Positions 1-64,000 of a stretch of 64,000 bases of DNA are shown in pieces. Position 1 is the stretch's first letter. Every line of letters starts with the position of its first letter. The notes beneath the pieces were generated by a model, which searched no databases, had not been told where the DNA came from, and saw only the letters and a program-made list of their open reading frames with translations. A program made the position numbers and the translations under genes. Source of the stretch: Aquificaceae bacterium (GTDB lineage: Bacteria > Aquificota > Aquificia > Aquificales > Aquificaceae); NCBI GenBank assembly GCA_026981975.1, contig JALSHV010000004.1, positions 1 to 64,000 on the forward strand, written 5' to 3'.

Positions 1-116
1 CCGGTGCCCATAGCGGAGGGGAAACACCCGGTTCCATTCCGAACCCGGCAGTTAAGCCCTCCAGCGCCGATGATACTGTGCCGGACCGCGGCACGGGAAA
101 GTAGGTCGGTGCCGGG
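1..116 (+). rRNA. rrf: 5S ribosomal RNA
   Basis: The conserved 5S loop sequence GTTCCATTCCGAACCCGG lies at 31-48 and CAGTTAAG at 49-56. Positions 1-8 pair with 108-115 to close helix I, with two G-U pairs. The true 5' end may be one or two bases outside the window. The RNA is far richer in G+C than the flanking coding DNA, as expected of a thermophile. No 16S, 23S or tRNA gene is visible, so this is either the end of an rRNA operon that starts upstream or a solitary 5S gene. Confidence 0.95.
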
Positions 117-129
117 GGTTTAAAATACA

Positions 130-2465
<2,336 letters not shown>

Positions 2466-2503
2466 AACACCTCTTCCATAGGAAATCGGACAGTGATCAA
2501 AAG

Positions 2504-2531
2504 ATTATAAACCATCAAGTTGAAAAATCAA
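2504..2531 (-). promoter_or_regulatory. promoter of the diguanylate cyclase-serS operon
   Basis: On the minus strand there is a TTGATT -35 box (2526-2531), a 16-base spacer and a perfect TATAAT -10 box (2504-2509). Transcription would start near 2497, giving a leader of about 30 bases with an AGAGGTG ribosome-binding site before the ATG at 2465. Confidence 0.6.
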
Positions 2532-2533
2532 AA

Positions 2534-5494
2534 TTACTCTTCAAGTAGGAAGAGAAAGTCATTTTCTTTGAAATCTACCTTTACAATTGAATCTTCCTTT
2601 ACTTCACCTTTTATGATCTTATCAGCAAGGGGAGTTTCTATGTATCTCTGAATTGTTCTCTTTAAAGGTCTAGCTCCGAAGGCAGGATCGTATCCACGAA
2701 CCACCAGTTCTTTTTTTGCTTTTTCTGTAAGTTCTATACGTATATTTCTCTCCTCAAGTCTTTTATTTACAGCTTCTATAAGGAGGTTTACTATTTGAGA
2801 AAGCTCTTTAATTGTCAAAGGTTTAAACACTATGACTTCGTCAACTCTGTTGAGGAATTCCGGTCTGAAGAATACTTTAAGTTCTTCAAGAACTTTTTGT
2901 TTAGCTTTTTCAAACTCTCTTTCTACTACTTCTTCAGTTGCATCTACGGGGATATTAAGAAGATACTGACTTCCTATATTAGAAGTCATTATTATAACGG
3001 TATTTCTGAAATCCACGGTCCTACCGTGGGAATCTGTGAGTCTTCCGTCATCAAGAACCTGTAGGAATAAGTCAAACACCCGAGGATGAGCTTTTTCTAT
3101 TTCGTCAAGGAGTATGACTGAATATGGTTTTCTTCTTACAGCTTCTGTCAGTTTACCTCCTTCTTCATATCCCACGTATCCCGGTGGAGCGCCTATGAGT
3201 TTAGCTACTGAGTGTTCTTCTTTGAATTCGGACATATCAAGTCTTACAAGAGCGTCCTCTTCTCCAAAAAGAAGCTCTGCAAGAGCTTTAGAAAGTTCTG
3301 TTTTTCCTACGCCTGTTGGTCCCAAAAAAAGAAAGCTTGCTATAGGACGTTTAGGATCTTTAAGTCCCGCTCTTGCCCTTCTTACAGCTTCTGCAACCGC
3401 TCTTACCGCGTGTTCTTGATTCACCACTCTTTTATGAAGTTCTTCTTCAAGCCTGAGAAGTTTTTCCATTTCTTCTTCTTTCAGACGTGTAACCGGTATT
3501 CCCGTCCATTCCGATACTACCTGAGCTACATCGTCCCATGTGACTACAAGTTCTGCGGATCTTTTAGCTTCAAGGTTCTTCAGTTCCTTTTCCAAATTCA
3601 CTTTTTCTATCTTAAGCTGAGCTTCTTTTTCGTAATCCCCAACTTCGGCAGTTTTTACAATTTCTCTATCAAGTTCTTCTATCTTCTTTTTTATCTCCTG
3701 TATTCTGAAATCCGTGCTTCCTATTTTCTCCGCGAGTTCTTTCTTTTCCTTTTCAAGCTTCGCTTTTTGAACTTTAAGCTGAGCTTCCTTTTCGTAATTC
3801 CTTTCTAAGTTTGCTTTTACTATCTCTTCTTCAAGAGAACGTATTTTTCTGTCTATTTCTTGGATTTCGGGAGGAACTGCAACAGTGGAGAGTTTTTTTC
3901 GGGCAGAAGCCTGATCTAAAGCGTCTATTGCTTTGTCGGGAAGTTTTCTGAAAGTTACGTATCTCTTTGTCAGCTTTACAGAAGCTTCTATGGCTTCGTC
4001 GGAAATTTTTACCTTGTGATGTTGTTCAAGTTTGGATTTTAGTCCTTTAAGAATTTCAAGAGTTTCTTCTTCGGAAGGTTCTTCCACGTATATAGGTTGG
4101 AACCTTCTCTCAAGGGCTGGATCTTTTTCTATGTATTTTCTGTATTCGTCAACAGTTGTAGCTCCTATAACCCTTATCTCCCCACGCGCAAGAGCGGGTT
4201 TCATTATATTACCTGCATCAACAGCTCCTTCCGCCTTACCAGCTCCTACTATTGTATGGATTTCATCTATGAACAGAATTACATTTCCTTTTTCCTTTAC
4301 CTCTTCAAGAAGACTTTTCATTCTTTCTTCAAATTCTCCTCTGTATTTAGAACCGGCTAAAAGAGAAGCCATATCCACCGCCCAAATTTCCTTTTCCTGA
4401 AGTTCTGGAGGGATTTCTCTGTTTACAATTCTTTGAGCTAATCCTTCCACTATAGCGGTTTTTCCAACACCCGGGTCACCTACTAAAACCGGATTATTCT
4501 TCGTCCTTCTGAGAAGAACTTCTATGAGCTGATTTATTTCCCTTTCCCTTCCAATAACAGGGTCCAATTTTCCTTCTTTTGCAAGATTTACAAGATTAAC
4601 ACCGAATCGTTCAAGGGGAGATTTTTCTTCCTCCCTCATTTCTTGTCCTACATCTCTCATATTTTTTTCACCTCCTAAGATTTGATCTATTAATCTACCT
4701 GCTAAAGTATTCTTGGCAGTAATAAGTTCAGCGGATATATGAGACGGTTGAACTTGAGTTTCTCCTTCACTTATAGCTCTATTCTGAGCGGATTCAAGAA
4801 CCTTTGTGAGATATTTACTGTAATCCACAACCGTTTTTCTACCAAAAACTTTCTCTCCTATTTTGTCAATAATTCTGTCGGGAGATATTCCTATTTCCTT
4901 TACCTGCTGCACAAGAGGTGAGTTCTCCAAGGCTTTTCTTATAAGACCGTCTATTGAAAGCCTGTTTTCAACAAAGGCTTTTATATCATCTTCTTTAAAG
5001 ACTGAACTTAAGCTCTTTTCTATACTCCTGAGTTGCTGTAGATATTTATCTTCAAGAGCTTCAAGGCGTCTAAGCTCTAAGGAAAGACTTTCGTATTCCC
5101 AATAATCTGCGTATCTTTTAGCAGTTTCTATTTCCTTTTTTATTCTACTCTTGGCTTCCCTTAAACGGTTGAGTTCAGTTTGCAAATCTCCTAAGCTTGA
5201 TTTTATCTGCATAATTTGAGAACGTAAATTTATAAGTTGCTGAGCTTCTTGTTGAATTCCTTTTTCTATTTGACCTTTAAGGCTTTCTGTATATTCTCTA
5301 ATTCTCTTTAAAAATTCGGAAGGTTCTACTCCTCTTTTTTCAAGAAATCTTGAAAGAGGAGATTTTTCATCACTCAAAAGGGCTATAAGCAAATGATCCG
5401 TATCCACTTTTGTATCCTTTTGTTGAAGGGCTATGGCTTTAGCCTTTTCCAAGTATTCAAGGGACTTAGAAGAAAACAAGTTTTCGCTTATCAT
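2534..5494 (-). CDS. clpB: ClpB-type disaggregase with extra N-terminal coiled coil
   Basis: ATP-driven protein disaggregase working with the DnaK system in the cytoplasm. At 986 residues it is about 130 longer than the E. coli protein. Walker A motifs GDPGVGKT (about 339-346) and GPTGVGKT (about 723-730) mark the two AAA+ modules, with the M-domain coiled coil between (about 540-648). The first Clp N-repeat occupies about 1-75; it is followed by a highly charged heptad-like stretch (about 75-165), and the second N-repeat comes only near 215-270. The M-domain holds two near-identical copies of a YEKEAQLK...LEKE motif. A consensus promoter and GAGGAGGT ribosome-binding site precede it. Confidence 0.95.
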
Positions 5495-5517
5495 TACTTA
5501 CCTCCTCAATAGATCAT

Positions 5518-5546
5518 ATAATATTTCTTGAGTAAACTATTGTCAA
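5518..5546 (-). promoter_or_regulatory. clpB promoter
   Basis: The minus strand reads TTGACA (5541-5546), a 17-base spacer and TATTAT (5518-5523), a near-perfect housekeeping sigma promoter. The -35 box overlaps the stop codon of the upstream SpoVG-like gene. The leader would be only about 17 bases, enough for the GAGGAGGT ribosome-binding site. No CIRCE inverted repeat is seen, so heat control by HrcA is not apparent here. Confidence 0.7.
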
Positions 5547-5815
5547 GTTTTAAGGCTTTCCCTGTAAGCTTCTGTAACTTTTTTCCTTATGGCTTCAAGA
5601 AGTTCCTTAGAAAGGACTTCCACTACTTCGTGATTTTTTTCCCCTACATAAACTGTCGGCATAAGAACATAATAGCCACCGTATTTATTTCTCATAAGCC
5701 TAACAGCTTTTATGAGAATTTCCTCTCCCAGTTTTACATCTGCGTATCCTACAAGTCCTCCTTTTTTGTGGGGGATTTCAAAGGGATAAAACTTAACGAC
5801 TTTAACTTCAGTCAT
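5543..5815 (-). CDS. SpoVG-like protein
   Basis: The 90-residue product resembles SpoVG, a small nucleic-acid-binding regulator named from Bacillus sporulation and found in many non-sporulating bacteria. The resemblance is in the order of elements: a beta strand ending GYADVKLGEEILIKAVRLM, then the GGYYVLMPT strand that matches the F-V-x-M-P core of SpoVG, and a C-terminal helix ending AYRES. Its role here is not known. It stops just upstream of clpB on the same strand, but clpB has its own promoter. It is divergent from ftsY with only 27 bases between the two starts. Confidence 0.7.
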   Translation of the reverse strand: MTEVKVVKFYPFEIPHKKGGLVGYADVKLGEEILIKAVRLMRNKYGGYYVLMPTVYVGEKNHEVVEVLSKELLEAIRKKVTEAYRESLKT

Positions 5816-5842
5816 GTGATATCAAAGTTAAAATATAACATA

Positions 5843-7222
5843 ATGATATTCTTTAAGAAATCAGATATATACAGACGGGCGGAGAAAGGAGATAAAAGTG
5901 CTATTCTTGAGATATTAAAAAAAGGTGAAAGAAAAAAAGCAAAAAAACTTCTTGAAAAACACTTGGACAATCCGGATCTGAGAAAGGTTCTCTTTGATCT
6001 GTGTGTAGAAGATGAATACTACATGCAGGCTTTAGAGTTGTTATCTGAATACGGCAGTGATTTGGGAACTACACGGCAGCGGGCTGTTGTGTATGAAAAA
6101 ACAGGTAATTACAAAGAAGCGGTTCAGGAATTACTCAAAATAGGTGATTTTGACAGCCTTTATAAGGCGGGATTGTTACTTGATTCCTTAGGAGAGAAGG
6201 AAAAAGCTCTTGAGATCTTAAAAAGAGCTTTGAACTTAGCATCTCCTACAGAGAAGGAAAATGTTGAGGAAGTCATTCACCGTATAAAACTTGATTTGGG
6301 ATTAATAAAAGAAAGTAAAGAAAGTTTACTGGAGAAGTTCAGAAAAGGACTCAAGAAAACAAAAGAGAAAGTAGAATTCGGAGTAGTATTCAGAGGCAGG
6401 AAGATTGATGAAGAGCTCTTTGAGGAGATGGAAGAGCTTTTTGTTAAAGCTGATATGGGAGTTAAAACAGCAGTAAATTTGGTGGAAGATTTAAGGAAGC
6501 TTGCAATTAGGAAAAACTTGAAGACTTCGGAAGAGCTTAAGAAATTTACAAAAATAAAAGTAAAGGAGCTTCTCAGTGATTGTGAAGCTCAGTTGAAAGT
6601 AGGAGAGCGTAGCCCTTCTGTAATTGTATTTTTGGGAGTTAATGGCTCCGGAAAAACAACCACCATAGGAAAGCTCGCTTACCGATTTGTTAAAGAAGAA
6701 AAGAAAACACTTCTTATAGCTGCTGATACTTTCAGAGCGGCTGCTATAGAACAACTTGAAGTTTGGGCACGCAGGAGCGGAGCTGATATTGTTAAAAAAT
6801 CTGAAGGGTCAGATCCTGCTGCCGTAGTTTATGAAGGGATAGAGAAAGCCTTAAAAGAAAACTACAGTATAGTTTTGGTTGATACAGCGGGAAGACTTCA
6901 TACAAAAGAACCTCTAATAAAGGAATTGAGGAAGGTAAAAAAAGTAATTCAAAAGTTGATTCCGGAAGAACCTTCCGAGGTTCTTTTAGTCTTAGATGCC
7001 ACCGTGGGACAGAATTCTATACAACAAGCAAAGGTTTTCAGAGAAGCTCTTGAGGTAACCGGAATAGTTATAACAAAGTTGGACGGATCCGCTAAAGGAG
7101 GATCCGTAGTTGCTATATGTAGGGAGTTGAAAATACCGGTAAAGCTTATAGGTGTAGGAGAAGGTGTAGAAGATCTTCAGTCCTTTAAAAAGGAGGAATA
7201 CGTTGAAGCACTTTTTGATTAA
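5843..7222 (+). CDS. ftsY: signal recognition particle receptor FtsY with TPR-like N-domain
   Basis: GTPase that docks SRP-ribosome complexes at the inner membrane. The NG domain fills about residues 155-459: P-loop GVNGSGKTTT near 265, DTAGR near 346 and TKLDGSAKGG near 410. I take the ATG at 5843 as the start (459 residues); the frame stays open for 105 codons upstream but that part overlaps the SpoVG-like gene on the other strand and is not FtsY-like. A GTG at 5816 is a possible alternative. Residues about 10-150, where E. coli has an acidic A-domain, look like two or three TPR-type helical hairpins (for example EKTGNYKEAVQELLKIGDF and DSLGEKEKALEILKRALNL). There is no Shine-Dalgarno sequence. 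Confidence 0.95.
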   Translation: MIFFKKSDIYRRAEKGDKSAILEILKKGERKKAKKLLEKHLDNPDLRKVLFDLCVEDEYYMQALELLSEYGSDLGTTRQRAVVYEKTGNYKEAVQELLKIGDFDSLYKAGLLLDSLGEKEKALEILKRALNLASPTEKENVEEVIHRIKLDLGLIKESKESLLEKFRKGLKKTKEKVEFGVVFRGRKIDEELFEEMEELFVKADMGVKTAVNLVEDLRKLAIRKNLKTSEELKKFTKIKVKELLSDCEAQLKVGERSPSVIVFLGVNGSGKTTTIGKLAYRFVKEEKKTLLIAADTFRAAAIEQLEVWARRSGADIVKKSEGSDPAAVVYEGIEKALKENYSIVLVDTAGRLHTKEPLIKELRKVKKVIQKLIPEEPSEVLLVLDATVGQNSIQQAKVFREALEVTGIVITKLDGSAKGGSVVAICRELKIPVKLIGVGEGVEDLQSFKKEEYVEALFD

Positions 7223-7235
7223 AATAGTTTAAGAG

Positions 7236-8105
7236 ATGCCGTCATATGATCCTCTCTCTTATATGTTTAATCTTCTGTGGTTTCTTTTCATATTCTTTCT
7301 AATTCTTAACCCATGGTTTCGTAAGATTTCTCTTCAAAGAGCTAGGGAATCCGCCATAAGGGTTATTGAAGAAAGGAGAAAAAGCCGTGTTATAACCATG
7401 ATTCACAGACAAGAAGCTATGGGTTTTTTAGGGATACCTATTTTCAGATTTATAAATATAGAAGATTCTGAAAGGGTTTTAAGAGCTATAAGAATGACTC
7501 CACCGGACATGCCTATTGATTTCATAATCCATACACCGGGTGGACTTGCCCTCGCAGCTACTCAAATAGCGAACGCTCTTGCTAAACATCGTGCGCCGGT
7601 AAGGGTTATAGTTCCTCACTACGCTATGTCTGGAGGAACACTGATCGCCTTGGCTGCCGATGAGATAATAATGGACGAAAACGCTGTTTTAGGTCCTGTT
7701 GATCCCCAAATAGGACAAATGCCTGCAGCTTCTATACTGAAGGTTCTTGAGCAAAAGGATCTTAAGGACATAGATGATCAAACTCTAATACTTGCCGATG
7801 TTTCTAAAAAAGCTATAGAGCAGATGAAAAGTTATATAAAAAATCTTCTAATTTCCAAGGGAATGGAAGAACAAAAGGCTATGAGTATAGCGCAGGAACT
7901 CGCTGTAGGGAAATTCACTCATGATTATCCTCTTACAGTGGAATACCTTAAAAACTTAGGGTTGAACATAAAGACGGAAGTTCCTCAAGAAGTTTATTCT
8001 CTTATGGAACTTTACGAACAGCCTATGGGAACTCAACCTCCTTCTGTTCAGTATATACCTGTTCCTTATAGGCAGGCGGATCAGAGAAAAAACTCTAAGG
8101 TTTAG
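7236..8105 (+). CDS. membrane-anchored ClpP-fold serine protease (SDH family)
   Basis: Belongs to the serine dehydrogenase proteinase / SppA-ClpP-like family (PF01972 type). One membrane segment lies at about 8-26, then a ClpP-fold domain with the oxyanion region IIHTPGG and the nucleophile in AMSGGT (S132). The ending is proline- and glutamine-rich. At 289 residues it is normal for these short, membrane-bound forms, which are thought to cut membrane proteins or signal peptides; the substrate here is unknown. It follows ftsY by 13 bases, suggesting a two-gene unit concerned with membrane protein handling. Its end overlaps the convergent fetB-like gene by 11 bases. Confidence 0.88.
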   Translation: MPSYDPLSYMFNLLWFLFIFFLILNPWFRKISLQRARESAIRVIEERRKSRVITMIHRQEAMGFLGIPIFRFINIEDSERVLRAIRMTPPDMPIDFIIHTPGGLALAATQIANALAKHRAPVRVIVPHYAMSGGTLIALAADEIIMDENAVLGPVDPQIGQMPAASILKVLEQKDLKDIDDQTLILADVSKKAIEQMKSYIKNLLISKGMEEQKAMSIAQELAVGKFTHDYPLTVEYLKNLGLNIKTEVPQEVYSLMELYEQPMGTQPPSVQYIPVPYRQADQRKNSKV

Positions 8106-8838
8106 GAGTGGAAACTATAGAGAAAGCTTGTTTATAGCTCATATACAGCATAAGAACGCTGCCGAACAAACCTGTAAAAACCAGTGTATATAGGATAACT
8201 ATTTGAAACAAAATAGCCTTTATAGGATCCGATCCCGCCATCAACATTCCCACTGCAACACCGGGTATGTGGACAAGTCCCGCTGCTTTCATGAAGTTTA
8301 TTTTGGGAATTAAAGAAGTCTTTAAACTCTCCCTAAAGGATTCTTTTACAGCGGTTTTTAAAGTAGCTCCAAGAGCTACCTTGGCTTCAATTTCTTCCTT
8401 TCTGCTTTTAACCTCTCCTAAGAAACGATCAAAAGCCAGTGTTATGGAGTTCAGTGTATTCCCTATCACAAGTCCACCAAAAGGTATAAGCTGATGAGCT
8501 GTAGGCTGAAGCACGTGACTTAAGAGAAGGGGAATTATAGACGTAAAAGTAGCAACAGTTATGGATAAAAAGCTTGTAAGCAGAATATTTTTGAATCTTA
8601 TTCTTTCGTATGCAATAAGAGCGGAGATAAAAGACATGAAAAGCAGAACCAAGAACATTTGGGGCAAGCTTTCAAGTTTTAACAAAAACTTCAGCAAATA
8701 GCCAAGCAGAACAAGTTGTAAAGCTGTTCTAAGGGAAGATATAAAGATTTCATAACTATTGTTCAAACCCTCTTTGTAGGCTAATATCATGGAGAGAAGT
8801 ATAAGAACGTAGGAGAGAATAAAATTGTAATCTGCCAT
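8095..8838 (-). CDS. fetB: FetB/YbbM-family membrane permease
   Basis: Integral membrane protein of 247 residues with about seven hydrophobic segments. It has the family signature PFGGLVIGNTLNSITLAFDR followed by an acidic helix with EIEAKVALGAT and then HIPGVAVGMLMAGSDP. In E. coli, FetB pairs with the ATPase FetA to export iron under oxidative stress. No fetA-like ATPase gene is adjacent, so the partner must be elsewhere or the function differs. It is a lone gene between two convergent or divergent neighbours. Confidence 0.85.
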   Translation of the reverse strand: MADYNFILSYVLILLSMILAYKEGLNNSYEIFISSLRTALQLVLLGYLLKFLLKLESLPQMFLVLLFMSFISALIAYERIRFKNILLTSFLSITVATFTSIIPLLLSHVLQPTAHQLIPFGGLVIGNTLNSITLAFDRFLGEVKSRKEEIEAKVALGATLKTAVKESFRESLKTSLIPKINFMKAAGLVHIPGVAVGMLMAGSDPIKAILFQIVILYTLVFTGLFGSVLMLYMSYKQAFSIVSTPKP

Positions 8839-8913
8839 TAGGGTTTAATATTAAATCGGAGTTAGAAAATAAGCATCTTTAAAGATTTACTGTAAGATAA
8901 TTTAAAGCGTGTT

Positions 8914-9972
8914 ATGAATTGTTGGAAAGGAGTAATAGAACAGTATAGGACATTCCTACCGGTTACGGAGAAAACCCCTGTAATAACGCTTTTAGAAGGT
9001 AACACTCCCCTTTTGGAAGCGGAAAATCTCGCAAAGGCAATAGGATTTAGAGGGAAAATATACCTTAAATACGAAGGTTTAAACCCTACCGGTTCTTTCA
9101 AAGATAGAGGAATGACCTTAGCCATATCAAAAGCTGTAGAGAAGGGTAAGAAAGCGGTTATCTGTGCTTCTACTGGAAACACTTCTGCTTCCGCAGCTGC
9201 TTACGCTTCTAGAGCAGGCTTAAAGGCTTACGTTCTTCTACCTAAAGGGGCTGTTGCGATAGGAAAGCTCTCCCAAGCTATGATATACGGAGCTAAAATC
9301 TTAGCGATTAAGGGAACCTTTGACGATGCACTTTATATAGTGCGCAAGATAGGAGAGCTATTCCCGGTTGAGATCGTCAACTCTGTAAATCCTTACAGGA
9401 TAGAGGGGCAGAAAACAGCTGCTTTTGAAATCTGTGATGTTCTCGGAGAAGCTCCTGATTATCACTTTATACCGGTAGGTAATGCGGGAAATATAACAGC
9501 TTACTGGAAAGGATACAAGGAATACAAAGATAAAAAGAAAATAGGAAAACTACCTAAGATGATGGGTTGGCAAGCTGAAGGAGCAGCACCTATAGTGAAA
9601 GGATATCCTATAAAAAACCCAAAAACAATAGCAACAGCTATCAGAATAGGCAATCCTTACAGTTGGAAAAACGCTCTCAAAGCTGTTCAGGAATCTGGGG
9701 GAAAAATAGACGCTGTCAGTGATGGAGAAATATTAAACGCTTATAAAACCGTAGCTGAGACAGAGGGAATATTCTGTGAACCCGCTTCCGCTGCCGGGGT
9801 GGCAGGATTGATAAAGCTTACAAGAGAAGGATTTTTCAAAGGAGGAGAAACTGTAGTATGCACCCTAACGGGTAACGGACTAAAAGATCCGGATACCGCT
9901 ATAAAAGTTTGCGAAGAACCTATAACAGTTCCTCCGGAACTGGAGTCCGTTGCCAAGGAGCTAAACTTCTGA
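8914..9972 (+). CDS. thrC: threonine synthase
   Basis: PLP enzyme that turns O-phosphohomoserine into threonine. The PLP lysine is K63 in NPTGSFKDRG, and the phosphate-binding glycine loop appears as PVGNAGN. At 352 residues it is the short type common in thermophiles and Gram-positives. The ATG at 8914 lacks a Shine-Dalgarno sequence; a GATAAT box sits at 8896-8901. The stop codon overlaps the start of the next gene (TGATG), so the downstream aldolase-like and H-protein-like genes are probably translated from the same mRNA. Confidence 0.95.
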   Translation: MNCWKGVIEQYRTFLPVTEKTPVITLLEGNTPLLEAENLAKAIGFRGKIYLKYEGLNPTGSFKDRGMTLAISKAVEKGKKAVICASTGNTSASAAAYASRAGLKAYVLLPKGAVAIGKLSQAMIYGAKILAIKGTFDDALYIVRKIGELFPVEIVNSVNPYRIEGQKTAAFEICDVLGEAPDYHFIPVGNAGNITAYWKGYKEYKDKKKIGKLPKMMGWQAEGAAPIVKGYPIKNPKTIATAIRIGNPYSWKNALKAVQESGGKIDAVSDGEILNAYKTVAETEGIFCEPASAAGVAGLIKLTREGFFKGGETVVCTLTGNGLKDPDTAIKVCEEPITVPPELESVAKELNF

Positions 9973-10559
9973 TGAAGTGGATAGAAAAGGAAATTACAAA
10001 GGTGGGAAGACTTCTCTTTGAAGAACATCTTGTCAGTGCGCGTGCGGGTAATTTGAGTATTTCTTTTTGTGAACAACTTTACATAACGCGAACAGGTAGT
10101 AATTTAGGATCTCTTAGTGCTGAAGATATTATAAGATTACCTTTAAAGAGTAGAACTATACTTGACGACAGAGCCTCTGTTGAACTGGAAATTCACAGAG
10201 AAATTATTCTCAGAACAGGGAAAAAAGCGGTGGTTCACGCTCACCCACCTGCTACCGTGATGGTTTCTCTTGAAAGTAACACCTTAGAGCTTCCCGACTA
10301 TGAAGGTAGCCTCCTACTGGGAAAAATACCTGTTATTGATCAGGAGAAAAGTATTTCTCTAAAAGAGAAGATAGCAGATATTCTCTCTGAAGGAAAAGTG
10401 GTAATCCTTCGGCGTCACGGAGTCTTCTCTGCTGATGACAGTCTCTACCAAGCCTACAGTCATATTTCTGTTTTAGAACATTCCTGCCAGTTTATTTTGG
10501 AAATCAATCGGAGGAGTGAGAAATGGAAGAAAAAGCGGAAATTTACAGGGGTTGTGTAA
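9972..10559 (+). CDS. class II aldolase/adducin family protein
   Basis: 195-residue member of the zinc-dependent class II aldolase family (fuculose-phosphate aldolase, ribulose-phosphate epimerase, methylthioribulose dehydratase). Metal ligands are visible as H89-A-H91 in VVHAHPPATV and H149 in RRHGVF. I start it at the ATG overlapping the thrC stop; the frame is open further upstream but that would run inside thrC. The substrate cannot be told from sequence. A methylthioribulose-1-phosphate dehydratase or a sugar-phosphate aldolase role is equally possible. It overlaps the next gene by 37 bases. Confidence 0.85.
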   Translation: MKWIEKEITKVGRLLFEEHLVSARAGNLSISFCEQLYITRTGSNLGSLSAEDIIRLPLKSRTILDDRASVELEIHREIILRTGKKAVVHAHPPATVMVSLESNTLELPDYEGSLLLGKIPVIDQEKSISLKEKIADILSEGKVVILRRHGVFSADDSLYQAYSHISVLEHSCQFILEINRRSEKWKKKRKFTGVV

Positions 10560-11008
10560 TACCAAGGGATCTGTATTATAACATTGAAAACCAGATATGG
10601 TTTAAGGTAAACGAAGACGGCACAGTTACAGTAGGAGCAACAGATATAGGACAGGCAAGAGCAGGAAAAATTATAAACATAAGGATAAAGAAGATCGGAA
10701 AGCGAGTTGAAAAGGGAAAACCCTTAGCTTCTCTGGAAAGCGGTAAGTGGACGGGTCCCGTTCCTGCGGATGTGGAAGGGGAAATTGTTGACAGAAACGA
10801 GGAGCTGTTTGAAAATCCCGCCCTCATAAACGAAGATCCTTACGGTAAGGGGTGGATTGTAAAAATAAAACCTACAGACTTGAGAAGGGATCTTGCGGAT
10901 CTAATTACGGGAGAAGAAGCTGTTAAAAAGCTGAAGGAATATATAGAAAGAGAAGGAGTGGATTGTAGTGAAGGAAAAGCTCAGATAAGTAAGAAGTTTT
11001 ACAGTTAA
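10523..11008 (+). CDS. gcvH: glycine-cleavage H-like lipoyl protein
   Basis: 161-residue lipoyl carrier protein. The lipoylated lysine is K75 in SLESGKWTGPVPADVEGEI, preceded by the typical VTVGATDIGQARAG strand. H proteins shuttle the aminomethyl group between glycine decarboxylase and T protein; no gcvP, gcvT or lpd lies in the window. Aquificales carry several stand-alone H-like proteins, some serving as LbpA carriers in sulfur oxidation by the heterodisulfide-reductase-like complex, so either role is open. The ATG follows an AGGAG motif inside the preceding gene and overlaps it by 37 bases. Its last 4 bases overlap the convergent EAL-HDOD gene. Confidence 0.9.
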   Translation: MEEKAEIYRGCVIPRDLYYNIENQIWFKVNEDGTVTVGATDIGQARAGKIINIRIKKIGKRVEKGKPLASLESGKWTGPVPADVEGEIVDRNEELFENPALINEDPYGKGWIVKIKPTDLRRDLADLITGEEAVKKLKEYIEREGVDCSEGKAQISKKFYS

Positions 11009-12222
11009 ATTTCAAGTTCGGAGTAAGCTTTTAGAGCTTCCGTTTGAGCTTTAAGAACTTCTTCTAAGGAAAAACCGTATTTATCCATAAGTGGATCAAC
11101 AGCTTCAAACCTTTCCCTTTGAATTCCTTCAACAATAGAAAGAAGATCTCCTAAGAATCCTTCTTTTTTAAGCACAGCTCTTTTTATATCTTCTTCAAGA
11201 GAGAGTTCTTCTAAAACACACTCAATAGGAACACCAAGGAGTATATCAACTAAGGAAACCATACCTGTGATAAATGCCTTTTCCGCAGTTTCCTTATCTG
11301 GCGTATGTATAAGGGACAGTCTTTCCATAAAGAAACCTCTTATAGAAGCTTCTTCAAAAAGAGCGTTGTCAGATATATTTTCTTCCCCTAAGGAATACAT
11401 TAGAATAAGAATCCATCGCAGTAAGTTTCTGTAACCTAGCATTAAAACCGCGTGCCTTATAGATCTAACAGGTTGTCGCAGTGAATAGTAGGCTGAATTT
11501 ATTAACTGAAGTAGTTTTAGAGCTAAATCGGAAAATTTTTTAAAAACTCTTTCAACTTCGGCTATATCCGCTTCTCTTGAAATGAGATTGTAAAGTTTTA
11601 TCAAAGCTGCATAATCCGGTTCTATTGTTTTAGAAGTAACAAGCTCTGGTTTCTGAAAGAAAAATCCCTGAAAGTAGTTAAAATCCATAGCAAGGCATGC
11701 CTTAAACACCTCATAGCTTTCCACTTTCTCCGCAATCAACTTAACAGGAAATTTCCGAACAAACTCAAGGGTTTTTTCAAGATCCTCTCTGTGGGGATAC
11801 ATCAAAATATCTATTTTCACAAAGTCAACTAAATCCATAAAAGGAATTATCTTTTCTGTAAAAACAAAGTCGTCCATAGACAGACTGTATCCTAAGGACT
11901 TTAACTTTTCTAAGGTTTTGAAAAAGCTACGGTTAAATACAGACGTTTCAAGAATCTCAAAACCTATACGTTCTGCAGGAAGAATTTCCACAATCTTGAG
12001 AATATTGGTTTCTTCATCTATGTTTATAAAACCTTTCTTATCCCTTATTATATTTTTCAGTCCGAAAGAATTTACAAGAGATTCTATAACCTTAGCGGTA
12101 GCCAGCCTTCCATCTTTAACATCGGCTCTACTCTTGAACCCTGAGCGAAAGAGAAGCTCGTAAGCGAATATCCTACCTTCTTTATCCAGTATAGGTTGGC
12201 GTGCAAGATATACCCTTATCAT
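11005..12222 (-). CDS. EAL-HDOD signalling protein (YuxH type)
   Basis: Two-domain regulatory protein of 405 residues. It begins with the family hallmark LARQPILDKEGR and a modified EAL motif (YELLFRSG). Many EAL-domain positions persist: FINIDEE, FEILE, MDDF, FVKIDI, EKVE and FQGF, so c-di-GMP binding is possible, although family members are often reported as enzymatically weak or inactive. From about residue 200 an HDOD domain follows (LLQLINSAYYSLRQPVRSI). Such proteins affect motility or attachment in other bacteria. It stands alone and has its own -10 box and GGGAGGT ribosome-binding site. Confidence 0.9.
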   Translation of the reverse strand: MIRVYLARQPILDKEGRIFAYELLFRSGFKSRADVKDGRLATAKVIESLVNSFGLKNIIRDKKGFINIDEETNILKIVEILPAERIGFEILETSVFNRSFFKTLEKLKSLGYSLSMDDFVFTEKIIPFMDLVDFVKIDILMYPHREDLEKTLEFVRKFPVKLIAEKVESYEVFKACLAMDFNYFQGFFFQKPELVTSKTIEPDYAALIKLYNLISREADIAEVERVFKKFSDLALKLLQLINSAYYSLRQPVRSIRHAVLMLGYRNLLRWILILMYSLGEENISDNALFEEASIRGFFMERLSLIHTPDKETAEKAFITGMVSLVDILLGVPIECVLEELSLEEDIKRAVLKKEGFLGDLLSIVEGIQRERFEAVDPLMDKYGFSLEEVLKAQTEALKAYSELEI

Positions 12223-12232
12223 ATACCTCCCT

Positions 12233-12251
12233 ATTATAATTTTGGTATAAT
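12233..12251. promoter_or_regulatory. divergent -10 boxes between EAL-HDOD gene and rplY
   Basis: The minus strand has TATAAT at 12233-12238 serving the EAL-HDOD gene. The plus strand has an extended -10 TGGTATAAT at 12243-12251 serving rplY. No convincing -35 boxes are seen, so the rplY promoter may rely on the extended -10 element. Confidence 0.5.
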
Positions 12252-12287
12252 CTGCTGTTTTGAAAAGCTCTACGGAGGAGAAAACTG

Positions 12288-12872
12288 ATGAAAAGAATTA
12301 AGTTGAAGTTGGAAAAAAGAATACCCGGGACTAAGGGGGAAACGAAAAGAAAAAGAAGAGAAGGATTCATTCCCGTGGAGATATACGGAAAGGGTGTTGA
12401 AAACCTGCACTGCTGGGTTAGATTAAAAGACTTTCTTTCTTTACCTCATGGGGAAACCTTTCTTATAGAAGCGGAAGTAAACGGTGAAAAGCGAGTTTGT
12501 ATTTTGAAAGATGTGCAGTTCGGCTGGTTGGGAGACAATCCCCTTCACGTAGATCTTTACGATCTTTCCAATGTTACCGAGGTAGAAGTGGAAGTTCCAA
12601 TAGAGTTTAGAGGAACACCCGTAGGTGTAGAAATGGGAGGGACTTTTGAAGTGCTTATTCATTCCTTTACCGTTAAGGCGAAACCTGCCGATCTTCCCGA
12701 CAGGATAGTGGTAGACGTCAGCGGTATGGGACTCGGCTCCGCTCTGCATGTAAGGGATATAAAACCTCCACCGGGCTGTGTTATTTTAGACAATCCGGAA
12801 GAAACTGTTGCAGTTGTAGTTGAACCTGAATCCGAAGAAGAGGTGGGAGAAGAGGAAACTTCTACCGAATGA
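12288..12872 (+). CDS. rplY: 50S ribosomal protein L25 (CTC form)
   Basis: Binds 5S rRNA in the large ribosomal subunit. At 194 residues it is the long CTC form: an N-terminal L25 domain (about 1-90, including the GFIPVEIYGKG loop) and a C-terminal TL5-like beta domain, ending in a glutamate-rich tail. A GGAGGAG ribosome-binding site lies 8 bases before the ATG. It overlaps pth by 4 bases, a common gene pair. Confidence 0.95.
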   Translation: MKRIKLKLEKRIPGTKGETKRKRREGFIPVEIYGKGVENLHCWVRLKDFLSLPHGETFLIEAEVNGEKRVCILKDVQFGWLGDNPLHVDLYDLSNVTEVEVEVPIEFRGTPVGVEMGGTFEVLIHSFTVKAKPADLPDRIVVDVSGMGLGSALHVRDIKPPPGCVILDNPEETVAVVVEPESEEEVGEEETSTE

Positions 12873-13444
12873 TAAAACTGGTTTTAGGCCTTGGAAACCC
12901 CGGAGAGGAATACAAGGAAACTCGCCATAATATAGGTTTTACTATTTTAGATGAACTTGTTAGACGGTTGAAATTGAAGGAAAAACGGCGGGAATGCCTT
13001 TCTCTTATATACAGAGCCAACATAGGAGGAAAAAAGTTACTCCTTGCGAAACCTCAAACTTATATGAACAACTCTGGTTATGCGGTGATAAATATTCTTG
13101 AAGAATACAGCTTAGAACCGAATGAAATACTTGTAGTGCATGACGATTTGGATTTACCCTTTGGCTATATGAGACTTCGCTTGGAAGGAAGTTCCGCTGG
13201 TCACAGAGGAGTAGAATCTATTATAAACAGTATAAAATCTCAGAACTTTCCACGCCTTAGGATAGGAATAGGAAGACCTGCAAAAGGAGAGGACGTAGCA
13301 CGTTACGTGCTTTCTCCCTTTTCTCCCGAGGAAAAGAGCAAACTGGGTATTATCATTGACAAAGCTGTGAAATGTATTCTAAGGAGTGTGGAACTTTCTC
13401 CGGAAGTAGCTATGGAATTTTGTAATAGAAGGGATACTGTATAA
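12869..13444 (+). CDS. pth: peptidyl-tRNA hydrolase
   Basis: Releases peptides from prematurely dropped peptidyl-tRNA. The catalytic set is present: N10 in GLGNPG, H20 in ETRHNIGF and D93 in HDDLDLPFG; KPQTYMNNSG and SAGHRGVESI complete the family pattern. Length of 191 residues is normal. It is translationally coupled to rplY (ATGA overlap) and ends 5 bases from the convergent accD. Confidence 0.96.
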   Translation: MIKLVLGLGNPGEEYKETRHNIGFTILDELVRRLKLKEKRRECLSLIYRANIGGKKLLLAKPQTYMNNSGYAVINILEEYSLEPNEILVVHDDLDLPFGYMRLRLEGSSAGHRGVESIINSIKSQNFPRLRIGIGRPAKGEDVARYVLSPFSPEEKSKLGIIIDKAVKCILRSVELSPEVAMEFCNRRDTV

Positions 13445-13449
13445 AGGTT

Positions 13450-14292
13450 TTACCTCTTAAAGCACCTTTCAGCGTAGTGGGTGAGTTCAAGGAGAAGGGA
13501 AAGGGTTCTTTTAAGATCCTTTCTGTGAACCACATTGTCTATCATACCTTTTTCAAGGAGGAATTCCGCTCTTTGAAAGCCTTCGGGTAGTTTCTGTTTT
13601 ATAGTCTGTTCTATGACTCTTGGACCGGCAAAACCTATAAGAGCCTTTGGTTCTGCAAGAATTATATCTCCTAAGAAAGCAAAGCTTGCTGCTACTCCCC
13701 CCGTTGTAGGATTTGAAAGCACTGTTATATAAGGTATTCCTTGTTGTTTAAGCATGTTTACACCGAAAGTTGTTTTAGCCATTTGCATAAGGGAAAGTAT
13801 TCCTTCTTGCATTCTTGCACCCCCAGAACAGGTAACCGCTATCAGAGGACATTTTTCAAGAACAGCTTTTTCACAAGCTCTGAAAAATCTTTCGCCGACA
13901 ACGGAACCCATACTTCCTCCTATGAATCCAAAGTCCATTGAGACCAGTATCACCTGTTTCCCTTCTACAAATCCCTTTACAACTATCAGAGCTTCACTTA
14001 ATCCCGTTGTTTCTTTAGCTTTTTTCAATCTATCCCTATAGGATTTCGTATCTTTGAACTTTAAAGGATCAGTCGGCAGTATATTTTCGTAAAGCTTTTC
14101 CGCTCCCGTATCGTCCAAAAGGAAATCAACTCTTTCAGCAGCGGAAAGGGGAAAGTGGTAGTCACACTTAGGACAAACCCTGTAATTTCTTTTTAGATCA
14201 GGAACGTATAGAAGAGTTTTGCACTCAGAACACTTCGTCCATAGGTTTTCCTCCTCCTTTTTTTTCTTAAAAAGTTTGTCAAATATACCCAT
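13450..14292 (-). CDS. accD: acetyl-CoA carboxylase carboxyltransferase beta subunit
   Basis: Transfers the carboxyl group to acetyl-CoA to form malonyl-CoA for fatty-acid synthesis. The N-terminal zinc ribbon has C21-x2-C24 and C40-x2-C43. The crotonase-fold carboxyltransferase domain follows, with the GGARMQEG, NPTTGGVAASF and GFAGPRVIEQT motifs. At 280 residues it is complete. It stands alone, convergent with pth and divergent from the methyltransferase gene; the alpha subunit and biotin genes are not in the window. Confidence 0.96.
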   Translation of the reverse strand: MGIFDKLFKKKKEEENLWTKCSECKTLLYVPDLKRNYRVCPKCDYHFPLSAAERVDFLLDDTGAEKLYENILPTDPLKFKDTKSYRDRLKKAKETTGLSEALIVVKGFVEGKQVILVSMDFGFIGGSMGSVVGERFFRACEKAVLEKCPLIAVTCSGGARMQEGILSLMQMAKTTFGVNMLKQQGIPYITVLSNPTTGGVAASFAFLGDIILAEPKALIGFAGPRVIEQTIKQKLPEGFQRAEFLLEKGMIDNVVHRKDLKRTLSLLLELTHYAERCFKR

Positions 14293-14331
14293 ATTACTCC
14301 AGTGAAAAGAAGTATAAACTAAAAATATCTT

Positions 14332-15507
14332 ATGCTTCAGGTAAGGGTAAAACCGGGTATTGAGGATCGCATAAGAGGGTTTTTCCCTTGGATTTACAGA
14401 CCAGAAATAGCCTCTCTATCCCGCAAGCCTAAGAAAGGGGAACTTGTGGTAATAAGAGATTTCGGAGGTAGATTCTTAGGATACGGCTACATAAACCCTG
14501 AAGTTAGCATAGCTATAAGGATTCTTTCTTTTGACAAAAATCAGCCTATAACACCTGATCTTATAAAGAATAGGATTCAGGAAGCTTACAATTACAGAAA
14601 GCAACTTTATATAAACAGTAACGCTTTTAGACTTGTCCATTCCGAAGGAGACTTGCTCCCCGGACTTATAGTGGACGTTTACGATGAATACGCCGTTGTT
14701 GAGTTTACCACTTACGGTATGAATTTATTCCGAGAAACTGTTATATCTTCTCTTGTGGATATTTTAAAACCTAAGGGAATATACGAGAAAGCAAATCTGA
14801 CAGCCTGTAAGATAGAAGGAGTGGAGGTTTCCGAAGGTGTTGTTTACGGGAAAGTGCCTGAAGAGATAGTTATCTGGGAACACGATATGTATTACTATAT
14901 AAACATTCCTCACGGCCAGAAAACGGGATTTTTTCTAGATCAGAGAAATTCAAGGAGATTTGTAAGAAACTTAGTAGAACCCGGTAGCAGGTGTTTGGAC
15001 GTTTTTTGTCATACAGGGGGTTTTGCTCTTAACATGAAGAAAATGGGAGCTAATGAAGTAATTGCGGTGGATCTTTCGGATTTAGCACTGGATATGGGAA
15101 GAAGAAATGAGCAACTTAACAACTTATCGGGTATAAAATGGGTAAACGCAAACGCTTTTGACTTCCTTAAAGAAATGGATCGTAAGGGAGAAAAGTTTGA
15201 TGTGGTAGTTATAGATCCTCCTTCTTTTGCCAAGAACAGACATGCTCTTCCCAATGCTCTGAGGGGTTATAAAGAACTGTGCGTAAGAGGGTTGAAAATC
15301 ACAAAGTCCGGGGGATACCTTGCTGTCTTTTCCTGTTCTTTTCACGTAACTGAACAGCATCTGTTTGAAGTGATGACACAAGCATCTTACGATGTAAAGC
15401 GTCAGGTAAGGGTAATAGCAAAAACTTTTCAGGATAAAGATCACCCTTGGATACTCCAAATGCCTAATACTCTGTATTTAAAAGGAATCTGGGTTGAAGT
15501 TATTTAA
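14332..15507 (+). CDS. rlmI: class I SAM-dependent rRNA methyltransferase (RlmI-like)
   Basis: 391-residue protein with an N-terminal PUA-type RNA-binding domain (VIRDFGGRFLGYGYINP), a central domain with HSEGDLLPGLIVDVY, and a C-terminal SAM methyltransferase: DVFCHTGGFALNMKKMGA as motif I, IDPPSFAKNRHAL as the catalytic DPPSF loop. RlmI-type enzymes make 5-methylcytosine in 23S rRNA; the exact target is not proven here. The ATG has no Shine-Dalgarno sequence and a TATAAA box lies at 14313-14318. Confidence 0.85.
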   Translation: MLQVRVKPGIEDRIRGFFPWIYRPEIASLSRKPKKGELVVIRDFGGRFLGYGYINPEVSIAIRILSFDKNQPITPDLIKNRIQEAYNYRKQLYINSNAFRLVHSEGDLLPGLIVDVYDEYAVVEFTTYGMNLFRETVISSLVDILKPKGIYEKANLTACKIEGVEVSEGVVYGKVPEEIVIWEHDMYYYINIPHGQKTGFFLDQRNSRRFVRNLVEPGSRCLDVFCHTGGFALNMKKMGANEVIAVDLSDLALDMGRRNEQLNNLSGIKWVNANAFDFLKEMDRKGEKFDVVVIDPPSFAKNRHALPNALRGYKELCVRGLKITKSGGYLAVFSCSFHVTEQHLFEVMTQASYDVKRQVRVIAKTFQDKDHPWILQMPNTLYLKGIWVEVI

Positions 15508-15590
15508 GAAGTGCTTATGAGATATTAAGCAAATCTGTTTTTCTGTCCGATTTTATAAGGATATTCTTTTACTATCAGTGGAGGATAAAA

Positions 15591-18431
15591 ATGAGTATAG
15601 GTGGAAGTTTTTATGAAGAAAAGAATTACAGCACTTGCTACATGTGTGCCTGTAGATGCGGAATAGAAGTTTATAAAAGAAACGGGAAAGTAGTCTACAT
15701 AAAGGGAAACGAAGAACATCCCCTTAACAGAGGAGTTCTGTGTGCGAAGGGATCTGCTGGTATTATGAAGGAGTATTCCCCGGCACGTTTGAGAAAACCT
15801 CTGTTAAGAGTAGGACCAAGAGGCTCAGGACAGTTTAAGGAAATAGAGTGGGAAGAAGCTTTAAATATTGCTGTAGAGTGGATAGATTCTGCGCGCAGGA
15901 AAAACCCTGCAAAGGTAGCTTTTTTTACCGGTAGAGATCAAATGCAAGCTATTAACGGTTGGTTCGCTCAGCAGATCGGCACTATAAACTGGGCAGCTCA
16001 CGGCGGATTTTGTTCTGTTAATGTAGCAGCTGCGGGATTAATGTCCACCGGTTACTCTTTTTGGGAATTCGGAGATCCGGATTTTGAAAACACAAGGTAT
16101 TTGATGATGATAGGTGTAGCTGAAGATCATGCTTCAAATCCCTTTAAATTGGGAATTCAGGAGCTTAAAAGAAAAGGAGGTAAATTGGTTTTTGTAAACC
16201 CTGTCAGATGGTCCTACGGTGCTATTGCTGATGAGTGGATACCCATAAAGCCGGGAACGGACGGTGCATTTGTCTTGAGCCTTGCTTACGTTCTTTTCAA
16301 ATACAATCTGATAGACTGGGAGTTTTTAAAGGAAAGAACCAATGCAACGTGGCTTGTAATCAACAAAAGAGGGACGTCGGAAGACGGACTTTTCTACAGA
16401 GACGCAGAAGGAAATCCGCTCGTTTACGATAAGGTATCACGTTCCTTCAAACCTGCGAAGTTAATTGTTCCGGAAGGATTAAATCCTGCTTTTACAGGTG
16501 AATTTGAAACTCCTGAAGGTTTTAAAGTAAGACCAGCTTTTGATATTTTTGCAGAAAGACTTATCCAGGATTATGAACCTACAAAAGTTGAAAAGATAAC
16601 CGGGATTCCGGCTAAGGATATAGAGAGAATAGCTAAGGAGATAGGGACAATAGCCTTTTTCAATCCCGTAGAGCTTCCCTTAGAGTGGACAGATGTATGG
16701 GGTAGAAAACATAAGACAATAAGAGGAAGGCCTGTCTCATTCCATATAATGAGAGGAGTTGCCTCTCATACTAACGGTTTTCAAACAGCAAGAGCTGTAT
16801 TCCTTCTTGAGATGCTTTTGGGTTGCATAGACACACCCGGCGGACATTTGGCAAAACCCCCGTATCCTAAGCATATAGAAGATTTTCCTAAGCCGATTAA
16901 GATAAGATCCCTTAAAGATCTTAAGTATGATAAACCCCTGCATGGATCTTTACTTGGAATTCCTCAAAATCCAGACGATCTTTTAGTAGATAAAGAGGGT
17001 AATCCTTTAAGAATAGATAAAGCTTACAGTTGGGAGTTTCCCATAGCGGTTCACGGGTGTATACACAATGTAATTCCATGCGCCTATAAGAAGGATCCTT
17101 ATCCGATAGAAGTTTTGATCATATACATGGCTAATATGGCTTGGAATTCCTCTCAGGATATTCCTTACATAATAAAAGCTCTCACAGCCAAGGATTCAGC
17201 GGGAAATTATCTAATACCAAAGATAATAACTGTAGACGCCTTTTACAGTGAACAGGTAGCTTATTCAGACCTTGTTTTACCTGACGCTACTTATTTAGAA
17301 CAGTGGTTTGCTTTGTCTCTCTTAGATAGACCTCCTTCTGTAGCGGACGGTCCGGTAGATGCTCTACGTCAACCAGTAGTAGAACCTCCTGAAGGTTTTG
17401 ACGTAAAACCGTGGGGAGATGTAATGATTGAATTAGGAACTCGTCTCAATCTACCCGGTTTTATTAAAGAAGACGGTTCAAGAAAATACAGAGACTTTAA
17501 AGATTTCCTTGTAAATTGGCAACCTAAGCCCGGTGTGGGTGTATTAGCAGGTTGGAGAGGTGAAAAGGGAGACAAACATTTTATTGGAGAACCTAATCCA
17601 GATCAGCTGAATATGTATGTAAAAAACAGAGGATTCTTTTACTACAGACTCCCAGAACACATGAGGTATAACCGTCACATAAATCGGGATTACTTAGAAT
17701 GGGCTAAAGCGGTTGGCTTTGTAAAGAGAACAGATCCGATTATTATGAATTTCTATCTTGAATCCCTTCAGACTTTCCGCTTAGCAGGATTGGGACTGTG
17801 GAAGGGTGAGAATCAACCCCCTGAAGATCCCCTGATAAGGGACAGACTTGTGAAGTATATGGATCCTTTACCTTTCTGGTATCCACCCTTTGAAGAAGAC
17901 ATTAGCGGAGATCAATATCCATTCTACGCTTTTACAGTTCGTCCTCAATGGATGTATCACTCATGGGATTCACAAAACGCATGGCTGAGGCAAATATCTA
18001 CAAGGAATTATCTCTATATGAATCCTAATACTGCTGAAAAACTCGGAATAAAACATCTTGATTGGGTATGGGTTGAATCAAGAATAGGAAGGATTAAATG
18101 TCAAGTTTTCCTAACACAGGCAACAGAACCTTCTTGCGTCTGGACTTGGAATGCCATAGGAAAGATGTCGGGAACATGGGGACTGGAAGAGACAGCTCAG
18201 GAAAGCCAACTTGGATTTTTACTAAACCATATTATTCCGTATAACTTCAGAACAGGCAGTAGGGAGTTTTTCTACTGTGATCCCGTAACGGGACATTTTG
18301 CATGGTTTGATCTAAAAGTTAAAATTTACAAAGCGGAAGATCAAAAAGCATCAGCAGAACCGCGTTACAGTGTGAAACCCTTGCCCCACATAGAAAAACG
18401 TAGAGGAAAAATTCTCAGGTATAAACCTTAA
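15591..18431 (+). CDS. soeA: molybdopterin oxidoreductase, SoeA-like sulfite:quinone oxidoreductase catalytic subunit
   Basis: 946-residue catalytic subunit of a DMSO-reductase-family enzyme. The N-terminal [4Fe-4S] site has C16, C19, C23 and C51. A cysteine in HGGFCSVN (C141) sits where the molybdenum ligand is expected. No Tat signal is present, so the enzyme should face the cytoplasm. Together with the two following genes the subunit sizes (946, 238 and 311) match SoeABC of purple sulfur bacteria, which oxidises sulfite to sulfate and feeds electrons to quinone. Polysulfide or tetrathionate enzymes are alternatives, but they usually carry a Tat signal. A GGAGG ribosome-binding site precedes the ATG. 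Confidence 0.82.
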   Translation: MSIGGSFYEEKNYSTCYMCACRCGIEVYKRNGKVVYIKGNEEHPLNRGVLCAKGSAGIMKEYSPARLRKPLLRVGPRGSGQFKEIEWEEALNIAVEWIDSARRKNPAKVAFFTGRDQMQAINGWFAQQIGTINWAAHGGFCSVNVAAAGLMSTGYSFWEFGDPDFENTRYLMMIGVAEDHASNPFKLGIQELKRKGGKLVFVNPVRWSYGAIADEWIPIKPGTDGAFVLSLAYVLFKYNLIDWEFLKERTNATWLVINKRGTSEDGLFYRDAEGNPLVYDKVSRSFKPAKLIVPEGLNPAFTGEFETPEGFKVRPAFDIFAERLIQDYEPTKVEKITGIPAKDIERIAKEIGTIAFFNPVELPLEWTDVWGRKHKTIRGRPVSFHIMRGVASHTNGFQTARAVFLLEMLLGCIDTPGGHLAKPPYPKHIEDFPKPIKIRSLKDLKYDKPLHGSLLGIPQNPDDLLVDKEGNPLRIDKAYSWEFPIAVHGCIHNVIPCAYKKDPYPIEVLIIYMANMAWNSSQDIPYIIKALTAKDSAGNYLIPKIITVDAFYSEQVAYSDLVLPDATYLEQWFALSLLDRPPSVADGPVDALRQPVVEPPEGFDVKPWGDVMIELGTRLNLPGFIKEDGSRKYRDFKDFLVNWQPKPGVGVLAGWRGEKGDKHFIGEPNPDQLNMYVKNRGFFYYRLPEHMRYNRHINRDYLEWAKAVGFVKRTDPIIMNFYLESLQTFRLAGLGLWKGENQPPEDPLIRDRLVKYMDPLPFWYPPFEEDISGDQYPFYAFTVRPQWMYHSWDSQNAWLRQISTRNYLYMNPNTAEKLGIKHLDWVWVESRIGRIKCQVFLTQATEPSCVWTWNAIGKMSGTWGLEETAQESQLGFLLNHIIPYNFRTGSREFFYCDPVTGHFAWFDLKVKIYKAEDQKASAEPRYSVKPLPHIEKRRGKILRYKP

Positions 18432-18442
18432 GGAGGTTAAGA

Positions 18443-19159
18443 ATGGCTCAGTATGCTCTTGTAATAGATCTAAACGTTTGTGTAGGTTGCCATGCCTGTG
18501 CAGTTAACTGTAAGGAATGGAATACCCAAGGACAGTTCGGTCCTCTTTCCGACTACGATCCTTACGGCGAAACCCCTTCCGGTGTGTGGTATAACAGGGT
18601 TTTCACTTTTGAAGTGGGAGAGTTCCCCAATGTTGAAATATTCCACATTCCTAAGTCCTGTCTTCACTGTCAGGAAGCTCCTTGTGTTCCTGTGTGTCCA
18701 ACGGGTGCAAGTTATAAAAGAGAAGAGGACGGTATAGTTTTAGTTAATTACAACGACTGTATAGGTTGTAAGCTTTGCTCTTGGAACTGTCCTTACGGTT
18801 GTAGAGAGTTTGATGAAATAGAGAAAGTTATGAAGAAATGCACCTTGTGCATAGACAGAATTTACGATGAGAGTCTTCCTCCTAGTCAGAGAAAACCCGC
18901 TTGTGTTCTTACCTGTCCTGCAAAAGCCAGATTCTTTGGAGACATAGAAGATCCTCAGAGTGAAGCTTATAAGGCAATAAAGGAAAGAGGCGGTTATGTT
19001 CTTTTTCCCTCAACAGGTGCTGTTCCCTCTAATCACTACTTACCCCGGACTGAAAAAGAATTAGATCTTTCGGATCTTGAGGAGAGAATTTTGAAACCTG
19101 ATAGTCAGCTGTTTTTAGAAGTTTGGAAACGTATTAAAACTTCAAAGGAGGACTATTAA
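18443..19159 (+). CDS. soeB: four-cluster ferredoxin subunit (SoeB/DmsB-like)
   Basis: 238-residue electron-transfer subunit with four [4Fe-4S] motifs: CVGCHACAVNC near the start, CLHCQEAPCVPVCPTGA, CIGCKLCSWNCPYGC, and a split site KCTLC ... CVLTCPAKA. It would carry electrons between the molybdenum subunit and the membrane anchor. There is an AGGAGG ribosome-binding site, and its stop overlaps the next start by one base, so the three genes form one operon. Confidence 0.9.
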   Translation: MAQYALVIDLNVCVGCHACAVNCKEWNTQGQFGPLSDYDPYGETPSGVWYNRVFTFEVGEFPNVEIFHIPKSCLHCQEAPCVPVCPTGASYKREEDGIVLVNYNDCIGCKLCSWNCPYGCREFDEIEKVMKKCTLCIDRIYDESLPPSQRKPACVLTCPAKARFFGDIEDPQSEAYKAIKERGGYVLFPSTGAVPSNHYLPRTEKELDLSDLEERILKPDSQLFLEVWKRIKTSKEDY

Positions 19160-20094
19160 TGCACCCCCCTTTATCTCTAATATTTTTTTTCGTGACGGGC
19201 GGAACATCTGTGGGACTTTTTACCCTTATTTATATGCTTGATATTCTAAGCTCTGATATATCTAAGGAAATTCTCTTTATGGGATCTTTTGTATCCCTGT
19301 GCCTTATAGCTGTCGGAGCTGTTGGAGCATCTTTTCACTTAGGACATAAGCTCAGGGCTTGGAAAGCTGTTCGTAGATTCAGAACCTCGTGGCTTTCAAG
19401 GGAAGCAATTTTCAGCGGAATTTACGGAGCTTTACTTCTTTTGTATACACTACTTTTACACAACAGTAAGAATTCTCTTTACATAGGTGCGTTAGTTTGC
19501 CTTTTTGGATTGCTGAGTGCCTTTTCCACCGCTATGATTTACGCTTCCAACCGCTTTGTTTTAGAATGGCATACTCCTGTTACTGTTCTTTATTTCCTTA
19601 TTATGTATCTGATGTTAGGAGCAGGTGCTTTGAATTTTCTATTATCCGTATACAATCCCGCCTACGGCGGGATCTTTAAAATTTTACTAGTAGTATTAGT
19701 TCTTGCTTTCCTTTTGAGACTATACTTTAACATCAGACAACCCTATATTAAAAGACCTTCTCTTGCAGAAGCTCTGAATTTACCCTTTAATAAACCTGTA
19801 AGACTTGTGGATAAGGGAACAACTACCGAAAATTACTGCACAAAGGAATTCTTTTACAGAAAAGGTAAAGAAAGGCTTTCCGTTTTCTTACCCTTAGCTT
19901 ATCTGCTGACTTTTTTTATTCCAACAGCCTTTAGCCTTTATTTCCTTTTAATGAAGGAAAATCAAATTCTCGTATCAGGTGTTGTCTTCTTTTCCATACT
20001 TTCAGGAAGTATTTTGGAAAGATGGTGCTTTTTTGTGGAGGGAAACCATGTTCAGAATCTCTTCTACGGTCTTTATCCCTCTGAGAAAAGTTAG
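19159..20094 (+). CDS. soeC: membrane anchor subunit (SoeC/DmsC-like)
   Basis: 311-residue integral membrane protein with about eight hydrophobic helices, resembling the DmsC quinone-binding anchor family. HLGHKLRAWKAVRRFRTSWLSREA after the second helix pair is typical of that family (shown in part). It would exchange electrons with the quinone pool. It overlaps soeB by one base and the convergent DUF501 gene by 4 bases. Confidence 0.85.
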   Translation: MHPPLSLIFFFVTGGTSVGLFTLIYMLDILSSDISKEILFMGSFVSLCLIAVGAVGASFHLGHKLRAWKAVRRFRTSWLSREAIFSGIYGALLLLYTLLLHNSKNSLYIGALVCLFGLLSAFSTAMIYASNRFVLEWHTPVTVLYFLIMYLMLGAGALNFLLSVYNPAYGGIFKILLVVLVLAFLLRLYFNIRQPYIKRPSLAEALNLPFNKPVRLVDKGTTTENYCTKEFFYRKGKERLSVFLPLAYLLTFFIPTAFSLYFLLMKENQILVSGVVFFSILSGSILERWCFFVEGNHVQNLFYGLYPSEKS

Positions 20095-20540
20095 AATTTT
20101 TTAAGAAAACTAAGCACAAATTCTCCGATAGGATTGCTGAATTTTTTATCACCTAAATGGTAAGCTGTCCATAGGTGAAGGCATCTCACTTTGAAAGGTT
20201 TACTGTGGAAATTTCTTATACCGCCTATTCCTATCGTCGGGTTGAGTAATACTCTCTTACATACCGTATCCCACTTACCTTCTCCTGTGTATATCTGGGG
20301 ATACTTTTCTTTAAGGATTCTTATTCTTTCTTCAATTTCCAAGCGATGGAGGTTAATAAAAAAATCAAAAAGATTTTCATGCGTTGTTATTATTTCCGAA
20401 AATCTTTTTATCCAGCCTTCAGCTTCTAACTTTGAAATAAGACTTCTTACTTTTTTGTCTAATATCCAAAAACGAGTAGGTTCGGGTCTGTAAATGTCTT
20501 TTTCAAAGATTACTGGAGGGGTTTCCACAACCTTTATCAT
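20091..20540 (-). CDS. DUF501 family protein
   Basis: 149-residue protein that I recognise as DUF501: an N-terminal PTRFWILDKKVRSLISKLEA segment and, near the end, VRCLHLWTAYHLGD followed by NPIGE, the characteristic C-L-H motif of that family. The conserved cysteine and histidine suggest a metal site or catalysis, but no function is established. It is the last gene of a three-gene unit with the SNase and precorrin-2 dehydrogenase genes and overlaps the latter by one base. Confidence 0.75.
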   Translation of the reverse strand: MIKVVETPPVIFEKDIYRPEPTRFWILDKKVRSLISKLEAEGWIKRFSEIITTHENLFDFFINLHRLEIEERIRILKEKYPQIYTGEGKWDTVCKRVLLNPTIGIGGIRNFHSKPFKVRCLHLWTAYHLGDKKFSNPIGEFVLSFLKKF

Positions 20541-21094
20541 TATTTTAAATAAGTTTCAGATAACTTGAGTAACAGACTACGTCTTCTTATTCCCTTTTCC
20601 ATACTGCTCCTTATCTCGTAAAGAGTTTTCAGTGTTTCTTCCAAATCAGAAGGAAGGGTTTTCTCTATTTTTTCCCTTAAACGGCGTGAAAGAGCTGGAA
20701 CCTTACCCGAAGTGCTGATTCCTATAACAAGATCTCCTTTTACTATAAGTGAGGGAAAAATAAAACTGCAGTATTGCGGTGTATCTACTGTATTACACAG
20801 GATTCCCTTTTTACTACAAATGTTGAATATATCCCTTTGAAGGTTTAAATCCTCTACAGCCACTATAACTATATCTTTTCCTTTTAGATCTGAGCGTAGG
20901 AATTTTCTCCTTTTAAATCTTAATCCCTTTTCCTTTATCAGCCTTTTGAGTTCTTTTGTAATTTTAGGGGACACTACAGTTATGTTTCTTGTGAATTCAG
21001 TAAGACTTTTTACTTTTCTGGTGGCTACTTTCCCTCCTCCTACTACCAAAACATTCTTAGAAGAAAGATCCATAAAAATTGGAAACATGGGCAT
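20540..21094 (-). CDS. precorrin-2 dehydrogenase / sirohaem ferrochelatase
   Basis: 184-residue homologue of the N-terminal half of CysG (SirC/Met8 type). It has the NAD-binding motif VVGGGKVATRK and the family segment CNTVDTPQYCSF followed by DLVIGISTSGKVPALSRRLR. It oxidises precorrin-2 to sirohydrochlorin and may insert iron, giving sirohaem for sulfite or nitrite reductases. The methyltransferase half of CysG is absent here. It starts one base after the SNase stop. Confidence 0.9.
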   Translation of the reverse strand: MPMFPIFMDLSSKNVLVVGGGKVATRKVKSLTEFTRNITVVSPKITKELKRLIKEKGLRFKRRKFLRSDLKGKDIVIVAVEDLNLQRDIFNICSKKGILCNTVDTPQYCSFIFPSLIVKGDLVIGISTSGKVPALSRRLREKIEKTLPSDLEETLKTLYEIRSSMEKGIRRRSLLLKLSETYLK

Positions 21095-21685
21095 TTAAAA
21101 ACCCTCCTTCCATAAGCCTTTTTTACCTTCTATGGCTTTTTTCTGAAGTTCTACAAAACGCTCAGCGTATTTTACATTAGGGGGGACAGTATAAACTGTA
21201 GCATAACCTTCTTGAATTAAAACTTCGTTTAGCATTCTACCGTCTGGGAGGTAAACGTAAGCTAAGAGTCTGCCGTATCTGTCGTGGAGTTGAACATCTG
21301 TTTCCAGATAAACAACCGTTCCCGGTGGGATTAACCTCTTTGTAAAAGCTGAAGCTTTCTTACCGAGCCTTATTATCTCTTCAACAGTGACACCGCTTCT
21401 CTGAGCATCTCTTAAAGCTTTTCTGTTCCTTCTGCTTTCGGGTGTGTCTATTCCTATGAGCCTTACCTTTATTCTTTCTCCATTTTCCAGCTTACACTGA
21501 AAGGTGTCTCCATCGTAAACTTTTATAACTCGGCAGGGAATTTTATCCTGAGAAGCTTCCTTCGCAGGCATTCCGCTCAAAGTTCTGAAGTGTTCTCCGA
21601 TTAACTCGTAGAAAGTGTAAAGAACTAAGAACACCAGCAATAAGGATATCGTTTTCCAAGCGGGAGAGGTTTTCTTCCTTGCCAT
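21095..21685 (-). CDS. membrane-tethered or secreted thermonuclease (SNase-like)
   Basis: 196 residues. A hydrophobic segment (about 13-26) acts as signal or anchor. The staphylococcal-nuclease fold follows: IKVYDGDTFQC, the KVRLIGIDTPESR active-site strand, and LHDRYGRLLAYV with the second catalytic arginine. Such enzymes cut extracellular or periplasmic DNA and RNA, perhaps for nutrient recovery or uptake. It starts the three-gene minus-strand unit and is divergent from the barrel cassette, with 39 bases between starts. Confidence 0.88.
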   Translation of the reverse strand: MARKKTSPAWKTISLLLVFLVLYTFYELIGEHFRTLSGMPAKEASQDKIPCRVIKVYDGDTFQCKLENGERIKVRLIGIDTPESRRNRKALRDAQRSGVTVEEIIRLGKKASAFTKRLIPPGTVVYLETDVQLHDRYGRLLAYVYLPDGRMLNEVLIQEGYATVYTVPPNVKYAERFVELQKKAIEGKKGLWKEGF

Positions 21686-21724
21686 TAATCACAATTTTAA
21701 GTTAAACATGTTATTTTATTTCAA

Positions 21725-22951
21725 GTGAAGGGGAGGGTTATTTCACTGCTTACCGCAATTACCTTTGCCTTTTCGGTAGAAGCTACGGATACTCTTAAAA
21801 GACACCTACAAGAAGGAGAATTTGAGGAAATACTACTCCTTTTAAAGGAAAAGAGAGCTATAGGTAGTATTTCAAGAGAAGAGTTAATAATTCTGGCAAG
21901 AGCCAATTTGGGTTTGGGGCTTGTAGAAGAAGCAAAAGAAATAGTAGAAGAACTTTTAGAAAGTAATCCTTCGGATCAGGAAGCTCTTTTACTGAAAGCG
22001 GAAATACTGATTGAAGAAGGGTATTACAAAAAGGCTAAGAAAATTCTTAAAAAGCTTCCTCCTTCTCCAAGAAAAAATTACCTGCTGGGAGTTTTATATT
22101 TAAACGTAGGAAATACAAGTCTTGCAAAGTCAATGTTTGCGATGATTCCTGAAACTGCACAGGAGAAGAGGTTTTCAAGATCCCTGCTGAAAGTGTATCC
22201 CGAGTTTACAGGTTATCTCACCCTTAGCGCAGGTTACGATTCCAATCCAACAGTTACTCCCGAGTTTATAGCAGGTAAAGGAAGTGTTGCCTATAAAACA
22301 GAAGGAAACTTAACTTTTAACGGAGAAAAAGCGTTAATAAGAGGGCGGATTTCTTATACAGGATACAGAACCGTTGAAGATTTTAATACCTTGAGAAGCA
22401 CCTTGGGAATAAGGTATTTGTTTGGAAAACTCTTTATTCCTGCTCTTGTTGATTATGTATCCCTCGGCGGAGACTTTTACAAATGGCAAGGAGATGCAGG
22501 ATTTGGTTTATTTGTAGGAGAAACAGCTCTAAGTTTTAAAGCGGGCTATCAAAATTACTACGGTGTGCAAAGAGATGGACCAAGGTTCTCCGCAACAGCT
22601 TCATATCTCTTTACAACACCTACATGGTTTGTAAATTTATCAGTCAGCTTAGGATACGAAAACGTTAAAAGTGCTGACTGGAAGAATTATTTTCTCTATC
22701 CTTACTTTAAAACCGCCTACGAAAAGGGAAGATTTATAGCTGATTTCAAAGGGGGTTTAGCCTTTTACACTTTTGAAAACACCGGCGGAAGAAGGGATAA
22801 CTTTCTGATTCTGTCACCTTCTTTAAAGGTGAAAATTTACAGGCTTATAAAGGGGGAGTTCTCCTTCAAATACAGTAGAAATTACTCCACCGTTGAGATT
22901 TACAGATATGAAAGAAGTGAGGTTTATGCAGGTGTGGGAGGTGTCTTTTAA
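21725..22951 (+). CDS. TPR / outer-membrane beta-barrel protein, Slam-like architecture
   Basis: 408 residues. A signal peptide (about 1-20) is followed by TPR-type helical repeats to about residue 155, then a region that I read as about 14 alternating strands, beginning GYLTLSAGYDSNP and ending in a C-terminal phenylalanine, the usual outer-membrane assembly signal. A periplasmic TPR domain with a 14-strand barrel is the plan of Slam proteins, which pass lipoproteins to the cell surface; PgaA and BcsC use a similar plan for polysaccharide export. A large lipoprotein is encoded two genes downstream. The start is GTG without a ribosome-binding site. Confidence 0.75.
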   Translation: MKGRVISLLTAITFAFSVEATDTLKRHLQEGEFEEILLLLKEKRAIGSISREELIILARANLGLGLVEEAKEIVEELLESNPSDQEALLLKAEILIEEGYYKKAKKILKKLPPSPRKNYLLGVLYLNVGNTSLAKSMFAMIPETAQEKRFSRSLLKVYPEFTGYLTLSAGYDSNPTVTPEFIAGKGSVAYKTEGNLTFNGEKALIRGRISYTGYRTVEDFNTLRSTLGIRYLFGKLFIPALVDYVSLGGDFYKWQGDAGFGLFVGETALSFKAGYQNYYGVQRDGPRFSATASYLFTTPTWFVNLSVSLGYENVKSADWKNYFLYPYFKTAYEKGRFIADFKGGLAFYTFENTGGRRDNFLILSPSLKVKIYRLIKGEFSFKYSRNYSTVEIYRYERSEVYAGVGGVF

Positions 22952-23514
22952 TGAGGATCTTATTAATTCTTTTGATTTCTGTAAGCTCAATTCTAAGTGT
23001 TGAAGTAGGGAAAGTAGAAGATTACAGAGGAAGAGTAGATCTTTTAAAGAAAGATCATCTTAAAGGTGTGTTGTTAAGCAAGTCAGGTATTTCTTTAGAA
23101 GTAGGGGATATTCTGCGCACAAAGAGAAACGGATACGCTCTTGTATCCTTTATAGACAGATCAAAAGTGGAACTCTTTGAATTTACAAGATTGAAAATTC
23201 TCGGCTACAGAGAAGTAAATCTTCAAAGAGGTATTGTAAAGTTTGAAGTAGAAAGTTTAAAAGATATAAAAGGCTTTAAAGTGAGAACTCCCCACGTTCT
23301 TATAGGAGTTAAGGGAACTGTCTTTTGGGTTTACGTATTTCCGGGCTTTACCCGTATTGTAGTGCAAGAAGGAGATGTGGAAAAAGTTTACAAATTCAGT
23401 ATAAGGGAGAAGTCTTGGGAACAGGTAGGCATTCAACCTGAAGTTTTCATAAGAGAAGAACCCTTTTCCGAAAAGCCACCCTTTGAAGCATTTCTTGAGG
23501 TAAGACTACAATGA
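22951..23514 (+). CDS. periplasmic FecR-domain protein
   Basis: 187 residues with a signal peptide (about 1-16) and a FecR-like beta domain: LEVGDILRTKRNGYALVSF, a strand pair FEVESLKDIKGFKVRTPHV and the hallmark IGVKGTVFWV. FecR domains occur in anti-sigma regulators and in stand-alone periplasmic proteins next to outer-membrane barrels; there is no N-terminal anti-sigma part or sigma-factor gene here, so the second type is likelier. It overlaps the barrel gene by one base (TAATG) and the lipoprotein gene by four (ATGA). Confidence 0.8.
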   Translation: MRILLILLISVSSILSVEVGKVEDYRGRVDLLKKDHLKGVLLSKSGISLEVGDILRTKRNGYALVSFIDRSKVELFEFTRLKILGYREVNLQRGIVKFEVESLKDIKGFKVRTPHVLIGVKGTVFWVYVFPGFTRIVVQEGDVEKVYKFSIREKSWEQVGIQPEVFIREEPFSEKPPFEAFLEVRLQ

Positions 23515-26162
23515 AACTGAAAACTCTTTTGCTTTTAACGTTTGTCGTTTACATAATAGGTTGTGAAAGATATACAGGTTCGGAGAATTCCTATATTGTA
23601 ATATCTGTTCCCTTTAACAATCAGATGACAACCTTAGCTGTTGATCCAAGAACACAGTGTGTCAGTTTGAAATTGGTATCTGCGGACAAATCAATTACAA
23701 GAGAATTAGCTCTAAGTCCTTCTTCTCCCAAAGGTGTAATAAGCGGATTGAAATCTGGCAGTTATCACCTTGAAGTTTTACTTACAAATGGTGAGAAAAG
23801 GGGAAACAGATGCACAGGAGTGCCTGTTGACTACGCAAAGGTAAAAGCCAATATAACCGACGGACAAAACACACTTTCACTGGTGATGCCGCGTGGTAAG
23901 TGGACTTTTAACTCTCCTGTAAATTTGAATACAACCTTAACTCTTTCCAATGAAAGAGTAGACGGATTTTTTTTAGTTCCCGATCCGCACAGATCTAAAG
24001 CTGAAGGTTATGATTACTTTCAAGCGGTGTTTTTAGGAAACAATTTACCTCAAGACGTGTGTGTTAAAGGTAGTTTTTGCATTTCAAGAGTAGAAGTGAG
24101 TATTTTCTTTGAAGGTCCTGACAAAGTTACAACGAAAGTGGGAACAGAACTAACAGGCATGAATCAGGAATTCTTAGGGTGGGTGCCTCTTTCACCCGGA
24201 ACAAAAGGACCGAGGTATTTCGGTATAATTTCAGCACCTCCGTGCGGTTACAAAAAACCTGAGACTCTTTTGAGCTGTTCTTACAATATATCGGAACCTT
24301 CTTTAAAGAACTTTATGAAAACAACAGTGGAAAAAGACGGATCTCTGAGAGGATATCTGTGGGAAATACACGTTGACTCAGAAAACACTACAAGGAACGT
24401 AATGTGTTACTCGGATCCTGACATGACTGATACCGTTCCCTGTCCTACAGAACTTATTTCGGATCCACAGAAATTTGAAATTTTATCCGTGAGTGCTAAC
24501 GTTCCCTCCGTGGAAACTTCCCAAGCGCTTTTTAGAAACGTCACTCTTAACGTATTAAAGAAGTATAAGTTTAAAAATGCGGAGGGAACAGTTTACTGGG
24601 TTTTAGATGAAAGAAGGCTGGTCTTTGACGTCGGAATTCACAGCTTTACCGCTTATCAAACCCCATTACAAAGTAATTTAGTAGAATCCAATCTGTTCTA
24701 CAGCACTCATACAAATTTGTTTGATATAAACGGTATATTTCCGGTATCTTACGATCTTTCCAAAGGTGCGAATTTAATTAGCAGAACATTTGATCCTACT
24801 GGCAGAGCGTTTTTAATTCCTCATGCTGTAGGTTTAAACTTTTACATGAAAACATACGCAGGCTTGTTTCCCAAGGACTTGATTTACTTTGATGGTTTTA
24901 ACTTTTTCAGCGTTCCCGCTGATAATCCTTCAGCTGGAGTCTACCAGCTATCAACTTATACACCTACCAGTGTCTTCTGTAATCTTAAAGTAATCCCAGA
25001 TCCTATGAAAGGCTTAGCTCATGTATTTATAAGAGAAGATAGTGCAGGGAACTGTTCTGCTAATGATATCACTTCAAGTCTTTTTTACTACATAAGATCG
25101 GATATGACCCCTTCGGATCAGCCTGTAGATATAACAAATATATTCCCTGCGCTTTCTATTACTGAAGGGGAAATTATGCTCCATCTCTCGGGGTTTTCTG
25201 TATCTCACTTCATAGGGTATGATTTCTCGGGGAATGTTTATGTATGTCCTTCAGATTTCTTGGCACCTTGCACAGTTCAAAACTACAGCACGGTTATGCT
25301 CTTGGGATATTTTACTAAAGCAGAATTGAGCTTTATTAATATTGACGGCGGTTTATGGTATTTTAACGGAACTGATCTTATAAACAGTTATATCCCTGTA
25401 GATTTGTGTGTTATAGGAGAAGATTATCTTTACTGTTTCCGCTCGGATACTAACACACAGAAAACAGAAGTGTTTAAATTTGATCATGAAACAAAATCTA
25501 AGAAAACTGTAGGAACTCTTAAGATTTATTTTGATCCTTCTATAAGTCCTGAAATACACATGACAAAAAACTACGTTCTTTTATTTGCATACGATACTTA
25601 TAACAATAAATTACTCTACGAAGTTATTAACAAAAAAACAGCTTCTACTTTTGAACTTCAACTTCCAGTTGGTAAAAGCCCTTATATGGATATATCAAGC
25701 CCTTACGGCATATACGGAATGGATTTTGAGTCAGGAGATTTTTGCTACGTAACGGAACACACTGTTCCGAATTTGGTTTGTATAGAAAATTCTAAATTTG
25801 CAGGTTTACTCATATCCGAACACGGATTTTTAACGGTTCCCTTTAAAGCAGTTCCTTACTACGAAAATATCATAAAGATCTTTATTCAAGAGGAATGTTC
25901 AAAAGCGAATTTTGATATTCCCTGTGTAGGTGGTTCTCTTTACTCCTATGCTCCTGATATGACAGGGAAGAGATTGATTATGGATTTATCAGAAGATGAA
26001 TACGTAGAAGAGGTAACAGGATTCGGTGATATCCTGTTGGTGCACACAAACACCCTTACAAGCGAAAGAAGGATATACGCTGTTAATATACTTAGCGGTT
26101 CTGTAAATCTAATAGATTTCGGCGGTATATACTCTGTAATAACTGTGCCTGGCATAAGGTGA
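23511..26162 (+). CDS. very large cysteine-rich lipoprotein
   Basis: 883 residues, no family recognised. It starts with a lipoprotein signal ending VYIIGC, so C18 would be lipidated. The mature part is rich in beta-forming and aromatic residues and has 18 further cysteines, several in close pairs (for example DVCVKGSFC and LCVIGEDYLYC), suggesting up to nine disulfides outside the cytoplasm. The C-terminal two thirds shows loosely repeating 40-60 residue units with aromatic-rich strands, compatible with a beta-propeller or beta-sandwich repeats. Its position next to a TPR-barrel protein makes it a candidate surface cargo. It overlaps the kinase gene by 4 bases (GTGA). Confidence 0.8.
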   Translation: MKLKTLLLLTFVVYIIGCERYTGSENSYIVISVPFNNQMTTLAVDPRTQCVSLKLVSADKSITRELALSPSSPKGVISGLKSGSYHLEVLLTNGEKRGNRCTGVPVDYAKVKANITDGQNTLSLVMPRGKWTFNSPVNLNTTLTLSNERVDGFFLVPDPHRSKAEGYDYFQAVFLGNNLPQDVCVKGSFCISRVEVSIFFEGPDKVTTKVGTELTGMNQEFLGWVPLSPGTKGPRYFGIISAPPCGYKKPETLLSCSYNISEPSLKNFMKTTVEKDGSLRGYLWEIHVDSENTTRNVMCYSDPDMTDTVPCPTELISDPQKFEILSVSANVPSVETSQALFRNVTLNVLKKYKFKNAEGTVYWVLDERRLVFDVGIHSFTAYQTPLQSNLVESNLFYSTHTNLFDINGIFPVSYDLSKGANLISRTFDPTGRAFLIPHAVGLNFYMKTYAGLFPKDLIYFDGFNFFSVPADNPSAGVYQLSTYTPTSVFCNLKVIPDPMKGLAHVFIREDSAGNCSANDITSSLFYYIRSDMTPSDQPVDITNIFPALSITEGEIMLHLSGFSVSHFIGYDFSGNVYVCPSDFLAPCTVQNYSTVMLLGYFTKAELSFINIDGGLWYFNGTDLINSYIPVDLCVIGEDYLYCFRSDTNTQKTEVFKFDHETKSKKTVGTLKIYFDPSISPEIHMTKNYVLLFAYDTYNNKLLYEVINKKTASTFELQLPVGKSPYMDISSPYGIYGMDFESGDFCYVTEHTVPNLVCIENSKFAGLLISEHGFLTVPFKAVPYYENIIKIFIQEECSKANFDIPCVGGSLYSYAPDMTGKRLIMDLSEDEYVEEVTGFGDILLVHTNTLTSERRIYAVNILSGSVNLIDFGGIYSVITVPGIR

Positions 26163-27946
26163 AGGGAAAGATTTTCTTAGGCTTTGTAGTTTTTATTCTC
26201 CTTGTTGTAGTAAACGTAGCCTTTATACTGAATTTGAGGAATCTTCCTTACGTTAACTATTACATATTACTTCTTGCTATAAACATAGACTTACTTGCCC
26301 TAATTGTAATTATAGCTGTAATTCTGAGAAAGCTGATAAAGATATATCTCGGAACCCGCAGGAATATTCTCAGAAGAAAGCTTGCCAACATTCTTTTCTT
26401 TTCCCTTTTTCTTCCCCTTTTGATACTGAACGTGTTTTCTATTGTAGTGGTAATACAATCTACTAAAACCTACTTGAGTTCTAAAACACGTGCACTTTCC
26501 AGTTCAGCTGAGAGTGTTTACAGAAACTTATACAACTATGAAATTTCAAGAATTCGTATATACAGAGATGTAATCACCGCCCTCTTAGAGAGCGGTCTTT
26601 TTGAAGAAGTCAATAAACTCAAGGAAGTAGAAAGTATAACAAGAGTTGTAGAGTGTGAGTTTGAAGTTGCGGAAGGAGAAATGGTATACACACTGTGTAT
26701 AAACACCGCAAACGGGAGTTATAGGGTAATTCTTAAAAAGGATCTCAGCCTTATAAGAGATGTTTCTTCCTTTGGTGAGCTTGCCCTTGATGTAAGAGCT
26801 TTTGTAAAGACAAGGGATATAATAACAGGGATTTTCATCTTTTTTATAGTCTTTATAGCATTGCTTACGGTATTAGCTACTCTGTGGTTGAGTATGCTGG
26901 TAGCAAGACATGTAAGTGAACCCATAGAGCGATTGTCCGATAGAGCTATGCGTATAGCTGAAGGCAACCTTGATATAGAAGTGGAAGAAGAAGTAACCGG
27001 TGATGAAATAGAAGAATTATCAAAAGCCTTCAGAAAGATGAAGGAAAACTTAAAGGAAATGTACAATAAATTAAAAAGGGAAAGAGATCTTTTGGAAAGA
27101 CTTCTTGATGCTCTACCTGTCGGTATTCTTTACATAGACGAAAAAAACAGTTGTAGAACTAACAGAACTTTCAGAGAACTTTTCGGCAATGAAACAGATG
27201 TAAAGTCTGTCCTTCAACAAGCAAAAAACAGCAGAAACCTGCGTGTGGAACATCTAAAAGGATCAGAAGGAGATTTATATCTTATTGAAGATATCAGTTC
27301 TATAGTTCTTGCGGAGCGTTTTAAAACTTGGCAAGATGCTGTTAAGAGAATAGCTCACGAAATAAAGAATCCCCTTACTCCCATAAGACTTAATCTTGAA
27401 AGACTTGAAAGGTATTCAGAAAGAGGTGATTTGGAATCCCGTAAACTACAGGAACTTGTAAAGCTTATACTTAAAGAAATTGATCGTATAAGCGGGCTTA
27501 TAAATCAGTTTAAACACCTTACACCTTCTCACTCACTGCGTTTTGAGACTTTTAAACTTTCTGACTTATTGGAGGATATTAAAAAACTGTATTCTTCAGC
27601 AGGAGTAAATATAGTTCTTAAGGGAGATAAAACTATAAGAGGAGATGTTTCTCTGCTTAAGGAAATGTTTTACAACCTTGTAAACAACAGTATTGAATGG
27701 GGTGCTAAAAGTATAACAGTTCATGTAAAGGGAAATAGAATTGAATACCAAGATGACGGAAAAGGAATAAAAGAAGAAGATCTTCAAAATGTATTCATGC
27801 CTTACTATACCAGCAACCCTCGCGGAATGGGTATAGGTATGGCTGTAGTTAAAAAGATAGTAGAAGATCACGGCTGGAGAATTAAAGCTCTTCCTTCACA
27901 AAAAGGTGCGCTTTTCGTTATAGAACTTGCTGAGCTACGCCACTAG
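26159..27946 (+). CDS. NtrY-like membrane sensor histidine kinase
   Basis: 595 residues starting at a GTG overlapping the previous stop. Hydrophobic helices fill about 5-105, followed by a short extracytoplasmic domain with two cysteines, another helix near 225-245, a HAMP linker (SEPIERLSDRAMRIAEGN), a PAS-like segment, the H-box RIAHEIKNPLTPIRLNLER, the N-box NLVNNSIEWGA, and G-boxes DDGKGI and GMGIGMAVVKKI. The multi-helix N-terminus resembles NtrY. No response regulator such as NtrX follows, so the partner is encoded elsewhere. Translational coupling to the envelope genes suggests it senses their state. Confidence 0.88.
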   Translation: MKGKIFLGFVVFILLVVVNVAFILNLRNLPYVNYYILLLAINIDLLALIVIIAVILRKLIKIYLGTRRNILRRKLANILFFSLFLPLLILNVFSIVVVIQSTKTYLSSKTRALSSSAESVYRNLYNYEISRIRIYRDVITALLESGLFEEVNKLKEVESITRVVECEFEVAEGEMVYTLCINTANGSYRVILKKDLSLIRDVSSFGELALDVRAFVKTRDIITGIFIFFIVFIALLTVLATLWLSMLVARHVSEPIERLSDRAMRIAEGNLDIEVEEEVTGDEIEELSKAFRKMKENLKEMYNKLKRERDLLERLLDALPVGILYIDEKNSCRTNRTFRELFGNETDVKSVLQQAKNSRNLRVEHLKGSEGDLYLIEDISSIVLAERFKTWQDAVKRIAHEIKNPLTPIRLNLERLERYSERGDLESRKLQELVKLILKEIDRISGLINQFKHLTPSHSLRFETFKLSDLLEDIKKLYSSAGVNIVLKGDKTIRGDVSLLKEMFYNLVNNSIEWGAKSITVHVKGNRIEYQDDGKGIKEEDLQNVFMPYYTSNPRGMGIGMAVVKKIVEDHGWRIKALPSQKGALFVIELAELRH

Positions 27947-28204
27947 ACATTCTCGAAAAGTTACTAGGGAAAGGGTGGGTTTTTTCCTGCCATGGCTCAG
28001 GGAGTGTTTGAAAGAATGTGAAACTTAAAGAAACCGCTGGACTGGAAGAACTGCTGGATAGGTCTGTGGAAGAGAGAAAAACTCAACTTCAAAAAGCTTC
28101 CTAACAACTATCCGTTAGATATGGGAGCTTAATACTATTTCTATTCTAAAGTTTTTCACGATGTGAGTAGTTTGCACTCAAGCTGCTGAGAGGAAAAGTA
28201 TGTC
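27947..28204 (+). other. non-coding stretch with decayed reading frames
   Basis: No intact gene is seen. Short peptides with gene-like composition occur in different frames: a frame starting GTG at about 28018 reads LKETAGLEELLDRSVEERKT before a stop, and the neighbouring frame ends NFKKLPNNYPLDMGA. This looks like one or two genes broken by frameshifts, next to the disrupted mazEF pair. No inverted repeats of an insertion sequence were recognised. Confidence 0.4.
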
Positions 28205-28432
28205 TTGCTTCAAAGATGGGGAAACAGTCTGGCGATTAGGATTCTTGCAGATATAGTTAGACTGCTGAATCTACATCGGGGTTCAGAGCTTATTATTGAG
28301 ATGAGCAAAGAAGGAATAGTGATTAAGCCTGAAAGGAGTAGAGATCTGGATAAGCTGTTGGATAGAATAACTCCTGAGAATGTTCATAACGAGGTTGACT
28401 GGGGCGGAAGGGAGGGAAATGAAGTCTGGTAA
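28205..28432 (+). pseudogene. mazE: MazE-like antitoxin, probably with damaged start
   Basis: The 75-codon frame matches MazE along its whole length: LQRWGNSLAIRI (AbrB-type DNA-binding strand), a middle segment with GIVIKPER, and the ending DRITPENVHNEVDWG...EVW that wraps around MazF. Normally it starts with ATG a few codons before the LQRWGNS motif. Here the only ATG (28200) is out of frame by one base, leaving a TTG at 28205 as the only in-frame start, which suggests a one-base loss. The neighbouring toxin gene is truncated, so the pair appears inactive. Confidence 0.75.
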
Positions 28433-28587
28433 TTACGCACCAAAAATACAATGAGAAAACCTCTCTCGGTATATTTGTTCCGATAACCTCAAAAGCTAAA
28501 GGCTATCCCTTTGAGGTTCCTGTAAAAGGGAAAAGGATAAATAGTAAAATTGATGTCTATCAACACTTCAAAGGGAAGAATGGGTGA
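28419..28587 (+). pseudogene. mazF: MazF toxin remnant with internal deletion
   Basis: The start at 28419 overlaps the mazE end as in active pairs and encodes M-K-S-G-N-Y-A-P-K, a normal MazF N-terminus, then hits a stop. A second frame from 28447 encodes YNEKTSLGIFVPITSKAKGY and PFEV, which correspond to MazF about 30 residues further on. The region between, including the RNase active-site strand with G-D-I/L-W-x-D-F-D-P, is missing, and the sequence after PFEVPVKGKR no longer looks like MazF. The toxin is therefore dead. Confidence 0.75.
28550..28563. promoter_or_regulatory. FNR-type palindrome TTGAT-N4-ATCAA
   Basis: TTGATGTCTATCAA is a perfect match to the FNR/CRP-family consensus TTGATnnnnATCAA. 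It lies 20 bases before the GTG start of the 147-residue protein, inside the mazF remnant. That is too close for classical activation of this start, so it might repress, act from a different start, or be a chance match. Confidence 0.35.
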
Positions 28588-29027
28588 GGGTGAAGGATTA
28601 TGAGGTATTGAAAAAAGAGCTTGAGACTGGGGCTAAAGCTGTCATGAAGAAGAAGCCCATAAGCATACGCCTGAGTGAGAAAGACCTGATGCTCTTGAAG
28701 AGAAAGGACATGCGTGTAAAGAAAGTTCTCACCTCTGGGGGAGAAGAGAAGGAGGTGTGGTTTGTTCACGTGAGGGAAGGAAAGTTCGGGAAAGAGAGGG
28801 AAGCTCTCATATACTTTTTCGGATTTGAGTGGAAAACTCTGTGGGAAAGATGGTTCTCTCAGCTAAAGCCCGATGATTACATCTTCACCTACACCATCAA
28901 ATACCCGAAAAGCACTAAGACCTTAATCCTCAAACAGGATACAGTAAAGAGGTTTTTCCGGGAAGAGGTTAACGCTCACAGGAAAAATGGAACGGTTTAT
29001 ATTCCCTACTGGAAGCTCCGTCCGTGA
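28584..29027 (+). CDS. hypothetical protein, possibly horizontally acquired
   Basis: 147 residues, not recognised. The N-terminal part KKPISIRLSEKDLMLLKRK resembles the strand-helix of ribbon-helix-helix DNA-binding proteins; the rest is basic and aromatic-rich (FFGFEWKTLWERWFSQL). The GTG start overlaps the stop of the mazF remnant (GTGA); an internal ATG at 28644 is an alternative. Codons such as CTC, CCC and ATC are much more frequent than in neighbouring genes, suggesting transfer. Its end overlaps the convergent rlmB by 22 bases. Confidence 0.6.
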   Translation: MRVKDYEVLKKELETGAKAVMKKKPISIRLSEKDLMLLKRKDMRVKKVLTSGGEEKEVWFVHVREGKFGKEREALIYFFGFEWKTLWERWFSQLKPDDYIFTYTIKYPKSTKTLILKQDTVKRFFREEVNAHRKNGTVYIPYWKLRP

Positions 29028-29767
29028 GGGCGGAGAGGTTCACCCCTATTTTTTGCTATTTCCCACATCGCTATAGCTCCTGCGGATCCTACATTTAAAG
29101 ATCCCGTTTTTCCCTTCATGGGGATTGTAAGAATTTCATCGGAAAGTTTAATAAGACTCTCCGAAACTCCTTTGTCTTCGGATCCCAAAATCAAACAGCA
29201 GGGTGTAGCTATTTCTTTATCTCTTATATCTGTTCCTCCTTTTTCTACTGCAAAAATCCAGCCACCCATACGGCTGAATTCCCTAAGCCACTGGTAAAGT
29301 CCAGAAACCTTTGCTATCCTAAGGTGAAAAACAGCTCCTGAAGAAGCTTTTATTACGGTTTGATTGATCGGTGCGGTTCTTTCTTTCGGTATAAGAGCTC
29401 CAACACCTCCTAAGACTTCACAGGTTCTTAAAAGATTTCCAACGTTTTGGGGATCAGTAATGTGATCTAATACTATGAAAAAACTGTTTTTGTTCAACGT
29501 TTCTGTAAAAATTTCTTCCGGACTGCAGTAAGAGATCGGACTTATAAGAGCTACCACTCCTTGAGTTTTCTTTGTTCCAGCAAGCTCTTCTACTTTTTTT
29601 CTTGATACTCTCTGAACTTTTATCCCTCTTTTGTTGGCAAGGTCTATAAGCTTTCGGTTGATCTTAGAGTCATGAGCTATATAAATCTTTTCTAACTCTA
29701 CTCCTGCTCTGAGTGCTTCAAGTATAGGATTTTTACCCCAGATTGTAAACTTTCTTTTTTCCTTCAA
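29006..29767 (-). CDS. rlmB: 23S rRNA 2'-O-methyltransferase, TrmH/RlmB family
   Basis: 253-residue SPOUT methyltransferase. The N-terminal RNA-binding part starts with IWGKNPILEALRAG; the catalytic knot has ITDPQNVGNLLRTCEVLG (motif 1), LILGSEDKGVS (motif 2) and SLNVGSAGAIAMWEI (motif 3). RlmB methylates the ribose of a guanosine in 23S rRNA; other TrmH enzymes act on tRNA, so the target is by analogy. It is the last gene of the thiL operon, 9 bases after the thioredoxin-like gene. Confidence 0.88.
   Translation of the reverse strand: MKEKRKFTIWGKNPILEALRAGVELEKIYIAHDSKINRKLIDLANKRGIKVQRVSRKKVEELAGTKKTQGVVALISPISYCSPEEIFTETLNKNSFFIVLDHITDPQNVGNLLRTCEVLGGVGALIPKERTAPINQTVIKASSGAVFHLRIAKVSGLYQWLREFSRMGGWIFAVEKGGTDIRDKEIATPCCLILGSEDKGVSESLIKLSDEILTIPMKGKTGSLNVGSAGAIAMWEIAKNRGEPLRPHGRSFQ
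29016..29035. terminator. hairpin with GNRA-type loop between convergent genes
   Basis: CTCCGTCC (29016-29023) and GGGCGGAG (29028-29035) pair as eight base pairs with one G-U, closing a GTGA tetraloop. It spans the ends of the 147-residue ORF and rlmB. There is no T-run on either side, so termination is not certain; it may protect 3' ends. Confidence 0.35.
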
Positions 29768-29776
29768 CTTTATTAA

Positions 29777-30124
29777 CTACAACTCCCTTAGAATTCTCTT
29801 AAGAGCTTTTTCTAACATTTGCGGACTGGGAATAAAGTCGTGTCTGTCAAGCTCCATAGATTCTCTGAAGTATATTAAAGCTGGGAAATTTGAAATACCG
29901 AAGTCTGCCGCACAGGAGTTCTCCTTCACGTCAACGAAAAAAAAGTTTACCTTATCTTTGTATTTTTCCAAAAACGTTTCTAAGATTTGTCTTATTTTAT
30001 CGTTAAGTGAATTATCCTTTTCTGTAAATAGAACAACAGCGGGTTTTGATGAATTCAAAACTCTACTGTAGAAATCTTTATCTGTCACAGGTGTAAGCTT
30101 TTTAAAAAAGTCTTCAGAAGTCAA
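29777..30124 (-). CDS. thioredoxin-fold protein without CxxC
   Basis: 115 residues following the thioredoxin pattern: a strand KPAVVLFTE, a helix, a strand FFFVDVKENS, then FGISNFPALIYF with the cis-proline (P81) and a last helix. The place of the CxxC motif is taken by EKDNS, and the only cysteine is C71, just before the cis-proline loop. It cannot be an ordinary thioredoxin; it may be a binding protein or a single-cysteine redox partner. No signal peptide. It overlaps the preceding 116-residue gene by 11 bases. Confidence 0.75.
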   Translation of the reverse strand: MTSEDFFKKLTPVTDKDFYSRVLNSSKPAVVLFTEKDNSLNDKIRQILETFLEKYKDKVNFFFVDVKENSCAADFGISNFPALIYFRESMELDRHDFIPSPQMLEKALKRILREL

Positions 30125-30464
30125 GATCCAGATCCTCGTCGTCCAATTCTACGTTGAAGTTATTTACTATTCCCCTTACACTTAAGGCGGTGTTTTTCAG
30201 CTGTTCAAGGTATTTAAGAATGTCTTCGTATACATTCATCATAGTTCTCAATTTTGCATACTCTTCATGGGACAGTTTTCTGGTTTTTGCTATTTTCTTA
30301 AGAGCTATTTTAGCAAGTGTTGCTTTGCCGTATCTTTCCTGCCACTCAGCCCAGAATTCTGGAGCGTTCATAGGTTTTTTCACAAGGAAATATTCCAGTT
30401 GTGTCATTTCCTCAAAGAGGTGAAGATCCAAGGTATTGGTATTTTTCATCTTAATTTCCTCCAT
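30114..30464 (-). CDS. hypothetical helical protein with acidic tail
   Basis: 116 residues, not recognised. Mostly helical and charged, without signal peptide or cysteines. It has the segment PEFWAEWQERYGKATLAKIA and a strongly acidic end (ELDDEDLDLDF). It overlaps the thioredoxin-like gene by 11 bases, so the two products may work together. It follows trpC by 7 bases. A second ATG at codon 6 (MKNTN) is an alternative start. Confidence 0.7.
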   Translation of the reverse strand: MEEIKMKNTNTLDLHLFEEMTQLEYFLVKKPMNAPEFWAEWQERYGKATLAKIALKKIAKTRKLSHEEYAKLRTMMNVYEDILKYLEQLKNTALSVRGIVNNFNVELDDEDLDLDF

Positions 30465-30471
30465 GATTTAA

Positions 30472-31248
30472 TTATATACCTATAAGTTCCCTTAGTTTAG
30501 AAAAGGGATCTCTACTTTCCATAAGAGCTGTTCCTATAAGGAATGCATCTACACCTACTTTTAAAAGCTCTTCTATTTGATCTTTTGTTTTTATTCCGCT
30601 CTCTGCTACAACCAACTCCGCACCCATTTCTTTGAGTAAGGGTGGAATTTCAAAAAGGAGAGAAGTGTTTATTTGAAAGCTGTTCAAATCACGGCTGTTT
30701 ACACCTACTATTTCAGCTCCGGCTTCAAGAGCTGTTTTAGCTTCTTGAGGGGAGAAGATTTCTACAAGTGGTGAAATCCCTATTTCTTTACTGAAATTTA
30801 TTAACCTGCGGAGTCTATAAGGAGAAAGCATTCTGACTATGAGAAGAACCGCGTCTGCACCAAAGGCTTTTGCTTCCAGTATTTGAACTTCGTCAAAAAT
30901 AAAGTCTTTTCTGAGTAAGGGAATGTTAACGGAAGATCTTACACTTTCAAGGTCTTTTAGAGAACCTTTAAAGTAGAAATTTTCCGTGAGGACAGAAATC
31001 GCGGCGGCTCCCCCTTTTTCATAGATTTTCGCTTGTTTTGATACGTTTACTTCCTTTATAACTCCCTTTGAAGGTGATGCTTTTTTAATCTCCGCTATTA
31101 TCCTTATTCCGGGTTTTTCCAAGCTTTCTTTGAAGGAAGAAAAAATTTTCCTTTCAGATACTTTATTTTCAAGGAATTTAATATATTCTCTATCCTTCTT
31201 AAGTTCCTTTTTTTTAAGTTCCGCTACTTTCTCCAGAAACGTCTCCAC
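30472..31248 (-). CDS. trpC: indole-3-glycerol phosphate synthase
   Basis: Closes the indole ring in tryptophan synthesis. TIM-barrel enzyme of 258 residues with the expected active-site strands: IIAEIKKASPSKG, LLRKDFI, the E-x-F-SP-QEA region, VGVNSRDL and VAESGI. It is a single-function protein without a fused PRA isomerase. The start overlaps the end of the HD-domain gene by 35 bases. No other trp genes are adjacent. Confidence 0.96.
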   Translation of the reverse strand: METFLEKVAELKKKELKKDREYIKFLENKVSERKIFSSFKESLEKPGIRIIAEIKKASPSKGVIKEVNVSKQAKIYEKGGAAAISVLTENFYFKGSLKDLESVRSSVNIPLLRKDFIFDEVQILEAKAFGADAVLLIVRMLSPYRLRRLINFSKEIGISPLVEIFSPQEAKTALEAGAEIVGVNSRDLNSFQINTSLLFEIPPLLKEMGAELVVAESGIKTKDQIEELLKVGVDAFLIGTALMESRDPFSKLRELIGI

Positions 31249-32476
31249 CGTCCAGCTCTCTGTCTATATATTTAACTATAGATCCAAAATTTACGTTCTC
31301 CCATGTTGTTTTACTTAAAACTTGTCTTAAGTTCCTGATTCCCTCTTTTAAATGCCGTGATGTCAAACCGTGATGCAGAGAAAGTTTGGCTTCCATATAA
31401 GCTCCTAAATTATCACAGGCTTTTACAAGAGTTCCGTCAACAGGATCGTATTCGTTTTTGTTTTCTTTTTCACTTATAAATTCAAGTTTTTTAACTTTAT
31501 TCCCTTTCCTTATTCTATTGGAGAACTCATCAACTTCTTTGTTTTCTGTAAATCCTAACATGTAAGAAAACTCTTCCTTTAAAAAGTCGGGTAGCAGTGG
31601 AAGAATTGTTTTTTCCACTTGCTCTCTTTCATAGGCTTTGAGAATCTCTCTTATGTTTGTTTCCCTTTTTATGGGAGCAACTATATCTCTTGTAGTAACT
31701 TCAGGCAGGTCGTGAAATAAACCAGTGAAGAAGTTAAGAAGTTTCCTTCTTTCACACGCTCCGATTGAAAAAGAAAGCAGGTAAGAAAGACTCGCCACTA
31801 TAAACATGTGTCCTAAAACTGTTGTTAACGGGATTCTGGGAGACTGAATCCATCTTTTTTGAAATCTGAGCTGTCCTACCAAATCTATAAAATTGAAAGT
31901 TTTTTTCCTAAGGTATATGCGTTCAACACCTGCCAAATCAAAAAAGTCTTCTATAGCATCTTCTATTTCCTCTTTAACTCTTTCTATACCGTAGAATCTT
32001 AGTCCAGAAGAGTATATCATTTGAAACTCCCAGTAGGTAGCGAGAAAATGGGAAGCTTTAACTATTCTTTTTGCCATTAATTTACCTTTATCAGTTTCTT
32101 TTTGTGTAAAGTAGTCTTTAAAATCTTCAAAGAGCTGAAGACTGAAATCCCTTAAGGTTTCACCCACTTCCCTGAAAACGAATCCGTTTATCTCTTTTGA
32201 CTTTTCTTTTATCAACCTATGGAAAACTTGAGGTTTTATATCCGTTAAAACAGCTCTTTGAAGAGCTTCAAATATAAGCCCTTTTATCAGATAATCCCAA
32301 TCAACGGTTTCTCCTTTTAAATTCTCCTCAAACTTTCCCACTACATAGGCTATTGCAGATTTATGAGCTTGCTTGTCCAGTTCTGTAATGTGAAAGGGTT
32401 TAGGGTGATCGTTCCATCTCTCTATATAGGAAAGTTCGTAAAGTTTACATATAAGACCCGCAAGTCCTTTTTCCAT
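31214..32476 (-). CDS. HD-domain phosphohydrolase
   Basis: 420-residue protein with a central HD domain: a histidine in VLGHMFIVASLSYLL near 221, then HD in FFTGLFHDLPEVTTRDI (about H253-D254) and a later D in VKACDNLGAYMEA. This order resembles the YfbR/YedJ type of HD phosphohydrolases. The substrate is unknown; nucleotides are usual for the class. It starts 13 bases after thiL and overlaps trpC by 35 bases, so it is translated from the same mRNA. No membrane segment. Confidence 0.8.
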   Translation of the reverse strand: MEKGLAGLICKLYELSYIERWNDHPKPFHITELDKQAHKSAIAYVVGKFEENLKGETVDWDYLIKGLIFEALQRAVLTDIKPQVFHRLIKEKSKEINGFVFREVGETLRDFSLQLFEDFKDYFTQKETDKGKLMAKRIVKASHFLATYWEFQMIYSSGLRFYGIERVKEEIEDAIEDFFDLAGVERIYLRKKTFNFIDLVGQLRFQKRWIQSPRIPLTTVLGHMFIVASLSYLLSFSIGACERRKLLNFFTGLFHDLPEVTTRDIVAPIKRETNIREILKAYEREQVEKTILPLLPDFLKEEFSYMLGFTENKEVDEFSNRIRKGNKVKKLEFISEKENKNEYDPVDGTLVKACDNLGAYMEAKLSLHHGLTSRHLKEGIRNLRQVLSKTTWENVNFGSIVKYIDRELDGGDVSGESSGT

Positions 32477-32489
32477 CGGTAGAATTCTA

Positions 32490-33395
32490 TCAGAAATGGG
32501 TGTATCCTTTCGGTTCTGTCTTGTGTCCGTTTACGTAAACTCCATAACCTTTTTTCACGACTCCTATCTTTACACCTGTAGGTGGTGTCCGACTACAGGT
32601 AAACAGAAGTCTGTAATCTTCACCGCCGAAAAGAGCGTATTCAACGGGATCTTTTCCGTATTTGGCACAAAACTTCTTAAGCTCCTCGGAAATAGGAAGC
32701 ATTTTAATGTCTATGTCTATCCTAACATTACTGCTCTTTGCAATATGAAAAGCGTCTGCTACCAGCCCATCACTTATATCCGTAGAAGCTCCCGCATTTG
32801 AGCTTAAAAAATCAGCAAGACTTAAGGGTATCTCCGGTCTTAAATGCCTTTCTATAAGTATCCTTTCAAAGTCTTCATAGTTTTCCTTTTTCATGGTTAT
32901 AAGTTCAAATCCCGCTTTTGAATCTCCAAGTGTTCCCGAGACAAAAAGACTTTCTCCAGCAACCGCACCGTATCTACCTACCGCTTTCGGACTTTGTCCT
33001 ACGAGAAACGTGTTAATGGCTATTTTTTCTCCACGTGAGATGTTTCCCCCTACAACTCTGCAGTTGTAAAAGTCGCAGGCTTCTTTTATTCCCTTGTAAA
33101 GATCTTCTACAAAGGAAATCTCTAAATCTGGAAGAACAAGGGAAACGAGTAGCCATAGAGGTTTACCACCATTTCCCACCACATCGCTTACGTTTATCGC
33201 TACAGATTTCCACCCTAATGCTCTGGGAGGATAACCTCTTAAAAAATGCACATCTTCAATCAAAGAGTCTGTTGTTAAAAGAAGTTCTCTGCTGCAGAAC
33301 TTTAAATGAGCGCAGTCATCTCCTATTTCTTCTTCTTTAAGAATTTCCTTAATTCTGTCTATTATGCCGAATTCTCCCAGATCAGAGATCTTCAT
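32490..33395 (-). CDS. thiL: thiamine-monophosphate kinase
   Basis: Phosphorylates thiamine monophosphate to thiamine diphosphate. I place the start at the ATG giving MKISDLGEFGIIDRI, the normal N-terminus of the family; an upstream GTG would add six residues. Family motifs are GDDCAHLKF (ATP/metal site), LTTDSLIEDVHF, NVSDVVGNGG and STDISDGL. The resulting 301 residues are of normal length. It is the first gene of the operon thiL, HD gene, trpC, 116-residue gene, thioredoxin-like gene, rlmB. Confidence 0.95.
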   Translation of the reverse strand: MKISDLGEFGIIDRIKEILKEEEIGDDCAHLKFCSRELLLTTDSLIEDVHFLRGYPPRALGWKSVAINVSDVVGNGGKPLWLLVSLVLPDLEISFVEDLYKGIKEACDFYNCRVVGGNISRGEKIAINTFLVGQSPKAVGRYGAVAGESLFVSGTLGDSKAGFELITMKKENYEDFERILIERHLRPEIPLSLADFLSSNAGASTDISDGLVADAFHIAKSSNVRIDIDIKMLPISEELKKFCAKYGKDPVEYALFGGEDYRLLFTCSRTPPTGVKIGVVKKGYGVYVNGHKTEPKGYTHF

Positions 33396-33445
33396 AGGAT
33401 AATAAACTATCACGAAAAGTAAATTAAGAAATTTTTTCAGATAGG

Positions 33446-33454
33446 TGTTATAAT
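33446..33454 (+). promoter_or_regulatory. extended -10 promoter of sod
   Basis: TGTTATAAT (33446-33454) is an extended -10 element. No good -35 is seen. Transcription would start about 23 bases before the ATG at 33483, leaving room for the TAGGAGGT ribosome-binding site. Confidence 0.5.
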
Positions 33455-33482
33455 CAAGTGAAAAGCCTTAGGAGGTAATGCC

Positions 33483-34115
33483 ATGGGTATAAAGTTAGAA
33501 CCTAAGGATCACCTTAAACCCTCTTCCTTGGAAGGGATATCTGATCAGCAAATAGAACCTCATTTTGAAGCTCACTACAAGGGATATGTAGTCAAATACA
33601 ATGAAATTCAAGAAAAACTCTCCGATAGCGATTTTTCAAACAGATCAAAAGCTAATCAGAATTACTCCGAATTCAGGGAGTTGAAAGTGGAAGAAACCTT
33701 TAACTATATGGGAATTGTTCTGCACGAACTTTACTTTGGACACTTAGGCAAAAGAGGAGAACCTTCCGAAGTTTTTAGAAAAAAAGTTGAAGAGGATTTC
33801 GGTAGTTGGGAAAGATGTATGGAAGATTTAAAAGCAACAGCAATTGCTTTCAGAGGTTGGGCTGTTTTAGGTCTTGATCTCTTTTCTGGAAAGCTTATGG
33901 TAAACGGTCTTGATTCTCATAATACCTATAACCTTCACGGTTTTATACCCCTTATAGTTATAGATACCTATGAACACGCTTACTACGTGGATTACAAGAA
34001 TAAAAGACCTCCTTACATAGAAGCGGTTTTAAACAATATTAACTGGGAAGTTGTAAATTCTCGTTTTGAAAAGGCTCTCAAAGCCTGCGAAGCTATGAAG
34101 AATTTTATAGATTAA
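33483..34115 (+). CDS. sod: iron/manganese superoxide dismutase
   Basis: 210-residue SOD. Metal ligands are recognisable: the first histidine in HFEAHYKGYV, the second in VLHELYFGHLG, and the aspartate and last histidine in VIDTYEHAYYVDY. The sequence departs from common SodA/SodB (for example GHLG in place of F-N-H-N-F-x-W), like SODs of Aquificales, so the metal cannot be assigned with certainty. It has a strong ribosome-binding site and its own promoter. Removes superoxide, important for a microaerophile. Confidence 0.9.
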   Translation: MGIKLEPKDHLKPSSLEGISDQQIEPHFEAHYKGYVVKYNEIQEKLSDSDFSNRSKANQNYSEFRELKVEETFNYMGIVLHELYFGHLGKRGEPSEVFRKKVEEDFGSWERCMEDLKATAIAFRGWAVLGLDLFSGKLMVNGLDSHNTYNLHGFIPLIVIDTYEHAYYVDYKNKRPPYIEAVLNNINWEVVNSRFEKALKACEAMKNFID

Positions 34116-34120
34116 AATAA

Positions 34121-34142
34121 ACGGGAGCTTTAAAGCTCCCGT
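34121..34142. terminator. perfect 22-base palindrome after sod
   Basis: ACGGGAGCTTTAAAGCTCCC followed by GT is a perfect 11+11 palindrome 5 bases after the sod stop. As RNA it forms a GC-rich hairpin with the loop inside AGCUUUAAAGCU. There is no T-run, so it may be an mRNA-stabilising element or a factor-dependent terminator. It ends 6 bases before the next ATG and could hide that start. Confidence 0.5.
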
Positions 34143-34148
34143 CTGGCT

Positions 34149-34358
34149 ATGAAAGAAACGAGAATTACAAAATACATTAAAAGTCTTGTGAGAAACCACA
34201 AGTATCTAACAACGGAAGACATTATGCTTATGTTAGAGAAATACTACAAGCTACCTGTAAATGTCCCTTCCGTTTATTACAAATACAAAAAGATAATAAA
34301 AGAGTGTAGGCAGGAAGTTTACAAAGAACGCAAAAGAAAGCGCAGGAGAGAATCTTAG
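34149..34358 (+). CDS. small basic hypothetical protein
   Basis: 69 residues, strongly basic, especially at the end (KERKRKRRRES). Residues about 3-50 may form two or three helices like a small winged-helix or HTH unit (YLTTEDIMLMLEKYY). A nucleic-acid-binding role is plausible but not shown. No clear ribosome-binding site; a palindrome sits just upstream. It overlaps the convergent pentapeptide-repeat gene by 4 bases. Confidence 0.55.
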   Translation: MKETRITKYIKSLVRNHKYLTTEDIMLMLEKYYKLPVNVPSVYYKYKKIIKECRQEVYKERKRKRRRES

Positions 34359-34975
34359 TCTATTACATCGCTTTCGTATTCACTCCAACCCTTACTGTCC
34401 GATTTTCCACTCCACGGTTTTCTACCGTAGAAAGAAATCCCTTCATCGGATATGTTCAGAAAACTGGCATCTTTCATCAAAGCCTTTCTCAAATCCGCAC
34501 CTTTGAAGTTTATGTTTTTCAGAATGGCTTTTGAGAAGTTTGCCCCTTTTAGGTATGCCTCTGAAAAGTCTATATTCTCAAGAATTCCTTTGAAAAAGGA
34601 AGCTTCTTCCCCTTGGGAACGGCTGAAATTGGAATCTATTAAAACAGATTCGGACAGATCACATACGCCTAAAAAAGCGTATTTGAAATTGCAACCCCTT
34701 ATCCGTGTGCGCCTAAGATTTGCTCTTTGAAGGCTTGCTCTTTCAAAGTTTACCTGAAAAATCTCACAACCTTCAAAATCCGCTTCTCCTAAGAAAGCTT
34801 CTTCAAAGTTAACTCCTTTAAGGATAGATCCTTTAAAACTAACACAGGTAAGGGTTGTTCCTGTGAACACAGCTCCCCTCAGATCTAATCCACTGAGATC
34901 CGTATAAGACAAGTCCATATCGGAGAAATCAGCTCCTTCTCTTAAGATCCTTTCTATTTCAGCCCTGCTAAGCAT
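34355..34975 (-). CDS. pentapeptide-repeat protein
   Basis: 206 residues made largely of A(D/N)LXX-type pentapeptide repeats from about residue 18 to 170 (DLSGLDLRGAVF, EADFEGCEIFQVNFERASLQ, KGANFSKAILKNINFKGADL). The fold should be a right-handed quadrilateral beta-helix. Qnr and MfpA of this fold mimic DNA and protect gyrase; most others have no known role. No signal peptide. Single gene, convergent with the small basic protein gene. Confidence 0.92.
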   Translation of the reverse strand: MLSRAEIERILREGADFSDMDLSYTDLSGLDLRGAVFTGTTLTCVSFKGSILKGVNFEEAFLGEADFEGCEIFQVNFERASLQRANLRRTRIRGCNFKYAFLGVCDLSESVLIDSNFSRSQGEEASFFKGILENIDFSEAYLKGANFSKAILKNINFKGADLRKALMKDASFLNISDEGISFYGRKPWSGKSDSKGWSEYESDVID

Positions 34976-35023
34976 AGTTCTTATGATAGCTTTTTAATTG
35001 AAAAAATTTCCTGATAAGTGTCA

Positions 35024-36247
35024 CTAAAACTCGCGTCCTATTTTACCTATGAGATCGTATATCGGCAGTATAAGGCTTATCATTATAATTCCCATAAAAA
35101 CACCCACCGTTATTATCATCACCGGCTCTATGATCTTCGCAATGTTCTGAGTGATGTGATCCAGCTTAGTGTAATAATGTTCTGAAAGGTAACCAAGCTG
35201 TTCGTCTAGTGCCCCTGTTTCTTCTCCTACTCCTACCATTCTTATCATTAGAGAAGGGAAAACTTGACTTTTTTTCATACCAGAGCTGACAGATCCTCCA
35301 GTTGAAACATGATCCCTTAGAAGTGCTATAGCCTTTTTAAAGACCCTGTTATTAAAAGATTTTTCCAGTATTTGAAGAGTATCGTAAAGTGAAATTCCTG
35401 CAGAAATCATCAACTTCATATACTCAGAGAAAAAAGCATAGTTAAAACTCAACAAAACCGTTCCAACAATCGGTATTTTAAGCAAGATTTTATCCGTTAC
35501 ATAGCGAAATTTCTCATTTTTTCTTCTCAGGATTAGGAAAGAAATAAACAGTAAAGTTAAGAGAAGAGTTATAAAGGGAAAGTAATTTCCTATAAAGTGT
35601 GAGACATTGAGAACTGCAACAGTAATAGCGGGAAGATCTACTCTTAGATTTGAAAAAAGTTCTGAGAGTCTTGGCATAACGTAAAGAAGCCAAAAAAGAA
35701 GAGCAATAGCTACTGTAACTAATGCAAAAGCGGGATAGATTAAAGCTTGGCGCACTTTACCTGTAAACTCTTCCATCCTACGGTAATGAGCTGATATATC
35801 ACCGAATACCTTCTCCAATGTTCCCGTTTCTTCTCCGATTTTTATAAGATTCACAGCAATCGGACCGAGAACTTTTTCGTATCTTGCCATCGCGGAAGAA
35901 AGAGACATACCGGTTTGAATTCTGTAAGCTATATCTTGTAGCATGTCTCTTATAGCTGGATTATCAGATTCTTCCGCGAGATCCCACATACCTGTGCTTA
36001 ACGGAACACCGGAGCGCACAATAAGCTGTAGATTTTCAAAAAGATCTATAAGATCCTTTCTCTTCACACTTCTGAAGAGGAAAAAACGCTGTATTTTTCC
36101 CAGAATATAAGGCATACGGGATACTGAAACCGGAGTTAAGTTAAGGAAATTCAAGAAAGATATAAGCTGAAAATCGTTATCCGCCTCAAGAGATCTAACT
36201 ACTTCTTTACCACTACTATCAACTGCTTTTATCCGGTAATAAGGCAT
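35024..36247 (-). CDS. GspF/PilC/MshG-like inner-membrane platform protein
   Basis: 407 residues with two tandem GspF domains (about 70-190 and 270-395) and three membrane segments around 170-190, 220-240 and 375-395. Family features are GTLEKVFGDISAHY and EETGALDEQLGYLSEHY. It sits in the inner membrane and links the ATPase to pilin assembly. It shares one base with the ATPase stop (TGATG), so the two are coupled. Last gene of the minus-strand pilin-ATPase-platform unit. Confidence 0.9.
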   Translation of the reverse strand: MPYYRIKAVDSSGKEVVRSLEADNDFQLISFLNFLNLTPVSVSRMPYILGKIQRFFLFRSVKRKDLIDLFENLQLIVRSGVPLSTGMWDLAEESDNPAIRDMLQDIAYRIQTGMSLSSAMARYEKVLGPIAVNLIKIGEETGTLEKVFGDISAHYRRMEEFTGKVRQALIYPAFALVTVAIALLFWLLYVMPRLSELFSNLRVDLPAITVAVLNVSHFIGNYFPFITLLLTLLFISFLILRRKNEKFRYVTDKILLKIPIVGTVLLSFNYAFFSEYMKLMISAGISLYDTLQILEKSFNNRVFKKAIALLRDHVSTGGSVSSGMKKSQVFPSLMIRMVGVGEETGALDEQLGYLSEHYYTKLDHITQNIAKIIEPVMIITVGVFMGIIMISLILPIYDLIGKIGREF

Positions 36248-37905
36248 CAGCCTATAACCCTTTTTATCTCCTCGGGAGTGCTTACACCGTTAAGGATTTT
36301 CAACAAGCCGTCTTCTTTAAGGGTTCTCATTCCTTTCTCTTGAGCTTTTTGAAGTATTGCAAGAGGGGGAAGTCCTCTTACTATCATATCTCCTATTTCC
36401 TCTTCTATTTTCAAAAGTTCAAGAACAGCGACTCTTCCCAAATAACCCGATCCTTTACAGTGTTCACAGCCTTTTCCCCTTGCTAATATGATTTCCTCTT
36501 TATCGGTGTATTTGTCTAATATTTCTTTTGAAAATCCGAAAGTTTCAAGTTCTTGCTTGGTTGTCTTATAGTGTTCCTTACAGAAAGGACATATCTTCCT
36601 TACAAGACGCTGAGCTGAAATTGCCAGAACGCCGGAGGCTATCATATACTCTTTGACTTTTAAGTCTATTAATCTCGGTATGGTGCTAACAGCATCGTTT
36701 GTATGAACAGTGGAGAGAACAAGGTGTCCCGTTATAGCGGCTCTTACTGCCATTTCGGCGGTTTCTTCATCTCTTATTTCTCCTACCAGTATTACATCAG
36801 GATCTTGTCTTAAAAAGTGTCTTATAGCTGTCGCAAAACTGTAGCCGGCTTTTTCGTTAACTTGAGTTTGTTTTATAAAAGGGAACTTGTATTCTATAGG
36901 ATCTTCTACCGTTAAAATGTTTTTCCTAAGGGCGTTTATCTTGCGTAGAGCGGCGTATAAAGTTGTTGTTTTTCCAGAGCCAGTGGGTCCTGTTACCAAA
37001 ATCATTCCGTAGGGTTTTGAAACAATTTCCTCAAAATCTTTAAGAGTGTCTTCTTCAAATCCTAAGTTTCTGAGGTTAAAAAGGGAGAGATTCTTGGGTA
37101 ATAATCTCATAACCACATTTTCACCGTAAGCTGTTGGAGCGGTTGAGGTTCTTATATCGTAAGTTTCACGTATGAAAGAGTAAGAAAATCCTCCATCTTG
37201 AGGAAGTCTCTGTTCGGAAATATCCATTCCACTGAGAATTTTCACTCTTGACACTACAGAAGGGTGAATCTGCTTAGGAAAAGTGTAGTAATGATGAAGA
37301 ACACCGTCTATTCTGTAAAAAACATGTGAAGCGTTCATTTCCGGAGATATGTGAATGTCCGTGGCTCTGTCCATTATTCCTTGATTTAAGAAAAGCTCAA
37401 CTAACAGCGGTGCATTGGATTCTCCTTTCTGAGCTTGCTTTATAGCTTCTTTTATCTGCTCTTCTACTGGTTTTGTGAGTTGTTCGTAGTGGATTTCTAT
37501 ACTGCGCAGTATTCCTTCTCTGTCTGAAACAAAAACTTCTACTTTCATACCAGTTTTCCTACTTATGAGATCTAAGATGTTTACGTTGAAAGGGTCCGAA
37601 ACGGCTAATTTGAGGAAGTCCCCTTCTACTGCTAACGGCAGTATTTCAAACTGCCTTGCGGTATTTTTATCTATTAATTTAAGAGCTTCCGATGAAGGGG
37701 TGTATAAGCTGAGATCTACAAATTCTTTTCCTACTTGATAAGCAATAGCCTGTGCCAACTCTTGTGGAGAGACAAAAGAGAGTTCCACCAAGATGTCGCC
37801 TAAGCTTTCTCCACGTAGCTTTTGAATTTCAAGAGCTACTTGAAGCTGATCTTCAGAAAGGTATCCCAGTTCCTTGAGAAGTTCTCCCAGTCTTTTACGA
37901 GCCAT
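36247..37905 (-). CDS. GspE/PilB/MshE-like assembly ATPase with MshEN domain
   Basis: 552 residues. Residues 5-28 read RLGELLKELGYLSEDQLQVA..., matching the MshEN cyclic di-GMP motif RLG-x2-L-x4-G-x6-L-x2-A-L-x2-Q; a second copy lies at 34-57 with serine in place of arginine. The ATPase core follows: Walker A GPTGSGKTTT, Asp box ILTVEDPIEY, Walker B ILVGEIRDEETAE and His box HTNDA. A CxxC pair (ICPFC and GCEHC) makes the usual zinc site. It powers pilin polymerisation. It starts 2 bases after the second pilin gene. Confidence 0.93.
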   Translation of the reverse strand: MARKRLGELLKELGYLSEDQLQVALEIQKLRGESLGDILVELSFVSPQELAQAIAYQVGKEFVDLSLYTPSSEALKLIDKNTARQFEILPLAVEGDFLKLAVSDPFNVNILDLISRKTGMKVEVFVSDREGILRSIEIHYEQLTKPVEEQIKEAIKQAQKGESNAPLLVELFLNQGIMDRATDIHISPEMNASHVFYRIDGVLHHYYTFPKQIHPSVVSRVKILSGMDISEQRLPQDGGFSYSFIRETYDIRTSTAPTAYGENVVMRLLPKNLSLFNLRNLGFEEDTLKDFEEIVSKPYGMILVTGPTGSGKTTTLYAALRKINALRKNILTVEDPIEYKFPFIKQTQVNEKAGYSFATAIRHFLRQDPDVILVGEIRDEETAEMAVRAAITGHLVLSTVHTNDAVSTIPRLIDLKVKEYMIASGVLAISAQRLVRKICPFCKEHYKTTKQELETFGFSKEILDKYTDKEEIILARGKGCEHCKGSGYLGRVAVLELLKIEEEIGDMIVRGLPPLAILQKAQEKGMRTLKEDGLLKILNGVSTPEEIKRVIG

Positions 37906-37907
37906 AG

Positions 37908-38504
37908 TTACTTGAACTTGAAGTAAAGGGTATTTGTTCCCGTTGTCAAAATATAGTCATTTCTGGCTCTTATCCAACCGGTGTTGTATATCCCGTCATC
38001 GTATTTAAGATCTATGTCTCTTGCTATATCGGAAGGCACACCTTCAAAACCTATCCAGTGAAAAGGTAGTCCTTGAAGAGTTATATACCCCACCGCTACC
38101 GATCCGCCGAACACATTTGTGGGATTACTTCTTCCTGTTCCTCCTATAAGCTCTGATAATCTGAGATGCTGCCATACCTTACACTCTTCTGTGTTTGTTG
38201 TATCAGTGCAGTTAAAGTCCAAATCGTAAGGGTTAGCGCTTTCTATTCTACCATCTCCATCTCCGTTATTTGCTGGATCTAAATTCCATCTTAACGATAC
38301 TCTGTTATCGTCACCGGGTAGCTTACCGTATCTGTCCTGATAAGAGTAAAAAGTCGCTACCAGTTCAAGATACATTCTGTGAGTTCTCTTTATTTGAGAA
38401 TTCCTTATCAGCTCTTGCCCCTTTAGTATAAAACCTATAATGATACCTACTATGACCAGAACTATAGCAAGTTCTACAAGAGTAAATCCTCCCCTTTTTT
38501 TCAT
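37908..38504 (-). CDS. type IV pilin-like protein (KGQ type)
   Basis: 198 residues with a class III prepilin signal: basic MKKRGG, cleavage before FTLVE, then a hydrophobic helix. The mature helix goes on KGQELIRNSQIKRTHR. A loop DPANNGDGDGRIES resembles a calcium-binding DxDxDG loop, preceded by the LPGD motif seen in a class of larger pilins. Two cysteines (FNC and EEC) could form a disulfide. It overlaps the upstream pilin gene by 4 bases. Confidence 0.88.
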   Translation of the reverse strand: MKKRGGFTLVELAIVLVIVGIIIGFILKGQELIRNSQIKRTHRMYLELVATFYSYQDRYGKLPGDDNRVSLRWNLDPANNGDGDGRIESANPYDLDFNCTDTTNTEECKVWQHLRLSELIGGTGRSNPTNVFGGSVAVGYITLQGLPFHWIGFEGVPSDIARDIDLKYDDGIYNTGWIRARNDYILTTGTNTLYFKFK

Positions 38505-39157
38505 CTCTTGGAATCAAAGTAATACACAAGCGCCCTTGTTGTGCCGGCTGTGCAAGCAGCTGCGGTGGGAGATGCATTGTAAACCGCTTCCCATTGATCT
38601 GTATTGATAGTGTTGGGTGCGCTACTCACACATATCACTTGACCGTTCGCACCGTCAGCCGCACCGTCTATAGATGTATCAAAAGCTTCTATAAAAAGAA
38701 GCTCTTCCTGAGTAAAAGTGTTACAAGCGTTATCTTTACAAAGAACCATTATATTTTTACCGCTATCCGCACCGTTATCAGTTCCAAAGAAAACGTAAAA
38801 AGTATAAGAGCCTGCTGAAATGGTATTTCCTCCTGCGGGTGCTCCGCCCGCAGCACAGTCAAAATCTGTTCCGGGAGTTCCCACATAAGGAGGATTAGTA
38901 AAACCTGCGTTTACTATATCCTGGCATACATTACCGTCTCCTATCCTTCCATCTTTATCCGTATCTCCTGGAAGACTTCCCTTTCTGTCAAGGTAGATCC
39001 AAAGGGTGGTTTCCCAATGTCTGTTTTTGTTTACAAAACTTTTAGCACGAGCATTCTGTATAAGATCTTGTCCCTTGAGAACCATACCAATAATAATTCC
39101 TATTATCACAAGCACTATGGCGAGTTCAATCAATGTAAATCCCCTTTCCCTTTTCAT
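38501..39157 (-). CDS. type IV pilin-like protein (KGQ type)
   Basis: 218 residues. Prepilin signal MKRERG/FTLIE, hydrophobic helix, then KGQDLIQNARAK as in the neighbouring pilin, to which it is clearly related. SLPGDTDKDGRIGDGN again looks like a calcium-binding loop. Six cysteines would allow three disulfides. An AGGAGGTGAGTC ribosome-binding site precedes the ATG. It is the first gene of the minus-strand unit and probably one of the abundant pilins. Confidence 0.88.
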   Translation of the reverse strand: MKRERGFTLIELAIVLVIIGIIIGMVLKGQDLIQNARAKSFVNKNRHWETTLWIYLDRKGSLPGDTDKDGRIGDGNVCQDIVNAGFTNPPYVGTPGTDFDCAAGGAPAGGNTISAGSYTFYVFFGTDNGADSGKNIMVLCKDNACNTFTQEELLFIEAFDTSIDGAADGANGQVICVSSAPNTINTDQWEAVYNASPTAAACTAGTTRALVYYFDSKR

Positions 39158-39248
39158 GACTCACCTCCTTAGGTTCTTCTGCTCACTGTAATCGGTATAT
39201 AGGGTAAATTTTTGAAAAAAAGAAACGTTTATATTCCTGTAAGGAATT

Positions 39249-40610
39249 ATGGGAAAGATAGCGGGATTTTCTATTTCTGAGAACAGAATAAAGGGCGTTT
39301 TTTTAGAGAGGAGAAGAGGTAAGTATTTTCTAAAAAGAACCGTAGAGGGGATACCTCCGACTGAAATCTCTGGTGAGATTTATATCTCTTACCTTTACAT
39401 AGACTTAATAGTGGAAACAGTTGAAATTCCTCTGACAAAGGATAAGAATACAAGGGAAATTTTACTCAAAAGACAACTTTCGGAAAGGGAAGGTATAACA
39501 GCATCACCTCTTTTAATAACTTACAAGGAGATAGGCATAGTAGAAAACAGAGTAACTTATAAAATTTACGCAATTCCTTCGGAGATATACGAAAAGAACC
39601 CTAATATTCCATCTCATATTAAGAAAAATCTTTCAATTTTCACTCTTCCTCAATTTGCTCTTGCAGCTATATCCTACCAGCTGTTCCCTGACAAAACAGT
39701 TTTTCACATATACGCTGATGAGTATAGTCTTTTGATGGTTGTAAGTAAAGGAGAAAATATTCTCTACATTAGAAGTCTTCCACTTCCTTCCTTTATAGAG
39801 AATCAGGAAGTTTTAAAGGATTTTCTTAAAGAGAACGTAGGTATGACTTGTGCATTTGTTATTCAAAGACAGGGTATAAAACCCGATCTTTTACTTTTAA
39901 GCGGTAAAGCGGCGGAAGAAGATTTAGCACAGGAACTAAAGGAGTCAACCCATTCCGCTATAGCTGTTCCTCTTGTTCCCGATATATTTGAAGGAGTTTC
40001 CGCAACTACATTTCATCTCTTTTTAACTTCCTTCGGTTCTGTTCTCGTAAAGGAAGACTACGACTTTTCTCCTTCTCAAGAAAAAGAAAAAAGAAAAATC
40101 AATAGATTTTTAAAGAAAGGTATTATTTTTGTAACTCTTTTATTAATAACTGTCCTGATTGCTGTGGTTTACAGAGTTTACACAATAAAGGAGAAAATGA
40201 AAGAAATGGAAGAACTCTACTCTGTTGTTATTAGCAGAACTGAAAAGGTAGTGGAGGATCCCTTTTTGGAAGAACCTCTCTTTAGCTATTATCTTAACTA
40301 TGTAAATCTTCTGTCCGAGATAAGAACAAAAAATCCTCTGAACTTTTTAACAGAGGTAAAAGATTTACTCAAGCACTCACAGGCAAAAAGATACGCTCTT
40401 TTAAGAAAGGGGAATAACTTTAATCTGATTTTGCAGATAGAAAAGAGGTTCTCTGGACTTACGGAAATGGCTCTTTTTAGAGAACGGATTTACGTAGAGT
40501 TAAAAAAGCTCAGCAAAAGGGGAATAGCTTACAAAATAGATCGTGAAATTAAAAATTTAGAGGAAAACACCCTCAAGATGGAAATATCTGTAGAGGGTAA
40601 CTTGCCGTGA
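39249..40610 (+). CDS. MshI/GspL/PilM-like assembly protein
   Basis: 453 residues. The first about 270 residues look like the actin-fold cytoplasmic domain of PilM/GspL (GKIAGFSISENRIKGVFLER). One membrane helix lies at about 295-312, then a PilN-like periplasmic part with coiled coil. This fused PilM-PilN order is that of MshI and GspL. It would join the ATPase to the periplasmic alignment complex. First gene of the plus-strand unit, divergent from the pilins by 91 bases, with AAGGA before its ATG and a GTGA overlap with the next gene. Confidence 0.78.
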   Translation: MGKIAGFSISENRIKGVFLERRRGKYFLKRTVEGIPPTEISGEIYISYLYIDLIVETVEIPLTKDKNTREILLKRQLSEREGITASPLLITYKEIGIVENRVTYKIYAIPSEIYEKNPNIPSHIKKNLSIFTLPQFALAAISYQLFPDKTVFHIYADEYSLLMVVSKGENILYIRSLPLPSFIENQEVLKDFLKENVGMTCAFVIQRQGIKPDLLLLSGKAAEEDLAQELKESTHSAIAVPLVPDIFEGVSATTFHLFLTSFGSVLVKEDYDFSPSQEKEKRKINRFLKKGIIFVTLLLITVLIAVVYRVYTIKEKMKEMEELYSVVISRTEKVVEDPFLEEPLFSYYLNYVNLLSEIRTKNPLNFLTEVKDLLKHSQAKRYALLRKGNNFNLILQIEKRFSGLTEMALFRERIYVELKKLSKRGIAYKIDREIKNLEENTLKMEISVEGNLP

Positions 40611-41098
40611 AGTTAAAAATTACCTTCTTTTTAAGCGGTATTTTTCTCTTCTCTTATGGTTTTTTTACCTTTTTAGCTTTGGGAGAAGCACACGATTATC
40701 TGAACGAAAGAAAGAATTTTTATCTTAAAATGAACAGAGAGCTTTCTTACAAAGTGGAGAAAATAGAAAAGCTCAAAGAAGTGGTTTCCCATGAAAACAT
40801 ACAAGTTTTAGAAGAAAGGAAGGCTCTTGAAAAACTACTTTCAAAGGTAGAGAAGCTAAAGAAAACTTACAATGTGGACATAGCGGAGGATCTCAGGAAA
40901 GAAGGGAATATGTGGAAGGTTGATCTCTTCCTGAGTTTTAAGATTTCTAACAGTAAAGAAGCGATTAGGAAGATGAAACCCCTTGTAGAAGAAACTTCAC
41001 CTCTTGTAGATATTAAAGCCATTGTAGTGGATAGGGAAAGTGGTGAAGTGAGTATTAAAGCTTCCTTAATACAGCCCTTTGTAGGAAGAGAGGAATGA
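40607..41098 (+). CDS. MshJ/PilO/GspM-like protein
   Basis: 163 residues: short cytoplasmic start, one membrane helix (about 3-25), coiled coil (about 30-90) and a ferredoxin-like alpha/beta end, the plan of PilO, GspM and MshJ. Sequence similarity to named members is weak; the assignment rests on topology and gene order. GTG start overlapping the previous stop; ATGA overlap with the next gene. Confidence 0.7.
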   Translation: MKLKITFFLSGIFLFSYGFFTFLALGEAHDYLNERKNFYLKMNRELSYKVEKIEKLKEVVSHENIQVLEERKALEKLLSKVEKLKKTYNVDIAEDLRKEGNMWKVDLFLSFKISNSKEAIRKMKPLVEETSPLVDIKAIVVDRESGEVSIKASLIQPFVGREE

Positions 41099-41520
41099 TC
41101 GGAGAAAGGACTCTTATCTTTATGATGGTGATTTCCACAGTATTAGGATACGCATTTCACAAATACACCTATCCTTTTATAGAGAAGTTTTTTACAGGTA
41201 AAGATTTGGCTGAAGTTCCCGATTTCCAACTAATGATTGCGGAAAGGGAGGTGCCTTTAGAAGTGCTTGCGGAAATCGGATTTAGGACAAAGCCCGAAAG
41301 AGAGAAGAAAGAATTTGTTGAAAAGATACCGGAAAAACCACCCTATTACAAACTGATTTTCACCCTTATAGGAGCAAGAAAAAAATATGCCATTATAGAC
41401 GGCAGACTTTTTACAGAGGGAGATAGGATATCCCCTTACGAAAGAGTAGAGCAGATAAGGGAAAAAAAGGTTCTCCTTTCAGGAAAATGGGGGAAAAGAT
41501 GGCTCTTTATAGGCGACTGA
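41095..41520 (+). CDS. MshK/PilP/GspC-like protein
   Basis: 141 residues with one N-terminal membrane helix (about 5-20), a variable linker and a small C-terminal beta domain (LIFTLIGARKKYAIIDGRLFTEGDRI) resembling the homology region of GspC, PilP and MshK. In those systems it connects the inner-membrane complex to the secretin. Position between the PilO-like and secretin genes supports this. It overlaps the secretin gene by 34 bases. Confidence 0.7.
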   Translation: MIGERTLIFMMVISTVLGYAFHKYTYPFIEKFFTGKDLAEVPDFQLMIAEREVPLEVLAEIGFRTKPEREKKEFVEKIPEKPPYYKLIFTLIGARKKYAIIDGRLFTEGDRISPYERVEQIREKKVLLSGKWGKRWLFIGD

Positions 41521-43055
41521 TTCCCTTTTTGATGGTTATTCTTAGCCTTTCTTGCGCCCAAAAAGTGGAAAAAGTGCAGAAAAAAACCGAAGGTGTTAAA
41601 CCTCAAGAGGAGAAAAAAGTTTTGGAAAATCCAATTCCCATATCAAGGAGTATTCCTCCTCCTGTTCTTCCCCCTACCTACAAGGAAATAGATCCCTTTG
41701 AAGGCAAGAAATTTACCATGTCTGCTCTTTCCGCTCCTTTGGGAAAGGTTCTTTACGCTATAGCTGACAGTGCAGGACTTAATCTTATCCTTTCTCCCGA
41801 AGTTGACCCTCAGAAGAAAATAACAGCTACTTTCAGCGAAGTTCCCCTGAAAATTGCCCTTGAAACTATCATGGATTTAACGGATCTGTATTACGAAGTT
41901 AAAGGAAATGTCCTTTATATAAAAGAACTTATGAGCAGAACCTTCAAATTACCTTACGTTCATACAATTACTGAGTATTCCAGTTCCTTAGGCGGTGACG
42001 TGCTTGGAGGTGCTTTAACAGCCGGTTTCGGAGCGGGTGCGGGAACAACGGGAGGAACAACAACTACAACAACTGGAACAGGAGCTTACGGTGTTGGTTC
42101 TTCTTCTTTGAGAGGAAACTTTACCCTTGATTACAGAAACCCTCAGGGGATAAATGACTTTTACGCTCAAATAGAGGAGAATTTAAAAGCCCTTCTCTCA
42201 GAAAAAGGCAGTTATGTTCTCAACAAGTTTACTGGAACACTGGTGGTAACAGACAGGAAAAGTAATATTGAGCGTATTGAAAACTTCCTGCGCAGATTAA
42301 GAGAGGAAATAAGTAAGCAGATTTTGATAGAAGCGAAAATAGTGGAAATAGCTCTATCTGATAGATTTCAATACGGAATAGACTGGTCTGCTTTTTTCAG
42401 AAATGTATTTGGAACTGGAGGAAGGGGTGTTATTTCTCAAAATCTATCTATACCTGCGGGTGGTTATGCGAGTTTAGGTGTTGTCTCTTCCGATTTTACC
42501 TTTTTACTGAATGCTCTTGCCACTTACGGAAAAGTTCATACTCTTTCTAATCCGAGAATAATGGTTTCCAATGGGCAAACAGCGCTTATAGCAACTGGCA
42601 TAGTAACTCCCTTTTTTGAAAAGCAAGCGGTAACTTTAACGGGAACTACTACTACCCAAATTCAGGAGAATGTAGTAAGAACAAACGTGCTAGAAGGAGT
42701 TTTACTTGGGGTCACTCCCTATGTAGACGATGAAGGCAGTATAGTGCTTAATATAGTTCCCGTTTCAACAAGATTAGAGGGAACTAAAACTTTGGAAAGT
42801 AATGGGAATGTATTGGCGGAAGCACCTATACTCAACGTAAAGGAAACCGGAACAATTGTAAGGGTCAGAAGTAACGAGCTGGTAGTCATAGGAGGTTTAA
42901 TAGGAGAAGTAAAAGGTGTGGAGGAGAGGAAAGTGCCTGGACTTGGAGACATACCTATTCTGGGAAACGTATTCAAAAACAAGAGGGTTTACAGAGAGAA
43001 GAGAGAACTGATAATATTTCTCCGACCGAGAATAGTAGAAAGTAGAGGACTTTAA
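41487..43055 (+). CDS. MshL/GspD-type secretin lipoprotein
   Basis: 522-residue outer-membrane secretin. The signal peptide ends LSLSC (C23 with this start), suggesting a lipoprotein as in MshL; an ATG four codons later is an alternative. An N-domain (PLGKVLYAIADSAGLNLILSP) is followed by a low-complexity Gly/Thr linker, a second N-domain, and the secretin core with VHTLSNPRIMVSNGQTA and ERKVPGLGDIPILGNVFKNK. It forms the ring through which the pilus leaves. The next gene starts one base after its stop. Confidence 0.92.
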   Translation: MGEKMALYRRLIPFLMVILSLSCAQKVEKVQKKTEGVKPQEEKKVLENPIPISRSIPPPVLPPTYKEIDPFEGKKFTMSALSAPLGKVLYAIADSAGLNLILSPEVDPQKKITATFSEVPLKIALETIMDLTDLYYEVKGNVLYIKELMSRTFKLPYVHTITEYSSSLGGDVLGGALTAGFGAGAGTTGGTTTTTTGTGAYGVGSSSLRGNFTLDYRNPQGINDFYAQIEENLKALLSEKGSYVLNKFTGTLVVTDRKSNIERIENFLRRLREEISKQILIEAKIVEIALSDRFQYGIDWSAFFRNVFGTGGRGVISQNLSIPAGGYASLGVVSSDFTFLLNALATYGKVHTLSNPRIMVSNGQTALIATGIVTPFFEKQAVTLTGTTTTQIQENVVRTNVLEGVLLGVTPYVDDEGSIVLNIVPVSTRLEGTKTLESNGNVLAEAPILNVKETGTIVRVRSNELVVIGGLIGEVKGVEERKVPGLGDIPILGNVFKNKRVYREKRELIIFLRPRIVESRGL

Positions 43056-43056
43056 C

Positions 43057-43998
43057 ATGAGTCTGCTGATGGATTTACTTAAAAAGTTGGGAAGTGAACG
43101 AACAAAAAGCTCTACTGTATATCCACTTTTGGGAAATCAGCAGGGCAAAAAATCTGTAAGCAGAAAGGAGCTTATAGTTTTAAGTGTTCTTTTCCTTATA
43201 GCAATGACGGGCACTTACATTATATCTGAACTTTTTTTGATAGAAAAAACACCTGAAGAAAGAAATACCACACCGCCTCCTGTTGAAATTAAAAGGGATT
43301 TTCCTCCTTTGGATAAAAAGAATACACCTGAAGATTCTGTTGAAGAAAAGAAAGAAAAGAACTCTAAGAGCAAGGTGGATAAAAAATCACAAGCTAATAA
43401 AAAAACAGAAAATAAAATAAAAAACAAAGAGAAAACTCTTCCTACGAAAAGTGAAAAAGATAATACTTTTTCTCTTTTGCTTACAGCGGACACTTATTTT
43501 AAAGAAGGGAAATTATCCGAAAGTATGAAGTATTATGAAAAGGCTTTGGCAATTAACCCTTCTGAATATACAGTGAACAATCTTATGGTAATTTACATTC
43601 GCCTTGGACTTTACGAAAAAGCCAGTAAGCTTTTGAAAAAGTTTACTACGGAAAGATTAGTTTATACATATACCGTAGAAATGGCAAAGAAAGGGAGTTA
43701 CATTCAAGCTCTGAAAACAGTTGAAAACTTCTTAGACATAGATAAAACCGGGTTAATTGTTTTTACCAAGGGTTACCTATTAGATCTTATGGGAAAGAGA
43801 AAATCAGCTCTTGAGAACTACCGCAAAGCCTATGAAAAAAATCCTTCCAATCCCTACTTTGTTCTTAATTACGCACGTCTTTTAGAACTGGAAGGAAAGG
43901 TAGAGGAAGCTCGCAAGCTGTATATAGGACTCAGAAAGACAGATCTTGAACCTTCTCTCAGAAAATTTGTAGAGGAGAGGATAAGCCTTTTAAGATGA
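43057..43998 (+). CDS. MshN-like TPR membrane protein
   Basis: 313 residues: cytoplasmic start MSLLMDLLKKLG, one membrane helix (about 47-66), a lysine- and glutamate-rich linker, and TPR repeats from about 140 to the end (GKLSESMKYYEKALAINPSEY; GKRKSALENYRKAYEKNPSN). This is the plan of MshN. It probably helps assembly of the secretin or pilus in the periplasm. ATGA overlap with the third pilin gene. Confidence 0.75.
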   Translation: MSLLMDLLKKLGSERTKSSTVYPLLGNQQGKKSVSRKELIVLSVLFLIAMTGTYIISELFLIEKTPEERNTTPPPVEIKRDFPPLDKKNTPEDSVEEKKEKNSKSKVDKKSQANKKTENKIKNKEKTLPTKSEKDNTFSLLLTADTYFKEGKLSESMKYYEKALAINPSEYTVNNLMVIYIRLGLYEKASKLLKKFTTERLVYTYTVEMAKKGSYIQALKTVENFLDIDKTGLIVFTKGYLLDLMGKRKSALENYRKAYEKNPSNPYFVLNYARLLELEGKVEEARKLYIGLRKTDLEPSLRKFVEERISLLR

Positions 43999-44912
43999 AA
44001 AGGAACAGAGGGGTAACTCTTATAGAACTCGCCATAGTTCTCATAGTCATAGGTGTTCTTCTTGGCTTAGGAGCAGGTATAGTAGGAATACTTACAAAAA
44101 AGAACAAGTATATGGAATCAAAGGAGATCGTTTCCGCAAATTTGGAAGGTATATCGGGATTTGTCACTGTTAGCGGACGACTTCCTGCAACGGAAACAGA
44201 ACTACTCGGCTCTATAAGAAGCGCTCGTGATTCTTATGGAAAATTCATCATGTATATATACAGCAGTAACTTGGCTGGATCTTCTTCTGCAATATGTAAT
44301 GAAACGTCTACTAATATAACTATAAAATCAGGTTGCAGAGATACAGCTTGCACTTCCTTTGAACAACAGATAGACAATATAGCTTATCTGGTAGTAAGCG
44401 GTAATGGTAATTACAATTTACAAACTTGGAACAGTTCTTTAACAAGTGTTACTTCTTCAACGGTAATTATCGGAAGAGCGGATATTCCTTTAACTCTCAA
44501 CATATACACCTATGGCTTGGAAGTGGACGACTACATGGCGGACGTTTTGAGAACAGAACCTTACGACGACATAGTAAAGTGGGTTTCCCTCTACGAGTTA
44601 AAGGTTAAAGCAGGTTGCACCGCACCGGGAGGAGGCGGAGGTGGATGCCCTTATACAACCATAGAAATCGTTAATACAGATACAAGGGACTATTTTTACT
44701 CTACATCTTCTGCTACCTGTGTAAACTGGCCTAGCGGATCTGATATAACGCTTAATTCAGGAGATATTCTGAGGGTTTACACTTCTTGGATCAGATGTTT
44801 TCTCGGAAGAGTAAGGGATTCTATAACTTTTTCAACAGCATGCTCCTTGGACACTTCGGGAAATAACAACGGTCAAATTTGTTACGACGGTAATAATTTT
44901 ATTGACTGCTAA
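43995..44912 (+). CDS. large cysteine-rich pilin-like protein, candidate tip adhesin
   Basis: 305 residues, much longer than a major pilin. The prepilin signal MKRNRG/VTLIE has valine at +1 in place of phenylalanine, as seen in some minor pilins. The long globular part has ten cysteines and, after a glycine run (about 214-220), a C-terminal beta-rich domain (TTIEIVNTDTRDYFYSTSS) that may bind a surface ligand. It is the last gene of the plus-strand unit and overlaps the convergent MshM-like gene by 14 bases. Confidence 0.82.
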   Translation: MKRNRGVTLIELAIVLIVIGVLLGLGAGIVGILTKKNKYMESKEIVSANLEGISGFVTVSGRLPATETELLGSIRSARDSYGKFIMYIYSSNLAGSSSAICNETSTNITIKSGCRDTACTSFEQQIDNIAYLVVSGNGNYNLQTWNSSLTSVTSSTVIIGRADIPLTLNIYTYGLEVDDYMADVLRTEPYDDIVKWVSLYELKVKAGCTAPGGGGGGCPYTTIEIVNTDTRDYFYSTSSATCVNWPSGSDITLNSGDILRVYTSWIRCFLGRVRDSITFSTACSLDTSGNNNGQICYDGNNFIDC

Positions 44913-46044
44913 GATATTTGCTGTTTACCCAGCCTTCAACGGTAAAACCTTCTCCTTTGAATCTTGCCAATACCCATGTTTCGGGACCTTTCTTAAGAAT
45001 TTCAAGAGGATCTCCCTCTTTGAGAACGTAAACAACAGGAGAATTAGGAGTCGGTGCTTCTCTCATATTTAGCATTTGGACTCTCACAAAAACCTTTTTA
45101 CTCCTTTCAGCTTTCTGGATTACCTTTTTGGGACTGTCAAATATACTTTGCTTATAAAAGAAAACACCGATTCCCGCAAGGGTGATAAGAAATACTGTTA
45201 ACATTATATAAGAAGCGGAAAAGCTTCTCCTTTCTACCCTTAAACCTATACTCTCTGCTGATCTGTCTATATGATGGGGTTTTATTTCCCTACTTCCTTC
45301 CACAAACGCCGCCATAAGTGAGCGTTCCATCAGAATGTTTATAACTCTAGGGATACCTAAGGAGTATCGGTAAAGCTTCTTATAAACCTTAGGATTAATC
45401 CTTAGATTTCCGTAACCCGCTTTTGATATTCTGTATTCTGTATAAGCTCTAGTTTCTTCTTCGGAAAAATTCCTTAGCTTTGTAAAAACCGTTATTCTCT
45501 GTTTGAGCTGTCTTAGAGCTGAGGAGTTGAGTTTCTCTTCAAGTTCCGGTTGTCCTAACAGTATTATTTGTAAAAGCTTAGTGTCCCTCGTTTCAAGATT
45601 TGAAAGAATCCTAAGTTCTTCAAGGGTTTCTATAGGCAGATTTTGAGCCTCATCTATTATTACGAGCACTTTTTCTCCCTTTGAGCGACTTTCAATAAGG
45701 TAATCCCTTAAAAGGGAGAACAGCTTATTTTTAGTTCCTCCTTCTGCTTTTATGTTCAGATCTTCAAGAATAGCCTCAAAGAGTTCTTCAGGAGACAGAT
45801 TGGGGAAGAGAATGTAAGCGTATCTGATGTTCTCGGGTAATTCTTCCACAAACTTTCTGACAGTCAACGTTTTTCCAGTCCCGGGCTCTCCTATCACTAC
45901 AGCAAAACCCTCCTCTGTTTCTAAAAGATATCTAAGAGCGGAAAGCGCTTCCTGATGAGCTTCAGAAAGAAAAAAGTAACTTGAATCGGGTGTTATTTTA
46001 AAAGGATCGTCCTTGAAACCAAAAAATTCTAAATAATCACGCAT
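44899..46044 (-). CDS. MshM/ExeA-like AAA ATPase with SH3b domain
   Basis: 381 residues. Starts YLEFFGFKDDPFKITPD as ExeA and MshM do. Walker A is GEPGTGKT, Walker B VLVIIDEAQNL. One membrane helix lies near 280-297, followed by a periplasmic bacterial SH3-type domain (LNMREAPTPNSPVVYVLKEG) expected to bind peptidoglycan. ExeA opens a path in the wall for secretin assembly, which fits this locus. Monocistronic; convergent with the third pilin. Confidence 0.88.
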   Translation of the reverse strand: MRDYLEFFGFKDDPFKITPDSSYFFLSEAHQEALSALRYLLETEEGFAVVIGEPGTGKTLTVRKFVEELPENIRYAYILFPNLSPEELFEAILEDLNIKAEGGTKNKLFSLLRDYLIESRSKGEKVLVIIDEAQNLPIETLEELRILSNLETRDTKLLQIILLGQPELEEKLNSSALRQLKQRITVFTKLRNFSEEETRAYTEYRISKAGYGNLRINPKVYKKLYRYSLGIPRVINILMERSLMAAFVEGSREIKPHHIDRSAESIGLRVERRSFSASYIMLTVFLITLAGIGVFFYKQSIFDSPKKVIQKAERSKKVFVRVQMLNMREAPTPNSPVVYVLKEGDPLEILKKGPETWVLARFKGEGFTVEGWVNSKYLSSQ

Positions 46045-46054
46045 TTGCAGTCGT

Positions 46055-46060
46055 TATAAT
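46055..46060 (+). promoter_or_regulatory. -10 box of a probably leaderless gene
   Basis: A perfect TATAAT ends 9 bases before the ATG at 46070, and no Shine-Dalgarno sequence intervenes. Transcription should start at or next to the ATG. The -35 region is not convincing. Confidence 0.5.
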
Positions 46061-46069
46061 TTCTATTTT

Positions 46070-46528
46070 ATGGAACGTTTTCCCGATATGAAGGACAGGA
46101 TTGTTCTTTTAGTTGAAGAGTTCTTCAAGCATCTTGAGAAAAGAGAACCCTTTGAAAGGGAACTCATGGAGTTTAAACTTAGACTCAGGGCAAAGTTACT
46201 GGAAACCACAGTTCACTTTTCCTCAGAGGCGTATGCAGTCAACAGAAATCTTAACTATATCCTTGAAGCTCTTGAAGAAAAGCTTGAAGAGGAAATAAAC
46301 AACATAAACTACGATTCTGAAATTCATCTAACAAAAGCTATTAAAACCTTTGAAGTGTTAAACGAAGTTCTAAAGGAGTTCATGTATGAAAACCTGATAC
46401 AGGATAAAAGACGCCTTTCTTCAGTTGCGGGTTTTACAGGAAAAACAGTAGAAACTCTCAAAGGAGAATACAGGAAGCGTTTCGGCGGAGTTTTGAATGA
46501 TTTGCGCAAAAAATTGGGTTTAAGTTAA
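46070..46528 (+). CDS. hypothetical helical protein
   Basis: 152 residues, not recognised. Predicted all-helical, highly charged, without cysteines, signal peptide or membrane segments. The segment VAGFTGKTVETLKGEYRKRF near the end is its most distinctive part. It lies between the MshM-like gene and a small membrane protein and probably has its own leaderless mRNA. Confidence 0.7.
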   Translation: MERFPDMKDRIVLLVEEFFKHLEKREPFERELMEFKLRLRAKLLETTVHFSSEAYAVNRNLNYILEALEEKLEEEINNINYDSEIHLTKAIKTFEVLNEVLKEFMYENLIQDKRRLSSVAGFTGKTVETLKGEYRKRFGGVLNDLRKKLGLS

Positions 46529-46538
46529 AGATATTGCG

Positions 46539-46567
46539 TTGCACAAAAAATCCCTTTTTAGTAGAAT
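46539..46567 (+). promoter_or_regulatory. promoter of the CopD-like gene
   Basis: TTGCAC (46539-46544), a 17-base spacer and TAGAAT (46562-46567) form a good promoter. The ATG at 46576 is 8 bases after the -10 box, so the mRNA should be leaderless. Confidence 0.6.
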
Positions 46568-46575
46568 GTTAGCAA

Positions 46576-47004
46576 ATGTTTACTATAGAAATCTTCCTTT
46601 GGCTTCATGTCGTTTTGGCTTCCTTTTGGGTAGGAGGTATGATTTTCTTATCCTTGGTGGTTGTTCCTTATATAAGGAACAAACCCTTCAGAAGGGAAGC
46701 TTACGAAGAAGTAGGAAAAAGGTTCAGCCTATACGGCACAATAATTACTTTGGCACTTCTTTTCCTAACAGGAATGGTAATCGCTCATCTGATTCACGGT
46801 GGTTTAACAACCAGAACCCTTAAAGAAAAGTTATTCTTGTTTTTTATAATTCTTGTAATTTCCCTAACCCACGATCTATGGGCTGGGAAAAAGGCTTTTT
46901 ACTCGGAAAAGCACAGAAAGATAGCTAAGTGGCTGGGGATTTTAAATCTACTTTTGGGACTTCTTATGGTCTACATGGGAGTCAGGATAAGAATGGGACT
47001 GTAA
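46576..47004 (+). CDS. CopD-like four-helix membrane protein
   Basis: 142 residues with four membrane helices. The first contains WLHVVLASFWVGGMIF, the signature of the CopD / DUF2269-like superfamily, and further histidines follow in HLIHGG and LTHDLWAGKK. Such proteins may bind copper or haem, but no function is proven. It is followed after 2 bases by the glycosyltransferase gene. Confidence 0.75.
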   Translation: MFTIEIFLWLHVVLASFWVGGMIFLSLVVVPYIRNKPFRREAYEEVGKRFSLYGTIITLALLFLTGMVIAHLIHGGLTTRTLKEKLFLFFIILVISLTHDLWAGKKAFYSEKHRKIAKWLGILNLLLGLLMVYMGVRIRMGL

Positions 47005-47006
47005 GG

Positions 47007-47819
47007 GTGAAGGCTCTTCTTTACAGAAGGGGAGCATTGGGAGATACTCTTTTAACGTTTCCTCTACTTGAGATTATGAAAAGACAAGGATATACCACAG
47101 TAGCGGTAGGCAATACAGATTACTTCAAAATAGCACAGCAAGCTGGTTGGGCTGATAAAGTTTTTACAAACATACCTGAAGAACCTTTTGATCTAAAAAT
47201 CGTAATATCTTCAGAGAGTAATATAAAACCGTTTCCCTCGGAGAGGATTTGGATAGTTGATTACTATTTGAGGAAAACAGGATTTGAAGGTTTTCCCTTT
47301 TCAAGGGAACTCCCACTAACTTACAAAGACTCTCCTTTGGTGAACAAGATAGTTTTACACCCTTCAAGTGGTTCAACTAAGAAGAATCCACCGTTAGAAG
47401 TTTTTCTTGAAATAGAGTCTTATCTAAAAATTAAAGGATACGATGTAATTTACTTTATAGGTGAAGCAGATTCTTGGCTTAAAAGTAAAGTGAGCGAATT
47501 TTACGAATGCTTTGATCCCTGTAGTATAGCTAAGGCTTTGAAGGGTTCTTTGCTTTTTATCGGATTAGACAGCGGTATATCTCATTTAGCCGCCTACGTA
47601 GGAATACCTACTGTGGTAATATACGGACCTTCTGATCCACTGATTTGGAAACCTATAGGGAGGAAAGTCTATCAAATTACCCCTCCCTTGCAGTGCGCTC
47701 CTTGCTTTCCAAAGGTATGTGATGAACGTAGGTGTTTTGATGTTTTTTTAATCTTTAAGCACCTTTTTCCACTCCTTGATCATATCCTCATCAATATCAA
47801 CAAGGATTACCTTTCTTAA
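47007..47819 (+). CDS. glycosyltransferase family 9 (heptosyltransferase-like)
   Basis: 270 residues from the GTG at 47007, giving VKALLYRRGALGDTLLTFPL, the family's N-terminal R-x-G-x-G-D-x-L motif. The nucleotide-sugar site appears as FIGLDSGISHLAAYVGIPTV and YGPSDP. Family members add heptose or another sugar to the LPS core. It is shorter than WaaC/WaaF. CxxC-like cysteines in CAPCFP are common near the end of this family. Its last 72 bases overlap the convergent macrodomain gene. Confidence 0.85.
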   Translation: MKALLYRRGALGDTLLTFPLLEIMKRQGYTTVAVGNTDYFKIAQQAGWADKVFTNIPEEPFDLKIVISSESNIKPFPSERIWIVDYYLRKTGFEGFPFSRELPLTYKDSPLVNKIVLHPSSGSTKKNPPLEVFLEIESYLKIKGYDVIYFIGEADSWLKSKVSEFYECFDPCSIAKALKGSLLFIGLDSGISHLAAYVGIPTVVIYGPSDPLIWKPIGRKVYQITPPLQCAPCFPKVCDERRCFDVFLIFKHLFPLLDHILININKDYLS

Positions 47820-48242
47820 GCTGGTGCTTTTGAAATTATTGATTTCTTCTATCATAGCAAAAGCAGCTGTTTCCTTAGGAAGTCCTCCCACTCCTGTTCC
47901 CATACCGGGAAAAGCTATAACTTGAAAACCCTTTTCGTCCGCAAGTTTTAGAGCTGCTCTAACCGCTTTTCTAATTTTATCTTCTGTTGTTCGCATTGCC
48001 GGTTCTTCCATTGTGGGAGAGTGAATAACTCCTTTAAACTTGAGTTTTCCCGCTGTGGTAAGCACAGCATTTCCTATTGGAATGGGAGCTTTTGCTATTG
48101 CTTCCCTTTCTATTTCTTTCCCTCCATAGTTTTTAATTACTGCAGCAACTCCTCCTCCCATGTAGCCTCTACTGTTGGCGGGATTTACGATAACTTCCGC
48201 ATTTACCTCTAACAAGCTTCCTTTTAGGATTTCTATTCTCAT
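47748..48242 (-). CDS. macrodomain protein
   Basis: 164-residue macrodomain: N-terminal strand EILKGSLLEVNAEVIVNPAN, the GGGVAAVI loop, and the second binding loop FPGMGTGVGGLPKE. It should bind ADP-ribose and may remove it from proteins or O-acetyl-ADP-ribose. No signal peptide. It overlaps the preceding 71-residue gene by 4 bases, and its 3' end lies inside the convergent glycosyltransferase gene. Confidence 0.9.
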   Translation of the reverse strand: MRIEILKGSLLEVNAEVIVNPANSRGYMGGGVAAVIKNYGGKEIEREAIAKAPIPIGNAVLTTAGKLKFKGVIHSPTMEEPAMRTTEDKIRKAVRAALKLADEKGFQVIAFPGMGTGVGGLPKETAAFAMIEEINNFKSTSLRKVILVDIDEDMIKEWKKVLKD

Positions 48243-48454
48243 AGGTATATTGGAGCTGTTATTTCTCCTAGATCTGTTTGAAGCCTTGTTAGTATAGCTT
48301 TTCCTCTGAGTGAATCCGTAGGTATTTCTATCTGCTCTCCGCTTTCCTTGGTTATTTTAATCAATTCCTTATCAACAGTTATTTCTTTTACAGGTTTCCC
48401 TGTATTGGAATCCAAAATAACCTTTGCTTTTATTTCCTCCGAACTTAACTTCAT
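48239..48454 (-). CDS. small hypothetical protein
   Basis: 71 residues, not recognised. It appears beta-rich (VILDSNTGKPVKEITVD), with no cysteines or signal peptide. The stop overlaps the macrodomain start (ATGA), so the two are translated together and may share a task. A GGAGG-like site precedes its ATG. Divergent from guaA with 20 bases between starts. Confidence 0.65.
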   Translation of the reverse strand: MKLSSEEIKAKVILDSNTGKPVKEITVDKELIKITKESGEQIEIPTDSLRGKAILTRLQTDLGEITAPIYL

Positions 48455-48474
48455 CTTCCTTATTATATTATTTT

Positions 48475-50007
48475 ATGGAAAGAAAGGCAGTTTTTATATT
48501 GAATTTTGGGTCGCAATACGTTCAGCTAATAGCCAGACGTATCCGTGAGCTAGGCGTTTACAGTGAAATAGTTGATTGGAACATACCCGCACGGGAACTT
48601 GAAAAAAGAAATCCGGTTGGAATAATTCTATCAGGCGGGCCTGCATCGGTTTACGATCCCTTAGCACCGCTTCCTGATGAAAGTATATACAAACTCGGTG
48701 TGCCTGTATTAGGTATATGTTATGGACTTCAGCTTATTGCGTATCAGTTAGGAGGTAGGGTTGGAAAATCAAGTCAACAAGAATACGGAAGAGCAACTCT
48801 TAGAATTCTCAAGAAAGACCTTTTATTTGAAGGAATTCCCGAAGAATTTGAGGTTTGGATGAGTCACGCTGATAAGGTGGTAGAACTTCCAAAAGACTTT
48901 GAACCTCTTGCTTTATCCGATAACTCTCCCTATGCTGTGGTGGCTAACTCCAAAAGAACAATTTACGGTTTACAGTTTCACCCAGAGGTTGTTCATACCT
49001 TTTACGGCAAACAAATCCTTTCCAATTTTCTCTACAAAATATGTAAAGCGAAAAAAAATTGGAAGATGACGGATATAGTGAAAGAGAAAACTGAAGAAAT
49101 CAGAAAAAGGGTAGGTAATTCAAAGGTAATAGCAGCTCTTTCGGGAGGAGTAGATTCAACTGTTGCTTCTCTTCTTACTTATCGTGCTATTGGTAACAAA
49201 TTACACTGCTTTTTTGTGGATCATGGACTGCTCAGATACGGAGAGAGAGAAGAGGTTGAGACTAACCTAAAAGCTCTTGGACTTCCTTTAAAGATCATAG
49301 ACGCTTCTTCTCTATTTCTTGAAAGACTTAAAGGAATAGAAGATCCCGAAGAAAAAAGACGTATAATCGGGAATACCTTCATAGAAGTTCTTGAAAAGGA
49401 AGCTTTGAAGGTAAAAGATGCTCGTTATCTTCTCCAAGGAACCCTTTATCCAGACGTGGTAGAGAGTGCGGGAATTAAAGGATCTGCCAAGATAAAAACC
49501 CACCACAACGTGGGAGGGCTTCCAGAAAAGATGAATCTCAAATTATTGGAGCCTTTTAGAGAACTCTTTAAGGACGAGGTAAGGGAGATCGGAAGAATTT
49601 TAGGAGTTCCAGAGGAAATCTTAAACAGACACCCATTTCCCGGTCCCGGACTTGCCATAAGAATAATAGGAGAAGTAACGGAAGAAGATCTCAACATACT
49701 TCGCAGGGCGGATAGAATTTTCATAGAAGAGCTGAAAAGAGAAGGATTCTACAATAATATATGGCAGGCTTTTGCTGTGCTATTACCCATAAGATCTGTA
49801 GGAATAAAGGGAGATGTTAGAACATACGATAAGGTAATAGCTTTAAGAGCTGTTGAAAGCACAGATGGAATGACGGCGGACTGGTTTAGATTCCCTTCCC
49901 ATTTCCTTGACAGGGTTGCCAGAAGGATAGTAAATGAAGTAAGAGGAGTAGGTAGAGTTGTCTACGATATATCTTCAAAACCTCCTTCTACTATTGAATG
50001 GGAATAG
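48475..50007 (+). CDS. guaA: GMP synthase (glutamine-hydrolysing)
   Basis: Makes GMP from XMP. The N-terminal glutaminase has C82 in LGICYGLQL and the histidine and glutamate in FHPEVVHT. The ATP-pyrophosphatase has ALSGGVDSTV, and the dimerisation domain ends PPSTIEWE, the normal C-terminus. I start at ATG 48475 (510 residues); the upstream 17 codons that remain open are not part of the family. The start has no Shine-Dalgarno sequence and TATATT ends 5 bases before it. Confidence 0.97.
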   Translation: MERKAVFILNFGSQYVQLIARRIRELGVYSEIVDWNIPARELEKRNPVGIILSGGPASVYDPLAPLPDESIYKLGVPVLGICYGLQLIAYQLGGRVGKSSQQEYGRATLRILKKDLLFEGIPEEFEVWMSHADKVVELPKDFEPLALSDNSPYAVVANSKRTIYGLQFHPEVVHTFYGKQILSNFLYKICKAKKNWKMTDIVKEKTEEIRKRVGNSKVIAALSGGVDSTVASLLTYRAIGNKLHCFFVDHGLLRYGEREEVETNLKALGLPLKIIDASSLFLERLKGIEDPEEKRRIIGNTFIEVLEKEALKVKDARYLLQGTLYPDVVESAGIKGSAKIKTHHNVGGLPEKMNLKLLEPFRELFKDEVREIGRILGVPEEILNRHPFPGPGLAIRIIGEVTEEDLNILRRADRIFIEELKREGFYNNIWQAFAVLLPIRSVGIKGDVRTYDKVIALRAVESTDGMTADWFRFPSHFLDRVARRIVNEVRGVGRVVYDISSKPPSTIEWE

Positions 50008-50580
50008 TCAACGTGGCGGACACTTGGGGGATCTGGGTCTGTCTTTAAACTTCAAATCCCACTCTATAGCTTCCTTAATTGCTTCGTCCTTTTCCTCTTC
50101 TGTGAGTTCTAACTTATATCTTAGAACTGTTCCTTGAACGAGAATCCAAGGATCTTCTCCTATTGTATCTACGTTTAAATTGTATATGGCGGGCCAGTAA
50201 AGGGAATTGTTGTAAACACGTGAGGATATGTCCCAAAGAGTATCACACCAACCCACCTTGACAGTGCCGTATTCTGGAACTTCCTCAACAACTTCTTCTT
50301 CCTCTTCCTCTTGAGGTGGTGGAGGCGGCGGTGTATGAGCAACTTTGTCTTCAATATGCTTACTTAATTTTTCCGCTGCTGATTCAAGTATATTCTTAGC
50401 TTCACCTAAGATATTCTTAGCTTCTTTAAGATTTTCCTTAGCTTGAGCTATATTTTCCTTAGGAGATTCAGCTTCCTTCTCAACTTCTTCAAGAGCCGAT
50501 TTAGTAGCGCAAGATTGATTAACTATAAAAGCTGCGGATATTCCAATAACAGGAAGGAGAGCTATCAGTTCTCTTCTCAT
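50008..50580 (-). CDS. LysM-like lipoprotein
   Basis: 190 residues. The signal peptide ends VNQSC, so the product is probably a lipoprotein. A coiled coil with repeated KENLKEAKNILGEAKN units follows, then a proline run and a glutamate run, and a C-terminal LysM-like domain (VKVGWCDTLWDISSRVYNN, then YWPAIYNLN) expected to bind peptidoglycan. The signal peptide closely resembles that of the next lipoprotein upstream, 15 bases away, so the two are co-expressed and perhaps related. Confidence 0.82.
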   Translation of the reverse strand: MRRELIALLPVIGISAAFIVNQSCATKSALEEVEKEAESPKENIAQAKENLKEAKNILGEAKNILESAAEKLSKHIEDKVAHTPPPPPPQEEEEEEVVEEVPEYGTVKVGWCDTLWDISSRVYNNSLYWPAIYNLNVDTIGEDPWILVQGTVLRYKLELTEEEKDEAIKEAIEWDLKFKDRPRSPKCPPR

Positions 50581-50595
50581 ATCTTTCCCTCCTGA

Positions 50596-50853
50596 TCACT
50601 GAGCGCCGGGGTGAAGGCTTGTATCACTTATATGCTCATCTATCTTTCTGTTAATCTCCTCAGCCAGAGCTTTTATCTCCTGAGCCTCCTTTTTCACTTC
50701 TTCTGTTTCTTTTTTCACCTCTTCTGTTTCCTTTTTTAGAGCTTCTATTTCTTTTTTTAGAGCTTCCACTTCCGATTTTTGAGCGCAGGATTGAGATAAC
50801 AAACCAAAAGCTACTATACCTGTTATGGGAATAAGGGAAAGAATCTTCTTCAT
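50596..50853 (-). CDS. Lpp-like coiled-coil lipoprotein
   Basis: 85 residues. Signal peptide ending LLSQSC, then an almost uninterrupted coiled coil with near repeats ([20 protein letters not shown]). It resembles the small Lpp-type lipoproteins, but the end ([12 protein letters not shown]) lacks the terminal lysine by which Lpp binds peptidoglycan. It may trimerise and pair with the LysM-like lipoprotein. A GAGGAGGGA ribosome-binding site precedes the ATG. Confidence 0.75.
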
Positions 50854-50888
50854 ATCTGTTCCCTCCTCAGCTTAATTGTATCGTTTAC

Positions 50889-50894
50889 TATAAT
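50889..50894 (+). promoter_or_regulatory. -10 box of carB, probably leaderless
   Basis: TATAAT ends 10 bases before the ATG at 50905, and no Shine-Dalgarno sequence lies between. The -35 region is unclear. Confidence 0.45.
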
Positions 50895-50904
50895 ATCATT
50901 TTTA

Positions 50905-52575
50905 ATGCCGAAAAGAAAAGATTTAAAAAAGATACTGATTATCGGTTCAGGACCTATAGTAATAGGACAGGCAGCTGAATTTGATTACTCTGGCACACAA
51001 GCTTGTAAAGCTCTAAAGCAGGAAGGTTATGAGGTTGTCCTTGTTAATTCAAATCCTGCTACCATAATGACAGATCCAGAGATAGCTGACAGGACTTATA
51101 TAGAACCTTTATCTCTTGAAGTATTGGAAGAAATCATAAAGACTGAAAGACCCGACGCTCTGTTACCCACTTTGGGCGGGCAAACCGCTTTAAATCTATC
51201 CGTTAAACTTTACGAAGAAGGAATCCTTAAACATTACGGTGTTGAGATGATAGGGGCAAACTACGAAGCCATCAGAAAGGGAGAAGACAGACAACTTTTC
51301 AGGAAAGCTATGGAAAATATAGGATTGAAAGTTCCTGAAAGTGCCGTTGTATCTTCTGAAGAAGAAGGACTTTCAGTTATTGGAGATATAGGCTTTCCTG
51401 TAATACTAAGACCTGCCTTTACATTAGGAGGCACAGGAGGCTCTATAGCTTACAATATAGAAGAGTTTAGAGAAAAGCTCAAAATAGCTCTTGAAACTTC
51501 TCCCATACGTCAAGTTCTCTTAGATAAGTCCCTTATAGGTTGGAAAGAATTTGAGTTTGAGGTTATCAGAGATAAAGCGGATAATGTAATAATCATCTGT
51601 TCTATAGAAAACTTTGATCCAATGGGAGTGCATACAGGAGACTCTATAACTGTTGCTCCCGCTCAAACTTTAACTGACAAGGAATATCAAATATTAAGAT
51701 CCGCGTCTATAGCAGTTATAAGGGAAGTAGGTGTGGATACTGGAGGCTCTAATATTCAGTTCGCGGTAAATCCTGAAAACGGTGACTTTTACGTTATAGA
51801 GATGAATCCACGGGTTTCACGCTCTTCCGCTCTTGCTTCCAAGGCTACGGGATTTCCCATAGCAAAAGTAGCGGCGAAACTTGCGGTGGGTTATACTCTT
51901 GACGAACTTAAGAACGACATAACGCGTTTTACACCCGCTTCCTTTGAACCTTCAATAGATTACGTAGTTGTTAAAATTCCACGATTTGATTTCAAAAAAT
52001 TTCCAAGAGTTGACAAAACGCTAACAACAATGATGAAATCCGTAGGGGAGGTTATGGCAATAGGTAGAACCTTTAAAGAAGCACTTCTCAAAGCTGTAAG
52101 AAGTTTGGAACTTGACAGATACGGACTTGCTTTTCCACGAATAGAGGTTGACAATCAGGATCTTATTAAAGGTTTAAGAATTCCTAACGAAAACAGACTG
52201 TGGTATATAGCTGAGGCTTTCAGAAGGGGATTTACCTTAGAAGAGATCAGCGAATATACTGCAATAGATCCGTGGTTTCTCTTCAATATAAGGGAAATAG
52301 TCTCCTTTGAGGAAGAACTACGTCAAGGGAAACTGAGTAAAGATCTATTGATAAAAGCTAAGATGTTAGGATATGCGGATAGGGAAATAGCTCAGATTAC
52401 CGGATTTACGGAGAAGGAAATAAGGAATAAAAGAAAAGACTTCGGTATAAAACCTGTCTTTAAGGGAGTGGATACCTGCGCGGGAGAGTTTGTTGCCTAT
52501 ACTCCTTATTATTATTCTTCTTACGAAATGCCCTTTTTTGAGCTGAACGGGAAAGTCTGTTATGATGAGGATTGA
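50905..52575 (+). CDS. carB: carbamoyl-phosphate synthase large subunit, N-terminal half
   Basis: 556 residues corresponding to the first half of the normal about 1070-residue CarB: carboxyphosphate domain ([53 protein letters not shown]) plus the oligomerisation domain, ending just after the VDTCAGEF...TPYYYSSYE segment. The C-terminal carbamate-kinase half is not in the window; rimM follows on the other strand. The clean stop at a domain border and intact motifs point to a split gene, as known for Aquifex, not to a pseudogene. Supplies carbamoyl phosphate for pyrimidines and arginine. Confidence 0.95.
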
Positions 52576-52576
52576 A

Positions 52577-53071
52577 TTAATGAAGAATCAAATCTTCTTT
52601 TACCTTTAGAGTGCGGGTTTCAGTATCCACTTCAAAAACTATTTCCTTAACAAAGGGTATCATTATGTTTTCCTTTTCAAGAATTAACATATCGTAAACA
52701 CCAATACTTTCTATTCTTTTAACCTTTCCTAAGTATTTCCCTTTATCGGTTAAAACCTTCATACCTACAATTTGATAAACGTAAAACTCTTCCTTCCCTA
52801 AGGGAGGTAGTTCTTCCCGTGGAAGGAAAAGAGTCGCGCCGCTGAAGCGCTTTGCCGATTCAGGATCTTTTAAATTTCTGAACTTGATCAAAAAAAGTCT
52901 TCCTTTTTTTTCTACCTTTTCAACTTCAAAGGGAATAAAAGATCCTCCTTTTCTTTTAAGGAAAAATCTTCTTGCTTTTAAAAGCACTTCTTCAGGAGCT
53001 AAGGGAATTACCTTGAGCTTTCCTTCTGTTCCAAAAGGTTTTGAGATTTTCCCTACAGCAACGTATTCCAT
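52577..53071 (-). CDS. rimM: ribosome maturation factor RimM
   Basis: 164 residues with an N-terminal beta-barrel (VGKISKPFGTEGKLKVIPL) and a C-terminal PRC-type domain (EFYVYQIVGMKVLTDKGKYL, then VYDMLIL). It helps late 30S assembly by binding S19. It follows serA on the same strand by 4 bases and ends 1 base from the convergent carB. The usual neighbours rpsP and trmD are absent. Confidence 0.94.
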   Translation of the reverse strand: MEYVAVGKISKPFGTEGKLKVIPLAPEEVLLKARRFFLKRKGGSFIPFEVEKVEKKGRLFLIKFRNLKDPESAKRFSGATLFLPREELPPLGKEEFYVYQIVGMKVLTDKGKYLGKVKRIESIGVYDMLILEKENIMIPFVKEIVFEVDTETRTLKVKEDLILH

Positions 53072-53075
53072 GAAT

Positions 53076-54668
53076 TTATAGAACTACCTGTTTAACGAAG
53101 AGGATTTCGGGAATTCCTCTGAGTTTTTCCAATACTGCAGATGGAACTTCGTCATCAAGATTCAGTATACCCAGAGCTATCCCTCCTTTCTTCTCTCTAC
53201 CGAGTCTAAATCCTGCTATATTAACCCCTGCTTTTCCTAAAAGGGAGCCTATTTTACCTATTACTCCGGGAACATCTTTATTTTCAAAAACCAACAGAAT
53301 GCCTTCAGGCTCTATATCAACCCTGTATCTGTCAATCTGCACTATACGTAACATCTGTCCTTCAAGAACAGTTCCCGCTACAATTTTTTCGGAGCCGTTG
53401 GACCTTATTACAACTTTTACGTAGTGTTTAAAATCAGTAGTTTCCTCCGAGGAAAGCTCTTCAACTTTTATGCCTCTGTCGCGAGCTACGTAGGTGGCGT
53501 TTATTATGTTGACGGGAAAATCTACTACTTCTTCCAGAATACCTTTTAAAACAGCGGCAGATATGGGATGAAAGTGTTCTGAAATATCTCCTCTTACTTC
53601 TATATGTATTTCCCTTATACCTTCTTCAGCCCACTGCACCATAAACCTACCGATCTTCTCCGCTAAATCAAGATGAGGTTTTATAAGGGTAAGAACTGAA
53701 AGATCAGGAAAGGGAGCATTTACTGCATATTCTACCGTTTGTCCTCTGAGAGCTTTTATTACCTGCTGAGCAACTATGACCGCCACGTTTTCCTGAGACT
53801 CATAGGTATTTGCTCCTATATGAGGACTTAGAGAGATATTTTTAAAACGCTTCAGCCTGTTTATAAATTCCGCAGGCGGAGGTTCTTTTGAAAAAACATC
53901 TAAGGCGACACCTTTTATTTTTCCTTTTTCCAAATACTCAAGAAGTGCCTCTTCGTTAATAATTCCTCCGCGAGCACAGTTTACTATATACACACCGTCC
54001 TTCATAATTTCAAGTTCCTCTCTGTTTATCATATTCCTTGTTTCGTGTGTAAGAGGTGCGTGTAAAGTTAAAATATCTATTTCCTTTAGCATATCGTGAA
54101 GCCTATCCACTAACTTTACTCCTAATCTATCCGCCTTCTCACGCGGTATATAGGGATCGTAAGCCATTACCCTCATACCGAAAGCTTTGGCTCTTATCGC
54201 TACCTGCGAACCTATATTTCCTAATCCTATAATACCGAGGGTTTTTCCGTAGAGTTCTATTCCCATAAAAGCTTTCCTGTCCCAGCGATGTTCTAACACA
54301 GATTTATGAGCTTCGTGTCCGTTACGCAGTATGGTAAGCATGTGCATCATTGTAAGCTCTGTGGCACCTATAGTATTAGCACCCGGCGTATTGACTACTA
54401 ATATTCCCCTACGGGTTGCTTCTTCTATATTGACATTGTCAACACCGACACCCGCTCTACCTATTACTTTGAGTTTTTCTCCCCTTTCAATAAGCTCCTT
54501 TGTTACTGGGGTTCTACTGCGGGTGATAATACAGTCAAAGTCTTTAACTATTTCAAGAAGTTCTCTGTAAGGTATCTCTGGCTTATTGTGAAGTTCTATG
54601 TCCTCTTCCCTACCGAGTAATTCTAAACCTTTCGGAGCTATAGGATCTGTCACAAGAACTCTATACAA
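53076..54668 (-). CDS. serA: D-3-phosphoglycerate dehydrogenase
   Basis: First step of serine synthesis. 530 residues, the long form: catalytic and NAD domain (GLGNIGSQVAIRAKAFGMRV), active-site residues in NCARGGIINEEAL and SPHIGANTYESQ, then an intervening domain (about 320-450) and a C-terminal ACT domain (LLVFENKDVPGVIGKIGSLL) that may give serine feedback. It forms a small unit with rimM. Confidence 0.96.
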   Translation of the reverse strand: MYRVLVTDPIAPKGLELLGREEDIELHNKPEIPYRELLEIVKDFDCIITRSRTPVTKELIERGEKLKVIGRAGVGVDNVNIEEATRRGILVVNTPGANTIGATELTMMHMLTILRNGHEAHKSVLEHRWDRKAFMGIELYGKTLGIIGLGNIGSQVAIRAKAFGMRVMAYDPYIPREKADRLGVKLVDRLHDMLKEIDILTLHAPLTHETRNMINREELEIMKDGVYIVNCARGGIINEEALLEYLEKGKIKGVALDVFSKEPPPAEFINRLKRFKNISLSPHIGANTYESQENVAVIVAQQVIKALRGQTVEYAVNAPFPDLSVLTLIKPHLDLAEKIGRFMVQWAEEGIREIHIEVRGDISEHFHPISAAVLKGILEEVVDFPVNIINATYVARDRGIKVEELSSEETTDFKHYVKVVIRSNGSEKIVAGTVLEGQMLRIVQIDRYRVDIEPEGILLVFENKDVPGVIGKIGSLLGKAGVNIAGFRLGREKKGGIALGILNLDDEVPSAVLEKLRGIPEILFVKQVVL

Positions 54669-54700
54669 CTTTTCTTCCTCCGTGAAGGTAAGATTATATC

Positions 54701-56752
54701 CTAAGATTTCCTGTATAAAAGCAAAGTATTGATAACTACACTAAGAGAAGAAAGAGCCATCATAAGCCCTGCCATTTCGGGTTTAAGGTATATACCGAAT
54801 TTGTAAAAAAGCCCTGCTGCTACAGGTATACCAGTAGTATTGTAGATAAAAGCCCATAGAAGATTTTGTTTTATCTTGGTGCTGATTTTTCTTCCTAATT
54901 CTAAAGCTGTGGGAAGGCTTTTTATACCTGAAAGAAGGATCACATCTCCCACCTGTTTTGTTATATCAACACCGTGAGAAACTGCAAAGGAAATATCAGC
55001 CTGCGCAAGAGCTGGAGCGTCGTTTATGCCGTCTCCTATCATGGCTACTGTAAAACCGACTTTTCTGTAACTTTCCACTATATTCTTTTTATCTTCAGGG
55101 GTTACCTGTGCCTTAAACTCTTCAAATCCAAGCTCTTTTGCAACGGTTTTAGTTGTTTCCTTTTTATCTCCAGACAGTAGGATAGGTTTTATTCCGATGG
55201 ATTTAACATAAGCGACTACTTCTTTCGCTTCTTCCCTTAAAGCGTCCTTTAGATGAAAAAGAGCAAGAATTTCCCTGCCTTTCCAGAGAGCTATTGTTTT
55301 GTAAGGACCGTTGCCCGTATCTGATTGCTCCGCATCTCCTATAAAGTAATCACCACACCGTATACCTTTACCTACTATTTCTCGGCAGTTTTCAAGGGGT
55401 AATTCCACCGCCCCTTTTTTTTGTGCGAATTCTCTTATTGCCTTTGCTATCGGGTGATTAGATCGGGATTCTAAGGAGTAAGCAATATCCAGTGCTTTGG
55501 GTTCTCTTATCTGCCAATCTGTTACTTGAAATTTTCCCTCTGTTAAAGTTCCTGTTTTATCAAAAATGATCAGATTTATGCGTGGGAATATTTCAATACT
55601 TGAAGGCTTTTTAATAAGTATGCCTTTTCTCAGTGCTTCTGAAATTCCCACGACAACTGCAAGAGGTGTAGCTATTCCTAAGGCACAAGGACAGGAGATT
55701 ACTAAAACCGCTAAGGAAAACTGGACAGCTTTTTGGAAGTCCCCCGTAGCCTTAATCCATACAAGGAGAGTTAAGAAGGCAATAAAAACCACTCCCTGCA
55801 CAAAGTAGTGAGATACTTTGTCCGCTATTCGTTGAATCTTAGGTTTTTCAGCAAGTGCTTTGTCTATCATTTTTTCTATCTGGGATAGATAGGAGTTTTC
55901 ATAAAGAGCGGTAGATTTTACGTGTATGTAACCTTCTTCAACCACAGAACCGCTTATAACTCTGTCTCCTATTTTTTTAGGTATGGGATCGGGTTCTCCT
56001 GTTATAACTGCTTCTGATACATAGGCTTCACCTTTCACCACTTCTCCATCAAGCAAAATCATATCTCCGCTTCTGTAGATAGCAATTTCACCCTTAGAGA
56101 CTTCCCTTACGTTTTTTTTTATCTCTTTTCCTTCTACCAAAAGGACTACTTCGGAGTGTTGGGTGGAGATTAATTTCCTAAGCAATTTCAAAGCTTTCCT
56201 TTTGGCTCTTTCTTCTATAAATCTACCACCCCTTACAAAGGTTATAAGCAAGGCGTTGGTTTCAAAAAAAGGTTCGCCTTTAAGAAAACCTATCATCACC
56301 AAAGAGCTGTAGAGATAAGCACCGCTCGTTCCAAGAGCTACAAGGACGTCCATACCCGCTATTTTATTTCTTAAGGAGTTATAAGAACCAGTGTAAAACT
56401 TCCAACCTCCTATTGTTTGAACTATTGTAGATAAGATGAACTGGAATAGGAGTCCATAAGGGAGTTTGTAAAAAATTAATAGGAGAATTGTTAGAGAAGC
56501 CAAAGCGCAAAATATCAAAATTACAAATTCCCTTTTTTCACTGTCTTCCTTTACTACTCTATAACCTAAATTTTCTATAGTTCTTACTATTTCTTCTTCT
56601 GAAATTTCACTCTCTTCAAAGTCCACCTTGACTCTTCCGAGTTCAAAGGAAACTTCAACCTTTTTTATACCTTTCCTTTTCTTCAGTGTTATCTCTATGG
56701 AACGTGCGCAGTTTACACAGCTCATACCTTGAACTTTCAGTGTTAATCTCAT
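54701..56752 (-). CDS. copA: copper-transporting P-type ATPase
   Basis: About 683 residues from the ATG at 56752, which places the heavy-metal domain ([19 protein letters not shown]) at the N-terminus as usual; a start 15 codons earlier would overlap hslV. Features in order: [13 protein letters not shown] metal-site helix, phosphorylation site [10 protein letters not shown], the HP dipeptide in SNHPIAKA, and [14 protein letters not shown]. The YN of the seventh helix and MALSS in the eighth are Cu(I)-ATPase signatures. It exports copper(I) from the cytoplasm. Single gene, divergent from hslV. Confidence 0.93.
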
Positions 56753-56761
56753 AAGTTTAAG

Positions 56762-56767
56762 TATAAT
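56762..56767 (+). promoter_or_regulatory. -10 box of hslV, probably leaderless
   Basis: A TATAAT box ends 10 bases before the hslV ATG in the 25-base gap between copA and hslV. No Shine-Dalgarno sequence is present. Confidence 0.5.
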
Positions 56768-56777
56768 TCTGATAACG

Positions 56778-57308
56778 ATGAAAGTGATATCAACCACGGT
56801 TCTTGCAGTTAGAAAAGGAGAAGAAGTGGCAATAGGAGGAGATGGCCAAGTAACAGTGGGAACTTCTGTTATAAAACATACTGCTAAAAAGATACGTAAG
56901 CTTTACAAAGATCAGGTTATTGTAGGCTTCGCGGGTAGTGCGGCGGATAGCATGGCTTTGATGGAAAGATTTGAGAAAAAGTTGGAGGAATTCAGAGGCA
57001 ATTTACTGCGAGCTTCGGTGGAATTGGCAAAGGATTGGCGTATGGATAAATACCTTAGAAGACTTGAAGCTCTTCTGTTGGTTGCTGATAAAAACCATAT
57101 ACTTCTCATTTCAGGTAACGGGGATATTATAGAACCTGATGAACCTGTTTTGGCTATAGGTTCTGGTGGTGATATAGCCAGAGCTGCTGCTTTAGCTCTT
57201 TACAGAAATACTTCAATGAATGCAGTAGAAATAGTTGAGAAGTCTTTACAAATAGCCAGTGAAATATGTATTTATACAAATCACAATTTCTTGATAGAGA
57301 AACTTTAA
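56778..57308 (+). CDS. hslV: HslV peptidase subunit
   Basis: Threonine protease that forms the core of the HslUV (ClpYQ) protease. The catalytic threonine should be T6 in VISTTVLAV, so a 5-residue propeptide must be removed, as in other thermophile forms. GGDGQVTVG and [12 protein letters not shown] are family motifs. Length of 176 residues is normal. hslU is not adjacent. Divergent from copA. Confidence 0.95.
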
Positions 57309-57334
57309 AAAAATAATATCAAAACTTAAACTTT

Positions 57335-57350
57335 TATGATCAATATCATA
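57335..57350. promoter_or_regulatory. FNR-like palindrome upstream of the porin gene
   Basis: TATGATCAATATCATA is a perfect inverted repeat around a 4-base spacer and contains TGAT-N4-ATCA, the core of FNR/CRP-family sites. It is 56 bases before the porin ATG, so a start about 41 bases downstream of its centre would give a short leader holding the AAAGGAGG ribosome-binding site. This suggests control by a CRP/FNR-type regulator. Confidence 0.45.
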
Positions 57351-57405
57351 CCCAAAGATATTGAGATTTGGTTTCATTCTCTAAAACTGCAAAGGAGGAT
57401 TAAGC

Positions 57406-58671
57406 ATGAGAAAGGTGATCTTAAGTGTCACAGCACTGTCTTCTCTTGTTTTTGCTCAACCTTCTGAGGAGCTTAAGTTGATAAGGGAGGAGCTTGAAGT
57501 TATCAAGGAAGAACTCAGAAAGGTAAGGCTGGAAATTGCCATGCCTCAGATTACGGAGTATAAAAGTTATACAGGTTTAGGACCGGCAGCTTCAAAGGCT
57601 CTTATAAATCCAAGAGGGGTTTCCGTTGGGGGTTACGGAGAATTGTGGTTTACCAATATACCCGGTAAAAAACCTTCTACTGAAATGGATTTATACAGAT
57701 TCATCATGTATCTGGGATACGCCTTTACTGAAAGACTTAAATTTAACTCCGAGATAGAGATAGAACACGCAGTTGCAGGTGATGAAAAGCCTGGATATCT
57801 GGCTATAGAGTTCGCTTTTGTAGATTACAGGTTTACCGATACATTTGGAATAAGGGGAGGTATGGTCTTAGTTCCCTTAGGCATAACCAACGAATACCAT
57901 GAACCTCCTACCTATTTCAGTGTCAGACAGCCCTATTTGGAAAAAACCCTTTTTCCCTTTACGTGGAGAGAAAACGGTATAGGAGCTTACGGAGAAACAG
58001 ATCTTTTTGAATACAGATTCTATCTGATAAACGGTATGAAGGCTGAGGAGGGAAAGTATAAACAATCTACTCCTTTCAAGAAACTCAAACAAGACGGTGC
58101 GGAAGCTATTTCCGATGCGCTTGCTTTTACCGGTAGAGTTGATTTTAAACTTCCACGTAATCTTAAAGTAGGAGGTGCTACTTTTATATCTGGAGTTCAA
58201 AATCCACAAGGGGAAAAGTTGGGAACAATATCCGTTTTCTCTCCTCACCTGTGGTGGCAATACGGAGGATTTGATGTAAGATTTGTGGGAGCGTATACAA
58301 CTGTAAGTGGTGCGGATAAGATTACCGCGGAACTTTCACCCGCTACCTGCTCGGTGAATCCTGCGGACTGCAACGTATTTCCTGAGAAGATGCAGGGTTT
58401 TTACTTGCAGATAGCTTACAATATTCTCAGATTTACAGAACTTGATCAGGAGCTTTACCTTTTTGGAAAGTATGAAGACATAGATGTTTACAAGGAAGTT
58501 CCCGCAGGATACCAAAAACCGGAAGGGGAGAAGTTCAGAATATACAATCTCGGACTCTCCTACAGACCTCATCCTCTTGTAGCTCTTAAGGCAGATTATG
58601 CAAGAAAGGAGGTAAGTGGAAACGCTCCTAATGAAGATATATACAGTATGGCTATAACTTGGATGTTTTAA
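57406..58671 (+). CDS. outer-membrane porin-like protein
   Basis: 421 residues: signal peptide ending VFAQ, a short coiled coil (EELKLIREELEVIKEELRKV), then a beta-barrel with many alternating strands, finishing in phenylalanine (MAITWMF). The coiled coil before the barrel recalls phosphate-selective or trimeric porins. The substrate is unknown. Two cysteines in CSVNPADC may lie in a loop. A good AAAGGAGG ribosome-binding site and an FNR-like palindrome lie upstream, suggesting regulated expression. Confidence 0.82.
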   Translation: MRKVILSVTALSSLVFAQPSEELKLIREELEVIKEELRKVRLEIAMPQITEYKSYTGLGPAASKALINPRGVSVGGYGELWFTNIPGKKPSTEMDLYRFIMYLGYAFTERLKFNSEIEIEHAVAGDEKPGYLAIEFAFVDYRFTDTFGIRGGMVLVPLGITNEYHEPPTYFSVRQPYLEKTLFPFTWRENGIGAYGETDLFEYRFYLINGMKAEEGKYKQSTPFKKLKQDGAEAISDALAFTGRVDFKLPRNLKVGGATFISGVQNPQGEKLGTISVFSPHLWWQYGGFDVRFVGAYTTVSGADKITAELSPATCSVNPADCNVFPEKMQGFYLQIAYNILRFTELDQELYLFGKYEDIDVYKEVPAGYQKPEGEKFRIYNLGLSYRPHPLVALKADYARKEVSGNAPNEDIYSMAITWMF

Positions 58672-59534
58672 TAGACTTCTACAAAACGCTCCTTCCTGAG
58701 CTGTTTTACAAGTTTTTCCCTTTCCTCTTCCATTTTTCTGAGGAGGAGTTGCTCCCTAATCTCCTCCTCGCTTCTCCCTGAAAAAACTTTAATCTCCCTT
58801 AAGATCTTGGCAAAGTATATGTTTTCGTCGTCCTCTGCTATAACAGTATGTCCTTTTTCAACTTCCCAAACTTCTTTGTCTAAGGGTTCTATAAGATCCC
58901 CCTTTTTAACTTTAAGTCTTTCTATTTTAATTCCTAAGTGATTGGCTAATTGAGTTATATCTAATTTATTCTTTTCCGTAAACTCAAGAATCTCTTCTTT
59001 TTTATCCTTACTTATTACCAGAAGTTCTATCTCCCTTACGTATTCTATTTCTCCCTTCTTTAATCTTTCCAGTTCTATTTCTATTTCCGTTATTTCAATA
59101 CGGTGTTTCAAATACTCTTGTAAACCAGCAGTGGATAGAATTTCCACTCTGAGAAAGTTTTTCAAGTCTTCTAAGGTAAACCCTGCTCTGCTCAAGTCTG
59201 TGATTAGTTGCTCTACGGTCTTTCCGTTAGATCTGGCTATGTCTTCTATTACTTTATTAAGGTATTTCTCTGGAGTGTTGAATCCTTTTTCCCTCAAAAA
59301 TTGTGCTATCAGACGCTTATCTATAAGCATTTTTATCAAAGTTTGTCTATCAGTATTTCCATAAAATAGTCTTGCCATATTGACTTCACTTTCAAGAAGA
59401 GGCTCTCCGTTTACATTAGCTACAACCCTATCTATAAGGGAGGAAAAGGAAATTTCTAAAAACAAAAGTAAAGCTAATCCAATTTTGAAGGATACACTTC
59501 CACAGGATAGCGCTTTAGAATTTCCCGAAACCAT
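58668..59534 (-). CDS. SurA-like periplasmic chaperone
   Basis: 288 residues with a hydrophobic signal (about 17-32, following an unusually long N-terminus) and the SurA N-terminal domain: DRVVANVNGEPLLESEVNMA, then a helical part with LIDKRLIAQFLREKGF. The C-terminal part looks like a degenerate PPIase domain. It would guide outer-membrane proteins such as the nearby porin. It overlaps the next gene by 61 bases; the start is therefore not secure. Confidence 0.78.
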   Translation of the reverse strand: MVSGNSKALSCGSVSFKIGLALLLFLEISFSSLIDRVVANVNGEPLLESEVNMARLFYGNTDRQTLIKMLIDKRLIAQFLREKGFNTPEKYLNKVIEDIARSNGKTVEQLITDLSRAGFTLEDLKNFLRVEILSTAGLQEYLKHRIEITEIEIELERLKKGEIEYVREIELLVISKDKKEEILEFTEKNKLDITQLANHLGIKIERLKVKKGDLIEPLDKEVWEVEKGHTVIAEDDENIYFAKILREIKVFSGRSEEEIREQLLLRKMEEEREKLVKQLRKERFVEVY

Positions 59535-60289
59535 TTTTTAAGAACCTCCTCTTTTTTTACATTGAGAAGTTTACGCCTAACTCTTTCTTTTATTTCCTCC
59601 AAGGGTAGTAATCCCGGTTTTCTCTTGTCAGTGATTTTCAGAACAAGGTATCCACCGTTTATTTTAATGGGCTTTGAAACACTTTCCTTTTTATAAGGAT
59701 ACAAACTTCTTCTCAAACTGTGCGGTAGAGATTGAAGAGAATACCAACGTTCTTTACCCGCTTTTACGTTAGAAGGTATTTTTTCTTTTCTGAGCAAGGA
59801 GCGGTATAAAAGCTCAGCTTCTCTTTTGCTTTCTGCTAAAAAGGGTAGAAGTTTCACTTGAGTAGGGAGATAGAAATCCCTTTTATTAAGAAGATAGTAG
59901 GCTGTTATTTCCTTTTCAGAGACACTGATATCCTTTGTTAGACAATCTGTTAGTTTTTCTACAAGTATTTCTCTTTTTATCAACCTCCTTAGTGTAGGAG
60001 AAGCGTTTTCTCTTCCCCATCTTTTTAGCCTGTTGTCTATCTCTTCTTCCGAAACTCTTATCCCCATATCAACCGCTACTCTTTCTATAAGCATTCCCTT
60101 CACGTATTCTAAGAAGAATTTCCTTTTGTTTTCTCTGGTGGGTTTTACAGTATCTAAGTGAAGAATCTCTTTCCAGTAAACCTCAAAGGCTTTTTTAAAC
60201 TCTTCGTAAGTCAATACTTTACCATCTACACGAGCTATTACTTCCGCGTAGGTAAAAGATACTAATAAGAACAAGGGAAGGAAGATCAT
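59474..60289 (-). CDS. SurA/PpiC-like periplasmic folding factor
   Basis: 271 residues with signal peptide ending TYAE, an N-terminal SurA-like segment (VIARVDGKVLTYEEFKKAF) and a C-terminal region (LPHSLRRSLYPYKKESVSKP, then GGYLVLKITDKRKPGLLPLE) matching the end of parvulin-type isomerases. It probably works with the next gene product, which has the same plan. First gene of a two-gene unit, just downstream of the MFS gene by 0 bases. Confidence 0.78.
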   Translation of the reverse strand: MIFLPLFLLVSFTYAEVIARVDGKVLTYEEFKKAFEVYWKEILHLDTVKPTRENKRKFFLEYVKGMLIERVAVDMGIRVSEEEIDNRLKRWGRENASPTLRRLIKREILVEKLTDCLTKDISVSEKEITAYYLLNKRDFYLPTQVKLLPFLAESKREAELLYRSLLRKEKIPSNVKAGKERWYSLQSLPHSLRRSLYPYKKESVSKPIKINGGYLVLKITDKRKPGLLPLEEIKERVRRKLLNVKKEEVLKKWFREILKRYPVEVYPSKLD

Positions 60290-61825
60290 CTAAGTGTGTT
60301 TATTATAACCAAACAGCAAGAGTAAGGGAAGTAATCCTATAACCGCAAATATTCCACTCCACACAAATAAATCCTGAAAAGCATAAGAGAGAGCCATTTT
60401 AAACTGAAGAGACCCAACACTGTAATAGGCTTTTAAAAGAGACTCTTGCAAGGTATAGGAATTTCCTGTAAAGTAAGTGGTAAGCTCTTCAATCTTTGCC
60501 ATTACCGCGGTTAGATTTAGCGATTGAAGTGCGGATATTTCTTCATAGTGAAAGGCTGTATTTCCTTTAATTATATTGGTAGCTATAGCTGTTCCAAAAG
60601 AACCTCCTATGAATCTTATGTAGTCTAACAAACTTATAACAAGTATGGTTTTTTTCTCTAAACCTTTAAGAGCTATTATCGTAACAGGAGCGAAAAACAA
60701 ACCCATACCTATTCCTGTAACAGCAAGTTCAACAGATGCTGTTCCCTTAGGAGTATAAAGATCGTAGTGCCTTATAAGGAAAAATACAGATCCTAAGTAT
60801 ACAATAATCGCAATAAACAGTGTTCCACCTGCACTCCATCTATCACTCATTACCCCTGCTATAATGGAACAGATTGCTATAGCAAAGGCAAAGGGTAGAA
60901 GAAGAACTCCTGTTGTAAATGTGCTTAAACCTTTTAAAAATTCAAAGTATAAAGGAATGCTATAAAAAAGAGCATACATAGAAAATCCGAGAACAAATAA
61001 AAATACAAAAAAAGCCACTGAAAAATTAACTCTTTTGAATACACTCAAATCCATCAGCTTCACCTTAGAAAATCCTTCTGAGATTGTATAGAAAATGTAA
61101 AAAATTACCGCAGTGAGTGTAAGAAAAGCAATGAAGTTTGAAGTAAACCAACCCATTTGCTGTCCTTTTGAAAGAACAATAAGAGTGCTGACAGTCGCTA
61201 TGGATATGAAAACAAAAGAAAAGAAGTTAAAAGGAAGAAATTCTCTCTTAGGAGATATCTCTTTGAGGAAAAATAAGGAAGCTACTGTGAGCATAATCCC
61301 TACGGGAACGTTTATAAAAAATATCCAATTCCAATTTATATGCTCCGTTAGCCAACCTCCCAGTGTGGGTCCTATGGCAGGTGCGAAAGAAGCACCCAAG
61401 CCGAAGATTCCCATAGCAAAACCTTTTTGCTGAGGAGGATATGCAGTGAAGAGAATAGCCTGTGCGCTTACTATAATAAGTGCTTCCGCAAGTCCTTGGA
61501 GAGATCTGTATATTATCATTTGGTATAATTCTGTTGAGTTTCCGCACAAATAGCTGGAAAGAGTAAACAGGGCTATTCCTGTGCAATACATAACCTTAAG
61601 ACCGATTATTTTCTCCAACCACTCTAAGAGGGGAAGAACTACAGCAGCTGCTATCATATAGGCGGTTACAACCCACTGTATTCCGTATAAATCAGTTTTA
61701 AGGGGAGCTATCATCTTAGGCAAAGCTATATCAACTATTGTGGTGTCAAGAATAGCCATAAAGGCTCCTGCCATTACTATAAGAGTATGAATTGTTAGCT
61801 CTAACCGATTGAGTGACTGACTCAT
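60290..61825 (-). CDS. EmrB/QacA-type efflux transporter (DHA2 family)
   Basis: 511 residues with 14 predicted membrane helices. Motif FMAILDTTIVDIALPKM lies in helix 1, and GASFAPAIGPTLGGWL is the antiporter motif C in helix 5. It should export drugs or other lipophilic compounds in exchange for protons. No EmrA partner is adjacent. Its end joins the SurA-like gene directly. Confidence 0.9.
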   Translation of the reverse strand: MSQSLNRLELTIHTLIVMAGAFMAILDTTIVDIALPKMIAPLKTDLYGIQWVVTAYMIAAAVVLPLLEWLEKIIGLKVMYCTGIALFTLSSYLCGNSTELYQMIIYRSLQGLAEALIIVSAQAILFTAYPPQQKGFAMGIFGLGASFAPAIGPTLGGWLTEHINWNWIFFINVPVGIMLTVASLFFLKEISPKREFLPFNFFSFVFISIATVSTLIVLSKGQQMGWFTSNFIAFLTLTAVIFYIFYTISEGFSKVKLMDLSVFKRVNFSVAFFVFLFVLGFSMYALFYSIPLYFEFLKGLSTFTTGVLLLPFAFAIAICSIIAGVMSDRWSAGGTLFIAIIVYLGSVFFLIRHYDLYTPKGTASVELAVTGIGMGLFFAPVTIIALKGLEKKTILVISLLDYIRFIGGSFGTAIATNIIKGNTAFHYEEISALQSLNLTAVMAKIEELTTYFTGNSYTLQESLLKAYYSVGSLQFKMALSYAFQDLFVWSGIFAVIGLLPLLLLFGYNKHT

Positions 61826-61842
61826 CAGTTATAGAAATTAAA

Positions 61843-62847
61843 TCACGAACAGAAGAAAGATCCTATTCTTTTTACTTTTCCCTCCATCTCAAGTTGTGTT
61901 AGTAGTGAACATACCTCTTCGTAATTTTCTGAAGTGAACTCCATTATTTCCTCCACACTGCGTGGAATTTTTAAGAAATCCAACAGTGGATCTCTTTCAG
62001 ACTCCGCACCGATAACGTCTTCTATATTTTTCATAAGCTCTGCAATGCCTTCCTTGATTAGAGCATAACAGCCGTCCCACGCGGAAGATCTACCTATTCC
62101 TATATGAACAAAGACCTTTTTTCCGTAATCGTGAGCGTATCGCGCTGTTATTAAAGAACCGCTGTTTATTCTCGCTTCCGGCACTATAAGAAAGTGAGAA
62201 AGAGCTGCTATAAGCCTGTTCCTCTTAGGAAAGGTGTATTTACTTGCCCTTTCTTCAGGAAGAAACTCGGAAAGTAACAATCCTCCAGATTTTTCAATTC
62301 TTTCAAAAATGCCACCTTTTGTGTTTAGAATACCGAAACCCAAAACACAAACCGTGTAGCCATTCCTCTCAACGGCACTCAGATGAGCTTTAGAATCTAC
62401 TCCTTTTGCTCCTCCTGAAACAATACCGTAACCCTTTAGGATAAGCTTAGTTACTGTATCTTCAACAAAGGAAAGAGTATAGGGATTGGGATTTCTGGGA
62501 CCTACTACACCGATTAAAGGAGTATCCTTAAAGTTCCCTTTATAAAAGAGAATGGGAGGAGGATCTGGTAGATTCTTCAGTAAAGAAGGATAATTTTCAT
62601 CTTCAAGAGTTGTAAACTTTATTTTTTCTTTATAAATCTTAAAAGCGATTTTTTGTATACGCTTACGATTACTGCGTATCTGAAGGAAAGAATCTACTGC
62701 CTTTTTTCCTATTACTGTTACTAAGGAATCCGCATCAGCGGAGAATATACCTTCGGAAGATCCGAAAATTTCAAGAAGCTTTTTTATTTTTCTTTCACCT
62801 AAACCCTGTGTAGTTTTCAGAATTAACCAGCGGGTAAGCTTATCCAT
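61843..62847 (-). CDS. dprA: DNA-processing protein DprA
   Basis: Loads RecA on incoming single-stranded DNA during natural transformation. 334 residues: an N-terminal helix-hairpin-helix-like part (KTTQGLGERKIKKLLEIFGS), the Rossmann core (GVVGPRNPNPYTLSFVEDTV, GIVSGGAKGVDSKAH, VPEARINSGSLITARYA), and a C-terminal winged helix. Suggests that the organism can take up DNA, possibly with the pilus genes at 35-46 kb. Single gene, divergent from the ferredoxin oxidoreductase operon. Confidence 0.94.
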   Translation of the reverse strand: MDKLTRWLILKTTQGLGERKIKKLLEIFGSSEGIFSADADSLVTVIGKKAVDSFLQIRSNRKRIQKIAFKIYKEKIKFTTLEDENYPSLLKNLPDPPPILFYKGNFKDTPLIGVVGPRNPNPYTLSFVEDTVTKLILKGYGIVSGGAKGVDSKAHLSAVERNGYTVCVLGFGILNTKGGIFERIEKSGGLLLSEFLPEERASKYTFPKRNRLIAALSHFLIVPEARINSGSLITARYAHDYGKKVFVHIGIGRSSAWDGCYALIKEGIAELMKNIEDVIGAESERDPLLDFLKIPRSVEEIMEFTSENYEEVCSLLTQLEMEGKVKRIGSFFCS

Positions 62848-62876
62848 AACACTAACTTATATCATAGGGTTAACTC

Positions 62877-62905
62877 TTGTTTTCGTATTGTGTTTCCCTT
62901 ATATT
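62877..62905 (+). promoter_or_regulatory. promoter of the 2-oxoacid:ferredoxin oxidoreductase operon
   Basis: TTGTTT (62877-62882), a 17-base spacer and TATATT (62900-62905). Transcription would start near 62912, inside the palindrome CACAATTGTG (62911-62920), which could be an operator. The leader carries a GAGGAGG ribosome-binding site. Confidence 0.5.
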
Positions 62906-62936
62906 TTTATCACAATTGTGGTGAGGAGGCAGAGGA

Positions 62937-63176
62937 ATGTACTATGTCGCTCAAGTCATACGTGACGAATGCACCAAGTATAACTGTAAACAATGCACTC
63001 TTTTCTGCACCGAACCCAACACTCTCATGTATACAGATGAAGGACATCATGCTTACGTAATAACAGAAAGGTGCAAAGGTTGTGCTCTATGTGTCTATGT
63101 GTGTTCCACTCTTCTGAAAAGGGATTCTATTGAAATGGTATATGCGGAAAACAGAGATGTCGCAGGAGTAAGGTAA
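62937..63176 (+). CDS. porE: ferredoxin-like small subunit of 2-oxoacid:ferredoxin oxidoreductase
   Basis: 79 residues with eight cysteines: C12, C17, C20, C24 and the classical C46-x2-C49-x2-C52-x3-C56, enough for two [4Fe-4S] clusters; the first set has unusual spacing and no proline after its last cysteine. The gene order (ferredoxin-like, 189-residue, alpha) matches the por operon (porEDABG) described in Hydrogenobacter. The complex carboxylates acetyl-CoA to pyruvate in the reductive TCA cycle; a 2-oxoglutarate enzyme is the alternative. Confidence 0.75.
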   Translation: MYYVAQVIRDECTKYNCKQCTLFCTEPNTLMYTDEGHHAYVITERCKGCALCVYVCSTLLKRDSIEMVYAENRDVAGVR

Positions 63177-63205
63177 TATCTTTAATTCACTACCGGAGGT
63201 ATGTT

Positions 63206-63775
63206 ATGGCAAAATTGGGACCTGCGGGGTATTCACCCTATCCTGTTGCTCTTTACGAAGGTATATTAACCCCTCCACCGGGGAAAGCCCTTCTCTTCAC
63301 AGAATTGGTGGACGAGGAAATTGCCATGAGAGAAGCGGCAAAGGCGATGTTTACCAGAGAAAATCCCACTGTGTTTCCAGGGCCTCAGGTTCTCTACGCT
63401 TGGAACGAGGAAGCGAAGAAGAAAGCACAGCTTGTAAGGAAAATGGCGGAAGTGTTCGGAGCCAGGATAATCCCCATGTATGATTACAGGCCTAAGTATC
63501 CCAAAATAGATCCGCAAAAGGAGATAAATCCGAATCATCCCAATCTTACGATATGGCATAACAATATAAAAGTCTGTATATTCATAGGCGTTCACTGCCA
63601 CTATGCTAATGTTGCTCTCAAAATAATCAGAGCAGAAACGGATTGCTATACGATAGCATTGTGCGGAAATGCAGGTCATGAAGATGCCACGGTAACCCTC
63701 AGAGATCAACATTCAGAGGAGTTAGAAAAGTTCATAAGAATAGCTGAAGAAGTTAAAAGAGAACTTAAAAAATAA
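63206..63775 (+). CDS. porD: delta-like subunit of 2-oxoacid:ferredoxin oxidoreductase
   Basis: 189 residues. Family members are sometimes labelled carbon monoxide dehydrogenase beta subunit-like. It holds FIGVHCHYANVALKIIRAET and CGNAGHEDATVTLRDQH, which look like a conserved ligand or cofactor site with H and C residues, and has no ferredoxin-type cysteine cluster. Ribosome-binding site GGAGG; the next gene starts 12 bases after its stop. Confidence 0.75.
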   Translation: MAKLGPAGYSPYPVALYEGILTPPPGKALLFTELVDEEIAMREAAKAMFTRENPTVFPGPQVLYAWNEEAKKKAQLVRKMAEVFGARIIPMYDYRPKYPKIDPQKEINPNHPNLTIWHNNIKVCIFIGVHCHYANVALKIIRAETDCYTIALCGNAGHEDATVTLRDQHSEELEKFIRIAEEVKRELKK

Positions 63776-63787
63776 GGAGGTTTTAAT

Positions 63788-64000
63788 ATGCAAAAAACCC
63801 AACAAATTAAATACAACAGAGCCGGTCAAAAAGTTGTTTCTCCCGAATACCTACTTTTTGAAGCACCACGTCAAAAACAGTTTATGACAGGATCGGAGGT
63901 TGTAAAGGAAGCTGTTAAAAGAGCTTCAGTTGATGCCTCTGTTTCGTATCCTATAACTCCCCAGTCTGAAGCAGCACATCTTATAGGTGAACTGTGGGCA
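63788..64000 (+). CDS. porA: alpha subunit of 2-oxoacid:ferredoxin oxidoreductase (partial)
   Basis: The first 71 codons are present, the rest lies outside the window. The N-terminus includes FMTGSEVVKEAVKRASVDAS and YPITPQSEAAHLIGELWA, the typical thiamine-enzyme alpha-subunit start with the conserved YPITPQ/S motif. It follows an AAGGAGG ribosome-binding site. Whether the enzyme acts on pyruvate or 2-oxoglutarate cannot be seen in this fragment. Confidence 0.88.
   Translation, partial: MQKTQQIKYNRAGQKVVSPEYLLFEAPRQKQFMTGSEVVKEAVKRASVDASVSYPITPQSEAAHLIGELWA

Follow-up and report, generated by a model that had tools for sequence, protein, structure and literature searches.

In the window, a 64,000-nucleotide stretch of DNA from a 1.61-Mb Aquificaceae genome (G000), four open reading frames (ORFs) follow one another on the forward strand. 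As stated in the initial annotation, all of them overlap by 1 to 4 bases: the barrel and FecR genes share 1 base (TAATG), the FecR and lipoprotein genes 4 bases (ATGA), and the lipoprotein and kinase genes 4 bases (GTGA). The features of the locus are as follows.

21095–21685, − strand: thermonuclease-like SNase gene, divergent, on the other side of the putative junction; located after metG in relatives
21725–22951, + strand: TPR and predicted 14-stranded outer-membrane β-barrel protein, 408 aa, GTG start, C-terminal Phe
22951–23514, + strand: predicted secreted periplasmic FecR-domain protein, 187 aa, PF04773 (E 2.5e-13)
23511–26162, + strand: large, putatively disulfide-rich lipoprotein, 883 aa, Cys18 anchor, 17 of 19 Cys conserved
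26154–26166, + strand: putative rearrangement junction ATAAGGTGAAGGG, with the lipoprotein stop codon TGA within the kinase start context AAGGTGAAG
26159–27946, + strand: membrane histidine kinase with HAMP, weak PAS, HisKA and HATPase_c domains

The GC content of the cassette is ordinary (0.36–0.39, versus a mean of 0.387 for the genes of the window), and a foreign origin was ruled out as far as base composition is concerned. Promoter and terminator predictions in the cassette region showed no clear excess over shuffled sequences, and an Rfam search of the window gave a 5S rRNA at positions 1–117 as its sole match. The stretch 3′ of the kinase gene is a degenerate MazE/MazF sequence and not a response regulator.

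The TPR-barrel protein and known exporters

TPR repeats were detected in the first protein by Pfam (TPR_19, PF14559, E 5e-15). An AlphaFold model built on six sequences (mean pLDDT 81) predicted a helical portion at residues about 30–155, comprising about 9 helices (33–155), followed by 14 strands at residues 160–407, the last of which ends near Phe408. The TPR domain, the approximately 14 strands and the C-terminal Phe that had been read from the sequence initially were thus recovered by Pfam and by the predicted model. When the model was compared with the PDB by Foldseek, BcsC was the top match, OmpG and general porins also ranked first, and PgaA was listed; the likeness to all of these lies at the level of the barrel. 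Sequence searches of the PDB with the same protein returned essentially TPR matches only.

One reading of these matches is that the barrel exports a polysaccharide or a small molecule in the manner of PgaA or BcsC, with the lipoprotein and the FecR protein as accessory envelope proteins. PgaA and BcsC also combine a TPR part with a barrel, the cassette protein has weak TPR-level similarity to both, and Foldseek places BcsC at the top and lists PgaA. However, the structural similarity is spread over generic barrels, the TPR part of the cassette protein is shorter, and its barrel has 14 predicted strands as opposed to the 16 of PgaA (PMC8406197). In addition, no polysaccharide genes (glycosyltransferase, synthase or deacetylase) were seen among the neighbouring genes examined. 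We therefore consider export of this kind highly doubtful.

The initial annotation had linked the barrel to Slam (type XI secretion; PF04575, DUF560). If the cassette were a Slam-like export unit for surface lipoproteins, the barrel would flip the lipoprotein outward, and the FecR protein would be an assembly or guidance factor rather than a sensor. The predicted layout, in which a periplasmic TPR domain precedes 14 strands, agrees with this, as does the gene for a lipobox-bearing lipoprotein located two genes on, with the same overlaps, in both G000 and a second species, G015. In contrast, no match to PF04575/DUF560 was obtained at E≤10 for the G000 barrel, nor was one present among the 25 families listed for six members of the barrel family, and generic barrels rather than Slam head the Foldseek ranking. 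Hence the architectural part of the proposed link stands, together with the neighbouring lipoprotein gene, and membership in the Slam family was rejected. Taking this together with the evidence from the lipoprotein and from the relatives described below, we regard Slam-like export as somewhat unlikely.

The lipoprotein and the FecR protein

The third gene encodes an 883-aa lipoprotein with the lipobox IIG-C18 and 19 Cys in all, that is, 18 in addition to the anchor. No Pfam family and, by sequence search, no PDB relative was found for it, in agreement with the earlier description of a giant cysteine-rich lipoprotein of no recognised family. Its Cys density is 2.15 per 100 aa, compared with a mean of about 1.03 for the genes of the window, and 17 of the 19 Cys are kept in a homologue of only 28% identity. 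The cysteines are therefore more than chance would give, and their retention at this level of identity argues for conserved disulfides. The structural model has a mean pLDDT of 39.5, with residues 640–870 mostly at 60–89; at this low confidence, its structural matches were almost all β-propellers and its N-terminus was β-sandwich-like. As a lead, then, the protein probably consists of an N-terminal Ig-like domain and a C-terminal β-propeller. Known Slam cargo proteins end in an 8-strand barrel (PMC8406197), whereas the C-terminus of this lipoprotein matches no Pfam family and is propeller-like in the low-confidence model. The size of the cargo-like protein and its putative disulfides set the cassette apart from Slam systems, and its probable Ig-like and propeller domains would do so as well.

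A first scan with the lipoprotein as query gave no match. A homologue is encoded in G015 at the same position, after the barrel and FecR genes. Outside the genus of G000 and G015, no lipoprotein of this kind was found alongside the barrel. Other Aquificota have barrel-free relatives of its N-terminal part, which are lipoproteins of about 440–530 aa, and a 529-aa lipoprotein of another genome (G055) matches its C-terminal part. The protein is therefore a mosaic whose relatives do not always accompany this barrel. The lipoproteins of about 440–530 aa often lie beside one of about 920 aa. In G000, the lipoprotein may be the cargo or the surface partner of the barrel.

The FecR protein carries the FecR domain (PF04773) after an N-terminal, signal-peptide-like stretch. 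The cassette shares an outer-membrane barrel and a periplasmic FecR domain with FecA–FecR–FecI systems, and it may resemble them in the logic of carrying a signal across the envelope. It differs in having neither a TonB-dependent receptor nor an ECF sigma factor, and its FecR protein begins with a signal-peptide-like stretch and has no recognised anti-sigma N-terminus. Since Pfam gave no match to an anti-sigma N-terminal domain and no sigma factor was present among the neighbouring genes checked, an anti-sigma FecR system was rejected.

Conservation of the cassette

Of 136 Aquificota genomes, six were found to have the barrel with a barrel-only profile, and in every one of them the FecR gene lies directly downstream of it. 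The link between FecR and barrel proposed in the initial annotation is thus real and conserved, and the two genes are the stable core of the cassette; the constant presence of FecR after a barrel of this type is a further difference from Slam systems. Much of the genus also has a second FecR gene, next to a ubiX-like gene. In a phylogenetic tree, the FecR protein of G000 grouped with the barrel-linked FecR proteins, apart from the ubiX-linked paralogues, with support of 100/100. Outside Aquificota, the barrel was searched for with one short motif, so that distant relatives may exist; the motif scan of genome contigs gave matches in five Aquificaceae MAGs only.

Apart from G000, a single species among the same 136 genomes, G015 of the same genus, has the barrel, FecR and lipoprotein genes together. 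At its locus (L056), the three genes show the same 1- and 4-base overlaps, and no kinase gene follows. The full set was present in G000 only, and the idea of a conserved four-gene cassette was accordingly given up: the co-occurrence search suggested with the initial annotation leaves a conserved unit of three genes in two species and of two genes in six. The barrel of G015 is 39% identical to that of G000, and the cyclase-linked versions described below are 22–28% identical to it. In another genome (G022), FecR is followed by a lipoprotein gene, an order that Slam-like export would accommodate, but no homology between this lipoprotein and that of G000 was detected.

Three genomes of another genus, g11 (G073, G076 and G081), encode the barrel in one reading frame with an exported protein that precedes it. 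The exported protein contains a choice-of-anchor U domain, over the cut-off in two of the three genomes, and a GGC-hydrophobic-RR stretch that is weakly similar to JDVT/Synerg-CTERM, below the cut-off; a second hydrophobic, signal-peptide-like stretch follows. MYXO-CTERM proteins become anchored at the surface through a tag of this cysteine-containing kind (PMC11980579). The barrel may therefore have a lipid-anchored surface protein as its recurrent partner, which would favour Slam-like export. On the other side, the JDVT sorting protease (MrtJ/JDVT) was not specifically found in genus g11, where only sub-cut-off CPBP matches were obtained and controls matched likewise.

Origin of the kinase gene at the locus

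Pfam identified HAMP, HisKA and HATPase_c domains and a weak PAS domain in the kinase. Orthologues that align with it over the full length are present in almost every genome of the genus and in the majority of the other Aquificaceae genera searched, and phoU directly precedes the kinase orthologue in 14 of 15 relatives' loci. The kinase is thus a core Aquificaceae gene that normally lies beside phoU. Its best NCBIfam match among those listed was PnpS, far below the cut-off, and no NtrY model appeared among them; together with the phoU-linked orthologues and the lack of a downstream response regulator, this leaves the label "NtrY-like" unsupported. PhoR/PnpS-type kinases encoded beside phoU are closer in both respects, although the kinase of G000 is separated from phoU.

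The phoU gene of G000 is located on another contig (C8), where no kinase gene comes after it and metG is its tail-to-tail neighbour. The thermonuclease-like gene comes immediately after metG in 8 of 11 relatives; in G000, it adjoins the cassette in divergent orientation. From these adjacencies, the G000 contigs being unjoined, we infer a single inversion with breakpoints between metG and the nuclease gene and between phoU and the kinase gene. This would have made both new adjacencies, and therefore the orders phoU→←metG and ←nuclease...kinase→. The DNA around the kinase start is consistent with such an event: several relatives read phoU-...AAGGTGAAGCG and the window reads lipoprotein-...ATAAGGTGAAGGG, with the start context AAGGTGAAG being common to the phoU–kinase junctions of relatives. 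Compared with its homologue in G015, the lipoprotein of G000 is shorter by a few residues at its end, and its stop codon TGA falls inside the kinase start context. The most plausible origin of the GTGA overlap is therefore the rearrangement junction.

It could still be supposed that, since the inversion, the kinase of this species has taken up a function in the module, and that a lipoprotein/FecR front end signals through it as a new, lipoprotein-fed two-component system. The GTGA overlap and the co-directional genes suggest co-expression, no promoter-like sites beyond chance occur in the region, and the full-length alignment with orthologues is in keeping with this idea. However, the junction by itself accounts for the overlap, the linkage of orthologues to phoU across genera places the ancestral job of the kinase elsewhere, and the G015 module has no kinase, its kinase gene being beside phoU on another contig. 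Such a system is, in our view, very improbable, and the initial annotation's assignment of a membrane kinase to the unit was not upheld.

Linkage of barrel and FecR to cyclase genes

In G020, G073 and G081, a gene for a CHASE2 cyclase follows FecR and is itself followed by genes for MBL-fold, cNMP-binding-like and GAF-like proteins. Family searches for this cluster covered its G020 and G060 versions. The G020 cyclase matched CHASE2 (E 3e-47) and the cyclase domain (E 2.5e-25), and the MBL-fold protein matched PDEase_II and cyclic-nucleotide phosphodiesterase. For G076, one contig breaks off within the FecR gene, and the terminal part of another carries a FecR tail and the cyclase gene. Two genomes of another family (f3) of the same taxonomic order likewise have FecR ahead of the cyclase gene, but without the barrel. 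This cyclase linkage of barrel and FecR in four other Aquificaceae species, which the initial annotation had missed, speaks for signalling no less than for export, and Slam-like export leaves it unexplained.

A cluster of genes for a TPR protein, a FecR protein, a CHASE2 adenylate cyclase and a phosphodiesterase has been published for Campylobacterota (PMC9239204). As in that cluster, a FecR-domain protein adjoins a TPR protein in the cassette, and sister Aquificaceae add the CHASE2 cyclase and the MBL-fold, phosphodiesterase-like protein. The differences are that a large lipoprotein is present in G000 and that its cyclase and phosphodiesterase-like genes are elsewhere. Neither gene lies beside the module in G000 or G015, and G000 has one CHASE2 cyclase gene with MBL and cAMP-receptor-like (Crp-like) genes on another contig (C10), without FecR.

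A candidate trans-envelope sensing module

Considering that the barrel and FecR keep company with cyclase clusters, the front end of a second-messenger pathway is the best-supported general reading. We tentatively favour the explanation that the barrel, FecR and lipoprotein genes of G000 form an outer-membrane and periplasmic sensing module at the head of a trans-envelope pathway, while putting its probability slightly short of even. The TPR-barrel protein would be inserted in the outer membrane and extend its TPR domain into the periplasm, and the disulfide-rich lipoprotein would be its outer-membrane partner, which the barrel probably holds or displays. The state of both would be read by the FecR protein in the periplasm and relayed to a sensor of the inner membrane. 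For other Aquificaceae, this sensor would be the adjacent CHASE2 cyclase, acting through cAMP on a cAMP-receptor-like protein. In G000, the cyclase, phosphodiesterase-like and cAMP-receptor-like genes on C10 are still together, and for this reason their products are the likeliest output, which would be reached in trans. The inversion would have cut the kinase gene from phoU and brought it into the transcription unit, where it probably shares the expression of the module.

The model builds on the gene order, the overlaps, the domains, the conservation of barrel and FecR, the cyclase linkage in four relatives and the changed adjacencies; from these we infer the membrane positions, the contacts, the direction of the signal and the trans link to the cyclase. 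Because no cyclase gene lies beside the module in the lipoprotein-bearing G000 and G015, a sensing role in these two species is suggested by analogy. The distance of the G000 barrel from its cyclase-linked versions, the low-confidence fold of the lipoprotein and its pairing with the barrel in one genus only, as far as found, also weigh against the model. No ligand, contact or signal for this barrel family was found in the literature.

Display and signalling might also be combined. A barrel of Slam layout but separate descent would then display its own surface protein, namely the lipoprotein in G000 and the fused exported protein in g11, and report the state of this protein, by way of FecR, to a cyclase or kinase of the inner membrane. 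We consider this combination unlikely.

As a caution for similar loci, a perfect 4-base overlap can be the scar of a rearrangement instead of a sign of shared function. CHASE2 cyclases are a widespread type of sensor, and to our knowledge it is not established how they get signals from beyond the outer membrane. The Aquificaceae loci offer a small, conserved candidate route, from barrel to FecR to cyclase, and their lipoprotein-paired and fused versions show which parts travel together.

Flanks of the kinase gene and related loci

Just 3′ of the kinase gene lies a degenerate MazE/MazF-type toxin–antitoxin remnant (window positions 28202-28584), in which a MazE match (E 6e-10) and a MazF-like piece (E 0.003) occupy different reading frames. 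It is followed by an ORF for which Pfam gave no match:

28584-29027, ORF of 147 aa, flanked by the toxin–antitoxin remnant and an rRNA methyltransferase-like gene

On contig C8 of the same genome, metG and phoU lie tail to tail (locus L158:7864-10141), which is the reciprocal product expected from the inferred inversion that relocated the kinase gene. Another contig, C13, carries a second FecR-domain gene (L064:7903-8607), the product of which is secreted. This gene adjoins a ubiX-like flavoprotein gene, an adjacency kept across much of the genus, and the ubiX-linked FecR formed a separate clade in the tree.

Lipoprotein and barrel variants in relatives

In genomes of family f3, large lipoproteins occur in pairs of about 497 and 932 aa (L074:6730-11035, L075:5015-9329 and L105:1002-5307), and the window lipoprotein's N-terminal part is also present in the shorter member. 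At L074 and L075, a roughly 515-aa membrane protein is encoded after the pair. In three genomes of genus g11, an exported protein is fused in frame, N-terminal to the TPR-barrel (L097:5-1609, L098:3-1997 and L099:954-4292). The exported part carries a sorting-like GGC-hydrophobic-RR stretch, after which comes a second, signal-peptide-like stretch. These fused barrel ORFs probably encode a polyprotein that is cleaved once exported.
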